Virus record (IMG/VR): IMGVR_UViG_3300036715_001039
Coordinates: 1-39,108 of that record
Length of the DNA: 39,108 nt
Source: a virus
Direction: 5' to 3' (one strand)
Part shown: positions 1-39,108 of the stretch, piece after piece
How positions within the stretch are numbered: the first letter of the stretch is position 1
Layout of the letters: each line of letters opens with the position of its first letter
The notes under the pieces: generated by a model
The model's input: the letters and a program-made list of their open reading frames with translations, nothing else
Database searches by the model: none
Told to the model about the DNA's origin: nothing
Position numbers and translations under genes: made by a program

Positions 1-414
1 GCTCTCCACGCTACAAGAGCTGCTATCGAAGAAGGTATCGTGGCTGGCGGTGGTGTTGCTCTTCTTCGCTGTGCCGGAGTAATCGATTCTTTGAAGCTAA
101 AAGGAGATGAAGCCATTGGAGCTCAATTCATCCGTAGAGCAATTGAACATCCTCTTAAGACTCTCTGCTCAAATGCTGGAGTAGAAGGAGCGGTAGTCGC
201 AGGAAAGGTTCTTGAGGGTTCTGGTAACTTTGGTTACAATGTCTCAACCGATACTTATGAAGACCTCGTGGTATCAGGTGTTGTTGACCCAACAAAGGTT
301 ACAAGAACCGCTCTACAAAATGCGGCTTCTATCGCTGGCCTCCTCTTGACAACTGAATGTATGATTGCTGATGTATCGGAGAAGGAAGAAAAAGGCAGCT
401 CTGCCACAACCTGA
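1..414 (+). CDS. groEL: GroEL-type chaperonin, C-terminal part (5' end outside window)
   Basis: The frame is open from base 1 and ends TGA at 412-414, so this is the last ~137 residues of a 60-kDa chaperonin. The conserved EEGIVxGGG segment is encoded at about 28-54. It is followed by the usual C-terminal equatorial-domain pattern: an RRAIEHP-like helix, NAGVEG, GYN near 235, [20 protein letters not shown], and a TTE segment. The usual GGM-rich tail is missing; the protein ends in a short charged and Ser/Thr tail. GroEL forms the folding cage and is encoded by several very large phages, where it may serve virion or replication proteins. The next gene starts 6 bases downstream. The family call is secure; the phage role is inference. 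Confidence 0.93.
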
Positions 415-420
415 ACTCTA

Positions 421-1119
421 ATGCCCAAGTTGACTATCAGTTATTTGGTCACGGTTCATAATGAAGCTAGGGAATTAGAAATTCTCTTAAAGCAACTTTA
501 TAGTATCGTGGCTGGAACTGATGATGAGATTGTTATCTTAGACGATTATTCCGACGATGAGGCTACCAAAAAACAGTTGGCATTTCACCAACTGTTTTCT
601 ACTTCATCTAAGCCAGGAAGAGTAATTCAACATCATCTAAATGGTAATTTTGGAGAACACAAAATGTTCGGAACCCGTCAGTGTCAAGGAGATTACATCG
701 TGCAGCTCGACGCTGACGAATATTTATCGGATGGTTTGGCCGGAATGATACACGAACTCATCGAAGTAAATTCTAATATTGATTTATTTAGATTACCAAG
801 AGTCAATATCGTCAGAGGATTAAACACTAACGATCAGCTCAGATGGGGCTGGAGAGTAAATTATCAAGTTGAAGGTTTTCTTGGACTTCCAGTGATTAAT
901 TGGGATACAGGAGATAGACAGGGTAGAATTTACAGGAACTCTGATAACATTGTTTGGTCAAGAAAACTACACGAAGTAATCACAGGAGCCACATACGTAG
1001 CTGACTTGCCCATCGATGTCTGTTTTTCTCTAATCCATGACAAGACAATCGAAAGACAAACTAAACAGAACGAATTTTATACAAAGAATTGGACTAACAA
1101 CGAAAATCGCGGAATATGA
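421..1119 (+). CDS. Glycosyltransferase family 2 (GT-A fold)
   Basis: A 232-residue protein. The N-terminus (ISYLVTVHNE, then IVILDDYSDD) is the classical GT2 nucleotide-sugar binding start. QLDADEYLSDG near residues 95-105 supplies the DxD metal-binding motif. These enzymes move a sugar from an NDP-sugar to an acceptor in the cytoplasm. No transmembrane segment is seen. It opens a co-directional glycan cluster and overlaps the next gene by 4 bases (ATGA), suggesting translational coupling. No clear Shine-Dalgarno sequence precedes the ATG. Donor and acceptor cannot be predicted. Confidence 0.85.
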   Translation: MPKLTISYLVTVHNEARELEILLKQLYSIVAGTDDEIVILDDYSDDEATKKQLAFHQLFSTSSKPGRVIQHHLNGNFGEHKMFGTRQCQGDYIVQLDADEYLSDGLAGMIHELIEVNSNIDLFRLPRVNIVRGLNTNDQLRWGWRVNYQVEGFLGLPVINWDTGDRQGRIYRNSDNIVWSRKLHEVITGATYVADLPIDVCFSLIHDKTIERQTKQNEFYTKNWTNNENRGI

Positions 1120-1823
1120 ATATCACACGAAATAAACTATCCTTCCAAGTAACAGATGGAACTCCAAACGAAGGATTTTGGAAGAATGATAATTGGGAAA
1201 TAGAAACATACCAAACTTTTGACCAATTCTTGACCAAAGATTCAACTTATCTTGATATAGGTGCTTGGATTGGGCCTACTGTTCTATACGGCGCACAGTT
1301 GGCAAAGAAGGTTATAACCTTTGAACCAGACCCAGTAGCTTGGATCGAACTACAAAGTAATTTGGCTCTCAATCCATTCACAAATATTGTAGCGAACAAG
1401 CTCGCTTTTTCAGACCACACAGGCAAACTAAAAATGGGCTCAGACAATCGGCTTGGTGAGAGTGTTACCCGAGTTGGGGACTTCAAGGATGAACTAAGTT
1501 TTGAAACAGACTGTATCATCTTCGATGAGTATCTTGGAACAATCAAAGACGAGCTCCCTAACATCAACTTTGTCAAAGTAGACATTGAAGGGTCCGAATA
1601 TTTGATTGCACAATCACAGTTCCTTCGTAATAATCCCCTACCTTTACTACTTTCTATTCATCCTGAGATGATGCCAAACTTCAAAGAAAACATCGAAACT
1701 ATCATTGACTTGAGAACCTATTATTTTTCAGCGGTATTTGTTTCTGGAAGTAAAACGGGACAACAAGTAACAGATAATGACCTAAGAACAATGACCGAAT
1801 ATTATACAATCCTACTAACATGA
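1116..1823 (+). CDS. FkbM-family methyltransferase
   Basis: A 235-residue class I SAM methyltransferase. Motif I is YLDIGAWIGPTVLYGA (about residues 44-59). It is followed by ITFEPDPVAW (acidic residue that binds the SAM ribose) and later by FVKVDIEGSEYLI, the VDIEG signature of the FkbM family. FkbM enzymes O-methylate sugars and other small hydroxylated groups. The gene overlaps its neighbours by 4 bases on both sides, so it is probably translated with the upstream GT2 and may methylate the sugar that enzyme adds. The substrate is inferred from context only. Confidence 0.85.
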   Translation: MNITRNKLSFQVTDGTPNEGFWKNDNWEIETYQTFDQFLTKDSTYLDIGAWIGPTVLYGAQLAKKVITFEPDPVAWIELQSNLALNPFTNIVANKLAFSDHTGKLKMGSDNRLGESVTRVGDFKDELSFETDCIIFDEYLGTIKDELPNINFVKVDIEGSEYLIAQSQFLRNNPLPLLLSIHPEMMPNFKENIETIIDLRTYYFSAVFVSGSKTGQQVTDNDLRTMTEYYTILLT

Positions 1824-2422
1824 GAAACCTAACAGAAATCGCTAATCGTAATCACGCTGACAAGGGAACCGAATGGTTCGAAAAACACTCCTATACGGAA
1901 ACTTATTGTAATTACATCCCAAGTGAAGGTCCATGCCGTCTTCTTGAGATTGGTATTTGGCACGGGGACTCTTTGCGTATGTGGAAAGAATATAATCCAG
2001 AAATGAAACTCTGGGGAATGGACATCAACGATTGTTCTTCTTTTTTTGATACATCTCTCTGTGAGAAGGCATACGTCTTAGACCAAACCAACCGTGACCA
2101 TCTTAATCTCATTGCTACCGAAACCACTCCACTTGACTTTGTAATTGACGATGGTGCTCATCAAATGCCACATCAGCACATTAGTCTAGCAATTCTACTG
2201 AAATCGGTGAAGTCGGGAGGTATTTATTTTATCGAAGACCTACATACGTGTCCACTGTATGCCAACGAGGCCCGAACAGACTATCTTTTTCAAAATTGGA
2301 TTACAACTGGCTCTTTTGCTAGCCCATTTTTGACATATGAAGAGAACGAATTTATTTCAAAGAATATTAAAGACGTTGAATTTTTTAACAACGGAAAGCT
2401 CGTCAAGATGGTTAAAGTATAA
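1820..2422 (+). CDS. Class I SAM-dependent methyltransferase (TylF/MycE-like)
   Basis: A 200-residue protein. The N-terminal motif IANRNHADKGTEWF, then LLEIGIWHGDSLRMWKEY (motif I), WGMDIND, and DFVIDDGAHQMPHQH resemble the macrocin/mycinamicin sugar O-methyltransferase group, in which the acidic pair of the VIDDG segment binds metal. GGIYFIEDLHTC continues the family pattern. It starts by ATGA overlap with the FkbM gene, so two methyltransferases follow one GT2 gene in one transcription unit. The C-terminus is followed by about 75 bases containing a possible promoter. A sugar O-methyltransferase role is likely but not proven. Confidence 0.8.
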   Translation: MRNLTEIANRNHADKGTEWFEKHSYTETYCNYIPSEGPCRLLEIGIWHGDSLRMWKEYNPEMKLWGMDINDCSSFFDTSLCEKAYVLDQTNRDHLNLIATETTPLDFVIDDGAHQMPHQHISLAILLKSVKSGGIYFIEDLHTCPLYANEARTDYLFQNWITTGSFASPFLTYEENEFISKNIKDVEFFNNGKLVKMVKV

Positions 2423-2447
2423 AGAAAGTCGATAACGACGAATGCTG

Positions 2448-2475
2448 TTGACAGTAGACTAATTACGAATATTGT
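2448..2475 (+). promoter_or_regulatory. Candidate sigma70-like promoter before the 2499 gene
   Basis: TTGACA at 2448-2453 and TATTGT at 2470-2475 are separated by 16 bases. This lies in one of the few gaps of the glycan cluster. An AAGGAA Shine-Dalgarno sequence at about 2483-2488 precedes the ATG at 2499, so this transcript would have a normal leader. Confidence 0.45.
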
Positions 2476-2498
2476 TGTCTATAAGGAAAACTCCTACT

Positions 2499-3302
2499 AT
2501 GCGAACCGCAATAATCTTTTCAGTGACTATCTTTGATGAATCCAGAGCATGGATGATGGACAAATGGATTGAACGACTGGAGAAGGACTTCTCAGACTGT
2601 GAAGTTTATTTCGGTATCAATCCAAAAACACATCAATCGGTAATTGACAAAATTTTAAAGTCAAATCTCAAAAGTATTGTCGCGTTTGTTAAAGATGAAA
2701 ACTACTGTGAGTCCGACGCTAGTGGAACCCAAGTGGCTTTACAGGCTTTAAAAGCTCATGGCGCTCGATACGATTACTATTGGTTCATCCACACGAAGGG
2801 AGGAGTTAACCAGCGACAAGAACGTTTTGAATATTACCTCAATGAGTTTTTGGGTAAGCGTGAGGAAACAGAAACCTTTCTTCAACGTAATCCCTTCATT
2901 GGTTCTTATGGGCATTATGGTGTAGGTCAATCGGCTGATGGAGTAACACAATGGAAAACTCTCAGTCATACAGAATTTGACCACGGAAATATCCCAATTG
3001 TTCAAAATGTAAACTTTGAAAAATTAACTTGCACCCATGTTAATTGGTCTTACGTAGAAACTTTCTATATCATCAAAGGAGAATTGATAAATTGGATGGT
3101 TGATACAGCAGACGACTCTTACTTTGATAAGAGAATTCGTAACAGATGGTATGGTGAGGTCGTATTACCTTGGTTGGCTTCACGCTCCGGTCTGTATCCT
3201 TATGTTAAATATGGCACAAGTCAATTTGCTCCCGTTGATTTAAATCTCACCACCCGTGAGTGGGAAAAAGAAAATAACCTACAGTTCACAATCGTTCCAT
3301 GA
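2499..3302 (+). CDS. Glycosyltransferase-like protein of unknown donor
   Basis: A 267-residue protein. The ATG at 2499 was chosen because AAGGAA lies about 10 bases upstream; an in-frame TTG at 2472 is less likely. The N-terminus MRTAIIFSVTIFDESRAWMM and the segment YDYYWFIHTKGGVNQRQERF resemble phage and capsule-locus proteins that discuss-type annotation usually places near GT-A enzymes, with an IHTKG motif as in rhamnan-synthesis-like proteins. No clear DxD motif was found. It overlaps the next GT2 gene by 4 bases. A glycan role is inferred from this weak likeness and from position. Confidence 0.55.
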   Translation: MRTAIIFSVTIFDESRAWMMDKWIERLEKDFSDCEVYFGINPKTHQSVIDKILKSNLKSIVAFVKDENYCESDASGTQVALQALKAHGARYDYYWFIHTKGGVNQRQERFEYYLNEFLGKREETETFLQRNPFIGSYGHYGVGQSADGVTQWKTLSHTEFDHGNIPIVQNVNFEKLTCTHVNWSYVETFYIIKGELINWMVDTADDSYFDKRIRNRWYGEVVLPWLASRSGLYPYVKYGTSQFAPVDLNLTTREWEKENNLQFTIVP

Positions 3303-4000
3303 ACTTTAAAGAAATACCCATCGTAATCGTCAGTCATAACCGTTTAAGCTGTATGGTGCAGCAGATTGAAGCTCTCACGCAGAGAGGTTATAAAAATCTT
3401 CATATTGCTGACTGCGGTTCTACTTATCCGCCACTACTGGAGTTTCTTCAAGCTTATGGTGGAACAAAGTTTGAAGTTCATTATCTCCCAACAGGCGAGT
3501 CAGGTCCATTGGTGTTTGAGCGCACCCATCTTGGGGCTCTATTCACTGGTAGCTACAATGTGCTGACCGACAACGACGTTATTCCAACCAAGGACTGTCC
3601 TGATAACTTCGTGGAGCACTTCTACAACATCATGCAGGAATACAATACTGACAAGGTGGGGTTTGGCTTGAAATTAGATGACCTTCCTGACCACTATCCG
3701 TTGAAGGCTCAAGTTCTAGTTCACGAAGCGGCATTTTGGAAACAACCTCTCAGGGAGGATGTCTATCGCGCCACCATCGACACAACGTTTGCTCTTAACA
3801 GACCGGGATTTCACGGCGCTTATTCCACCAATTCTATTCGCACTGGCGGATTTTATCAAGCTCATCACTATGGTTGGTATGTTGACTACAACAACCTTCC
3901 AGCCGATGAACTATTCTATCATAAACTTCGTCCACCCGCATCTTCTTGGATAAACTACTGGAACCAAGTCAAACAAAATTATCCCGTAAAACAAGTATGA
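3299..4000 (+). CDS. Glycosyltransferase family 2-like
   Basis: A 233-residue protein. The start IPIVIVSHNRLSCMVQQIEAL is a typical GT2 N-terminus, and NVLTDNDVIPTKDCP near residues 87-100 carries an acidic D-N-D motif in the DxD position. No membrane segment is visible. It is coupled to both neighbours by 4-base overlaps (upstream GT-like gene, downstream nucleotidyltransferase). It is the first gene of an unbroken block running through the nucleotidyltransferase, cupin, RuBisCO-like and GDPD-like genes. Confidence 0.75.
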   Translation: MNFKEIPIVIVSHNRLSCMVQQIEALTQRGYKNLHIADCGSTYPPLLEFLQAYGGTKFEVHYLPTGESGPLVFERTHLGALFTGSYNVLTDNDVIPTKDCPDNFVEHFYNIMQEYNTDKVGFGLKLDDLPDHYPLKAQVLVHEAAFWKQPLREDVYRATIDTTFALNRPGFHGAYSTNSIRTGGFYQAHHYGWYVDYNNLPADELFYHKLRPPASSWINYWNQVKQNYPVKQV

Positions 4001-4713
4001 ATATCGTAATTCCAATGGCCGGGGCCGGCTCACGTTTCGCAGATGCTGGGTATTCTATCCCAAAACCTCTAATTGATATCAACGGGGAGCCAATGATTGT
4101 CAAAGCTGTCAAGTCACTTAACCTGCATGGAAAATACCATTTTGTAATTCGAAAAGATGCATACACATCGAAGTTGAAGAGTGTAATTCACACGATACTT
4201 CCGAACGCCCTGTTTGTCGAAGTTGATTATGTTACATCGGGCCCAGCATCATCGGTTCTGTTGTTCAAAGATAAAATTGACAACGACGATGAATTGGTGG
4301 TTGCGAACTGTGACCAAATTATGTGGTGGAATTCCGACCTGTTTCTTCACAACGCGAGATACAATTCCGGAACAATCGTTACATATTTTTCTGAGACGCC
4401 TAAGAATAGTTACGCTAAGCTAGACCGCTCAGGATATGTTACAGAAGTAAAAGAAAAGAAAGTAATCAGTAACGTATCTTTGAATGGAATTCATTACTGG
4501 AAGCAGGGAAAAGACTTTGTGTATTCTGCAGAAGAAATGATTCGTTTGAAAGACACCGCACCAAACGGAGAATACTACGTGGCCCCAACATACAACTATC
4601 TAATAAATAAAGGATTTTGTATCGGAGTCTATCACATACCAAACGAGCAACATCACGCCGTTGGAACGCCGGAAGACCTGGCAAAATTTGTTGAGTTGGA
4701 AAATTCAAAATGA
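3997..4713 (+). CDS. Sugar/polyol-phosphate nucleotidyltransferase
   Basis: A 238-residue protein. The ATG at 3997 overlaps the upstream TGA and places the signature IPMAGAGSRFADAGYSIPKPL at the N-terminus, matching the G-x-G-S/T-R-F...KP(L/K) pattern of NTP transferases that make NDP-sugars. VVANCDQIMWW near residues 107-117 contains the catalytic metal-binding Asp. Later NGIHYWKQG and EYYVAPTYNYLI fit the family fold. It activates a phosphorylated sugar or polyol with an NTP. Its place beside a cupin and a RuBisCO-like gene suggests the block makes and activates an unusual small precursor. The substrate is unknown. Confidence 0.82.
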   Translation: MNIVIPMAGAGSRFADAGYSIPKPLIDINGEPMIVKAVKSLNLHGKYHFVIRKDAYTSKLKSVIHTILPNALFVEVDYVTSGPASSVLLFKDKIDNDDELVVANCDQIMWWNSDLFLHNARYNSGTIVTYFSETPKNSYAKLDRSGYVTEVKEKKVISNVSLNGIHYWKQGKDFVYSAEEMIRLKDTAPNGEYYVAPTYNYLINKGFCIGVYHIPNEQHHAVGTPEDLAKFVELENSK

Positions 4714-5033
4714 GAGTATTCAAATTAGATGACATGTTTCGTGGTTGGTTCATTGGAAACTTCAATCCGTCCGTGTGGAAAACCGACTATGTTGAAATCG
4801 GTGTTCTCACACACAAAAAAGATGAAAAGTGGCCGAAGCACTATCACAAAGTAGCCATCGAATACAACGTTCTTCTAGAAGGCAGTATGACCGTCTGCGG
4901 AAAACTCTTAACAAAAAATGACATATTCATCATCGACCAAGGTGAAATAGCCGACCCAATTTTTCACGAAGACTGCAAAGTTTTGTGTATCAAATCTCCA
5001 TCCCTACCAAAAGACAAATATGAAGTTGTTTAA
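4710..5033 (+). CDS. Cupin-fold protein
   Basis: A 107-residue single-domain protein. WPKHYHKVAIEYNVLLEGSMTVCG matches cupin motif 1 (H-x-H...E...G), and the following DIFIIDQGEIADPIFHED fits motif 2. His48, His50 and Glu55 are possible metal ligands (counted approximately). Small cupins include sugar isomerases, epimerase-like enzymes and lyases. It overlaps the nucleotidyltransferase by 4 bases and the RuBisCO-like gene by 14, so the three are probably co-translated. The reaction is not predictable from sequence alone. Confidence 0.7.
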   Translation: MRVFKLDDMFRGWFIGNFNPSVWKTDYVEIGVLTHKKDEKWPKHYHKVAIEYNVLLEGSMTVCGKLLTKNDIFIIDQGEIADPIFHEDCKVLCIKSPSLPKDKYEVV

Positions 5034-6225
5034 ACCACTATCAGAAGTAAATCAGAACGATTATGTAATAGCGACGTATCAGCTACGTTCCACCCTCGAT
5101 TCGAATCTAAGAGATGCGGCATGGAATCTGGCCATCGGTCAGAGTGTCGGAAATCCCAACGTTCGTAGTATTCACGAAACAGACGAACTATTTGAAAATC
5201 ACTCTTGCATAATCATATCTGATTTTGTTGAAGATGACCTACGGAAAAAAACTCATGGAGAAATCAAAATTGGATTTCCTGTAGTCAATACGGATTGGGA
5301 AGATGATGGAATTTCTCACCTGCTATGTCAACTGATGGGAGGCCAGATGGACATTGATGTTATTGAGGGATGCCGCTTAATCGGATTGGATATTCCTGAT
5401 AACGTCAAGAAACATTTCAAAGGGCCAAAATACGGCTTCTCAGGAATGAGAGCTTATACAGGCCAATATAACAAGCCCCTATTCGGCGCTATCATCAAAC
5501 CAAAAACGGGAATTTCTCCGAAAATTCTCTTGGAAATGGTGAAGGAATTGGTTGATGGTGGTGTAGACTTCATCAAAGAGGATGAAATTTTATCAAACCC
5601 AGCTGTCTGTTCGTTGAAGGACAGAGTTCCTTTGATTGCCAACTGGCTCAACAACCAAAGTCGTAAGGTTGTATACTGCACATCTATTAATGCCGACCCA
5701 CATGCAATTTTGGATAGAGCCAAGTTTGTGGCGGATTCTGGCGGTAATGGTATTCACTTGAACGTTTGGTGCGGTCTCGGTGCATACAACTCAGTCAGAA
5801 GATTAGACCTTCCATTGTATCTTCACTTCCAGAAGAGTGGTGATAAGGTATTCACCGACAAGTCGCATAGATTTAGTATCGCTTGGGATGTTATGTGTCA
5901 ACTTGCCGGCCTGATGGGTGCGGATACAATCCACTCTGGAATGTGGGGTGGATATATGAGTGAGTCGGAAGAAGATTTGCAAAAGACTTTGAAGGTTCTT
6001 CGTGATGGAAATGTAGTTCCGGCTCTTAGTTGTGGTATGCATGCCGGTCTGATTGAGGGTATTAATAAGCGTTTTGGCGTCGATTACATGGCAAACGTTG
6101 GTGGAGCTATTCACGGACACCCAATGGGAACTGTCGCCGGCGCAAAAGCTATCAGACAATCGATTGATAAGAACTACGGTATGGAATATGGAATTGCTGT
6201 TAACAAGTGGGGAATCAAATCTTGA
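5020..6225 (+). CDS. RuBisCO large-chain homologue, form IV-type (RuBisCO-like protein)
   Basis: A 401-residue protein spanning the N-terminal domain and the alpha/beta barrel. It keeps the barrel motifs IIKPKTGISP (Lys160 and Lys162, matching spinach Lys175 and Lys177) and GVDFIKEDE (Lys186, Asp188, Glu189, matching carbamylated Lys201 and ligands Asp203/Glu204). Also retained are IHSG (His305 = His327), Ser337 (= Ser379) and the GGAIHGHP phosphate loop. By hand alignment Asn123 is Gly108, His294 is Gln271, Arg295 is Lys272 and loop-6 Lys334 is Tyr312. This pattern rules out normal carboxylase activity and fits a form IV RLP, a family with enolase, isomerase and sugar-acid decarboxylase members. 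Neighbours are a cupin, a nucleotidyltransferase and a GDPD-like protein, so a role in making a glycan precursor is inferred. Confidence 0.9.
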   Translation: MKLFKPLSEVNQNDYVIATYQLRSTLDSNLRDAAWNLAIGQSVGNPNVRSIHETDELFENHSCIIISDFVEDDLRKKTHGEIKIGFPVVNTDWEDDGISHLLCQLMGGQMDIDVIEGCRLIGLDIPDNVKKHFKGPKYGFSGMRAYTGQYNKPLFGAIIKPKTGISPKILLEMVKELVDGGVDFIKEDEILSNPAVCSLKDRVPLIANWLNNQSRKVVYCTSINADPHAILDRAKFVADSGGNGIHLNVWCGLGAYNSVRRLDLPLYLHFQKSGDKVFTDKSHRFSIAWDVMCQLAGLMGADTIHSGMWGGYMSESEEDLQKTLKVLRDGNVVPALSCGMHAGLIEGINKRFGVDYMANVGGAIHGHPMGTVAGAKAIRQSIDKNYGMEYGIAVNKWGIKS

Positions 6226-6692
6226 GACTAATTGCTCACAGAGGAATCATCAACGAAAAGTCGTCGGCGATAGAAAATCATCCAGCCACAATTGATTTTG
6301 CTCTTATGCTTGGATATGACGCCGAAATTGATATCAAGTATATTGACAAAAAATGGTGGCTCGGTCACGACGAACCACAATATGAAGTTCCCTATTCTTT
6401 CATATTGAAGAAAGGTCTCTGGTTACATTGCAAAAACATCGAGGCATTATATGAGTTGTCTCAGAGACAAAAGGATAGCACCTATCCGAACTTCTTCTGG
6501 CATCAAAATGACGATTACTGCCTAACAAGTCATGGATATGTCTGGACACACATCAAAACGATGCCACCTTCATTCTCACACAGGTCTGTCGTTATGGTCG
6601 ATGACTATTCAAAGTATGGCTACGACGAACTTATCTGCATGGCCGGTGTCTGCACAAAAAATGCTGAATTTTTCAAAAAGGAAATCAAATGA
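6222..6692 (+). CDS. GDPD/PI-PLC-like TIM-barrel protein, short
   Basis: A 156-residue protein. I chose the TTG at 6222 because it overlaps the RLP stop as TTGA and places LIAHRG directly at the N-terminus. IAHRG(I)...EN..A...LG.DAEIDIK...WWLGHDEP reproduces the glycerophosphodiester phosphodiesterase start: His-Arg, then Glu-x-Asp, then HD. The protein is shorter than typical GDPD enzymes (about 240 residues) and ends after roughly two thirds of the barrel. Such short forms occur in surface-polysaccharide loci. It may act on a phosphodiester-linked substituent made by the upstream block. It overlaps the next gene by 4 bases. Confidence 0.7.
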   Translation: MRLIAHRGIINEKSSAIENHPATIDFALMLGYDAEIDIKYIDKKWWLGHDEPQYEVPYSFILKKGLWLHCKNIEALYELSQRQKDSTYPNFFWHQNDDYCLTSHGYVWTHIKTMPPSFSHRSVVMVDDYSKYGYDELICMAGVCTKNAEFFKKEIK

Positions 6693-7408
6693 AAGTTGCT
6701 GTATGTCTTTCGGGCCATCTCCGCGGTGGAGATAAACTGACTTACCCAAGCCTCAGAAAATTCTTATTAGACAAATATGACTGTGATGTATTCTATTCTT
6801 CTTGGTATGAGAGTGGAGAGAATGTTCAATTTGTCCATCAACAAAACGTTGATTCATCTAAAGAAGACATGAGACAGAGATTGTTCGAAACTTACATGCC
6901 TGTTGATTTTCGTGTTGACTTCGCCGATTCATATTTGGTGACTAGGTTGAAAGAAAGGTGGAACGGAATAACAACGAGGAACGGTTCACAATTATTTCAA
7001 AACAACTTGATGTTCAAAAAAATCTATGATGCTGACCATATCAGAAGAATGTATCAAACCGAAATAGGTCAAAATTACGATGTTGCTATCAGAATGAGAT
7101 TCGACACCGAACTTGTGTGCGATATCATCGAACCCAGCCTAAAAGAAATTTCCGAAGGAAAGCTATTGGTTCGTTCTGGACACTGTGGACTGATTGACCA
7201 GCTTTTCTGGGGAAAGCCCGACGTTGTTTCGGCCGCTGCTGAGTGTTATCTTTATGTTCCGGAGATTGTGAACAGGTCTAACTCCAATCAATTTGAAAAT
7301 GCGGAGAACATATTCGCAAATTATCTTACCGCAAGAGGGATTCCATTTTCTATAAGAGACGATATCAAGTTTGCGTTGACAAAGCCCCACGGAAAGAACA
7401 TAATCTGA
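6689..7408 (+). CDS. Capsule-type glycosyltransferase-like protein
   Basis: A 239-residue protein. MKVAVCLSGHLRGGDK at the N-terminus and YDVAIRMRFDTEL in the middle are typical of a GT-like family found in capsule loci (start KIAVCLSGQxR, middle YDxxIRxRxD). LIDQLFWGKPD further supports this. No membrane segment is seen. It overlaps the GDPD-like gene by 4 bases and is separated by 2 bases from the next gene. Donor and acceptor are unknown. Confidence 0.65.
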   Translation: MKVAVCLSGHLRGGDKLTYPSLRKFLLDKYDCDVFYSSWYESGENVQFVHQQNVDSSKEDMRQRLFETYMPVDFRVDFADSYLVTRLKERWNGITTRNGSQLFQNNLMFKKIYDADHIRRMYQTEIGQNYDVAIRMRFDTELVCDIIEPSLKEISEGKLLVRSGHCGLIDQLFWGKPDVVSAAAECYLYVPEIVNRSNSNQFENAENIFANYLTARGIPFSIRDDIKFALTKPHGKNII

Positions 7409-7410
7409 TT

Positions 7411-8295
7411 ATGAGAATTCTTTTCATTGCTAAGGGCGACTTGCCAGACTTCCAATCCGACATGGTATTTCATGGTTTTCGTTCTTTATTTGGAGCAGAC
7501 TGTGTTGACGCCAATAAGATTTGGCACATGTATAAAAAAGATAAGGAAGAGTTTTGGAATACGCGAGTTCCTGAGAATGGAAAGAGCTATGGCCGAGGAT
7601 TTACTCTTTACGGAACACTTGAAGACATTGACGAAACTCTCCGCATAGACCTAATCGATAAGATACGTTCAAAATATTTTGATTACGTGGTCTATGGATC
7701 TGTTACACGTTGTCAAGATTACTTGCAGGAAGTTTTAAGAGTCTATAATAAAGGAAAAGTTATTTTCATCGATGGCGAAGACAACCAAGGTATAAACTAT
7801 CAGCTCATTGATTTAGGTGGGCACCTATTCAAACGTGAATTGAACTCTTCGCCTACTTCTAGGTTGCACCCAATCAATTTTTGCATACCGGAAGACAAGG
7901 TATTGGCTTCCGTGCCAGAGAAATCACAAGATTGGGGAACAGTTCAGCCTGGAAAGTTGGAGACTTACATCTTCAACGAAGAAAAACCTTATTTTGAGGA
8001 CTATCAAAAATCATATTTTGGCTTGACCACGAAGAAGGGGGGTTGGTGGTGTTTGAGGCATCTTGAAATCCTTGCTAACGGTTGCATACCGTATTTTCCT
8101 GATATTTCCGGCTGTCCGCCAGAAACAATGATGTCGTTTCCTAAAGACAAGATAATAGAAACCAATACCGCAGTATCTTCAGCCAAGATAGATATGAATT
8201 GGTATAAAGACACCGTTTCATTTTTGTTAGAGCACACTAGAAAATACTGCACTACGAAAGCAGAGGTTACAAAAATGTTAGAAATAATCCAATAA
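7411..8295 (+). CDS. Glycosyltransferase-like protein (exostosin/GT-B-like)
   Basis: A 294-residue protein. The N-terminus MRILFIAKGDLPDFQSDM begins a Rossmann-like fold. FGLTTKKGGWWCLRHLEILANGCIPYFPDISGCP resembles the donor-binding part of exostosin and related GT-B enzymes, in which the protein detects a KGGWD-like motif followed by E-x-x-x-x-G-C-I-P. It is the last gene of the first continuous glycan block. Downstream lies a decayed MGRK locus. A glycosyltransferase role is likely; specificity is unknown. Confidence 0.65.
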   Translation: MRILFIAKGDLPDFQSDMVFHGFRSLFGADCVDANKIWHMYKKDKEEFWNTRVPENGKSYGRGFTLYGTLEDIDETLRIDLIDKIRSKYFDYVVYGSVTRCQDYLQEVLRVYNKGKVIFIDGEDNQGINYQLIDLGGHLFKRELNSSPTSRLHPINFCIPEDKVLASVPEKSQDWGTVQPGKLETYIFNEEKPYFEDYQKSYFGLTTKKGGWWCLRHLEILANGCIPYFPDISGCPPETMMSFPKDKIIETNTAVSSAKIDMNWYKDTVSFLLEHTRKYCTTKAEVTKMLEIIQ

Positions 8296-8305
8296 TTTAG
8301 AGTTA

Positions 8306-8316
8306 TATACTCATAG
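8306..8316 (+). promoter_or_regulatory. TATACTCATAG promoter-like core
   Basis: This is a one-base variant of the TATACTTATAG core found at other MGRK loci. It is followed by an AGAGGA ribosome-binding sequence before the ATG at 8328. The intact core at 10073 is arranged in the same way. Confidence 0.45.
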
Positions 8317-8327
8317 AGGACATCACA

Positions 8328-8415
8328 ATGGAACGAAAAAATATATGAATCTACCGAAGAAAAACAAGAAGCTGAAAAACGTTGGAAACGAAGCAAAAAT
8401 GAGAAAAAGCGCTAA
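8328..8415 (+). pseudogene. Degenerate MGRK-family small gene
   Basis: The ATG at 8328 opens MERKN and meets a stop at 8346. After a one-base shift in the A-rich stretch, the frame reads YESTEEKQEAEKRWKRSKNE and ends TAA at 8413. This resembles the TKEELLxxQRAR...RYW body of the intact MGRK proteins at 10095, 13527 and 15293. Relative to those copies one base is missing near 8340. Either this is a decayed copy or reading depends on slippage at the A run. It lies between two glycosyltransferase genes with no endonuclease attached. Confidence 0.5.
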
Positions 8416-8454
8416 AGGAAACAAATATTCGTTGGGTGTAAAAGGACAACTAGT

Positions 8455-9237
8455 ATGAAAAATGTTATCTGTATGACCGCCATGATGGGGAAAGATACCC
8501 CTCCTCACCAACCCTTTGTTCAACGTTGTGCCTATTCGTGGCACAAGTGGGCCGAGTCACATAACAGCGATTTCATTCTCCTTGATACAGAATTTGAAGA
8601 CCAAAAGAAAGTTCCCGGAATCTTCCAGCGTATGAAGATACTTGATGCTCTTGATAAAAATGGTCTTCAATACGACCAAGTATGTGCTGTAGACTGGGAT
8701 ACTTTCATCATGCCGTGGGCCCCAGACTTCTTTAAGATAGTTGACGGTAATTTCGGTGGATGTCCTGACGGGGGGTATGCCCCAGCACTCAATCGGTCTA
8801 TCCGTATGACCAGAGAAAACTTCTTTCCAGAAGTTACGGATGTATCATGGGCTAATTATATGAATGGTGGCATGATTGTCTATAATAAAAAGCACAAGAA
8901 GGCTTTAGATGAGGTCTATGAATTCTTTCACCGTGAATATAAAAAGTGGTGTGAGGTTAATAAATCACCGGACTTCACAGACGACCAAACTATCCTTAAT
9001 TTCACGGTCAGAGCTAACAAGTTCCCTGTCACTCTGCTACCAAGGTCTTTTGATGTCATGGATTACACACTTCGGACATTATTTGACAGCCAGACAGACG
9101 CATTGGGTCGCACTCTTGACCCTAAGACCTCCTTTAGAGACGTAACAGACATGGTGCATCTGACAGGCGATGTGAAATTTCGTAACGAAGTCACTGGATG
9201 GCTCTTTACAACTTATAAAAACGAACTAGAACTATGA
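8455..9237 (+). CDS. Glycosyltransferase, GT8/GT34-like
   Basis: A 260-residue protein. The motif VCAVDWDTFIMPWAPDFF supplies a DxD (D-W-D) metal site at about residues 81-83. YMNGGMIVYNKKHKKALDE is the N-G-G-x-x-x-x-N segment seen in GT8-type enzymes. The tail DMVHLTGDVKFRN contains a further conserved His-like position. AAAGGA lies about 10 bases before the ATG. It overlaps the next gene by 4 bases (ATGA). It probably transfers a hexose from an NDP-sugar; the acceptor is unknown. Confidence 0.72.
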   Translation: MKNVICMTAMMGKDTPPHQPFVQRCAYSWHKWAESHNSDFILLDTEFEDQKKVPGIFQRMKILDALDKNGLQYDQVCAVDWDTFIMPWAPDFFKIVDGNFGGCPDGGYAPALNRSIRMTRENFFPEVTDVSWANYMNGGMIVYNKKHKKALDEVYEFFHREYKKWCEVNKSPDFTDDQTILNFTVRANKFPVTLLPRSFDVMDYTLRTLFDSQTDALGRTLDPKTSFRDVTDMVHLTGDVKFRNEVTGWLFTTYKNELEL

Positions 9238-10043
9238 AAAATATCGTATTATACTGTAAGTCATATCGTGGAGACGTTCATCGGGCTAAGATTTTGCTTG
9301 ACTCTGTTTTCAAATTCAACAACGACAATATACCTTTCTATATTTCTGTCCCAAAATCTGACATGAGCATCTTCGCTCAACATCTTGGGACAACTGGATA
9401 CATTTTAGTTGAAGACGAACAAATCTACAATCACGACCAATCAGAAAGCTGGACGACTCAACAAATTGTTAAGAGTAGTTTTTGGAAATTGGGGCTGTGT
9501 GAAAATTATGTGTGTATCGACAGTGATAGTTATTTTATTCGTCCGTTTTTTGTTGAAGATTTTATGGCCGACGAAGAAAATGGAATACCGTGCACTGTTA
9601 TACATGAACAAAAAGACCTATTTATATGGACTTGTAACAAGTCTTCTCTTCTTGGATTTGACCCTTACGGAAGTTTTAAGGATTGTCGCCAAAAAATAAT
9701 GGACATATTTGGAAGAAAAGGAAAATTTTATGACGGTGGGCCTGGTCCGATTATCTTCAACAAAAAAGTGTGGGAAAGTTTGGAAAAAAATTATCTCACC
9801 CCAAACAATTTAGTGTTCGGTGATTTGATAAAAACAGTTCCTTCTGAATTTTCCTGGTATTTGGAGTGGTTGCTGGCTGATAAAACGATACCATTATACC
9901 CCGCAGAGCCTTTGTTTAAATTTTTCCACTATAAACAACAATATGAAGAATATAAACGATTGGGATATAAAGAAGAAGATTTCTCTCAAATTTATTCGGG
10001 GCTGGTTCTTCAGTCAAACTGGGGAGCACCTTTAAAATATTGA
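9234..10043 (+). CDS. Glycosyltransferase-like protein (DUF6492-like)
   Basis: A 269-residue protein. NYVCIDSDSYFIRPFF (about residues 96-111) gives a D-S-D motif at the GT-A metal site. The region YDGGPGPIIFNKKVWESLE follows the pattern of nucleotide-sugar-binding loops in this group. SWTTQQIVKSSFWKLG is also typical of the DUF6492 family as I recall it. It ends the first glycan block. Just downstream comes the first intact TATACTTATAG/MGRK cassette. Confidence 0.62.
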   Translation: MKNIVLYCKSYRGDVHRAKILLDSVFKFNNDNIPFYISVPKSDMSIFAQHLGTTGYILVEDEQIYNHDQSESWTTQQIVKSSFWKLGLCENYVCIDSDSYFIRPFFVEDFMADEENGIPCTVIHEQKDLFIWTCNKSSLLGFDPYGSFKDCRQKIMDIFGRKGKFYDGGPGPIIFNKKVWESLEKNYLTPNNLVFGDLIKTVPSEFSWYLEWLLADKTIPLYPAEPLFKFFHYKQQYEEYKRLGYKEEDFSQIYSGLVLQSNWGAPLKY

Positions 10044-10050
10044 TATTTAT

Positions 10051-10083
10051 CTGACGTTTTATACTCTGACATTATACTTATAG
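10051..10083 (+). promoter_or_regulatory. Cassette promoter, copy at 10.07 kb
   Basis: CTGACG at 10051-10056, a 16-base spacer and TATACT at 10073-10078 are followed by TATAG, giving the TATACTTATAG core. The spacer begins GTTTTAT, as in the copies at 13483 and 15249. AGAGG follows and serves the ATG at 10095 with 8-base spacing. Confidence 0.6.
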
Positions 10084-10086
10084 AGG

Positions 10087-10344
10087 ATGAACACATGGGA
10101 CGAAAAAAATTACATAGAACCAAAGAAGAACTTCTTGAAAAGCAACGGGCTAGAGCCAAAAGATACTATGAAAAACATAGAGTTAGGCTCAACAAAGAGC
10201 ACATGCAGAGGTATTGGAAAAAAACATCCAAAGACAAAAACCCAAAGTAAATTTATAGAAGACTCTATAAAAAAGCACGGAAATCGGTATGATTATTCGA
10301 GAGTTCATTATACAAACTCTCACACAAAGATACAGATTTATTAA
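10087..10344 (+). pseudogene. Remnant of a DUF723-type homing endonuclease in the +1 frame
   Basis: The frame opened by ATG 10087 runs through the MGRK gene in the +1 frame. After the MGRK portion it encodes SKFIEDSIKKHGNRYDYSRV followed by HYTNSHTKIQI, ending TAA at 10342-10344. That segment matches the start of DUF723-type endonuclease repeats (FI.kA...HG.kYDYSkv.Y.N..tkv.I). The rest of the enzyme is absent, cut off at the Pif1-like helicase gene. This is probably the fossil of an endonuclease that once occupied the cassette. Confidence 0.5.
10095..10250 (+). CDS. MGRK-family small basic protein
   Basis: A 51-residue, very basic protein: MGRKKLHRTKEELL, then QRARAKRYYEKH, RLNKEHMQRYW and a Lys-rich tail. 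AGAGG sits 8 bases upstream. Comparison with the copies at 13527 and 15293 shows mostly synonymous changes in this frame (Leu, Arg, Tyr and Asn codons), so this frame is under selection and not the overlapping MNTWDEKNY frame. It may bind DNA or RNA. It resembles the basic segments found at the start of phage homing endonucleases, but no known domain is recognised. A remnant endonuclease follows in the +1 frame. Confidence 0.65.
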   Translation: MGRKKLHRTKEELLEKQRARAKRYYEKHRVRLNKEHMQRYWKKTSKDKNPK

Positions 10345-10384
10345 GATTGACTACCGCGGTCGAATAATACATACTGTTTGTCAA

Positions 10385-11737
10385 ATGGCTTCTGTCAATC
10401 GTTCACTACTTAATTTATTCAAGCAACGTCCGGAGTGGAAGAATCTAACCAAACTCCAAAAGGAGTTCTTTTACCAATTCTTTCAGAAGAAGAATCTGTT
10501 CTTGACAGGTCCTGCTGGAACGGGAAAGTCTTACTGTGTCAATCTTCTCATCGATTTTCTTGATGAAAAAGAAATTTTCTATGGTAAGACAGCAACTACG
10601 GGCGTAGCCGCACTCAACGTAAGTGGCATTACTATTCATTCGTGGTCTGGAATGGGACTCGCTGACGACGATGGGATGGCTTTGCTTGAGAAGGTTGTTG
10701 ATAACAAAAAAGCTTGTGGAAGAATCAAGTCTTCCAAGGTTCTCATCGTTGACGAAATTTCAATGGCAAAATCTGAATTACTTGATAAGCTAGACATCGT
10801 TTGTCAATACATTCGTAACAGCGATAAACCTTTTGGTGGAATACAAGTTATATTGGTCGGAGACTTCTTACAGTTACCGCCAGTATTTACTCACTTTGAG
10901 AAAGAGAAATTTGCGTTTGAGTCCCAAGCGTGGAGAGACGCTCGTGTTTCAACCGTTCATCTTACGGAGATTGTTCGTCAACACGATGAGCCTGAATTTG
11001 CTTCTTTCCTTAACCAAGTCAGAATGGGAACTTGTCAAAACTTTGATATTCTGGAACCGTGTCACGATAGAGAATTTCCCGATGACGGTATTATTGCAGT
11101 CAAATTGTTCTGTAAGAATATTGACGTAGATAATTTTAATCGTAATGAGTTGGCGAAAATCAAAGCACCGAATAAGCACTACTATAGCACCGATGAAGGA
11201 GGAGAACAATGGACAAAGTTCTTCGACAAGAACTGTCGAGCTCCAGCCGCATTGGAACTCAAAGTTGGAGCTCAGGTAATGTTGGTGAAAAATGTCGATA
11301 CGGAAAATGGACTAGTAAATGGAAGCGTTGGAGTTGTTGAGTCCCTTCATAGCGATACCGTGGAAGTTCGCTTTACAACGGGGGAGGTTCACGTTATCGA
11401 ACCTCAAAAATGGGAAGTCAAACAAATTGAAGACGATGGATTAGGTGGGATGGCACCAAAGGTGGTTGCTACACGAAAGCAAATTCCACTGAAGCTTGCT
11501 TGGGCTCTTACCATCCACAAATCTCAGGGACAAACTCTCGACCGAGCAGAAATAAATGCAAGTGAAGCCTTTGCTGAAGGGCAGGTTTATGTCGCGTTGA
11601 GTCGAGTTCGTAATTTGAAATCCTTGAAACTACACCAGTTTCATCCAAGAAAAATTACAGTAAATAAAAAGTGTCTTGATTTCTATAATCAAGCGCCTCC
11701 GATTGAGGCTGACTTTTTTGAAGAGGAAGAAGAATGA
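10385..11737 (+). CDS. Pif1-like SF1B DNA helicase
   Basis: A 450-residue helicase. Walker A is GPAGTGKS at residues 42-49. Walker B is VLIVDEISM. The segment GGIQVILVGDFLQLPPV is the Pif1 signature, and TEIVRQHD follows. Near the C-terminus ALTIHKSQGQTLD and QVYVALSRVRNL give motifs V-VI. Pif1/RecD2/Dda enzymes unwind DNA 5' to 3' and act in replication, recombination and removal of bound proteins. The ATG at 10385 was chosen because upstream sequence in this frame reads through endonuclease remnant. No strong Shine-Dalgarno sequence is visible. The downstream gene overlaps by 4 bases. Confidence 0.9.
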   Translation: MASVNRSLLNLFKQRPEWKNLTKLQKEFFYQFFQKKNLFLTGPAGTGKSYCVNLLIDFLDEKEIFYGKTATTGVAALNVSGITIHSWSGMGLADDDGMALLEKVVDNKKACGRIKSSKVLIVDEISMAKSELLDKLDIVCQYIRNSDKPFGGIQVILVGDFLQLPPVFTHFEKEKFAFESQAWRDARVSTVHLTEIVRQHDEPEFASFLNQVRMGTCQNFDILEPCHDREFPDDGIIAVKLFCKNIDVDNFNRNELAKIKAPNKHYYSTDEGGEQWTKFFDKNCRAPAALELKVGAQVMLVKNVDTENGLVNGSVGVVESLHSDTVEVRFTTGEVHVIEPQKWEVKQIEDDGLGGMAPKVVATRKQIPLKLAWALTIHKSQGQTLDRAEINASEAFAEGQVYVALSRVRNLKSLKLHQFHPRKITVNKKCLDFYNQAPPIEADFFEEEEE

Positions 11738-12054
11738 AATATACATACATACTTTGGCTAATCGCGTCGGCTTTAACCTTCTCCGTTGGGGAATATTTCT
11801 CTAAGAAATTTTCTATTGAACCAAGAGTGTCAACAGTTGGATACCTGTTGCTGTTTTATTTGATTGGAACCCTACTATGGCTTCCAGCGATATACCAAAG
11901 ACAATCTCTTTCGATTACAGGAACAATATGGTCGGTTTTGACCATGATGATGACTGTTATTTTAGGAACAGTTATCTTTAAAGAAAGTGTTTCCACGACT
12001 GGTATAATTGGGATTGCATTATCAATTGTAAGTGTGATATTGTTAAGTCTATGA
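11734..12054 (+). CDS. Small four-helix membrane protein (EamA/SMR-like)
   Basis: A 106-residue protein with about four hydrophobic segments: residues 3-18, 36-55, 62-80 and 87-105. The end VILGTVIFKESVSTTGIIGIALSIVSVILL has the F.E..s......G..lI..Gv.L pattern of EamA and small multidrug resistance proteins. It is half the length of a standard EamA transporter and the size of an SMR subunit. In glycan loci such proteins can move lipid-linked sugars, but that is inference. It overlaps the helicase and the phosphatase genes by 4 bases each. Confidence 0.6.
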   Translation: MKYTYILWLIASALTFSVGEYFSKKFSIEPRVSTVGYLLLFYLIGTLLWLPAIYQRQSLSITGTIWSVLTMMMTVILGTVIFKESVSTTGIIGIALSIVSVILLSL

Positions 12055-12698
12055 AACCAAGTCGTATATTCATAATCAGGCACGGCCAATCGTTGGCCAA
12101 TGCCGACATTAACACTCATGCTACTATTCCGGATTGGAAGGTTCCCCTTACTAAATTGGGTATCAAACAGTCTCAAGAGGCTGGGGAATATATTGCCGAA
12201 CAGATTGGTAATGAAAAATTAGGTGTCTATGTTTCCCCTTTTCTTAGAACAAAAGAAACTTGGAATAACATGTCGGTAAACATTCCGGGTGCTTGTATTG
12301 CCTTTGAAAAAGAAGACCCGCGCCTTCGTGAACAAGAGTGGGGGCACCTAAGAGTGGCTGAAGAGTATGATGGTATTGAAAAAGAGCGAGATGCCTACGG
12401 CCCATTTTTCTATCGCATACCGGATGGAGAGTCTGGCGCTGATGTGTATGACCGTTGCACCGGCTTCTTGAGCACTATTTACCGAGACTTCAAGAAAGAT
12501 GACTGCCCTGAAAACATCCTTATCGTGTGTCACGGCTTCACCATGAGAGTTCTTCTCATGCGTTGGTTCCACTGGACGGTGGAACACTTTCACAATCTCA
12601 GAAACTCAAGAAATTGCCAGATAGTAGAAATTGCGCAGAATGAGAAGGGCCGATTCGAAATAGTAACACCTTGGCCCCTAAAAACAGAACAACAATGA
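12051..12698 (+). CDS. Histidine phosphatase superfamily (phosphoglycerate mutase-like)
   Basis: A 215-residue protein. The catalytic motif RIFIIRHGQSLAN (RHG at residues 10-12) is complete. VSPFLRTKET gives the second conserved Arg, DPRLREQEWG the acid/base Glu, and IVCHGFTMR the second catalytic His. These enzymes remove phosphate from sugar phosphates, other metabolites or proteins. In this cluster it could dephosphorylate a sugar precursor. Both ends overlap neighbouring genes by 4 bases, so it is probably coupled to the GT2 downstream. Confidence 0.85.
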   Translation: MKPSRIFIIRHGQSLANADINTHATIPDWKVPLTKLGIKQSQEAGEYIAEQIGNEKLGVYVSPFLRTKETWNNMSVNIPGACIAFEKEDPRLREQEWGHLRVAEEYDGIEKERDAYGPFFYRIPDGESGADVYDRCTGFLSTIYRDFKKDDCPENILIVCHGFTMRVLLMRWFHWTVEHFHNLRNSRNCQIVEIAQNEKGRFEIVTPWPLKTEQQ

Positions 12699-13486
12699 AT
12701 ACAAAAACAGCCGCTATCATTCTCAACCACAACTTGCCGGAATACACTGATATGCTCTTTGAGTCATTGAAGCCTTATGAACGTAATGATTATGAACTAA
12801 TGGTATTTGACAACGGTTCATCCAAGGATGGGCAGAGCAAATATACAACACATGGAATAGAGAAGAATGTTTACTTCGGCGGCGGATTCAATGCTGCGAT
12901 GCAAATGGTCATCGACAACCCGACATATGACTCAATGTTGTTTTTGAACAATGATTTGACCATACATCCATATAATTTTGTGAGGATATTACGTGCAGAA
13001 ATGTTTGGCTTCACATTTAACAGAAAAGAAGACCCGGAAAACTATCAAAAAAATCCTCAGTGTGACCTCATTTCTCCAAGCTTTTATAATGTAGAACCAA
13101 ATAAACAATGTCACTGGAAAACTATGCATGGTTATGGACAGGTGACAAGAGAAGTTCCATTCATAGATTTTCAATGCCCACTGATTTCGAAGAGACTTCT
13201 TGAAGAAGTAAAAGAAATACATCCGAGTTTGATAATGGGATTTGGTATAGATTTTTTGTTTGCTTTAACGTGCCAAGACAAAGGTTGGAAAATAAAAGTA
13301 AGTGACCTTGTGGGTATTATTCATCACAATTCAATGACAGTTAAAAAGGGCGTGGCGGGAATAAACATTCAAGAATATTGTCAAAGGGCCGAAGCTGGCC
13401 AATATGAATTCTTTCACAACATTATAAAAAGATCGAAAGATTATTTGGAATTGAGAAATAAAGCAGAAAATTATCAGTTTCCGTGA
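12695..13486 (+). CDS. Glycosyltransferase family 2 (rhamnosyltransferase-like)
   Basis: A 263-residue protein. The ATG at 12695 overlaps the upstream TGA. TAAIILNHNLPEYTD begins the GT-A fold, YELMVFDNGSSKDG follows, and NVYFGGGFNAAM plus LFLNNDLTI (D of the N-N-D motif) are classical of the GT2 subgroup acting in O-antigen and capsule synthesis. The C-terminal IIHHNSMTVKKG also fits. It ends 40 bases before the second MGRK cassette. The sugar is unknown. Confidence 0.82.
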   Translation: MNTKTAAIILNHNLPEYTDMLFESLKPYERNDYELMVFDNGSSKDGQSKYTTHGIEKNVYFGGGFNAAMQMVIDNPTYDSMLFLNNDLTIHPYNFVRILRAEMFGFTFNRKEDPENYQKNPQCDLISPSFYNVEPNKQCHWKTMHGYGQVTREVPFIDFQCPLISKRLLEEVKEIHPSLIMGFGIDFLFALTCQDKGWKIKVSDLVGIIHHNSMTVKKGVAGINIQEYCQRAEAGQYEFFHNIIKRSKDYLELRNKAENYQFP

Positions 13487-13515
13487 CGTTTTATGTTATG
13501 ACATTATACTTATAG
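13483..13515 (+). promoter_or_regulatory. Cassette promoter, copy at 13.5 kb
   Basis: GTGACG at 13483-13488, a 16-base spacer starting TTTTAT, and TATACT at 13505-13510 are followed by TATAG. The arrangement is almost base-for-base that at 10051. AGAGG follows 8 bases before ATG 13527. Confidence 0.6.
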
Positions 13516-13526
13516 AGGATGAACAC

Positions 13527-13664
13527 ATGGGACGAAAAAAATTACATAGAACCAAAGAAGAATTGCTCAAACTGCAACGTGTTAGAGCCGGACGATATTA
13601 TGACAAACACAAAATACGTCTTAATCGGGAAAGAATGGATAGATATTGGAGAAATAAAAAATAA
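13527..13664 (+). CDS. MGRK-family small basic protein
   Basis: A 45-residue paralogue of the 10095 protein: MGRKKLHRTKEELLKLQRVR, then RYYDKH, IRLNRERMDRYWRNKK. It differs from the 10095 copy largely by synonymous codons. No endonuclease is recognisable after it: the +1 frame stays open from 13519 to 13743 but its product resembles nothing I know. It may be a cassette that lost, or never had, an endonuclease. Function unknown; high positive charge suggests nucleic-acid binding. Confidence 0.6.
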   Translation: MGRKKLHRTKEELLKLQRVRAGRYYDKHKIRLNRERMDRYWRNKK

Positions 13665-13678
13665 CGTGAAGAAATACA

Positions 13679-13777
13679 ATGGAACAATCAATGAATTTAT
13701 CAACGTCCGTAACCTTGGAGAAAAATACGATGGAACAACTTGAATTTAACATGCAACCAAGCCGAGAAGGAGAGTAG
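13679..13777 (+). CDS. Possible 32-residue peptide
   Basis: ATG 13679 opens 32 codons (MEQSMNLSTSV...NMQPSREGE) ending TAG directly before the ATG of the next gene at 13778. AAGGAG lies inside its last codons and serves that next gene. No strong ribosome-binding sequence precedes this ORF, so it may be a leader for coupling or simply chance. Confidence 0.25.
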   Translation: MEQSMNLSTSVTLEKNTMEQLEFNMQPSREGE

Positions 13778-14083
13778 ATGGAACTGTTTGAGACAGAGCC
13801 CCACTCACTCTTCAATATAGGTGTTTTTAGTCAATTGCTAAGCATAAACTCCAATCCAACTGTGTCCTTCTACGATAACGTATCGGGTAAGGCTGGGAGC
13901 TTGAGTTGGAAAGACGGCGTGTTCCGATTTGAAGGCGCAGCGGAAGAGTCCGCTCTCGTCTTCTTCACCCACGTGCTTCACAGTGTCAATACCAGCGCAA
14001 AAATATACAAGGACGCCCTTGAAAAATACAGAGGGGTCGCGGATAAAGATGGTATCTACAGTGCTGATAGTCTACCTGCATAA
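13778..14083 (+). CDS. Hypothetical protein, 101 residues
   Basis: A 101-residue soluble protein without recognised family. AAGGAG lies 8 bases before the ATG, one of the stronger ribosome-binding sites in this window. The sequence has alternating hydrophobic stretches and a helical C-terminal half (FFTHVLHSVNTSAKIYKDAL), with no cysteines and no membrane segment. It sits between an MGRK cassette and another small unknown gene. Confidence 0.6.
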   Translation: MELFETEPHSLFNIGVFSQLLSINSNPTVSFYDNVSGKAGSLSWKDGVFRFEGAAEESALVFFTHVLHSVNTSAKIYKDALEKYRGVADKDGIYSADSLPA

Positions 14084-14088
14084 CCCTT

Positions 14089-14364
14089 ATGACTATAAAG
14101 GAATATGAAGCATTGTGGAAGGACTGCCCGCCGTGCCCATTTGCGGTGGGAGATCGTGTTACATTTAAGAATGAGTATGAGAATTTTACCCATGACCAGG
14201 GTGGATGGGTGTTTGTTCAGGTGCTACTTCGCAGGAGAAATCTTTCATTCTTGACCATTTCCAATGTGAACGGTATTTACATATGCTTCAAGGAAGTCCA
14301 AGAAATGTTCGACTCCTCATCAGGCGGCTTTTCCTATGTTCCATTTAAGCTTATTCAAACATGA
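14089..14364 (+). CDS. Hypothetical protein, 91 residues
   Basis: A 91-residue protein. The central part FAVGDRVTFKNEYE and GGWVFVQVLLRRRNLSFLTI suggests a small beta-barrel of the SH3/KOW type, which often binds nucleic acid or protein, but no family was recognised. It overlaps the GT2 start downstream by 4 bases, so it is expressed with that gene. Confidence 0.6.
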   Translation: MTIKEYEALWKDCPPCPFAVGDRVTFKNEYENFTHDQGGWVFVQVLLRRRNLSFLTISNVNGIYICFKEVQEMFDSSSGGFSYVPFKLIQT

Positions 14365-15242
14365 ACTACACTTGGGCCATCAACACATACAAAAACTTAT
14401 CATACCTCAAGTTGGCAATTGATTCTATTCGTAGAAATGCTTTCGACAAAACCGCTGATATTGTGGTGTATGTAGAGAACGACCAAGAAACGGCTGAGTG
14501 GTTATCTCAACAAATGGATATTCTTCCTGTCATTGAGTATAACGATGTGCCAAAGGGTATTGGCGGCGGGGTCAATAAAATTATAGAACAGATTAAGACT
14601 CCTTACTTCAGCCTCATTCACTCAGATATGTATATCAGCAAGGACTATGATAAAGGTCTGATTGAGTGTTACCAACATACCAAACTTGACCACGGCGTTC
14701 CTTACTTCGTTAGTGCCACCCGCATTGAGCCAAATATCTTCGGACCCTATCAAACCTCTCGGCCAGGAACCATAGTGGTTCCAAAAGAAGCATTTGGTGA
14801 GTTTCATCACAACTTTGATATGACCGGATTTACTGGTTGGGCGGAAGAATTTGTCAAGATTAACTCAGAGTCCTTACATCGCAAGTTGGAAGGTGTGTCT
14901 TACTTCGGTAAAGTAGAAGACTTCCTCAAGACAGGTGGTAACGACCCTCTCTATGCCCCGGCGTCATTCGAGGATCATGATTTGACCATCCGTATGATGT
15001 GTATGGGTTATGAGTTTGTCACTACAAACCAGGCGGTCGTCTATCACTTTGGAGCAAGAGGTAGTATTTTTAGAGACGACAACCTTAGCATAAGACATCC
15101 AAGACAAATTAAGGCTGAGGCTGATAATAAAGAAAAGTGGATGAAAAAATGGGGCGAGATGTTCACTGAAGATGAGGTTGGTTTTATTAAGTTGACTCCC
15201 ACCCTGCGAAAGAGATACAGTGAGATTTACAAGAATTGTTGA
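14361..15242 (+). CDS. Glycosyltransferase family 2
   Basis: A 293-residue protein. MNYTWAINTYKNLSYLKLAIDSI opens the GT-A fold. FSLIHSDMYISKDYD carries the metal-site acid (H-S-D-M) shared with the GT at 16288 (FHSDMVCG). FVSATRIEPNIFGPY also matches VSATRIEPEGIYPP of that protein, so the two are paralogues flanking an endonuclease cassette. The end VVYHFGARGS fits this subgroup. Specificity is unknown. Confidence 0.8.
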   Translation: MNYTWAINTYKNLSYLKLAIDSIRRNAFDKTADIVVYVENDQETAEWLSQQMDILPVIEYNDVPKGIGGGVNKIIEQIKTPYFSLIHSDMYISKDYDKGLIECYQHTKLDHGVPYFVSATRIEPNIFGPYQTSRPGTIVVPKEAFGEFHHNFDMTGFTGWAEEFVKINSESLHRKLEGVSYFGKVEDFLKTGGNDPLYAPASFEDHDLTIRMMCMGYEFVTTNQAVVYHFGARGSIFRDDNLSIRHPRQIKAEADNKEKWMKKWGEMFTEDEVGFIKLTPTLRKRYSEIYKNC

Positions 15243-15248
15243 TATTTC

Positions 15249-15281
15249 ACGACGTTTTATACTACGACGGTATACTTATAG
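15249..15281 (+). promoter_or_regulatory. Cassette promoter, copy at 15.27 kb
   Basis: ACGACG at 15249-15254, a 16-base spacer beginning TTTTAT, and TATACT at 15271-15276 followed by TATAG. The -35 box is weaker than in the other two copies. GGGG follows as ribosome-binding sequence, 8 bases before ATG 15293. Confidence 0.55.
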
Positions 15282-15284
15282 GGG

Positions 15285-16295
15285 ATGAACACATGGGACG
15301 AAAAAAATTACACAGAACCAAAGAAGAGTTGCTTGAACTCCAACGAGCCAGATCAAAACGATATTATGAGAGACACAAGAAACGACTCAGCGAAGAACAG
15401 ATGCGGCGATACTGGATTCAAAAAAGAGTGGAAAAGAAAATGTCCAAAATGTAAAAAAGATACATTTCATACTACAAAGAGGGTGGCTTTTAGGTCAAGG
15501 GACAAATTGTGTCATAGTTGTGGACTAGAAAAAGGAAACGCCACAAGAATCAAAAATTTTTCAAAAAAGCCTTCTCCAACAAAAGATCAACTTTCGTGGA
15601 AATGTCCGAATTGTTTCAAAGAGATAGTATGTTCCGACATGCATTATAAAAAATATTTGGTTAGAAATAACAAAACATGTAAAGCTTGCACTTGGAAAAA
15701 TAAAATAGGAAATGAAAACTATCTCAAGCGAAAATGCCCCCAGTGCGGAGACGATATTTTATACGCAAACAGAAGAAATCGAACGGTGTGTGTTCGAAGA
15801 AAAACGGTGTGTAAACAATGTCAAAATATAAATTGTTCTAAAAAATTGAAAGGGGTGTCACTGGAAAATCGATTGGGAAAAAATAAAGCAATTAAAATGA
15901 GAAAAAAACAATCGAACTCTTTGAAAGGACTGAGAAAATCCGATGATTGGAAGAAAAAAGCCAGATTTCGTAGATGTGAAATGATCCAGCAGAGTATGGG
16001 AGGTGGACCAGCATACAACATAAAATCCTGTGTATATTTGGATGAACTGTCTAACAAGAGAGGATGGAATTTACAACATGCCAAAAATGGTGGTGAGGTT
16101 GTTGTAGAGGGATATTTTGTAGATGCGTATGATAAAAAAAGAAACATAGTTGTTGAATACGACGAGCCACATCACTACCTCGGAGTAATATTAAAACAAA
16201 AAGACATTGACAGAATGAACAAAATAATACATCATTTAAAATGTAAATTCTACAGATACAATGAAAAAGTTAATAAATTAATAAGATATGAATAA
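15285..16295 (+). CDS. Zinc-ribbon homing endonuclease, Vsr/PD-(D/E)XK-like
   Basis: The frame is open for 336 codons from ATG 15285 and overlaps the whole MGRK gene in the +1 frame. Endonuclease-like sequence starts near residue 45, so an inner start is possible, for example the ATG at codon 28. Three zinc ribbons of CxxC...CxxC type span residues about 53-79, 107-135 and 151-179. The C-terminal domain reads VVVEGYFVDAYD, VVEYDEPHHY and KDIDRMNKIIHHL, the E-D-x-H-D layout of Vsr-like homing nucleases. It lies between two paralogous GT2 genes and its stop overlaps the start of the second by 8 bases. It probably cuts an empty site in related phages to spread the cassette. Confidence 0.75.
   Translation: MNTWDEKNYTEPKKSCLNSNEPDQNDIMRDTRNDSAKNRCGDTGFKKEWKRKCPKCKKDTFHTTKRVAFRSRDKLCHSCGLEKGNATRIKNFSKKPSPTKDQLSWKCPNCFKEIVCSDMHYKKYLVRNNKTCKACTWKNKIGNENYLKRKCPQCGDDILYANRRNRTVCVRRKTVCKQCQNINCSKKLKGVSLENRLGKNKAIKMRKKQSNSLKGLRKSDDWKKKARFRRCEMIQQSMGGGPAYNIKSCVYLDELSNKRGWNLQHAKNGGEVVVEGYFVDAYDKKRNIVVEYDEPHHYLGVILKQKDIDRMNKIIHHLKCKFYRYNEKVNKLIRYE
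15293..15454 (+). CDS. MGRK-family small basic protein
   Basis: A 53-residue paralogue: MGRKKLHRTKEELLELQRAR, SKRYYERHKKRL, EEQMRRYW, then a Lys-rich tail. The start sits 8 bases after GGGG and 8 bases after the competing +1-frame ATG. It is fully nested inside the open endonuclease frame, so this DNA may code for two proteins. Amino-acid conservation with the 10095 and 13527 copies is in this frame. Confidence 0.6.
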   Translation: MGRKKLHRTKEELLELQRARSKRYYERHKKRLSEEQMRRYWIQKRVEKKMSKM

Positions 16296-17496
16296 TATCG
16301 TTGACAATATTTCTCTTATAATTCCGTCATACAATACTCTCGAGTATTCGAAAATGGCCTATACAAGTTTGAGAAAATATTATTCAAACTTGGAAATACT
16401 TGTAATGGATGATGGATCAACGGATGGAAGTATTGAATTTTTCAAACAAATTTCTCTAACCGACAAAAAATTAAAATTGTGGATAAATTCAACCGGAAAT
16501 ATATTTGGCCATTGTGTAACCTATGATATGGGTATTGACCTAGCCACAAACGATATTGTCACAATTTTTCACAGTGACATGGTTTGTGGTAAGAACTACC
16601 TTGAGAATATGTTGAAGCACCTCAAACCAAAGACGGTGGTGTCTGCCACACGTATTGAGCCTGAGGGTATCTATCCTCCGGGACGCGAAAAAATCCTCAA
16701 GCCATTTGGTATGGTGCACAATGAGTTCAAGCAAACAGAGTTTGATGAGTTCGTGGCGATGGAACAGATAAAGAACAAAGACAAGACCACCAACGGCATC
16801 TTTGCTCCGTGGATGATTCACAAGATTGACTTTCTTGCTATCGGTGGCCATGACGCCAAGAGTTTCGCTCCATACCCTGAGGAGGACGCCGACCTGTTCT
16901 TACGATTTGCTCTTGCCGGTTATACCCTTGTTCAAAGCTGGGATGCTTTTTGTTGGCATTGGATTAGCCGAGGACACCGTAGTTGGGCAAAAAATGGTGT
17001 AGGCCATGACGATGACATGTTTCAGTTCTATCAAACTAGAGCTCGCAGAAACTATCTTCGTAAGTGGAACCGTTGGATGGCTTTTGATGCTGACCATCAT
17101 CCGGTAGGCTTTCCGGTCTATCGTGTTGGCTTCGTTTTGAAAAACGTTACCACCGTTGACTTTCTTCACGCCATTGAACCTTGGGCGCAGCACATCTACG
17201 TTGACAACATGATGTGCGCTGAAAAATACATCGCTTCGGAACAGCCGACGACAAAAATTAAGCTCAGTGACCGTATTTTGAATCACGGATACATTGATAA
17301 AATGGGAGACGAAATTCTTCTAACTTTTAGTCAAGATGAATTTATGAAAGATGCTTATCAGCACCTAAATGTTATACAAAATCTTAATTCGATACTAACG
17401 GATTCAGCAGAGTCTAATAGCGAAGCTCAACTTGGTATTTTTCACCTTAAGACGTTGAATATCACTGACTATAGTAGCACATTAATCAAAGTCTGA
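16288..17496 (+). CDS. Glycosyltransferase family 2, long form
   Basis: A 402-residue protein. NISLIIPSYNTLEYSKMAYTSL and ILVMDDGSTDGSIEFF are textbook GT2 motifs. IVTIFHSDMVCGKNYLENML supplies the metal-site acid. A second conserved acidic patch EEDADLFLRFALAGY precedes FCWHWISRGH, a likely catalytic and acceptor region. About 120 C-terminal residues have no recognised fold. It is paralogous to the 14361 enzyme. No membrane segment is present. Sugar and acceptor are unknown. Confidence 0.83.
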   Translation: MNNIVDNISLIIPSYNTLEYSKMAYTSLRKYYSNLEILVMDDGSTDGSIEFFKQISLTDKKLKLWINSTGNIFGHCVTYDMGIDLATNDIVTIFHSDMVCGKNYLENMLKHLKPKTVVSATRIEPEGIYPPGREKILKPFGMVHNEFKQTEFDEFVAMEQIKNKDKTTNGIFAPWMIHKIDFLAIGGHDAKSFAPYPEEDADLFLRFALAGYTLVQSWDAFCWHWISRGHRSWAKNGVGHDDDMFQFYQTRARRNYLRKWNRWMAFDADHHPVGFPVYRVGFVLKNVTTVDFLHAIEPWAQHIYVDNMMCAEKYIASEQPTTKIKLSDRILNHGYIDKMGDEILLTFSQDEFMKDAYQHLNVIQNLNSILTDSAESNSEAQLGIFHLKTLNITDYSSTLIKV

Positions 17497-17503
17497 TATT
17501 TTG

Positions 17504-17532
17504 TTGACTTTAGGTAAATTGTAGGACATTGT
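17504..17532 (+). promoter_or_regulatory. Candidate promoter, close to the 17539 start
   Basis: TTGACT at 17504-17509, 17-base spacer, then a poor -10 CATTGT at 17527-17532. The -10 ends 6 bases before the ATG at 17539, leaving no room for a ribosome-binding site, so the transcript would be leaderless. Confidence 0.35.
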
Positions 17533-17538
17533 GAAACC

Positions 17539-17967
17539 ATGACTAAATCATTGTATCTTCCTATTCACAGTTTCGTCAACCTGATTACCAACAGCTCCAG
17601 CGAAATCTTCGTATGTGCCGATGAGTCAACCGTTGAGGCCGTTAAGGCCGTCATCGACAATCTTCTCAAGGGTGCTGGTTCCGACAAGACCGCTGATGAA
17701 CTTTTCACTTTCACGTTGACTGTTGAGATTGACAATCCTGAGACGTATGAAGAGCGAAAAATTTCTGGTAAGGGATACACGCTTACCGTCGATGTCAATT
17801 CTGCGGAAGGGAAGCAAGCGATTGAAGACTACAGCGGTGACAATCCACAGGAGTCTGGCATCCTTGTAACACCCAAGGACGGCACCAACGAAAACCTCGT
17901 GCTCGCCGCGAAGACCCTCTCCAACCTCACTGGCCTATTTCAAATCGAGGCCAGCTACAACGGTTAA
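17539..17967 (+). CDS. ITNSSSE-motif protein 1
   Basis: A 142-residue protein of unknown function. The N-terminus carries IHSFVNLITNSSSEIFVCAD, shared with the proteins at 17971 and 20166. After it comes a predicted helix (VEAVKAVIDNLLKGAG), then beta-rich sequence. It resembles the N-terminal FVSNSSSSSF-type motif I recall from many uncharacterised bacterial and phage proteins, which may mark a recognition or processing signal. No catalytic residues are evident. It lies 3 bases before its paralogue, so the pair arose by tandem duplication and is co-expressed. Confidence 0.65.
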   Translation: MTKSLYLPIHSFVNLITNSSSEIFVCADESTVEAVKAVIDNLLKGAGSDKTADELFTFTLTVEIDNPETYEERKISGKGYTLTVDVNSAEGKQAIEDYSGDNPQESGILVTPKDGTNENLVLAAKTLSNLTGLFQIEASYNG

Positions 17968-17970
17968 TTT

Positions 17971-18327
17971 ATGAACAAATCTGTTATCCTTCATATCCAC
18001 TCATTTGTGGATGTTATCACAAATTCTTCTTCGGAAGTTTTTGTTTCCGCCTCCGAAAAGACCATCGGTGTCGTCAAGAGCATCATACAGGTATTCTTGA
18101 ATCAAGCCAAAATCACAGAATCAGTTGATGAGCTCTTTGATGTCAAGTTGGTTTATCGTGACTATCGAGACGATGAGGAAGTGGATATAGAGGGAGAAAG
18201 TGAATACAAACCTTCTCGCGTTGTTATCACGCTTAAGGCCACACAACCCTCCACAGACCTCGTCGCTCTCACAGAAGCTTTAAAGAAGCTCAACGGATCT
18301 TTCTCCGCAATTGAGTATATGAACTAA
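17971..18327 (+). CDS. ITNSSSE-motif protein 2
   Basis: A 118-residue paralogue of the preceding gene. It contains IHSFVDVITNSSSEVFVSAS, the same helix (VVKSIIQVFLNQA) and a similar DELFDVKLVY segment, which matches DELFTFTLTV of protein 1. It has a more acidic middle region. Function is unknown; shared architecture suggests a shared partner. It is followed after 1 base by a small unknown gene. Confidence 0.65.
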   Translation: MNKSVILHIHSFVDVITNSSSEVFVSASEKTIGVVKSIIQVFLNQAKITESVDELFDVKLVYRDYRDDEEVDIEGESEYKPSRVVITLKATQPSTDLVALTEALKKLNGSFSAIEYMN

Positions 18328-18328
18328 C

Positions 18329-18655
18329 ATGAACTTTTCAGACTCAGACCTAAAAGCCATGCAGAATGATGCTACTCTTGCTGGCATTCAATTTACTCTA
18401 AAAGAAATCGCAGAGTTATTGGCCAATGACAAGAGTGGAAGGGCTGAAGACATTTGGGATGATTTTGAAAGTGTTGGGCATCCTTCAGGTGAATATGGTA
18501 TGGACACTATGGTTCGTGACATGTGGTTTTCCCTTATTGGTCAAGCCTACGTTGGTCGCAACTGGCCGACGTATGGGGAAGGTGAACAGGTTCGTGATAA
18601 ATTCTATGCGAAGTTAACAGACAGTTTGAATAAAGCTGGCATCAAATATATTTGA
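18329..18655 (+). CDS. Hypothetical protein, 108 residues
   Basis: A 108-residue acidic, mainly helical soluble protein (SDLKAMQNDATLAGIQFTLKEI...). No family recognised. It follows the ITNSSSE pair directly and is probably in the same transcript. Its 3' end overlaps the 3' end of a minus-strand MGRK gene by 42 bases, so the two transcripts are convergent. Confidence 0.6.
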   Translation: MNFSDSDLKAMQNDATLAGIQFTLKEIAELLANDKSGRAEDIWDDFESVGHPSGEYGMDTMVRDMWFSLIGQAYVGRNWPTYGEGEQVRDKFYAKLTDSLNKAGIKYI

Positions 18656-18811
18656 TTGACATTTTTTAAACCGTATATCCCGCAAGTTTTCGTATCTTTC
18701 TTTTGATTTTTTTCTATAGTATTCTGCATTTTTCCAATAAGTTCGCATTCTCCATTTACATTTTCTTTCACGTTTTTGTTCTTCTGTTAAATTATGTGAT
18801 TTTCTTCCCAT
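18614..18811 (-). CDS. MGRK-family small basic protein, second subfamily
   Basis: A 65-residue basic protein on the minus strand: MGRKSHNLTEEQKRERK, CKWRMRTYWKNAEYYRKKSK, then a basic tail. It is close to the protein at 24667-24828 (MGRKSHNLTEEQKR, RMRSYWKNA) and forms a second MGRK subfamily. No endonuclease follows. The upstream sequence contains GATATTTATG rather than the full TATACTTATAG. It extends 42 bases into the end of the plus-strand gene. Either a young insertion or a cassette without its nuclease. Confidence 0.5.
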   Translation of the reverse strand: MGRKSHNLTEEQKRERKCKWRMRTYWKNAEYYRKKSKERYENLRDIRFKKCQSNIFDASFIQTVC

Positions 18812-18829
18812 AAACATAAATATCAACGA

Positions 18830-18891
18830 GTTGACAAAAAGACCAAATAAAGACCAAATAAAGTTGACTTTTTTCAAAATATGAATAGTTT
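18830..18891 (+). promoter_or_regulatory. Promoter region with two 11-base direct repeats
   Basis: GACCAAATAAA occurs twice in tandem (18841-18851 and 18852-18862), flanked by GTTGAC on both sides (18830 and 18863). TTGACT at 18864-18869 and TAGTTT at 18886-18891 (16-base spacer) could drive the radical SAM gene, whose ATG is only 6 bases past the -10. The repeats look like an operator and lie between divergent genes. Confidence 0.45.
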
Positions 18892-18897
18892 ATACAA

Positions 18898-19815
18898 ATG
18901 ACCATGAGAATTCGCAAAGAGGCCCAAGCCAATTATTCCGCTGTTTTTGTTGACGGCAAGACCATTCGGATACCAATCAATCCGAAGCTTCCTATCACCG
19001 AGCTTCATTTTCCAGAATTTTATGATTTAAGCCCCGGAAATAAATGCAGCGGCGCTTGTAGTTACTGCTACGCGGGTGCCTTAAAAAACGGCGTCCACTA
19101 CAAAAATCTAGTGTCGAAAGTTGATAATTTTTTTGGTAAAATGACACTTAACCAAAGACCTTTTCAAGTTGCCATTGGCGGGGAGCAGGAACCCCTTGAG
19201 AATCCTGAGATTTGGGATATGATGGCTCGCCTGCGGGAGCTGGAAATCGTTCCTAATTATACTACTAACGGTATGTTCGTCAATGATAAGAACATCGAAC
19301 TCACCAAGAAATACAGTGGTGGTGTTGCAGTCACTCTTCATACCCATCTGGAGAAGTTCTGGAGACGCGCCTTGGCTCGCTTTGCTGAAGCGAAGGTCAA
19401 GCTCAACGTTCATGTTATTATCTCTGGAAAAGAAAGCATTGACGCTACGGAACGTCTTTACAAAGAGTATGTTGACAGTGGCCAAGTGGATTATTTTGTT
19501 CTTCTTCCTTATATGAACTATGGCCACGCGGTCAATGAACCTAAGTCCATTGATTATGATCACTTTGCGAAGTGGCTCGACACAGTTTACGCTGATGGTA
19601 AAATTGCCTTCGGGGCTAACTTCTATAACTTCATCCGTAAGAACGCGGCTAAGTTCAACGTAAGTCTCTACCCACCAGAGATTATGAGCAAGTATATCAT
19701 TCTCGATGATAAAATGCAGGTGTCCAACAACTCCTTTGAAAAGAAGTCGGTAAACTTCAACCACTCAACTGGTTGTGAACTCGGTATGGCTCGGACTGAA
19801 TTTCTCGCCGCATGA
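18898..19815 (+). CDS. Radical SAM protein
   Basis: A 305-residue protein. CSGACSYCY (Cys50, Cys54, Cys57) is the CxxxCxxC site for the 4Fe-4S cluster that cleaves SAM. VAIGGEQEP follows where the GGEP motif occurs in this superfamily, then VPNYTTNG and VAVTLHTH (barrel strands). The C-terminal region has one further Cys (about residue 293) but no clear SPASM domain. The substrate is unknown; phage members are sometimes linked to base or peptide modification. An inner ATG exists two codons later. The next gene overlaps by 4 bases. Confidence 0.8.
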   Translation: MTMRIRKEAQANYSAVFVDGKTIRIPINPKLPITELHFPEFYDLSPGNKCSGACSYCYAGALKNGVHYKNLVSKVDNFFGKMTLNQRPFQVAIGGEQEPLENPEIWDMMARLRELEIVPNYTTNGMFVNDKNIELTKKYSGGVAVTLHTHLEKFWRRALARFAEAKVKLNVHVIISGKESIDATERLYKEYVDSGQVDYFVLLPYMNYGHAVNEPKSIDYDHFAKWLDTVYADGKIAFGANFYNFIRKNAAKFNVSLYPPEIMSKYIILDDKMQVSNNSFEKKSVNFNHSTGCELGMARTEFLAA

Positions 19816-20057
19816 AAACTAAATCAAAAACTGGTCTATTCTATTCTGACAATACGCCTATTTTAGAGGGTGATTCCATCACTCTCTGGCACGCACAGGA
19901 GTATAATCCAAAACCGGCAAAGTTTGTTCGCACCGTTGAATGGTCGGACGATGATGCGGCATACGTTGCATCTTCTCCAAAATTCGGAATTTCTGAGTAT
20001 CTTTCAAAGTCTCTTCGAGATGTAAATTGTTTCAAGGTAACGAAAAATAAACGATGA
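19812..20057 (+). CDS. Small beta-rich protein (possibly YopX-like)
   Basis: An 81-residue protein. LFYSDNTPILEGDSITLWHAQ and the later VRTVEWSDDDAAYVAS resemble the start of YopX-type phage proteins (D.NG..i.eGDiv), but the likeness is weak. It overlaps both neighbours by 4 bases. No catalytic residues are evident. Confidence 0.5.
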   Translation: MKTKSKTGLFYSDNTPILEGDSITLWHAQEYNPKPAKFVRTVEWSDDDAAYVASSPKFGISEYLSKSLRDVNCFKVTKNKR

Positions 20058-20164
20058 ACAAGCTCTCCCGATTTTTCTCCCACCCAGCAACACTCTTAAT
20101 GATAGCTATGCCTCTATTTGGTATAGCTATAGAATTAAATTCAAGAAATTATAACCACTACTGA
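20054..20164 (+). CDS. 36-residue single-pass membrane peptide
   Basis: ATG 20054 overlaps the upstream TGA (ATGA) and the frame runs 36 codons to TGA at 20162-20164, one base before the next ATG. The hydrophobic stretch PATLLMIAMPLFGIAIEL would span a membrane. Exact packing between two genes supports it being real. Function unknown. Confidence 0.5.
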   Translation: MNKLSRFFSHPATLLMIAMPLFGIAIELNSRNYNHY

Positions 20165-20165
20165 C

Positions 20166-20975
20166 ATGCTACACATTATTCGCCCCCATTCCTTTGTTGA
20201 CCTTATTACAAATTCTTCTTCGGAGTTGTTTGTCTGCAACACTACCAAAAGTGTAGATGCAGTTAAAAAGGTCTTGGTTGAACTTGTCAAGCTGGAGAAC
20301 CAGAAAAATGCTTTGAAGGATACGAAGCACCGCTCTTCCTTTGGTGAAGATGGAGTTTACGGAGAGACAGAGGAATTTGTCTTTACTAACTTTTTTAAGG
20401 AACCGGCGGTTGCAGAATTTTCTTTTATTCAGGAAAACTTTCCAAGATATGAGGAATACATGTCAGCGAACAGCTACTACAATCGTGACTTGGAAGGTAA
20501 ATTTGAAGTTTATCGCATTGCTCACAAAAAAATATGTGAGTGGCAGTTGATAAACAAACAGCCCCAATATAAAAATAACATGACAGATGTTGAGCAGGCT
20601 GCTTACGATGAGTATCATCATCAGTATCGTCTCAATCGGAGAAAATTTTTCAAGGAATGGAATACCTACACCAACCAGCTTGAACTTGACTTCTATCAGT
20701 GGGCTTTTGAAGAGGCTGGACTGAACAAAAATCTGCTTACCGTTGATTTTGAGGATGAGTATCCGCGGGTTCAAATCGCAGATTCCGTTCCAACTAAGGA
20801 TGCTGCTGATACAGCGGAAGAATTCCGTTTTGAAATTGAAATGGCTCTAAGCTATCACTACAATTTCAACAAGGGAGATATTCTTCTTTGGTCACAGTCC
20901 GATAACAGTGTTCCTTATGGCTTATTTGATAGTATCGAATATGTCTTGAACGCTCACCGCATTCACGCGGGATAA
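20166..20975 (+). CDS. ITNSSSE-motif protein 3, long form
   Basis: A 269-residue protein. PHSFVDLITNSSSELFVCNT near the N-terminus, followed by VDAVKKVLVELVKLENQ, matches proteins 1 and 2. The remaining 200 residues are charged, rich in aromatic residues and largely helical, and show no known domain. The motif is therefore an N-terminal module attached to different bodies. It is followed 2 bases later by a methyltransferase gene. Confidence 0.65.
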   Translation: MLHIIRPHSFVDLITNSSSELFVCNTTKSVDAVKKVLVELVKLENQKNALKDTKHRSSFGEDGVYGETEEFVFTNFFKEPAVAEFSFIQENFPRYEEYMSANSYYNRDLEGKFEVYRIAHKKICEWQLINKQPQYKNNMTDVEQAAYDEYHHQYRLNRRKFFKEWNTYTNQLELDFYQWAFEEAGLNKNLLTVDFEDEYPRVQIADSVPTKDAADTAEEFRFEIEMALSYHYNFNKGDILLWSQSDNSVPYGLFDSIEYVLNAHRIHAG

Positions 20976-20977
20976 TT

Positions 20978-21688
20978 ATGGCTCTATTTAGAACTGATGA
21001 AGAAGACAAGGTGAGAAACTTTGGTAGTTTCCGCCAACAGCACATTCTTATTCCAAATGAATGGGATTCCAACAATGGACAAACGCGTGATCTTGAATCT
21101 ACATGGGAAGGACGCTATCGACATGAAGCTGGGCTAATTCACGGAATTTGCCAAGCTAACGGTTATGCCAAAATACTTGAGCTTGGTTCTGGCCCAGGTC
21201 GGTTAGGACAATTCGTTCAGGAACTAAATCCATACATTTCGTATTCCTACATTGACAAGATTGAAGCCAAGAAAGAGTTTGAGAAAAGAGGATTTAGAGG
21301 AACGTTTCACGTTAAAGATATGATGAACGGTCTTGATGTGTCTGGCTTAGACACCGACTATGATTTTGTTGTTGCTAACGATTTCTTAGAACACGTTGCA
21401 AATCCATCGGATATTGTTTTTAAAATACGCTCTGTTACTAAGGACAATGCTGGATTCTTTGCATCTGTGCCAAATTGGCGTATGGGCCACGGTTTTATTT
21501 ATCGTGGATTGTTTGATTTTGATAACTGGGTTTACTTCTGTCGAGTTCACGGTTGGAACGTAGAAACAGTTGATGGTTCCCATCTAAAGTGTGAACCTCT
21601 TCCAAAATTATCATCTGAGGATTTACTTCCAGACGATTTGATTACGTCTTGGAACTGGTATTTCAACTCAAAGAAAGTTAACACCTGA
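20978..21688 (+). CDS. Class I SAM-dependent methyltransferase
   Basis: A 236-residue protein. ILELGSGPGRLGQFV (about residues 65-79) is motif I; the segment YSYIDKIEAKKEFEKRG gives the ribose-binding acid; YDFVVANDFLEHVANP is motif IV/post-II with the D-x-L-E-H pattern. FASVPNW matches the later strand. The fold is that of UbiE/BioC-like methyltransferases. The substrate cannot be told; it lies apart from the main glycan cluster. Confidence 0.82.
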   Translation: MALFRTDEEDKVRNFGSFRQQHILIPNEWDSNNGQTRDLESTWEGRYRHEAGLIHGICQANGYAKILELGSGPGRLGQFVQELNPYISYSYIDKIEAKKEFEKRGFRGTFHVKDMMNGLDVSGLDTDYDFVVANDFLEHVANPSDIVFKIRSVTKDNAGFFASVPNWRMGHGFIYRGLFDFDNWVYFCRVHGWNVETVDGSHLKCEPLPKLSSEDLLPDDLITSWNWYFNSKKVNT

Positions 21689-21753
21689 TTTATGGCTATT
21701 CAAATCCCACCTGACAGAATTTGTAACGCATCCCACTATGAAGCGTGGTCGAT

Positions 21754-21921
21754 ATGTCTATGGGAAACCCCAAAATGTCTCTCGTATGTGGTAGTTGCTA
21801 TAGACCTTTTGAAACAAGAGACTATAGAGCTTTTAATCGTGGACAATACGACGAATCTGTGGTGGCTAATTGCCCCCACTGTAGTATGTGGAATAAAGCT
21901 GGCGGAATAACGCTAGCTTAA
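21754..21921 (+). CDS. 55-residue zinc-ribbon protein
   Basis: Starting at ATG 21754 this frame encodes LVCGSCYRPFETRDY and, later, NCPHCSMWNKAGG, a CxxC...CxxC zinc ribbon. It ends TAA at 21919. A competing 72-codon frame (21692-21910) begins nearer the upstream gene but its product has no pattern; I prefer the zinc ribbon. The TAA overlaps the end of the minus-strand gene by 4 bases. Confidence 0.5.
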   Translation: MSMGNPKMSLVCGSCYRPFETRDYRAFNRGQYDESVVANCPHCSMWNKAGGITLA

Positions 21922-22091
21922 TCCAACTTTTCTTTGTTTGTCTCGGAGTTCTTTCCGTGACCTTGATGCTTACCTATTTTCTTCTTGTGATTTATCTTTT
22001 CAAACTTGGGAACTTCTAGTTCATCCAAAGCATCGAGATTATCGGTTTCAACTAAGTAGTCATCCTTGTAGCGATGATTATTTTTGCTCAT
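21918..22091 (-). CDS. 57-residue acidic/basic hypothetical protein
   Basis: Read on the minus strand from ATG (22091-22089) to TAA: MSKNNHRYKDDYLVETDNL, then ELEVPKFEKINHKKKIG and a Lys/His-rich end. It is highly charged, probably disordered, without cysteines. It overlaps the upstream minus-strand gene by 14 bases, as expected within a transcription unit. Function unknown. Confidence 0.5.
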   Translation of the reverse strand: MSKNNHRYKDDYLVETDNLDALDELEVPKFEKINHKKKIGKHQGHGKNSETNKEKLD

Positions 22092-22275
22092 GGTGATGAA
22101 TTGAACAGCCGCATCCAGCTTTTACGTCAATCTTCCACAAATTTAAAGTAGACGGAGTTGACACATTCCAAAGACCCTCACGGTCAGCTACTGACGATGT
22201 ATCTATTTGTGGACTTGCTAACAGACATGTCATAAATAGAGCCATGATTAACACTATCTTTTTATATGTTTTCAT
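22078..22275 (-). CDS. Small secreted or membrane-anchored protein
   Basis: A 65-residue protein. The N-terminus MKTYKKIVLIMALFMTCLLAS is a signal-peptide-like segment with a Lys start and a cysteine (C18) that could be a lipobox-like site, although no strict L-x-x-C is seen. The C-terminus contains GCGCSIHHHEQK, a Cys/His cluster that might bind metal. Function unknown. Confidence 0.5.
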   Translation of the reverse strand: MKTYKKIVLIMALFMTCLLASPQIDTSSVADREGLWNVSTPSTLNLWKIDVKAGCGCSIHHHEQK

Positions 22276-22298
22276 ACTCGAATAACTATCATTTCGGA

Positions 22299-22874
22299 TT
22301 ACTTTCCAGTCGAACCAAAACCACCGCCGCGGTCTTCACCTGGTAAATTATCAACTACCTCGAAGGTGATTCCATTTGTGACTATCGGCAAGAGCTGGCA
22401 AATTTTATCCCCCTTCTTGTATATTTTTGACATATCTGGAAGTCCCTTTATATCTCCGAAACGACTTGCTCTAAGGTCACAAGGTTGCCAAATATACTTA
22501 AACCGAACAAGTATTTGATTTTTGTATCCTCTGTCGATAAGTCCGATGGAATTGGCCAGAACCAAATTATATTTGGAGATACTCGAACGTGGACGTAAAT
22601 CTGTGTGGAAGTTTATTAAGTCAGAGTATCCAGCGTAGGGAGAATATTCTATAGCTTGGGGTGTGGGTGTGACATAAAGATTTGTTTCGAACTCAACATA
22701 GGTTATACTATAATATTCGCCAATTCTCTGATCATCAAAGGTTCCGAAATCAGACTTTGTTCCGACAATAGCGGGTTCGCTTGTGGCAGTTACGTCATAA
22801 CCCGCATCAGTTTCGTTTGCACGATTTGGAACAATTAATCCCTCAACATTCTTTAGATAGTATTTTACGTTCAT
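22299..22874 (-). CDS. dut: dUTPase
   Basis: A 191-residue deoxyuridine triphosphatase. The ATG at 22874 overlaps the upstream TGA (ATGA), so it is preferred over the in-frame ATG at 22892. The trimeric dUTPase motifs are present: ETDAGYDV (1), RPRSSISKY (2), NSIGLIDRGYKNQ (3), GDKICQLLP (4) and RGGGFGSTGK (5). It is longer than the usual 140-150 residues, with extra sequence between motifs 1 and 2. It hydrolyses dUTP to dUMP and keeps uracil out of DNA. It is coupled to the GMP-reductase-like gene. Confidence 0.92.
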   Translation of the reverse strand: MNVKYYLKNVEGLIVPNRANETDAGYDVTATSEPAIVGTKSDFGTFDDQRIGEYYSITYVEFETNLYVTPTPQAIEYSPYAGYSDLINFHTDLRPRSSISKYNLVLANSIGLIDRGYKNQILVRFKYIWQPCDLRASRFGDIKGLPDMSKIYKKGDKICQLLPIVTNGITFEVVDNLPGEDRGGGFGSTGK

Positions 22875-23959
22875 AGTGTTCTTACTCCCCATTCAGAGTT
22901 TAGTAGTGACCCGCCGGCGTATGATATAGCACTTTGTAAGTCTTCCTCAATTTCAGAAAGTTTTTCTTCGCAAGTCCAACGGTCAATAGGAAGTTCAATA
23001 CGAGTTCCTTCGATATGGTGAATACTGTGAGTGTTGTCTTCGGATGCTGAGCCATAGTAAATCTTTGCGATAGGAAATTTTTCATGTCTTCCGCCAAGCA
23101 GTCCATTACTAAAGCCGTCTCCATAAATGGTTTCGGCCGGACTATCCTTGGTAGCAGCGAACAAACCCCCAGCCATGACCATAAGAGCTCCAGCTGCTAT
23201 AGCTTTAGCAATATCTCCATTGGTTCTAATACCACCGTCAGCGATAATTGGAACCATTGTAGGTATAAGCGTATTTTCGGCTTGAGTCTTTTTTCGCCAA
23301 CCCATATTTACCCGAGAGCAGTTTTGAACCGTGGTGAACATTGGAGAACCAAATCCGGTTTTTCCAAACGTAGTGCAAGCTCCTCCTTGAGCAATACCAA
23401 CCTTCACGATGTTAGCTCCCCAGCTAGACAAATCATACACCGCTTCGGAAGTTGACACGTTACCTGCGATGATAGAAGGCCGATACCCAACAGGTCCAGC
23501 GGAACTCCATATGGAAAACTCTGGGCCACTACCAATAATAGCTTTAAATTCTAATTTACGAATAAATTCAAGCATCTCTTTCATACCAATACTATGTCCA
23601 TGTGCGACATCAATGGTGATGAAATCTATCCGATACTCTGCATTGATACATTTACGTAAAAGTTCCTTGTCTGAGTCCTTTATACCAACGCTGATACTAA
23701 TAGTCTTCCATTTTTCAATATTTGCCTGAGATACGAATTTGAAGGTATCCGTGAAACGGTGCATGATATAAAAATAGTCATTATCGCTCATCCATTTGGC
23801 TCTATCGGTATCAATGACGCATTTCATGTTAGCGGGAACAATGGGTAGTTTAAATTTTCTACCCCCCATTTCTATAAGTGTCGATGCTTGATTACGCGAC
23901 TTGAAGGGGGAGAACTTGGGTTTAAGAAAAACCTCTTGATATGAATAAAATTTGTCCAT
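22871..23959 (-). CDS. GMP reductase/IMPDH-family enzyme
   Basis: A 362-residue TIM-barrel protein starting MDKFYSYQEVFLKP; in-frame upstream codons (TTG 23977) are less likely. KVGIAQGGACTTFGKTG holds the catalytic Cys loop (Cys195) and IIADGGIRTNGDIAKAIAAGA is the phosphate-binding signature. AHGHS and AGNVSTSEA also fit. There is no CBS domain, so it looks more like GMP reductase (NADPH-dependent GMP to IMP) than host IMPDH. It could shift purine pools for phage DNA. Inserted sequence near residues 140-165 is unlike E. coli GuaC. Confidence 0.85.
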   Translation of the reverse strand: MDKFYSYQEVFLKPKFSPFKSRNQASTLIEMGGRKFKLPIVPANMKCVIDTDRAKWMSDNDYFYIMHRFTDTFKFVSQANIEKWKTISISVGIKDSDKELLRKCINAEYRIDFITIDVAHGHSIGMKEMLEFIRKLEFKAIIGSGPEFSIWSSAGPVGYRPSIIAGNVSTSEAVYDLSSWGANIVKVGIAQGGACTTFGKTGFGSPMFTTVQNCSRVNMGWRKKTQAENTLIPTMVPIIADGGIRTNGDIAKAIAAGALMVMAGGLFAATKDSPAETIYGDGFSNGLLGGRHEKFPIAKIYYGSASEDNTHSIHHIEGTRIELPIDRWTCEEKLSEIEEDLQSAISYAGGSLLNSEWGVRTL

Positions 23960-23990
23960 TACGACCACTATAAACAACCATCAAAAGATG

Positions 23991-24788
23991 TCAATCTATA
24001 ATAGACTCTCTTTTACGTTTTTCCCAAGAATTTTTTTGAGCAATAGACATGTTTTTACACCATTCTTTTGAGCGTTCTGGTCTTTTCTTTCCTTTCTGGG
24101 TATCCATCATTCTCCCCACTCTCCATTCGCTCAAAACAGATAAATTTTTATCGACCAATTTGTTCTCAACTCCGTTAGTAATCCAACGTTTTCCAAAACT
24201 AGGATTATCTTTTCCAATTCCTTTTTCTTTTCCAGACATTGATAAATTTTTTCTGTGTTCGTTTGAGAATTTGGATCGTTTCTTCCCCTTATGAGAAAGA
24301 GAAATTTTTCTCTTAGTTTCTTCAGAGTGTTTTCTTCCAGTTTGAGTCAGTGACATTTTTCTTCTGTGTTCTACTGTCAATTTTCTTCCTTTATTTGATT
24401 TCCCTGTTTCGGAACATCCGCCCTCTGTTAGATTGTAACCACTGTGAAAGGAGTCGTGGTATTTTATCCAATAAATCTCACGTAAATTCAACGTAACCTC
24501 ATCGATTATTCCGCTTTCAATAATAATTTTATCAAAATTGTCATATCCATACTTTATCAAAGCATTATAAATTTTTGGTTGTCTCTCACATCGCAAACAT
24601 TTATAATCACTCCACCTAGACGGAATATGATTTTTAGTTTTGCCTATATACCACTTTCCATTTATCTTACAACGAAGTCCGTAAATTCCCACCGTCTTTT
24701 TTGGTGTAGTATCGGTTAAGATTTGACTTTCGTTCTCTATCGGCATTTTTCCAATAGCTTCGCATGCGTTGTTCGTTGTGTCTGACAC
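23991..24788 (-). CDS. GIY-YIG homing endonuclease with NUMOD3 repeats
   Basis: A 265-residue protein on the minus strand. GIY at 34-36 and YIG at 47-49, with Arg58, make the nuclease core. The C-terminal part has NUMOD3 DNA-binding repeats (GRKLTVEHRRKMSLTQTGRKH, then similar). The start is GTG 24788, preceded by GGAGG with 9-base spacing, all inside the MGRK gene in the +1 frame. It sits between the GMP-reductase-like gene and a metallopeptidase gene. It probably makes a site-specific break in related genomes that lack it. Confidence 0.85.
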   Translation of the reverse strand: MSDTTNNACEAIGKMPIENESQILTDTTPKKTVGIYGLRCKINGKWYIGKTKNHIPSRWSDYKCLRCERQPKIYNALIKYGYDNFDKIIIESGIIDEVTLNLREIYWIKYHDSFHSGYNLTEGGCSETGKSNKGRKLTVEHRRKMSLTQTGRKHSEETKRKISLSHKGKKRSKFSNEHRKNLSMSGKEKGIGKDNPSFGKRWITNGVENKLVDKNLSVLSEWRVGRMMDTQKGKKRPERSKEWCKNMSIAQKNSWEKRKRESIID

Positions 24789-24828
24789 GTTTTTGTTCCT
24801 CCGTTAGATTGTGTGATTTTCTTCCCAT
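24667..24828 (-). CDS. MGRK-family small basic protein nested with the GIY-YIG gene
   Basis: A 53-residue protein: MGRKSHNLTEEQKRVRHNEQ, RMRSYWKNADRERKSNLNRY, then a short tail ending TAA at 24667. Its codons for Thr-Glu-Glu supply the GGAGG of the GIY-YIG gene in the +1 frame. The two frames overlap for about 120 bases. It is nearest to the 18614 protein. With TATACT ending 7 bases before its ATG the transcript could be leaderless. Confidence 0.55.
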   Translation of the reverse strand: MGRKSHNLTEEQKRVRHNEQRMRSYWKNADRERKSNLNRYYTKKDGGNLRTSL

Positions 24829-24830
24829 GT

Positions 24831-24841
24831 CTATAAGTATA
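24831..24841 (-). promoter_or_regulatory. TATACTTATAG promoter core (minus strand)
   Basis: The exact 11-base core seen at 10073, 13505, 15271 and 29308 occurs here on the minus strand, two bases before the MGRK ATG. A -35 box is weak (TGTAGT at 16 bases). Confidence 0.5.
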
Positions 24842-24926
24842 AGACAACGTGGTAAAAACTACATAAAAATCACATAAACAATATTTACGCCGACTTAATG
24901 TTTCTCTGTGATATTTATAGTGAACT

Positions 24927-25367
24927 ATGACTGGAAAAAAATCCACCAATATCAGATTATTTAAATCAAAAGAATTATCGAAGCCAAGTGATGAAACTTT
25001 GAAAATAATCATTCACTTCGTAACATTCGCAGCAAATAAATTGGGTATAGATGATAAACCGATAATCATTAGGCTTCTACATGCCTCTCCAAATGAACCA
25101 ATCACAACAGGAGCATACCAACCGAGTAACGATGTCATCAGCGTAATAGTGGAAAATAGGCACCTGATAGATTATGCACGCACCATTGCACATGAAATGA
25201 CCCATCAGAAACAAGACTACGAAGGTCGTGTTGACGGTCCAGTTCAAGAAATTGGCGGAGATATTGAAGATGAAGCGAACGCGGTCTCTGGTCAAATAAT
25301 GAAAGAATACATCAAGAAACAACTGACCCCCGAACAAAAGAAGTTCCTTGGTCTTGGCTCCTACTAA
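24927..25367 (+). CDS. Zincin-like metallopeptidase (HExxH)
   Basis: A 146-residue protein. AHEMTHQKQ (His89, Glu90, His93) is the zinc-binding HExxH motif; Glu114 or Glu116 in DIEDEANA is a possible third ligand, as in small phage zincins. No signal peptide is present. Small phage metallopeptidases of this type can act in capsid maturation or as unrelated hydrolases; neither is shown here. A GATATTTATAG element lies just upstream. The next gene begins 1 base after its stop. Confidence 0.72.
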   Translation: MTGKKSTNIRLFKSKELSKPSDETLKIIIHFVTFAANKLGIDDKPIIIRLLHASPNEPITTGAYQPSNDVISVIVENRHLIDYARTIAHEMTHQKQDYEGRVDGPVQEIGGDIEDEANAVSGQIMKEYIKKQLTPEQKKFLGLGSY

Positions 25368-25368
25368 C

Positions 25369-25590
25369 ATGTTCGACCCAATCAAAAGTTTAATGAAGGA
25401 CACACCGCTTGAAGTCAAGCGTGATGAAGGAAAACAAACAGCCCTGCAACAATTTTGCCAATCTCACGGAATTCTTGGAGTCAACTGTGGTAACATGGAC
25501 CCAATGATAGCTATGGGTATGATTAAGGCTCGCATGGGAGATAGAAGTCCAAATTTAACTGAAGTCAAAAAACAAATTCTCAATGGATAA
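25369..25590 (+). CDS. Hypothetical protein, 73 residues
   Basis: The ATG at 25369 gives MFDPIKSLMKDTPLEVKRDE and later NCGNMDPMIAMGMIKARMGD. The 25348 upstream extension lies inside the preceding gene and was discarded. It is soluble and Met-rich in the second half, with two cysteines. It overlaps the next gene by 8 bases. No family recognised. Confidence 0.55.
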   Translation: MFDPIKSLMKDTPLEVKRDEGKQTALQQFCQSHGILGVNCGNMDPMIAMGMIKARMGDRSPNLTEVKKQILNG

Positions 25591-26509
25591 TCATACGCTA
25601 ATCGAATTCTTCCCTGACCTTATCAATGAAGGTGATAATGTTCATACGGTCATGGTTGAAATTCCAAAGTTTAAGGAACTAATTGACTACATTGCAGCTA
25701 TACCAGCCGATATAGTCTATGAACCAGCTGACCCAGAGTATGGTAAGACCAAGACTCCTCACGTTACTGTTCTCTATGGTATTGAACCAATGGAAGGCGA
25801 AAAAGCTAAGGCTCTCCTAAGAAAAATCCCTGCAGTCGTGACCGCCACTCTCGGTGGACTCTCCCTCTTCGAAACACCAAAATTTGACGTTTTAAAAATT
25901 GATGTAACAAGTCCATATCTTTCTCGCATAAACAAATTTCTAACAAACAACGTTGAGTATCATAATGATTACCCAAGCTATCATCCGCATGTCACCCTAT
26001 GTTATTTGAAGAAGGGAATGGGTAAAGAACTTGCCGGAGACAGTCGATTTGCTGGAACAAAATTGGCCTTCAAGACATTCCTTTACAGTGATGCAACCCG
26101 TAATAAGGAAAAGATTCCGATGAAGACCCCTGAAGAACCGATTAAGGAATATGGAGCCGGAGGAGGTTACGGTGGAGCTACAGGTGGAGCAGTTGCAGCA
26201 AGTGGTTGGGCAGGAACATTCTCATCGGCTCAAACTTCTGGAAGAATTGGTATGTATCCTCAGCAGAAAGGATACCGCGATACAAGTCGTGGAAACGTAG
26301 TAACGGGAATTAACCCATATGACACAATCAACGACCAAGACCTCACCGACCCTCGATTTGGAAAAGATGAAATTAGAACGGGTCTTCGATATGAAATGCC
26401 AAAGATGCAATACCCAAACAAAGACATTGCTAGAGCCCTTGTAATTGCTAATCTCGAAAAGAATCCAAAATTCTATTCAGACCTTCACCAATATTTTGAC
26501 ACACAATAA
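25583..26509 (+). CDS. 2H phosphoesterase (2'-5' RNA ligase-like) with C-terminal extension
   Basis: A 308-residue protein. The N-terminal domain carries the two H-x-T motifs of the 2H family: PHVTVLYG (His60, Thr62) and HPHVTLCYL (His136, Thr138). Such enzymes cut 2'-5' or cyclic nucleotide phosphodiesters; phage members include cyclic-oligonucleotide degraders that blunt CBASS defence, but other roles are known. From about residue 185 the sequence becomes Gly-rich (GAGGGYGGATGG), then ends in ARALVIANLEKNPKFYSDL, similar to the domain in the next gene. Substrate is unknown. Confidence 0.75.
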   Translation: MDNHTLIEFFPDLINEGDNVHTVMVEIPKFKELIDYIAAIPADIVYEPADPEYGKTKTPHVTVLYGIEPMEGEKAKALLRKIPAVVTATLGGLSLFETPKFDVLKIDVTSPYLSRINKFLTNNVEYHNDYPSYHPHVTLCYLKKGMGKELAGDSRFAGTKLAFKTFLYSDATRNKEKIPMKTPEEPIKEYGAGGGYGGATGGAVAASGWAGTFSSAQTSGRIGMYPQQKGYRDTSRGNVVTGINPYDTINDQDLTDPRFGKDEIRTGLRYEMPKMQYPNKDIARALVIANLEKNPKFYSDLHQYFDTQ

Positions 26510-26510
26510 C

Positions 26511-26999
26511 ATGAAAAACATCGCACACGAATTTGAAGTAGGTATTGAAGTTGAGAAAGAACACACGCAGGACAGGGCTCTCGCCTCAAAAATTGCCTCC
26601 GATCATCTCCGTGAGGACCCAACATATTACACAAAGTTATTGGCTGCTGGATTAGTTAATGAACCTGTCCCACAAGCATTGGCTCATTTGGACAGAGGAG
26701 CAACGGGAACGGGGGAACTTCCCGTAAAGGTAGAAAAGAACAACTCTATCCAGTTTGGCAAAACTCCACCAAAACTTCCAGCGCCGACTACAGTGAATGC
26801 AGAAGGTGGATTGGTAAATCAAACAACTGGTGCAAAAATGACAAATCAGGTCGCTCTTGATAAGGGAACCATTCCTCTTAAACAGAACGATACAATGCCT
26901 CTAAAACCAACTCCTAAGATGAAAGGAGCTGAGATGCTCGTTGTGGTGGCTGACCCAGAAGACTCATTCCTTGGTCAGATTCACGAAATTAGTTTATAA
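26511..26999 (+). CDS. DUF5661-like protein
   Basis: A 162-residue protein starting 1 base after the upstream stop. FEVGIEVEKEHTQDRALASK, then HLREDPTYYTKL, matches my memory of the DUF5661 pattern (F..GL..E.EH....A..IA..HL.E.p.YYt.L). The rest is Pro/Thr-rich and probably flexible (LPAPTTVNAEGG). Phage DUF5661 proteins occur near structural genes, role unknown. The gene ends 30 bases before the next one. Confidence 0.55.
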   Translation: MKNIAHEFEVGIEVEKEHTQDRALASKIASDHLREDPTYYTKLLAAGLVNEPVPQALAHLDRGATGTGELPVKVEKNNSIQFGKTPPKLPAPTTVNAEGGLVNQTTGAKMTNQVALDKGTIPLKQNDTMPLKPTPKMKGAEMLVVVADPEDSFLGQIHEISL

Positions 27000-27029
27000 A
27001 TATATACGGTCTGTGCCATATTTATTGGC

Positions 27030-28130
27030 ATGAGAAAAAAAGTCTATATATTGGTTGTCTGTTTGGCCGCGTTCCTATTTTCAGCTGGCTGGACATCGTG
27101 TGTTCATATTCCATATGAAGCAAAGTCAGAAGTAACCCGTCAACTCGATGAGTTGAAAAAGAATCACGAGATTGATAAGGCGGTAGATTTAGCAAAGCTG
27201 TCTGGCCAGAAGGACAAAGTAATTCAATCAAAAGATTTACAGCTTCAAACTATATCAAATAGTTTGTATGGAGCTAATGAAGGTTTCAAGTATTATTATA
27301 AACCAGGCCGATTAGACATTATCATCAACAATAGGGTAACGGAGGCTCAAGCTGCAGTCGGTGTTCCTCCAACCTATGAGGCAATTGTTAAAGAGAATGC
27401 CAGACTCGCTCTTGAATTGGATGAAACAAAAACAAGTTTGAGTCAACTATCAGCTACTCACAAAGAAGTCGTTGCATCTAATACAAAAATTTCAGATGAG
27501 TCAAAAAAGCAACAGGCGGAAATCGAACGTCTCGAGAAAGAACAATTGACAAAGGACGCAGCTTATTTGGTAAAGCTAAATGCCAAACAAGACGAACTCA
27601 ATACTGTCAACAGTAAGATTCAATCCATGTTACAACAGAAAGCAGACGATGAACAGGCCACTAAGGAACTTAAACAAAAGCTCATGTTGTGGTGCGGTAT
27701 CGGAGCTCTTGCTTGTTTGGCTGGAGCGATTTATTCTCCTGTAGGAAAACAAGGTTTTGTGATTGGTGGGATTGTTTTAGGAGGAGCTGCAGTGGCGATT
27801 CCTTTCATTACACTGTGGATGGTGTTGGTCGGTGTATTGGTTGTGTCAGCTATCTGCGGGGTCGCTTTGGCTATGAAATTTAATCTGTTAAATAAAACTA
27901 ATACAACGCTTGTTCAGGGTATCCAAGACGACATTGAAAATGGAAGCACAACTATCAAGTCTAGCATCAAGGCATGGAATACAAAATATGTCAAGGCAGC
28001 AGATGGTTCTATCACAGAGGTTCCAGATAAGGCTGTGAATAATCTCATCCAATCGACATTGATGAAAGTTGGCCGATTACCAACCGATGTAAATCCGATA
28101 GAGACGCCTACAAGCGGTTCGATTGGTTGA
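27030..28130 (+). CDS. Membrane protein with periplasmic-type coiled coil
   Basis: A 366-residue protein. Residues 1-25 (KKVYILVVCLAAFLFSAGW) form a signal or anchor segment ending near a cysteine. Residues ~30-60 and ~115-215 are heptad-rich coiled coil. Two to three hydrophobic helices follow at about 220-290 (LWCGIGALACLAGAIYSPVG, VIGGIVLGGAAVAI, VLVGVLVVSAICGV). The tail is hydrophilic. It could be a lysis, tail-associated or envelope-spanning protein; no family recognised. A CATATTTATTG element lies just before the ATG. Confidence 0.6.
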   Translation: MRKKVYILVVCLAAFLFSAGWTSCVHIPYEAKSEVTRQLDELKKNHEIDKAVDLAKLSGQKDKVIQSKDLQLQTISNSLYGANEGFKYYYKPGRLDIIINNRVTEAQAAVGVPPTYEAIVKENARLALELDETKTSLSQLSATHKEVVASNTKISDESKKQQAEIERLEKEQLTKDAAYLVKLNAKQDELNTVNSKIQSMLQQKADDEQATKELKQKLMLWCGIGALACLAGAIYSPVGKQGFVIGGIVLGGAAVAIPFITLWMVLVGVLVVSAICGVALAMKFNLLNKTNTTLVQGIQDDIENGSTTIKSSIKAWNTKYVKAADGSITEVPDKAVNNLIQSTLMKVGRLPTDVNPIETPTSGSIG

Positions 28131-28141
28131 TAGTTTTTATA

Positions 28142-28173
28142 CTTTGTATCGTTTTTGTATCGGTTACTTATAG
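28142..28173 (+). promoter_or_regulatory. Variant cassette promoter
   Basis: GTTACTTATAG at 28163-28173 is a one-base variant of TATACTTATAG with the ATG of the MGRK gene two bases after it. The upstream stretch contains a GTTTTTGTAT element similar to the GTTTTAT spacers of other copies. The -35 box is poor. Confidence 0.4.
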
Positions 28174-28175
28174 GT

Positions 28176-28337
28176 ATGGGAAGAAAACCACTACCACCAA
28201 AGGAACGACATGGACGAAAACTTCAATCAAGAATGCGCAGTTACTGGAAAAATGCCGATAAAGAACGAGCAGGAGGTTTACGACGTTACTACTCCACTCG
28301 TAGGCATCTACGGATTGCAGAACAAGCTCAAACCTGA
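28176..28337 (+). CDS. MGRK-family small basic protein nested with GIY-YIG
   Basis: A 53-residue protein: MGRKPLPPKERHGRKLQSRM, RSYWKNADKERAGGLRRYY, then a short tail. It shares the MGRK start and R-(M)RSYWKNAD with the 24667 protein. Its codons for Lys-Glu-Arg include AAAGGA, which can act as the ribosome-binding site for ATG 28210 of the endonuclease in the +1 frame. Confidence 0.55.
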   Translation: MGRKPLPPKERHGRKLQSRMRSYWKNADKERAGGLRRYYSTRRHLRIAEQAQT

Positions 28338-28732
28338 TAAGTGGTATATCGGTCAAAGTTTGGATATTTACAATAGATGGAAAAACGCATACTTAAAGTT
28401 GAAATGTAAGGCTCAACCAAAAATTTACAACGTAATACGAAAATATGGATATGATGCTTTCAATAAGATAGTGTTGGAGGAATGTCCCAAGGATAAACTG
28501 ATATTGTTGGATAGAGAAAATTATTGGATTTTTCAAAAAAATTCCATTGAGAACGGGTATAATCTGATAAAAGGAAGATGTTCATCTGGAGAAAGAACAC
28601 TCACCGTGAAAGAAAAAATTGGAAAGGCTCAGCTCGGAATAAAAAAATCATCAATTCGGGAAGAAACACAGCGAAGAAACTAAAGAGAAAATGAGATTGT
28701 CTCATCAACGTCGAAGACTTATTACAAGTTGA
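28210..28732 (+). pseudogene. GIY-YIG homing endonuclease, frameshifted in NUMOD3
   Basis: The ORF opens at ATG 28210 and carries GIY (32-34) and YIG (46-48), then DRENYWIFQKN and NGYNLIKGRCS, close to the 24.7 kb enzyme. It ends TAA at 28681 after 157 residues. In the next frame, from about 28658, GKKHSEETKEKMRLSHQ continues the NUMOD3 repeat to TGA at 28730. This means one base was gained or two lost near 28650. The nuclease domain is intact but the DNA-binding repeats are disrupted, so activity or site choice may be altered. Confidence 0.65.
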
Positions 28733-28757
28733 CACTTTCGCCCATCTGTGTGATGAT
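28729..28757 (+). promoter_or_regulatory. Candidate promoter for the 28766 gene
   Basis: TTGACA at 28729-28734, 17-base spacer, GATGAT at 28752-28757. The -10 ends 8 bases before ATG 28766, so the message may be leaderless. Confidence 0.35.
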
Positions 28758-28765
28758 TGTTGTCA

Positions 28766-29302
28766 ATGGGAATATTACACAAAACCAGATGTTATCTTAT
28801 AGGAAGTATGCAATATGCCGATGGAAGGGGTTGGCGAGAAGATATTACTCCCACACTGAAAAACATGGGAGTTGTTGTCTGGAATCCTTACATAAAACCG
28901 TTTGTTGATGATGTTCCCGAAGATGAAAATACGCGTGCTGAGTTGGCAGACCTCATGGCTCAAGAAAACTACGACGCTGTAGCACAACGAATGAAACCGG
29001 TCAGGAACTATGACCTACGGCTCTGTGACCTGTCTGATTTTTTGGTTGCCCATATTAAACCATCTGTCGCATCGTGGGGTTCCGCTGAGGAACTGGTCAC
29101 GGCCTGTAGAATGAAGAAACCAGTTTTTATATCCATTGAAGGTGGAAAGAAACTAACTCCACTTTGGTTACTTGGTATGTTTCCCCACAAGTATATTTAT
29201 AATAACGTCGATGAAATCGTTGAGATGTTAAAGAAAATTGATAGCGGAGAAAAGCCTATTGATGGAGATAAATGGAAGCTCCTATTGCCAGAATATCGTT
29301 AA
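28766..29302 (+). CDS. Nucleoside 2-deoxyribosyltransferase-like protein
   Basis: A 178-residue protein from ATG 28766 (upstream TTG codons not preferred). CYLIGSMQYADGRGWREDI is the N-terminal G-x-x-x-x-x-x-x-W-R motif of nucleoside deoxyribosyltransferase-like and related TIR-like N-glycosidase folds. RNYDLRLCDLSDFLVAHIKPSVASWGSAEELVTA contains the D-x-x-D-F-L-V...G...E segment with the expected catalytic Glu. The family exchanges or removes nucleobases from (deoxy)nucleosides or NAD-like molecules. In a phage it could supply modified nucleotides or clear a signalling molecule; both are inference. Confidence 0.62.
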   Translation: MGILHKTRCYLIGSMQYADGRGWREDITPTLKNMGVVVWNPYIKPFVDDVPEDENTRAELADLMAQENYDAVAQRMKPVRNYDLRLCDLSDFLVAHIKPSVASWGSAEELVTACRMKKPVFISIEGGKKLTPLWLLGMFPHKYIYNNVDEIVEMLKKIDSGEKPIDGDKWKLLLPEYR

Positions 29303-29307
29303 CCGTA

Positions 29308-29318
29308 TATACTTATAG
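29308..29318 (+). promoter_or_regulatory. TATACTTATAG promoter core
   Basis: Exact copy of the 11-base core, here upstream of an unrelated small gene (ATG 29332), which shows that the element is not confined to MGRK cassettes. Confidence 0.45.
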
Positions 29319-29331
29319 ATAGACCTAATTT

Positions 29332-29490
29332 ATGTATACCGGACAAATCTATCTCGACAACCTCCCTCTCACAGTTCAAGAAGCTGTGGATTTGGGTTAT
29401 ATCACCGTTGACGCTAACCAAGACATTTGGTTAATTGAAGATACTATGAAAGTCGTTAAAATTCAAGGCGACCTACGCCTACACAGCTAA
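29332..29490 (+). CDS. 52-residue hypothetical protein
   Basis: ATG 29332 to TAA 29488 encodes 52 residues beginning MYTGQIYLDNLPLTVQEAVD, then YITVDANQDIWLIEDTM and a short end. It lies 14 bases after a TATACTTATAG core and 6 bases before the next gene. It has no cysteine or membrane segment and no recognised family. Confidence 0.5.
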   Translation: MYTGQIYLDNLPLTVQEAVDLGYITVDANQDIWLIEDTMKVVKIQGDLRLHS

Positions 29491-29496
29491 ACAATT

Positions 29497-29814
29497 ATGA
29501 CAAACTATTACATCATCGATACTACCGCTCCACAAAAAGGCCAGTCACCTGTTCTTACCTTTTTAACTACCGAAGGAGTAGTTGCTTACCTTGAAAAAAT
29601 GTGCATCCGCCGCTTTGGAAAGACACGAAAGCAATATATGTTCTCCGTAAGTGAACTTGGTTTTGGTGAAGACGACCAAGCTGGAAGAAGTTTCTCGGAA
29701 CAAATGGAACAGTATTTCAACATGGGTGTTATTAGAAAAGATTCCAATCCAGTTCGTTGTAATATCTTTCAAGCCGACGCCTTCAGTCGAGGTAAGGCCG
29801 AACACGGAAACTAA
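29497..29814 (+). CDS. Hypothetical protein, 105 residues
   Basis: A 105-residue soluble protein (MTNYYIIDTTAPQKGQSP...; later FGKTRKQYMFSVSELGFGED). Its last base overlaps the first base of the helicase ATG (TAATG), so it is coupled to the SF2 helicase. No family recognised; it could be a small partner of that helicase, by position only. Confidence 0.6.
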   Translation: MTNYYIIDTTAPQKGQSPVLTFLTTEGVVAYLEKMCIRRFGKTRKQYMFSVSELGFGEDDQAGRSFSEQMEQYFNMGVIRKDSNPVRCNIFQADAFSRGKAEHGN

Positions 29815-31475
29815 TGAGTTCTGGCGGGATGGACATCGCAATAAAGTGGTCAAACCCGGAAAAAGTTAACACGAAATTCGGAGCACGGTGGGTTCGTAGC
29901 TGGATTATCCCTCAACTTTTTCTTGAGGGATTCTTCATTTTTTGGAACAAGCAAAAATTGGTATTGAGAACCAAAGGCTATTCCATCGCAAAAAATACTT
30001 CTGGCCAATGGACATTGAATGAATGGCAATTAAAAAAAGGTGAGTTTAGAGAAAGTTTTGGCAAAGACAATCCAAAGGAAGAAAAGAAATCTGTCCCCAT
30101 CGAAGTAGAAAGTCCTCTACTACCCTATACAGTGAAAAATGTAACAGGCCTACGTGAATGGCAAGTTCCGTTGGTTGCACAATTGTGTGCGGCAATGAAA
30201 GCAAATAAGGCTGCTATCGATGGTTCTGATACCGGGGCGGGAAAGACGTATGTTGCTACAGCAACCGCTCGTGAACTGGGCCTTAAGATTGCTGTAGTCT
30301 GCCCGAAATCCGTCATCAGTGCGTGGAAGAGAGTCATCGGTAAACATTTTGGTATGGAACCAGTTTTTGTTCTCAACTACGAATCGGTCAAGACAGGAAA
30401 GTATAAAAATATTGGAACGTGGAAGCCTGTGAGTAGAGACAGTAATCGTGAATTCTTTCAATGGAATATACCTAAAGATACGATGCTGGTGTTTGATGAA
30501 AGTCATCGACTTAAGGGACAAGGAACTCAAAATGCTGAGATAGCTGTAGCGGCTAAGAAGCAAAAATACCAAATACTCTGTTGTTCGGCTACCAATGCAA
30601 TCAATCCAATCGAACTCAAAGCTACAGGACTCATCCTCAATCTGTATAAGAAAGGGTTTCCTCAATTCTTACGAGATCACGATTGTGCTAAGGGAAGATT
30701 TGGTTGGGAGTTTGGTGGAGATAAAGAAGTCCTGAAGAAACTTCACAGTGAACTCTTTTTGAAGAGAGGTGTTCGTATTCGAAAGGAAGACATCAAGGGA
30801 TTTCCCGATTGTGAGATCATCGCAGAAGCATACAATATTGATGATGTTTCGGAAAAAGAAATGAAGAAAGTGTATGCTGAAATGAACCGAGAATTGAGTC
30901 TTCTAAGTATCAAGTGCAAGAACACCGCTGAATGGAAAATTAACGCAATGGTGATTCAGTTGAGAGCGCGTCAGCAAAGTGAGCTTCTCAAGGTTCCATT
31001 ATTCGTAGAAATGATAGAGGATTCCCTCGAAGATGGGATGTCTGTGGTGGTCTTTCTCAATTTTAGTGAAACCATCCGAGCACTAGCCAAACGTCTTAAC
31101 ACGAATTGTATAGTGTGGGGGGAAAACAAAGGTGATGAGCGAGATAAAAATATCGACGCTTTTCAAGCCGATACCCAACGTGTTATTTTAGTAAACGTTC
31201 AAGCTGGTGGAGCTGGTTTGTCTCTACATGATTTGAATGGAAAGTATCCCAGAATAGCTCTCATTTCTCCGACACCAAGTGCGGTCAATTTGAGACAGGC
31301 TTTGGGACGTATTCATAGGGATGGAGCTAAAACAAAGTCTATGCAAAAAATAATTTTCATAGCCAACACAGAAGAGGAAGATACGTGTGATAGAGTGAAA
31401 GCAAAACTGGAAAATCTTGATACTATCAATGACGGAGATGTATTGGTTGGTAGCATATTTGACGAAAAATCTTGA
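29814..31475 (+). CDS. SF2 helicase, SNF2/UvsW-like
   Basis: A 553-residue protein. About 100 N-terminal residues precede the core. Walker A is DTGAGKT at 139-145; the Walker B box is FDESH (227-231); CCSAT (257-260) is motif III. RVILVNVQAGGAGLSLHDL and QALGRIHRDGAK give motifs V and VI. The DESH box and the GRIHRDG motif place it with SNF2-type DNA translocases and the UvsW/RapA-like phage helicases. It probably remodels recombination intermediates or protein-DNA complexes. It starts by TAATG overlap with the previous gene. Confidence 0.88.
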   Translation: MSSGGMDIAIKWSNPEKVNTKFGARWVRSWIIPQLFLEGFFIFWNKQKLVLRTKGYSIAKNTSGQWTLNEWQLKKGEFRESFGKDNPKEEKKSVPIEVESPLLPYTVKNVTGLREWQVPLVAQLCAAMKANKAAIDGSDTGAGKTYVATATARELGLKIAVVCPKSVISAWKRVIGKHFGMEPVFVLNYESVKTGKYKNIGTWKPVSRDSNREFFQWNIPKDTMLVFDESHRLKGQGTQNAEIAVAAKKQKYQILCCSATNAINPIELKATGLILNLYKKGFPQFLRDHDCAKGRFGWEFGGDKEVLKKLHSELFLKRGVRIRKEDIKGFPDCEIIAEAYNIDDVSEKEMKKVYAEMNRELSLLSIKCKNTAEWKINAMVIQLRARQQSELLKVPLFVEMIEDSLEDGMSVVVFLNFSETIRALAKRLNTNCIVWGENKGDERDKNIDAFQADTQRVILVNVQAGGAGLSLHDLNGKYPRIALISPTPSAVNLRQALGRIHRDGAKTKSMQKIIFIANTEEEDTCDRVKAKLENLDTINDGDVLVGSIFDEKS

Positions 31476-31525
31476 CGTTCCAGTAAAAACGGTTAATGTC
31501 TTACTATTGAAATCTTTATATCAAA

Positions 31526-31858
31526 ATGACTGAGCAACAGCCAAACTTTAACGTTGAGGGATTAGATTGGATTTTCGATCTCGACATCGATGAATCTATT
31601 TTTGTTACTCCAGGCGAACAATACATTGAGGCTGCATCCAGAGGAATAGAGATGCAAATTTCCACAAATGAAAAACTTAATCTCGGGCCAATGATTATTG
31701 TGAAAAAGAGAGGGAGTAAGAAAGAAGCTTTAGTCAACTCCTACATCTGTCTTAATAATGTAAGTCAATACGCATTAGCTGAGACACTCAGAGAGAGTTA
31801 CAAGAAACAATCAGGCGGACAAGATTTGGCAGTGGATGATATTGGATTCTCTTTTTAA
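31526..31858 (+). CDS. Hypothetical protein, 110 residues
   Basis: A 110-residue acidic soluble protein without recognised family (MTEQQPNFNVEGLDWIFDLD...). TTGACG at 31472 with TAATGT 16 bases on, or a closer TTTATA, could drive it. It ends 1 base before the next gene. Confidence 0.55.
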   Translation: MTEQQPNFNVEGLDWIFDLDIDESIFVTPGEQYIEAASRGIEMQISTNEKLNLGPMIIVKKRGSKKEALVNSYICLNNVSQYALAETLRESYKKQSGGQDLAVDDIGFSF

Positions 31859-31859
31859 C

Positions 31860-32108
31860 ATGAATGCAAAAGAAGCTCAGAATTTTTCAGTGGACATTTT
31901 GAAAGAGCTCGATGATACAAGCTTTTCTGATAGTCTGTATTTCAGTATAAGAAATGTTGGAACAAAAGTTTTTCGTCAATGTAAATACGACCAAATAGAA
32001 GGTTGGTTATTCATTTGGACAAAACAAGAAGTATTTTTTATGAAGGAGTCTGATTTGGGAGACTTCGTTGTGATTGATGCAAATCAGACCGTTTCCTCTC
32101 TTATATGA
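31860..32108 (+). CDS. Hypothetical protein, 82 residues
   Basis: Starting at ATG 31860 (an upstream in-frame extension lies in the previous gene) the protein is MNAKEAQNFSVDILKELDDT... with a beta-rich body, EGWLFIWTKQEVFFM, and no known domain. It overlaps the next gene by 4 bases. Confidence 0.55.
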   Translation: MNAKEAQNFSVDILKELDDTSFSDSLYFSIRNVGTKVFRQCKYDQIEGWLFIWTKQEVFFMKESDLGDFVVIDANQTVSSLI

Positions 32109-32608
32109 ACGCAAATGGTAGGCCAAGAAGGCAACTTCTTGAAACAGAAATTTTAGCAGCTCAAAGCCTTTCCAAATCTGAGGGTGAGGCTGCTCGTAAA
32201 TTGGGCGTATCTGACACGACTTATAAGAAGTATGCTACTCTTTATGGTATATATGGTAGAGTAATGAATCGAGCTGGAAAGGGTGTGAGCAAGGCAATCA
32301 AAAACGAAGACAGCGGAATGTATCCATTGAACCGAGTCTTCGCTAATGAGTTTCCAGACTATGCGCCTCATCGCCTACGAGTTAGATGTATCCGCTCAAA
32401 CAAATTAGAAGAGAAATGTGCTCAGTGTGGATTCAACGAACGCCGAATTGCTGACGGTCGTATTCCTCTGTTATTAAATTTTGTAGATGGTAACGGTAAA
32501 AACATGGCATTGGAGAACCTCCAACTACTCTGTTATAACTGTTACTTTTTATATGTTAACAATCCATTTGGTAATAGAAAAACTTTTAAATTGGAAATAA
32601 AAGAATGA
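32105..32608 (+). CDS. HNH-fold protein that has lost the catalytic His
   Basis: A 167-residue protein. An N-terminal helix-turn-helix-like segment (KSEGEAARKLGVSDTTYKKY) precedes a zinc-binding CAQCGFN...LLLNFVDGNGKNMALENLQL-L-CYNC. The layout is that of HNH nucleases with C..C, the D-G-N turn and a second C..C pair. The usual H in IDH-x-DGN is replaced by Asn-Phe, and the last CxxCH is CYNCYF. It probably binds DNA without cutting, perhaps as a regulator. Confidence 0.65.
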   Translation: MNANGRPRRQLLETEILAAQSLSKSEGEAARKLGVSDTTYKKYATLYGIYGRVMNRAGKGVSKAIKNEDSGMYPLNRVFANEFPDYAPHRLRVRCIRSNKLEEKCAQCGFNERRIADGRIPLLLNFVDGNGKNMALENLQLLCYNCYFLYVNNPFGNRKTFKLEIKE

Positions 32609-32889
32609 GAAATGGAGCCACACCTATTCCAGAACCGACACTTGAAGAAAAGAAGGCTCTTCTAGCTGGTTGGGTTGTCATTGTAGAAAAGGAGTGTGAG
32701 GACATTTTAACGGAGAAAGATAAGAAAATGACAACTTATCTTAATATGAAATCTCGCTACGAAAGATGGTTATCTTCTCGTTTACGTTGGATAACCAAGT
32801 TGGAAAAGAGATTGAACGCCCGAAAAGCTCAATTGAAGGAAATCCAGACCCAATTACAGGCACTGGAAGTTCCTCCACCATCACCGTAA
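32605..32889 (+). CDS. Hypothetical helical protein, 94 residues
   Basis: A 94-residue protein. The middle is a coiled coil ([20 protein letters not shown], then [16 protein letters not shown]) ending in a short Pro-rich tail. No family recognised. It overlaps the HNH-like gene by 4 bases. Its last 124 bases also lie within the longest reading of the LamG gene in another frame. Confidence 0.55.
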
Positions 32890-32948
32890 ACGTTGGTTGG
32901 GGTATATTTATTGGGGTGAGAATAGATCCCCTAACCCTATTGATAGAA

Positions 32949-34031
32949 ATGGATGATAACAATCCAGAAAACGTCATCAGTGCCCCATCAGGAAGTTATC
33001 TATATCGAAACGGAAACGTCTTTTCAATCCGTAGACCTAACTCCGCTGCGTTAGAAACGATTGAAGTATCTAAGAAGGCTCTCTCATATCGATACTCCAA
33101 TCAGACTTGGTGGCCGAAGGTCGAAGAGTTTCGCATCTCATATGTTCACACTTATGAGGTCTGGTATAAGAATTCAGGTAGCGGAAATATTGGATGGTCA
33201 TTTAGCAGTTTTGACCAACCATACAATGTTTGGTTTGGTCCAGCTGTCCCAACCCCTACACCAACTCCGACGCCAACGCCAACTCCTACCCCAACGATTA
33301 CACCCACCCCAGCACCTACAGCTACGCCAACACCAATTCCTCCTACAGCTACGCCTACCCCAACACCTACCCCAACGCCGGCACCTACATCGACTCCGAC
33401 TCCGACGCCAACTCCTACACCTTCTCTAGCAGCTTGGTGGAAATTGAACGAAGGATCTGGAATCAATATAGCAGACTCATCCGGAAACGGATTTACCGGT
33501 GTTGCAACAGGCTCACCAAGTTGGGTGACTGGACACAGTGGATCGGTTTCAGCCGTTCAGTTTAATGGTTCCACTCAATTCTTAGAAGGAAATACAAACG
33601 ACACAGCTTTGGCTCTTTCTACGAACATGTCTTTCACCGCTTGGATTAAGACAGCCGGCTCAGGTGACCAAGCTATTCTTGCTCGTGTTGATAATGCCGA
33701 TCGTGGGTATATTTTTGGTATGACAGGTGGAAAACTAAGACTCTTTGCGACAGCCTATTCCAATTCAAACACATTCATAAATGATAATACTTGGAAATTC
33801 GTAGCAGCAACGGTGTCCGTTGGGGCAACAAAGTTCTTCGTGAATGGTTCATTGACTGACACAACCGCGGGCCACACTACATCTGGAACAGGTTCATTCA
33901 AGTGGAGAATAGGCGCAATCAATTATAATAACGTTTCTCAGCAATTCTCTGGTTCAATTCAAGATGTCAGACTTTACAATCAACTTTTGACAGACCAACA
34001 GATTGAAAATGTTTATAGCAGCTCTCTTTAA
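32949..34031 (+). CDS. Pro-Thr-repeat and LamG-domain protein
   Basis: The frame is open from ATG 32766 (421 residues), but that start lies inside the 32605 gene; ATG 32949 gives 360 residues and avoids most of the overlap. An N-terminal beta-rich part is followed by a TPTP-type linker and then a concanavalin A-like LamG_3 domain ([10 protein letters not shown], NFxG-type [24 protein letters not shown]...). The C-terminal [21 protein letters not shown] is a standard LamG end. It is probably a fibre or head-decoration protein that binds glycans at the cell surface. Confidence 0.72.
33249..33422 (+). repeat. Proline-threonine codon repeat
   Basis: 58 codons, mostly alternating CCN and ACN (Pro-Thr), with a few Ala, Ile and Ser. 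This kind of tract forms a stiff linker between fibre domains and can change length by slippage during replication. It does not have the spacing of a CRISPR array. Confidence 0.85.
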
Positions 34032-34036
34032 ATAAC

Positions 34037-34065
34037 TTGACAATCATCAACTTGTGTTGGAGAAT
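34037..34065 (+). promoter_or_regulatory. Candidate promoter close to the 34072 start
   Basis: TTGACA at 34037-34042, 17-base spacer, GAGAAT at 34060-34065, ending 6 bases before ATG 34072. Confidence 0.35.
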
Positions 34066-34071
34066 GTGTCA

Positions 34072-34257
34072 ATGAATATTTCTGTTTTATTTAAGGACAA
34101 ACCTTTCATGCTTTTTATGATTGGTCTATGTTTGGCTCTCCCACTAACGTATTTTACGCACGGAACACCCTACTCAGACTTACCGACTCTTTGGCAAATG
34201 ATAGTTTGTGCCCTTGCTTCTATTTACTTAATTTCAGTTGGAGCTTTTCGCAAATGA
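34072..34257 (+). CDS. Small two-helix membrane protein
   Basis: A 61-residue protein from ATG 34072. Two hydrophobic helices: FMLFMIGLCLALPLTYF and WQMIVCALASIYLISVGAF. The size and layout resemble phage holin-like proteins, but no specific family is recognised. It overlaps the next gene by 4 bases (ATGA). Confidence 0.6.
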   Translation: MNISVLFKDKPFMLFMIGLCLALPLTYFTHGTPYSDLPTLWQMIVCALASIYLISVGAFRK

Positions 34258-34700
34258 TTACCACAGACCCTACCCATCCAGACCTTGGAAAACCCGATTC
34301 AACTGGCATGAATAAAGCTTACCTTGTTCTTTCCGAAGAAGAAAGAAGTAAAGGTTTTGTTCGTCCTCTTCACCAAGCTTATGTCCACGTTGGAACAAAA
34401 CCAAAATATCCTTTGCGTGATTTGACCAGCGAAGAAAAAGTTAGATACTCTTCTTCAAATTACTCTAAGTTTGAGTCTTATCCAGAAGAAAATTCTCCTG
34501 TGTTGGGTAAATATTGGACACAATCGGAGTTAAACCGTATCACTGGTTGCGGAACTAAAACGACAATGGGTTTAGCTCTCTGTGAAACATACGCACGAAA
34601 TCCCAAGTTTTATGGACTTACTTTTTGTTGTGGTTGTGGATCTCATTTCCCGGTTTCTGATTTTGTCTGGGACGGAACAAGTGACCTTGTAGGGTCATAA
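34254..34700 (+). CDS. Conserved phage-type CxxC protein, 148 residues
   Basis: From ATG 34254. The C-terminal part GCGTKTTMGLALCETYARNP and FCCGCGSHFPVSDFVWDG looks like a zinc-binding module that I recall in many phage and prophage proteins of unknown function. Several cysteines (about residues 98, 110, 124-127) may bind metal. It shares its last base with the ATG of the Mom-like gene (TAATG). Confidence 0.55.
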   Translation: MITTDPTHPDLGKPDSTGMNKAYLVLSEEERSKGFVRPLHQAYVHVGTKPKYPLRDLTSEEKVRYSSSNYSKFESYPEENSPVLGKYWTQSELNRITGCGTKTTMGLALCETYARNPKFYGLTFCCGCGSHFPVSDFVWDGTSDLVGS

Positions 34701-35290
34701 TGCATCCGAAAATTAAATCATTTCGGATAGAAGTGTGTCCGCGAAAAGACATTAAAGATTTCGTGGAGAAATGGCACTATAGTAAGAGTATCAACGGAGT
34801 AAAATCTCAGTATTGCTTTAAACTTCTAAGTGGAGATGAACTTATTGGTGCCGCTGTATTTGGAGAACCAGCGACCAAAGGAATTGATACCCATTACATA
34901 AAAGACCGAGAAAGGGCTGTAGTGGAACTTAGACGGTTGTGTTGTATTGACATGACTCCAAAGAATACTGAGAGTTACTTCATCGGATATTGTCTTCGTT
35001 GGTTGAAGCAGAACACCGCCTACAGTCTCGTGGTAAGCTATTCAGACCTAACTTATGGCCACGAAGGAACTATCTATAAGGCTTCCAATTTTTCATACCG
35101 TGGACAAATAAAGCCTCAGAAGTTGATTGAACTAAATGGGAGACTCTATCATGATCGTTCTCTCAGAGTTAAGCACAATGGTAAATTGAAACCGTTTGCA
35201 CAAAAACTTGTCGATGCTATGAACAACGGAAATGCCAAGATTGTTATGAGTAAATGCAAAAACATCTACACCTACGTTCTCAAACCATGA
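34700..35290 (+). CDS. Mom-like DNA-modification acyltransferase
   Basis: A 196-residue GNAT-like protein. WHYSKSINGVKSQYCFKLLS, then ELIGAAVFGEPAT and VELRRLCCIDMT correspond to the Mu Mom pattern (H-Y-S..., G-V-V-L-F-G, E-L-x-R-x). LVVSYSDLTYGHEGTIYKAS matches the LVVSFADxxxGHxGxIYQA segment, the best signature of the family. Mom adds a carbamoylmethyl group to adenine N6 in DNA and protects phage DNA from restriction enzymes. Start is TAATG-coupled to the upstream gene and the stop overlaps the next ATG. Confidence 0.85.
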   Translation: MHPKIKSFRIEVCPRKDIKDFVEKWHYSKSINGVKSQYCFKLLSGDELIGAAVFGEPATKGIDTHYIKDRERAVVELRRLCCIDMTPKNTESYFIGYCLRWLKQNTAYSLVVSYSDLTYGHEGTIYKASNFSYRGQIKPQKLIELNGRLYHDRSLRVKHNGKLKPFAQKLVDAMNNGNAKIVMSKCKNIYTYVLKP

Positions 35291-35970
35291 ATACACTCCA
35301 CTATCATTTTCCGGAAGGATATGTTTCAGATGAATTGTTTGATATTCTACACGAAACCTATCGTGAATTCGAAACATCGGGCGAACCTAAATTTATTGTA
35401 GTTGGTGGCTCATTCTCTCTAAACGCTCAATCTGCTATCCACCGAAGAGTTTCTGCTCTCGACATATGTGTGAGTAGATGGCATTATAGCGATGTCCGGT
35501 ATTTTATGATGAGCAAAGTAGGCACTTGGTTTGAACAAGAGGACCCATCCAACGATATGTCATTCTCATCTTTTAAACTTATCAATGGGAAGGGAAGTGT
35601 GTGTTTATATCGACATGAAAACTTCGATAAATTGGAAATAAAGGAAATGGACTTACATGGACGAACCATCTATCTTTTCCCAGCAGCAGAAACCATTGGA
35701 TACAAGCTAAAATTTTTAGAAGAGTCTCCGGGTTGGACTCCTCAACACGAAATAACCAAACATTTTCGTGATTCGTTATCATACGTGAGAATGCCAAGTG
35801 CAAATAAATGGATTGTGGGAAATTTCACGAATATGGTTTTACATCTTAGGTCATATGATAGACTTGCACCCGAATTACAATCTCTCTTGACAAAGGATGA
35901 ATTTTCGATAATAGAAAAGCATCATTCCAAAGTATCTATGAATAAGATAGATACACAACTTTATAAGTAG
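35287..35970 (+). CDS. Nucleotidyltransferase-like protein (low confidence)
   Basis: A 227-residue protein whose ATG 35287 overlaps the Mom-like stop. FIVVGGSFSLNAQSAIHRRVSALDICVSRW resembles the GG(S)...R-x-x-x-D-I-D start of nucleotidyltransferase-fold proteins, with Asp in the second position only partly conserved. The remainder is hydrophilic and helical, with no further motif. Other annotation is possible. Confidence 0.4.
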   Translation: MNTLHYHFPEGYVSDELFDILHETYREFETSGEPKFIVVGGSFSLNAQSAIHRRVSALDICVSRWHYSDVRYFMMSKVGTWFEQEDPSNDMSFSSFKLINGKGSVCLYRHENFDKLEIKEMDLHGRTIYLFPAAETIGYKLKFLEESPGWTPQHEITKHFRDSLSYVRMPSANKWIVGNFTNMVLHLRSYDRLAPELQSLLTKDEFSIIEKHHSKVSMNKIDTQLYK

Positions 35971-35973
35971 GTC

Positions 35974-36001
35974 TTGACATTTTATAGATTAGGTCTATAT
36001 T
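35974..36001 (+). promoter_or_regulatory. Strong sigma70-type promoter with leaderless layout
   Basis: TTGACA at 35974-35979, 16-base spacer, TATATT at 35996-36001. It is followed by only 6 bases before the GTG at 36008, so transcription probably starts at or beside the start codon. Confidence 0.6.
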
Positions 36002-36007
36002 CAGAAT

Positions 36008-36877
36008 GTGAATACTTCTATCCATACTCCTTTTGGAGCAACACTCTTTAGCCGAGGACTTTACAGCTCTTGGTGTCACGTTCCGCGTTACAATCTACTG
36101 TTCGACTGTGGAGAGGGATGTGCTACTGCTATCGGCAACGACATCAGCAACATCACCAAGATTTTTCTTGGGCATACCCACGGCGACCACACGCTTGGTC
36201 TGTTCAGCTTTGTCGGTTGCCGCAACACTTGTCAGGGAACTTCTAAGAATCCTGCTACCCGAGACCACAACAAGCCTCTGGAGATTTACTATCCAGAGGG
36301 TAGCAACATTTATGACATCATCGACTTCCTTGAGAAGCGTAATGGTCATTGGCTGCGTTACGACCTCAAGTGGACTTCTGTTCGCATTGGTGACAAAATC
36401 ACCGTTGGACACAACACCGTTGTTCGTGCTTTCCAGACTCTTCACCAGAAGAACGGTCTTACTCTCGGGTATGCCATCGAGGAGGCTCGCAAGCGTCTCA
36501 AGCCGGAGTTCATCGGTAAGAACATCCCAGAGATTCTCAAGAGCGGACTTTACAACAAGGATTTCATCAATGAGGACTACACTCGTCCTCTCTTTGGCTA
36601 CTGTCTTGATGCTTATAACATTGTTCCGGGCCACGGTCTGGAGAATTGTGACCACGTTGTAATGGATTGCACTTTTGTCAACAAGGCTGATCGAACCGAC
36701 ATGACTCATTTCACAATGGATGAGGCTCTTGGCTTCTGCCACAACACCGGTATCAAAAACATGTATGCCGCGCACATCTCTCCGCGTTACGATGGATGTA
36801 GCAAAATTGCTCCGTCCTTCTCTAGCGACATTACCGCAGTTTACATCATGGACAACACTTGTCCCAACCAAATCTAA
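36008..36877 (+). CDS. MBL-fold hydrolase, RNase Z-like
   Basis: A 289-residue protein starting at GTG 36008. HTHGDH (residues 56-61) is the metallo-beta-lactamase metal motif; preceding YNLLFDCGEG fits RNase Z. Later GHGLENCDHVVMDCTFV and the His in MYAAHISPRY give further ligands. The lower part lacks the long flexible arm of full tRNase Z. It may process RNA or cut cyclic nucleotides, as MBL-fold phage enzymes do; which one is unknown. It ends 2 bases before the next gene. Confidence 0.78.
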   Translation: MNTSIHTPFGATLFSRGLYSSWCHVPRYNLLFDCGEGCATAIGNDISNITKIFLGHTHGDHTLGLFSFVGCRNTCQGTSKNPATRDHNKPLEIYYPEGSNIYDIIDFLEKRNGHWLRYDLKWTSVRIGDKITVGHNTVVRAFQTLHQKNGLTLGYAIEEARKRLKPEFIGKNIPEILKSGLYNKDFINEDYTRPLFGYCLDAYNIVPGHGLENCDHVVMDCTFVNKADRTDMTHFTMDEALGFCHNTGIKNMYAAHISPRYDGCSKIAPSFSSDITAVYIMDNTCPNQI

Positions 36878-36879
36878 CT

Positions 36880-37641
36880 ATGGACGAAAACAAATTTATC
36901 CGAGCAGTCAAATTTCCTTCCGAACCTGCCCCCGCTTATCTGCAGGCGTGGTGGGACTTTAAGTGGTGGTGCTACCTCAAGTGGCCCTTCAACTCCTACG
37001 TATCCGTTACATCATTTGATGAATGGGCTAGACTCCCGCGCAGCTCGAAAATGGTATGGGGCCTGTTCTACCGCTATCACCGCGTGAACACCGCCAGCGG
37101 TTTTCTTGAGGGAATGAACAAAAATAATCAGGAGAACGCGACTATCAATAGCTACAAAGAGTTCCGTTGGCCAATTCAATACTACATCCGCGAGACACTC
37201 GGTTTTTGCTTCATCGGCTCCCGTATCTCAAACTTCTGGTATAACCAAGTCAGCAGCCGCTACAACCCGCGCCAAAAATGGCTAACCAAGGTTATCCCGC
37301 GCACGTGGTGTGACAAGCCGGGCCTCATTCTCATCGTGAACTTTGCGATGGTGACAAACTTCGTGGACGGAGAAAAGTGCTTCGATAATACTGAGTATGA
37401 AGGTGACGGAGAAGCTCGGGAAACCTTCGCTAAAGAACTTCGTGCTTGCTACAACTACATCAAGGTGGAACGGCCTGATTTGGAAAAACTTCAAGACGGT
37501 TCTTATCCTGAAATTGGTGAGTCTAGTGGTTCGTATGAAAAAGATTACGCAGAAGTAGATCGGATTGAGAAGCTCCTTACCGAGCTTGATACCAAGTGGC
37601 TCGTGTGGATTGTGCAGAACCGCGACTATCTATGGACGTAA
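36880..37641 (+). CDS. Hypothetical Trp-rich protein, 253 residues
   Basis: From ATG 36880 (longer upstream reading overlaps the MBL gene). The protein is rich in Trp and Tyr (AWWDFKWWCYLKW), with a short basic segment and an acidic end (EKDYAEVDRIEKLLTEL). No membrane segment and no recognised family. It follows the MBL gene closely and is likely in the same transcript. Confidence 0.55.
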   Translation: MDENKFIRAVKFPSEPAPAYLQAWWDFKWWCYLKWPFNSYVSVTSFDEWARLPRSSKMVWGLFYRYHRVNTASGFLEGMNKNNQENATINSYKEFRWPIQYYIRETLGFCFIGSRISNFWYNQVSSRYNPRQKWLTKVIPRTWCDKPGLILIVNFAMVTNFVDGEKCFDNTEYEGDGEARETFAKELRACYNYIKVERPDLEKLQDGSYPEIGESSGSYEKDYAEVDRIEKLLTELDTKWLVWIVQNRDYLWT

Positions 37642-37650
37642 AGGTGCCTT

Positions 37651-38028
37651 GTGAGACATGAAGTTTTCATCAAAGACCTTCGGGCTTCTTCTTACGCGAA
37701 CCTCGTTCTACTAAATAGAACTTACAGTAGCCACGAACGTAATCGTTGGATGAAAGCCCGAACGTCTTTCCTTAAAGCCGAGCTTGAAAAGCACGGTAAG
37801 TTAATTTGTGCCTATTGTAAGAGAGACGATTTACAACTTCTTGGAAAAGTGAAGAAAGCTACCGTTGACCATATCAAACCAAAATCGTTAGGTGGAGCGG
37901 AGTTTAGTCACGAAAATTTTGCTGTATGTTGTAGGGGGTGTAATGGGAAAAAAGGTTCTGAACTGGAAGAAAACTTTATTTCTGGTAAGTATCTTGCACT
38001 CAAGAAGAAGCACCAAAGATTAGATTGA
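37651..38028 (+). CDS. HNH endonuclease
   Basis: A 125-residue protein starting at GTG 37651. CAYCKRDDL, then VDHIKPKSLGGAEFSHENFA and CCRGCNGKKG make a full HNH-nuclease core: zinc Cys pairs, the catalytic His of VDH and the final Asn. This is the common stand-alone phage HNH form, which can be a homing enzyme or act in DNA packaging. No MGRK leader lies near it. Confidence 0.82.
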   Translation: MRHEVFIKDLRASSYANLVLLNRTYSSHERNRWMKARTSFLKAELEKHGKLICAYCKRDDLQLLGKVKKATVDHIKPKSLGGAEFSHENFAVCCRGCNGKKGSELEENFISGKYLALKKKHQRLD

Positions 38029-38030
38029 GA

Positions 38031-38058
38031 TTGACCTACGTAAAAATCTCTATACTAT
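38031..38058 (+). promoter_or_regulatory. Candidate promoter of the 38065 gene
   Basis: TTGACC at 38031-38036, 16-base spacer, TACTAT at 38053-38058 (TATACT at 38051 is also possible). ATG 38065 follows after 6 bases, a leaderless arrangement again. Confidence 0.45.
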
Positions 38059-38064
38059 TGTATT

Positions 38065-39102
38065 ATGCGAACATTAGTAATTCCCGATATTCATCACCGA
38101 TTCGTTCAGGCTCAACTACTGATCGATACGGTTCCACATGACCGCGTTGTTTTAACGGGAGACTATTTTGATTCTTTCGGCGACACACCTGACCACGCGT
38201 ATAACACAGCTGTCTGGCTTAAGGAAATGGTTCTGACGAATCCCAAGATTACTGTGCTCATCGGTAATCACGACCAATATTATATTTGGCCGTGGTATGG
38301 CTATCTGCGAGGCAGTGGTTATACCGATATGAAGAGCCATGCTATTAGAAAGGTTCTCAATCAAGATGACTTTGATAAATTCAAATTCTTTACGGTTGAC
38401 CAAGGTTTTGTCCTGTCGCATGCTGGAGTTACGAGCCAAATTTGGAAAGAGTTCCTACAATGTGAGGCCGATGATTTTGTAACCACAACTGAGAGCTTCT
38501 GCAAGGTCATGCAAGAAAGAATTGACATTAGCAGGAATATGATTTCTGTAAATCGACCAGCTGAGCTGTTTATGGCTGGTTGGGACCGAGGCGGAAGCGT
38601 TCGTCATGGTGGAATCACTTGGGGAGACTGGAGTTCGTTTGGCCCCGTCAAAGGCATCAATCAAATTGTTGGCCACACTCCTCACTTCATTCCAGAAATT
38701 CTGACACAAAGCGACAAAGGATCGGTTAAGCGTTATCTTGTGCATCAATTTGTTCCTGAGAAAGTAAACATGAAAAAATTGACAAGTATCAACTATGCTT
38801 TAGATACTCATTCGAAACACTATGCCATCATCGAAGATGGAAAGGTGGATGTGTATGACGCAACAACCCATCTAACTCTCATCGAAATGGTAAAGAAGAA
38901 CATGCCAATCATTGAGGAAATAGCTCCCCCGGTTGTTCTTCACTCAGCTATGACTGCCATGAGAGAACAACTGATGGACAAAGCTGGTGAGACTGGTTCT
39001 ACTGTCACTGTTCCGAACATGGATGATATTGATAAAGAAATCGAAAGACTGAAAAATGGAACGAGTCGTTGGACTCAAGTGGAAGATAAAGACCTGACCT
39101 AA
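38065..39102 (+). CDS. Calcineurin-like metallophosphoesterase
   Basis: A 345-residue protein, complete (TAA at 39100-39102). The N-terminal motifs PDIHHR (Asp8, His10), TGDYFD (Gly-Asp 32-33, Asp36) and IGNHDQ (67-70) are the two-metal site; FVLSHAGV and IVGHTPH supply the remaining His ligands. The C-terminal 60 residues are helical and charged. The family hydrolyses phosphomonoesters or diesters, such as protein, nucleotide or RNA-end phosphates. The substrate here is unknown. Confidence 0.85.
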   Translation: MRTLVIPDIHHRFVQAQLLIDTVPHDRVVLTGDYFDSFGDTPDHAYNTAVWLKEMVLTNPKITVLIGNHDQYYIWPWYGYLRGSGYTDMKSHAIRKVLNQDDFDKFKFFTVDQGFVLSHAGVTSQIWKEFLQCEADDFVTTTESFCKVMQERIDISRNMISVNRPAELFMAGWDRGGSVRHGGITWGDWSSFGPVKGINQIVGHTPHFIPEILTQSDKGSVKRYLVHQFVPEKVNMKKLTSINYALDTHSKHYAIIEDGKVDVYDATTHLTLIEMVKKNMPIIEEIAPPVVLHSAMTAMREQLMDKAGETGSTVTVPNMDDIDKEIERLKNGTSRWTQVEDKDLT

Positions 39103-39108
39103 TCTTGG

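Follow-up and report, generated by a model that had tools for sequence, protein, structure and literature searches.

The gene at positions 5,020–6,225 of the window, which is the complete IMG/VR record of 39,108 bases, encodes on the plus strand a RuBisCO-like protein (RLP) of 401 amino acids, with an ATG start, that is a member of a new deep form IV clade. We consider it rather probable that this lineage, whose members predominate among the RuBisCO relatives of uncultured tailed phages, was recruited to nucleotide-sugar biosynthesis, where it would act as a sugar-phosphate isomerase or in place of a mutase and alter surface glycans. We know of no earlier anabolic, glycan-making role of a RuBisCO relative, and this RLP would be the first if the reading is true.

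The product is a full-length RuBisCO homologue (Pfam RuBisCO_large PF00016, E-value 4.8e-40), as the first-pass annotation of this DNA had proposed from the letters alone. The same annotation had suggested a structural model as a check, and AlphaFold2, run with 20 viral relatives, gives a confident RuBisCO fold (mean pLDDT 90.3, pTM 0.89) nearest to form III: the best PDB matches in Foldseek are the archaeal form III RuBisCOs 8dht, 2d69, and 3a12 (E-values of 1e-31 to 1e-30, query-normalised TM-scores of 0.87-0.88, 24-25% identity). The single sequence, for its part, has as its best PDB match 4nas, a 2,3-diketo-5-methylthiopentyl-1-phosphate enolase (MtnW). The homology in fold and sequence (Foldseek E-value 2.8e-31, TM-score 0.88), together with the Mg-carbamate triad, places the protein in the RuBisCO superfamily; since it lies outside forms I-III and its catalytic residues are replaced, it belongs to form IV.

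The active-site residues were compared in an alignment of 82 sequences, in which the family is represented by 22 viral and 21 cellular rows. The carbamylated Lys201 and the Mg ligands Asp203 and Glu204 of RuBisCO correspond to Lys186, Asp188, and Glu189 (Lys186-Glu-Asp188-Glu189, positions 5,575–5,586 on the plus strand, as for all features below), which are invariant in the alignment, so that the metal site recognised in the first pass is indeed kept. Lys175, the proton-abstracting base, and Lys177 are likewise retained in the segment Lys160-Pro-Lys162 (5,497–5,505), as are Ser379, Gly381, and Gly403 (Ser337, Gly339, and Gly362). Lys175, Lys177, Lys201, Asp203, and Glu204 are the residues that RuBisCO uses for substrate enolisation. 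In contrast, Asn123 is replaced by Gly108 (5,341–5,343), His294 and Arg295 by Gln271 and Lys272 (5,830–5,835), and the loop-6 residue Lys334 by Tyr312 (5,953–5,955); these four replacements, which had been aligned by hand, are all correct, and Glu60, Thr65, and Gly404 are replaced as well (Gly40, Asn45, and Ala363). The equivalents of Gly108, Gln271, and Tyr312 are invariant in all 43 family rows, while position 272 is Lys in 36 of them, Ser in 6, and Arg in 1. In RuBisCO, Arg295 contributes to the second phosphate site, both the gaseous substrate and the carboxylated intermediate are stabilised by Lys334 and Asn123, and His294 serves later steps. Of the groups in this comparison, forms I-III and the RLP family alone retain Lys177, whereas the rows of MtnW, OiaX, OiaX-like proteins, and Chlorobi-type RLPs have lost it. 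Although the RLP resembles form III in its fold, the Mg-carbamate triad, Lys175, Lys177, and most of the first phosphate site, it differs from it by its low identity, by all of the replacements above, and by its separate clade. The dN/dS between the RLP gene and its counterpart in a viral relative (L003; protein 94% identical, DNA 83%) is 0.018, and this strong purifying selection indicates a working gene rather than a decayed copy.

In our reconstruction of 82 proteins (IQ-TREE, LG+C20+F+G4), in which some rows are long-branched and the root is a drawing device, the viral and the 21 cellular sequences form one group with a support of 100/100. This group is separate from forms I, II, and III, MtnW, OiaX (3-oxo-isoapionate-4-phosphate decarboxylase) and its relatives, and the Chlorobi-type RLPs, the latter recognised by phylum and length only; we claim this separateness and draw no conclusion on how the superfamily branched. 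The family profile draws the same border, since members score at least 300 bits and all other RuBisCO relatives at most 160. None of the NCBIfam models for form III, form I/general, MtnW, OiaX, and form II is matched at its cut-off, and the gaps are wide: the RLP obtains 177 bits against the form III model (cut-off 497), 157 (PRK09549) and 122 bits against the MtnW models (cut-offs 409 and 513.6), and 148 bits against the OiaX model (cut-off 700). The protein is hence rejected as a member of MtnW and of OiaX on cut-offs and tree, as a Chlorobi-type member on the tree, and as a member of forms I-III because its clade lies outside them and the positions of Asn123, His294, Arg295, and Lys334 carry Gly, Gln, Lys or Ser, and Tyr. 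The replaced catalytic residues suggest that the RLP lacks carboxylase activity, in line with the first-pass opinion that it would not be a standard carboxylating RuBisCO.

The family is present in at least 302 IMG/VR viral stretches, a lower bound obtained by scanning 2.9 million viral contigs for two conserved motifs. A mixed-motif scan of the viral contigs for other RuBisCO and RLP groups retrieved a single relative, itself a member of the RLP clade, and a one-sequence scan for form I gave no match; the mixed-motif scan being limited by its motifs, other forms are to be taken as rare rather than shown absent. No member was found in the 50,697 phage records of INPHARED, PHROGs has no family for the RLP, and the BFVD viral structure library yielded no RuBisCO fold (best TM-scores of 0.36 to 0.39). 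The earlier impression that such proteins are seldom described in phages consequently holds for isolates but not for uncultured viruses, given the 302 stretches and the viral rbcL genes already listed in the literature. A T4-type major capsid protein is encoded in 8 of 30 RLP-bearing viral records and a terminase above the curated cut-off in 11 of 31, indicating that these are tailed phages. The window itself, in which no terminase was found, may be a fragment, and so may the record of an 80 kb relative, in which neither a terminase nor gp23 was found. In cells, the distribution of the family is sporadic (SAR11, Legionella, Azospirillum, Elusimicrobia, and DPANN). The scan of cellular genome contigs recovered 24 loci, including one distant relative, L106, that falls outside the family, and only the seed genome was positive among the sampled Pseudomonadota (1/398), Alphaproteobacteria (1/385), and Bacteroidota (1/296). 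Some of the cellular loci may be viral, and one of them (L104) looks phage-like by its gene content. Plasmids hold distant members only (two matches at 31% identity).

The genomic context of the RLP in the window is that of sugar-related genes. On its upstream side are a family 2 glycosyltransferase (GT2; 421–1,119; PF00535, 2.1e-14), an FkbM-type methyltransferase (1,116–1,823; PF05050, 2.1e-5), a probable methyltransferase (1,820–2,422; Methyltransf_24, below the cut-off), and a putative glycosyltransferase-like protein without family match, common only to the window and L003 (3,299–4,000). They are followed by a nucleotidyltransferase (NTase) of the sugar-phosphate nucleotidylyltransferase fold, with an ATG at 3,997 (3,997–4,713; PF12804, 1e-7; PDB 4evw, 9e-34), and by a small single-domain cupin with the motif H44-x-H46-x4-E51-x6-G58 (4,710–5,033). 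Downstream of the RLP are a short GDPD-like gene (6,207–6,692) and a gene for a protein of unknown type (6,689–7,408); recurrent neighbours that resemble it match DUF7796 weakly. The overlaps are of 4 bases between NTase and cupin, 14 between cupin and RLP, and 19 between RLP and the GDPD-like gene. The cupin and the GDPD-like protein are weak as single sequences and backed by their family profiles, and a relative of the cupin in phage SynMITS9220M01 matches Cupin_2. The GDPD-like protein, of about 150 amino acids and alone without a Pfam match, does not contain a full-length GDPD domain; its profile matches the GDPD 7e0v (8.9e-6) and covers only the first ~50 residues of solved GDPDs. Nevertheless, the HRG, ExD, GHD, and HxK motifs are invariant or nearly so in 21 sequences and are kept in the window as H11-R-G, E40-x-D42, G53-H-D55, and H74-x-K76. 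The gene run read in the first pass is thus borne out directly for GT2 and NTase and through family profiles for the cupin and the GDPD-like gene, whereas its downstream glycosyltransferase is not supported, as no glycosyltransferase match above the cut-off was found for the product of 6,689–7,408.

This cassette is widely conserved. Within 6 kb of the RLP, the NTase occurs in 66 of 72 non-redundant loci, the GDPD-like gene in 54, and the cupin in 41, the next commonest neighbours being NAD-dependent epimerases (27/72), DUF7796-like proteins (25), GT17-type proteins (25), and FkbM methyltransferases (13). Within 5 kb, NTase, cupin, and GDPD-like genes are found in 97, 66, and 85 of 104 loci, respectively. 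The co-occurrence with sugar genes, on which the first-pass reading depended, is in this way strongly conserved in related genomes. The genes usually follow one another as NTase-cupin-RLP-GDPD, an arrangement kept exactly in 25 of the 48 non-redundant loci from viruses, and the coding frame preceding the RLP mostly runs into it or lies within a few bases. The linkage is retained in cellular loci at about 40-50% identity, with the order GDPD-RLP-cupin-NTase in Elusimicrobia and Azospirillum, GDPD-NTase-RLP-NTase in SAR11, and a bare RLP-NTase pair in Legionella. Reciprocally, searching with the cupin recovered the RLP in 70 of the best 80 viral loci. No Calvin-cycle, uronate/sugar-acid, or heptose genes recur beside the RLP in the 72 non-redundant loci. 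LicD, which adjoins the RLP in all 4 RLP-bearing Legionella genomes and is itself present in 13 of 22 genomes of that genus, was also considered as a general partner; this is at most a local association, as no viral RLP record tested has LicD.

In cassettes free of RLP, other enzymes are found in its slot. A phosphomannomutase-family HAD gene (PF03332, 1.5e-18) lies exactly between cupin and GDPD in 8 of 10 RLP-free cupin loci. Seven GDPD loci encode a fusion of the NTase with RpiB (PF02502, 3.5e-29), with cupin and GDPD following in most, and also contain a PfkB-type kinase (6/7) and a KdsC-like phosphatase (7/7). RpiB belongs to the ribose-5-phosphate/galactose-6-phosphate isomerase family. 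In a comparison of 264 loci, none of these genes was found in the 178 RLP loci, versus 7 (RpiB), 12 (phosphomannomutase family), 6 (PfkB), and 7 (KdsC) of the 86 RLP-free loci. Of all arrangements in the GDPD-like loci examined, the commonest is a HAD_2-NTase fusion with GDPD and with neither cupin nor RLP. The loci come from ranked searches in which some contigs recur, and neither these fractions nor those given above are population frequencies. The Synechococcus phages Bellamy, SynMITS9220M01, S-CAM9, S-SM2, and B23 carry NTase and GDPD-like genes homologous to those of the RLP cassette, and two of them the cupin, but they have no RLP and present instead either the RpiB fusion with kinase and phosphatase, found in the isolates Bellamy and SynMITS9220M01, or a HAD fusion. 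Heptose synthesis as in cyanophages was discarded as a model, since the S-SM2 "phosphoheptose isomerase" beside the GDPD-like gene is HAD_PNKP in Pfam and not an isomerase. From the slot swapping, the RLP therefore appears to be one of several interchangeable enzymes preparing a phosphorylated sugar for a common NTase. The swap partners favour isomerisation over decarboxylation; of the two conversions imagined in the first pass for supplying the NTase, the rearrangement of a sugar-type phosphate thereby gains plausibility, while the decarboxylation option would be the less favoured.

Our best explanation, to which we give an even chance, is that this phage enzyme isomerises (or epimerises) a sugar phosphate as part of a short pathway towards a nucleotide sugar. 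As the enolisation residues are invariant and those of carboxylation and of the second phosphate site are replaced family-wide, we infer an isomerase or epimerase that works on a monophosphate. Mg2+ and a keto-sugar monophosphate would be bound by the carbamylated Lys186 together with Asp188 and Glu189, and Lys160 would take the proton beside the carbonyl to give an enediolate, like in the first step of RuBisCO. Because His294, Arg295, Lys334, and Asn123 are lost, this enediolate would not be carboxylated but re-protonated elsewhere, so that the carbonyl is shifted or a centre inverted. The product would then pass to the neighbouring NTase and the activated sugar to the glycosyltransferases, and the end effect would be an altered surface glycan of the host or the virion. 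The operon-like NTase linkage persisting in cells argues for this pathway, as does the presence of RpiB, a sugar-phosphate isomerase, among the swap partners absent from RLP loci. Two precedents make it chemically plausible. The Deep-Ykr RLP of Rhodospirillum rubrum, a non-carboxylating 5-methylthioribulose-1-phosphate isomerase, acts on a ketose monophosphate as proposed for the phage RLP and works with a cupin-type sulfurylase (PMC4958253). In addition, NTases can directly activate a ketose phosphate, as a cytidylyltransferase converts open-chain fructose-6-phosphate to CDP-6-fructose (PMC10918830), and a two-enzyme pathway, as in Legionella, is therefore chemically reasonable.

Several observations temper this explanation, which rests on sequence and context. 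The Deep-Ykr RLP belongs to a sulfur salvage context and is not among the sequences of our tree, making its likeness to the phage RLP functional and not phylogenetic. The phage cupin, unlike the Deep-Ykr partner, is also found with RpiB or the phosphomannomutase-family gene replacing the RLP; it need not act on the RLP product, and the idea that it is a methylsulfurylase as in R. rubrum is weakened. The phosphomannomutase-family slot partner is not an isomerase, and the slot may therefore only mean the supply of an NTase substrate. Furthermore, RpiB in 7 of 86 loci is a modest count from related viral loci, the HAD_2-type domain common in RLP-free cassettes also occurs in nine RLP loci, and an isomerase role does not account for the GDPD-like gene.

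The slot shared with the phosphomannomutase-family gene would be explained if the RLP performed a 1,3-type carbonyl shift along a ketose phosphate, turning a ketose 5- or 6-phosphate into what is effectively a ketose 1-phosphate and thus doing the job of a phosphomutase without moving the phosphate. The R. rubrum RLP, which converts 5-methylthioribulose-1-phosphate to 1-methylthioxylulose-5-phosphate (PMC4958253), gives the chemical model, and the lack of PfkB kinase and KdsC phosphatase in RLP loci would fit. Nevertheless, this is a special case of the isomerase explanation and its likeness to the R. rubrum enzyme is one of function, and we consider it possible but unlikely. The Mg-carbamate site and Lys175 are also common to MtnW (4nas, 2oek, and 3fk4), whose PRK09549 model gives the 157 bits mentioned above, so that an MtnW-like enolase/tautomerase or dehydration-linked enzyme, whose product would be a deoxy or diketo sugar phosphate on the way to a rare deoxysugar, may be imagined. 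This seems doubtful to us, as the score is far under the MtnW cut-offs, the clades are separate, Lys177 and position 294 differ, methionine-salvage genes do not recur near the RLP, and the genes that replace the RLP encode an isomerase and a phosphomutase-family protein. OiaX offers another example of a RuBisCO-family protein in sugar metabolism, as proposed here, and has a Gly at the Asn123 position too; an OiaX-like decarboxylase of a 3-keto sugar-acid phosphate, yielding a shortened or branched sugar phosphate, would agree with the 148-bit match. However, OiaX is catabolic, retains His294, Arg295, and Lys334 without Lys177, and forms a separate clade, its 700-bit cut-off is not neared, and the cassettes have no recurrent uronate or sugar-acid gene, which makes such a decarboxylase improbable. 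A role as scaffold or regulator of the NTase, with no catalysis, would suit a protein for which no activity is known and which the NTase nearly always adjoins, but it is very improbable considering that the Mg and base residues are all invariant in 43 diverse rows and that the dN/dS is so low.

The same holds even more strongly for the idea of an auxiliary metabolic gene of carbon fixation that encodes a true CO2-fixing RuBisCO, although automated annotation would indeed call this gene rbcL from its Pfam match. Viral rbcL genes have been listed as carbon-fixation genes in Great Salt Lake (PMC8506154) and in mine soils, where carboxylation was reported for one of them (PMC12615777). In the landfill study, in the portions considered here, viral "RbcL" clusters with RbcL-like proteins, occurs also among random IMG/VR viruses, and is listed as a carbon-fixation auxiliary gene, and those portions describe neither a cassette nor a family (PMC12607003). 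Against carbon fixation by the present family stand the family-wide replacement of Asn123, His294, Arg295, Lys334, Glu60, Thr65, and Gly404, the position outside forms I-III with a score of at most half the form III cut-off, and a glycan-synthesis context with no Calvin-cycle gene among the recurrent neighbours; this possibility is scarcely credible. The Global Ocean Sampling survey of 2007 reported 65 RuBisCO homologues of marine origin that fit none of the known forms, variable at Asn123, His327, and Gly404, which were not recognised as viral and were given without gene context or function (PMC1821046), and these unplaced homologues may include the RLP clade. In the open-licence literature, we found no description of this RLP family, of its cassette, or of a glycan role for an RLP, and viral RuBisCO by name had no match.

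If the sugar-phosphate isomerase reading is true, some or more of the viral "rbcL" genes published as carbon-fixation genes would have another function. Claims of viral carbon fixation resting on an automated rbcL label need to be checked against the RLP residue pattern. Because the RLP is common in uncultured T4-type phages and absent from the isolate collection searched, isolate-based resources miss it. RuBisCO-like proteins show the origin and diversification of RuBisCO chemistry and few have known functions; to these, the present clade adds a deep lineage that keeps the enolisation machinery, including Lys177, and is tied to a specific and testable pathway. Finally, the control that phages exert over the surface sugars of their hosts is relevant to superinfection and host range in SAR11 and other major marine bacteria.

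Elsewhere in the window, two plus-strand ORFs (10087-10344 and 15285-16295), whose N-termini are almost identical (MNTWDEKNYxEPKK), look like mobile endonuclease genes, the second also containing zinc-ribbon-like cysteines. Two mutually related genes (23991-24788 on the minus strand and 28210-28683 on the plus strand) are GIY-YIG-like homing endonuclease candidates, and a Mom-like DNA modification protein (phrog_1384, 2.1e-57) is encoded at 34700-35290 (plus strand). On the minus strand, a dUTPase-like gene (22299-22892) overlaps a gene (22871-23977) matching GMP reductase at 261 bits, below the cut-off of 344 bits.

Other plus-strand genes include three paralogues (17539-17967, 17971-18327, and 20166-20975) with a common N-terminal motif resembling HSFVDxITNSSSExFV, the C-terminal part of a GroEL chaperonin truncated at the record end (1-414), and a putative virion protein (32766-34031) that contains an extended Thr-Pro repeat and whose C-terminal region matches phrog_8510 (virion structural protein).

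Genes of the short GDPD-like family are highly abundant among viruses (at least 589 stretches), and their most frequent companion, among the matches listed (L334-L413), is a HAD_2-nucleotidyltransferase fusion. Some cyanophage cassette genes are mislabelled in GenBank: the nucleotidyltransferase-RpiB fusions of SynMITS9220M01 and Bellamy as "phosphatase", and the HAD_PNKP-like protein of S-SM2 as "phosphoheptose isomerase" (7835-8992 in L414, 7835-8992 in L415, and 6693-7004 in L416, loci of isolated Synechococcus phages).

In the SAR11 loci encoding the RuBisCO-like protein (RLP; L090-L097), the position of the cupin upstream of the RLP is held by a second, divergent nucleotidyltransferase, for which a Pfam search with the L093 copy gave no match. 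In all four Legionella genomes with an RLP, a divergently oriented LicD gene adjoins the RLP-nucleotidyltransferase pair (upstream of the RLP; L101-L103). Because the donors used by LicD are CDP-activated, this proximity hints that the Legionella loci make a CDP-linked product.

Follow-up and report, generated by a model that had tools for sequence, protein, structure and literature searches.

Small viral MGRK reading frames appear to carry in their codons the start of an overlapping nuclease gene in the +1 frame

Comparison of more than one hundred related viral sequences suggests that a small open reading frame (ORF), here called MGRK, and the nuclease gene that overlaps it in the +1 frame constitute a two-cistron mobile-nuclease cassette, in which two proteins would be made from two independent starts, probably on one mRNA; we give this reading a probability of roughly 0.8. 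According to this model, one short mRNA would encode both MGRK and a homing-type nuclease, the 5' end of the nuclease gene overlapping MGRK in +1, and each protein would have its own start. Comparative sequence evidence shows that the nuclease has a start signal of its own and that both frames of the overlap are maintained.

The window, an IMG/VR virus record analysed over its full 39,108 bases, was searched by tblastn for further MGRK ORFs, and it contains six of them (Table 1). A sequence-only reading had described a GTG start preceded at 9 nt by GGAGG, both formed by MGRK codons, with about 120 bases read in two frames, as well as an equivalent arrangement with AAAGGA at 28176/28210. These descriptions were confirmed: GTG 24788 is made from the MGRK codons CGT GTC, its overlap with the MGRK that starts at 24828 measures 122 nt, and ATG 28210 lies in +1. 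The same reading had counted four nuclease frames, all in +1. The +1 relation holds, with a +1 ORF or a remnant at all six MGRK ORFs, but long downstream ORFs are present at only three of them (15285, 23991 and 28210) and the other three have remnants only. GTG 24788 and ATG 28210 are presumed to be the exact nuclease starts, the alternatives being the ATGs at 24746 and 28252, which are also within MGRK.

Table 1. MGRK ORFs, overlapping nuclease ORFs and associated signals in the window.
Feature	Position	Strand	Remarks
MGRK ORF, 53 aa	24667..24828	-	ATG 24828, stop 24667; reading frame 0; member of a family with 153 distinct headers
GGAGG, Shine-Dalgarno-like	24802-24798	-	formed by MGRK codons ACG GAG GAA (Thr-Glu-Glu)
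GIY-YIG/NUMOD3 nuclease ORF, 265 aa	23991..24788	-	GTG start nested in MGRK, +1 frame
Promoter-like TATACTTATA	24832..24841	-	3 nt before MGRK ATG; putative function
MGRK ORF, 53 aa	28176..28337	+	ATG 28176
AAAGGA, Shine-Dalgarno-like	28199..28204	+	5 nt before ATG 28210
GIY-YIG nuclease ORF, 157 aa	28210..28683	+	ATG nested in MGRK, +1 frame
Promoter-like TACTTATA	28165..28172	+	before MGRK 28176; putative function
MGRK ORF, 53 aa	15293..15454	+	entirely within 336-aa ORF 15285..16295
Putative nuclease ORF, 336 aa	15285..16295	+	+1 frame; ATG 8 nt upstream of MGRK ATG
MGRK ORF, 51 aa	10095..10250	+	with truncated +1 nuclease remnant, ORF 10087-10344, DUF723-like by eye
MGRK ORF, 45 aa	13527..13664	+	with decayed +1 ORF 13519-13743
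MGRK ORF, 65 aa	18614..18811	-	with truncated GIY-YIG start in +1, GTG at 18771

Both nested nuclease ORFs match GIY-YIG (PF01541) above the gathering score (E 2.5e-6 for 23991-24788 and 3.2e-9 for 28210-28683), and the former also matches NUMOD3 (PF07460, E 7e-8) and the homing endonuclease PHROG 314 (E 8e-28). By their catalytic domain and by PHROG homing endonuclease families, the GIY-YIG ORFs of the window are predicted to be homing-type endonucleases. A NUMOD3-like stretch at 28652-28717 (+), HSEETKEKMRLSHQ, extends the 28210 nuclease in another frame, the two being out of frame from about 28650. Because this continuation sits in a different frame, the C-terminus of the 28210 nuclease looks frameshifted and is probably decaying. 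At 15293 the +1 ORF opens upstream of the MGRK ATG, so that this MGRK is wholly internal; the surrounding ORF has weak zinc-ribbon and DUF559-like matches (E 0.18 for DUF559). The window also contains several glycosyltransferase-like genes and an IMPDH-like gene (421-1119, 12671-13486, 14361-15242, 16288-17496 and 22871-23977).

Relatives were collected by scanning IMG/VR together with whole virus records, and removal of identical headers left 153 distinct ones, a number that misses any copy with a broken MGRK, as copies were located through the MGRK frame itself. An open frame of at least 60 codons beyond MGRK was found in +1 in 133 of these headers (three of them also in +2), in +2 only in two, in frame 0 only in two and in none in 16. 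Each MGRK was then recoded synonymously in 131 related headers. The +1 frame was open over codons 14-42 in 120 of the 131, compared with 63 expected from MGRK codon usage, a null that is itself biased by constraint, or 28 expected from nuclease codon usage, which served as the second null. Furthermore, a start codon was present in the open +1 run of 130 of the 131 copies (79 expected), and an ATG in 127 (67 expected); after clustering, 99 of 100 copies (59 expected) had a start at less than 75% nucleotide identity and 41 of 42 (27 expected) at less than 65%. These values argue for conservation of the nested start site and agree with the earlier claim that the arrangement is not due to chance. 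Only L264 lacks a start in the part of its open +1 run that ends at codon 43, and its +1 start lies just downstream. The starts fall at three sites, namely MGRK codons 10-14, a late position near codon 41, and 5-60 nt upstream of MGRK. In 56 copies, MGRK is preceded by an ATG in frame with the nuclease; where the +1 frame contains a late stop, an ATG lies beyond it, mostly at codon 41. The +2 frame was open over codons 14-42 in only 1 of the 131 copies, with 1-5 expected from recoding. Since +2 is closed in the other 130, a long overlap is practically possible in +1 only, and the uniformity of the +1 relation is explained by a +2 frame that is nearly always closed across MGRK, as the MGRK amino acids predict.

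Codon choice in MGRK was compared between copies with a codon-14 start and no upstream start (nested class) and copies with an upstream start and no codon-14 start. A Shine-Dalgarno (SD) match of at least 4 nt at the nested site was found in 21 of 34 nested-start copies versus 3 of 42 upstream-start copies. Lys10 is encoded by AAG, a synonymous change that produces AAGGA, in 17 of 29 nested copies compared with 2 of 26 in the other classes (p 7e-5; clustered p 0.001), these sequences being related and the p-values in this paragraph approximate. Similarly, Leu6 is TTA or CTA, often creating a +1 TAA, in 20 of 25 nested copies, and CTT or CTC in 31 of 35 upstream-start copies without a codon-14 start (clustered nested versus all upstream-start copies, p 1e-5); the upstream-start copies thus avoid the Leu codons that create a +1 stop. 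Together, the Lys10, Leu6 and SD patterns indicate that codon choice in MGRK tracks the +1 start in use. Against the reading of two independent starts, a good SD is missing at the upstream-start ATGs and at most MGRK ATGs.

Substitution classes in near-neighbour pairs point to the frame that is constrained as a protein. Substitutions silent in MGRK that change the nuclease occur at a relative rate of 2.4 times the average, and those that change MGRK at 0.5-0.6, whether or not the nuclease frame is altered. Because MGRK-altering changes are slow and MGRK-silent ones fast, MGRK appears to be selected as a protein, and the N-terminal extension of the nuclease would need only openness and a start. 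In +1 over the overlap, no constraint on the amino acids themselves was detectable, only openness, start and SD being kept. By substitution classes, openness, start and SD codon choice, both frames are nonetheless held against synonymous change, as in an overprinted pair.

In nested-start copies, the promoter-like motif TA[CT]TTAT ends ahead of the MGRK ATG at a median distance of 5 nt. In the GIY-YIG copies of the window, the MGRK ATG is the first start after this motif, and the nuclease would start 34-40 nt further in, its SD and its ATG or GTG being formed by MGRK codons. When the start lies upstream of MGRK, the nuclease ATG is most often the first one past the motif, and the order of starts would be reversed, with MGRK internal to the nuclease ORF. 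Both proteins would be translated from one mRNA, leaders at MGRK cassettes would be short or absent, initiation at the first start could be nearly leaderless, and the overlap presumably limits the level of the nuclease. The same motif occurs at 24912 and 27018 (+), 4-7 nt before other gene starts (24927 and 27030), a hint that very short leaders may be common in the phage of the window.

Alternatively, MGRK could be mainly a regulatory leader: its translation across the start of the nuclease would hold nuclease synthesis down, and the peptide as such would matter little. Ribosomes from the MGRK ATG, usually the first ATG past the motif in the nested class, would cross the nested SD, and in T4, overlap with an ORF upstream is believed to limit the homing endonuclease genes (PMC2988022). 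However, MGRK amino-acid conservation exceeds what a leader needs, the nuclease ATG precedes MGRK in the 56 copies mentioned above, and the nested site shows no inhibitory RNA fold, so we consider the leader explanation unlikely. A hairpin masking the nested SD was specifically rejected, the unpaired probability being 0.71 versus 0.72 in recodings.

The sequence-only reading had also taken the uniform +1 relation to suggest coupling or frameshift control. Programmed +1 ribosomal frameshifting late in MGRK would yield an MGRK-nuclease fusion, in keeping with a downstream ORF in +1 in 133 of 153 headers with the junction just past MGRK, and with the natural in-frame fusion in L073/L214. Such a frameshift, however, could do without a +1 start and without +1 being open across MGRK, yet both are conserved beyond synonymous expectation, and the downstream frame, expected in that case to lack a start, has its own in 130 of 131 copies, some of them upstream of MGRK. 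Furthermore, no shared slippery motif was seen by eye from MGRK codon 34 to the stop, and in three copies (L260, L270 and L281) the downstream ORF is in +2 with a 4-nt ATGA or GTGA overlap, which supports a two-gene order. In L014, L047 and L048, MGRK RYLR and nuclease GIYG are encoded by the same nucleotides; a shift would have to precede the end of the MGRK motif and thus could not join complete domains. The openness of +1, its own starts (also after clustering) and the +2 copies led us to reject frameshifting as the main explanation, which we regard as very improbable. With +1 practically the only frame open to a long overlap, and with the +2 minimal-overlap and RYLR/GIYG copies, frameshifting seems neither needed nor favoured. 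As for coupling, termination-reinitiation could operate in minimal-overlap copies, but not classically in those of the window, where the nuclease starts about 120 nt before the MGRK stop. In three copies where MGRK seemed to stand alone (L276, L281 and L283), a nuclease-like ORF follows that overlaps it barely or not at all.

That MGRK is no protein at all but a by-product of the 5' end of the nuclease gene, as its C-terminal tails past RYW, merely an alternative frame of the nuclease domain, and the weak SD at its ATG might suggest, is hardly credible, since amino-acid constraint over the overlap falls on the MGRK frame and not on +1, MGRK is retained in copies whose nuclease begins at codon 41 or only beyond MGRK, and L073 joins it in frame to a nuclease.

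Among 114 downstream +1 proteins scanned, about half (54) matched GIY-YIG and 51 NUMOD3; the remaining matches, single or few, were to HNH, LAGLIDADG_3, DUF559, DUF723, Vsr, phage endonuclease I and several zinc-ribbon types. Headers that are 83-85% identical in nucleotides carry different nucleases (GIY-YIG in L035, a zinc ribbon in L016; likewise L057/L059, and L280/L279 in one genome). This comparative evidence shows shuffling between headers and nuclease domains, and it points to recombination of unrelated nuclease families behind a shared 5' module. In L073/L214, MGRK is fused in frame within a protein of 351 aa, with three DUF723-type repeats (by eye) and a C-terminal nuclease, and this fusion suggests that MGRK and nuclease may work together. 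In L065, the MGRK ORF (114 aa) runs on without a change of frame through a zinc ribbon to the C-terminal part of a nuclease, and is probably an internal deletion derivative.

MGRK is predicted to be a small basic protein with about 42 conserved residues, and seems to represent a family that annotation misses. It has no Pfam match up to E 1, a best PHROG match at E 0.5, and neither a PDB sequence match nor a Foldseek match; no credible MGRK was found among 50,697 isolated phage records (best E 0.6), and in GTDB genomes it occurs on one MAG contig, perhaps phage. Similarity to the YY-K-N-K repeats found in HNH nucleases reached only E 0.02, and no relation is claimed. The AlphaFold model predicts helices at residues 10-27 and 29-45 (mean pLDDT 84, pTM 0.45), and our best guess is a basic two-helix protein that would bind DNA and partner the nuclease. 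More tentatively, MGRK could be an exchangeable module for expression and DNA binding, shared by a family of phage cassettes: nucleases of unrelated fold would have it as their common subunit (or repressor) and swap behind it, with frame and nested start preserved.

The arrangement was not found in searches of the openly accessible literature. With more than 100 distinct natural copies, MGRK cassettes offer a testable system for nested initiation, the start signal of one gene being visible in the synonymous sites of a second. The closest parallels are the free-standing seg and mob genes of T4-like phages, which are likewise GIY-YIG or HNH cassettes, some with their own promoter, and several of which overlap an upstream ORF, with expression limited at translation (PMC2988022). 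The T4 homing endonuclease genes overlap unrelated host genes by only 1-24 bp and are thought to be kept low by translation (PMC2988022), whereas the overlap in MGRK cassettes extends from about 120 nt up to the small ORF in its entirety, and always involves the same small ORF family, common to several nuclease families. Intron endonucleases of the I-TevI type likewise combine GIY-YIG with NUMOD3-type DNA-binding parts and have a promoter near the gene start; I-TevI is controlled by an RNA hairpin over its ribosome binding site (PMC2988022), a fold not seen in MGRK cassettes. Lastly, overprinted viral genes and operons with ATGA overlaps also place two functional frames in one stretch of DNA, and a few MGRK copies have the classical ATGA or GTGA overlap. 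The MGRK family differs from both in its long same-strand overlap, with the start signal nested at a fixed place, and in the presence, within one family, of a second architecture with the reversed order of starts.
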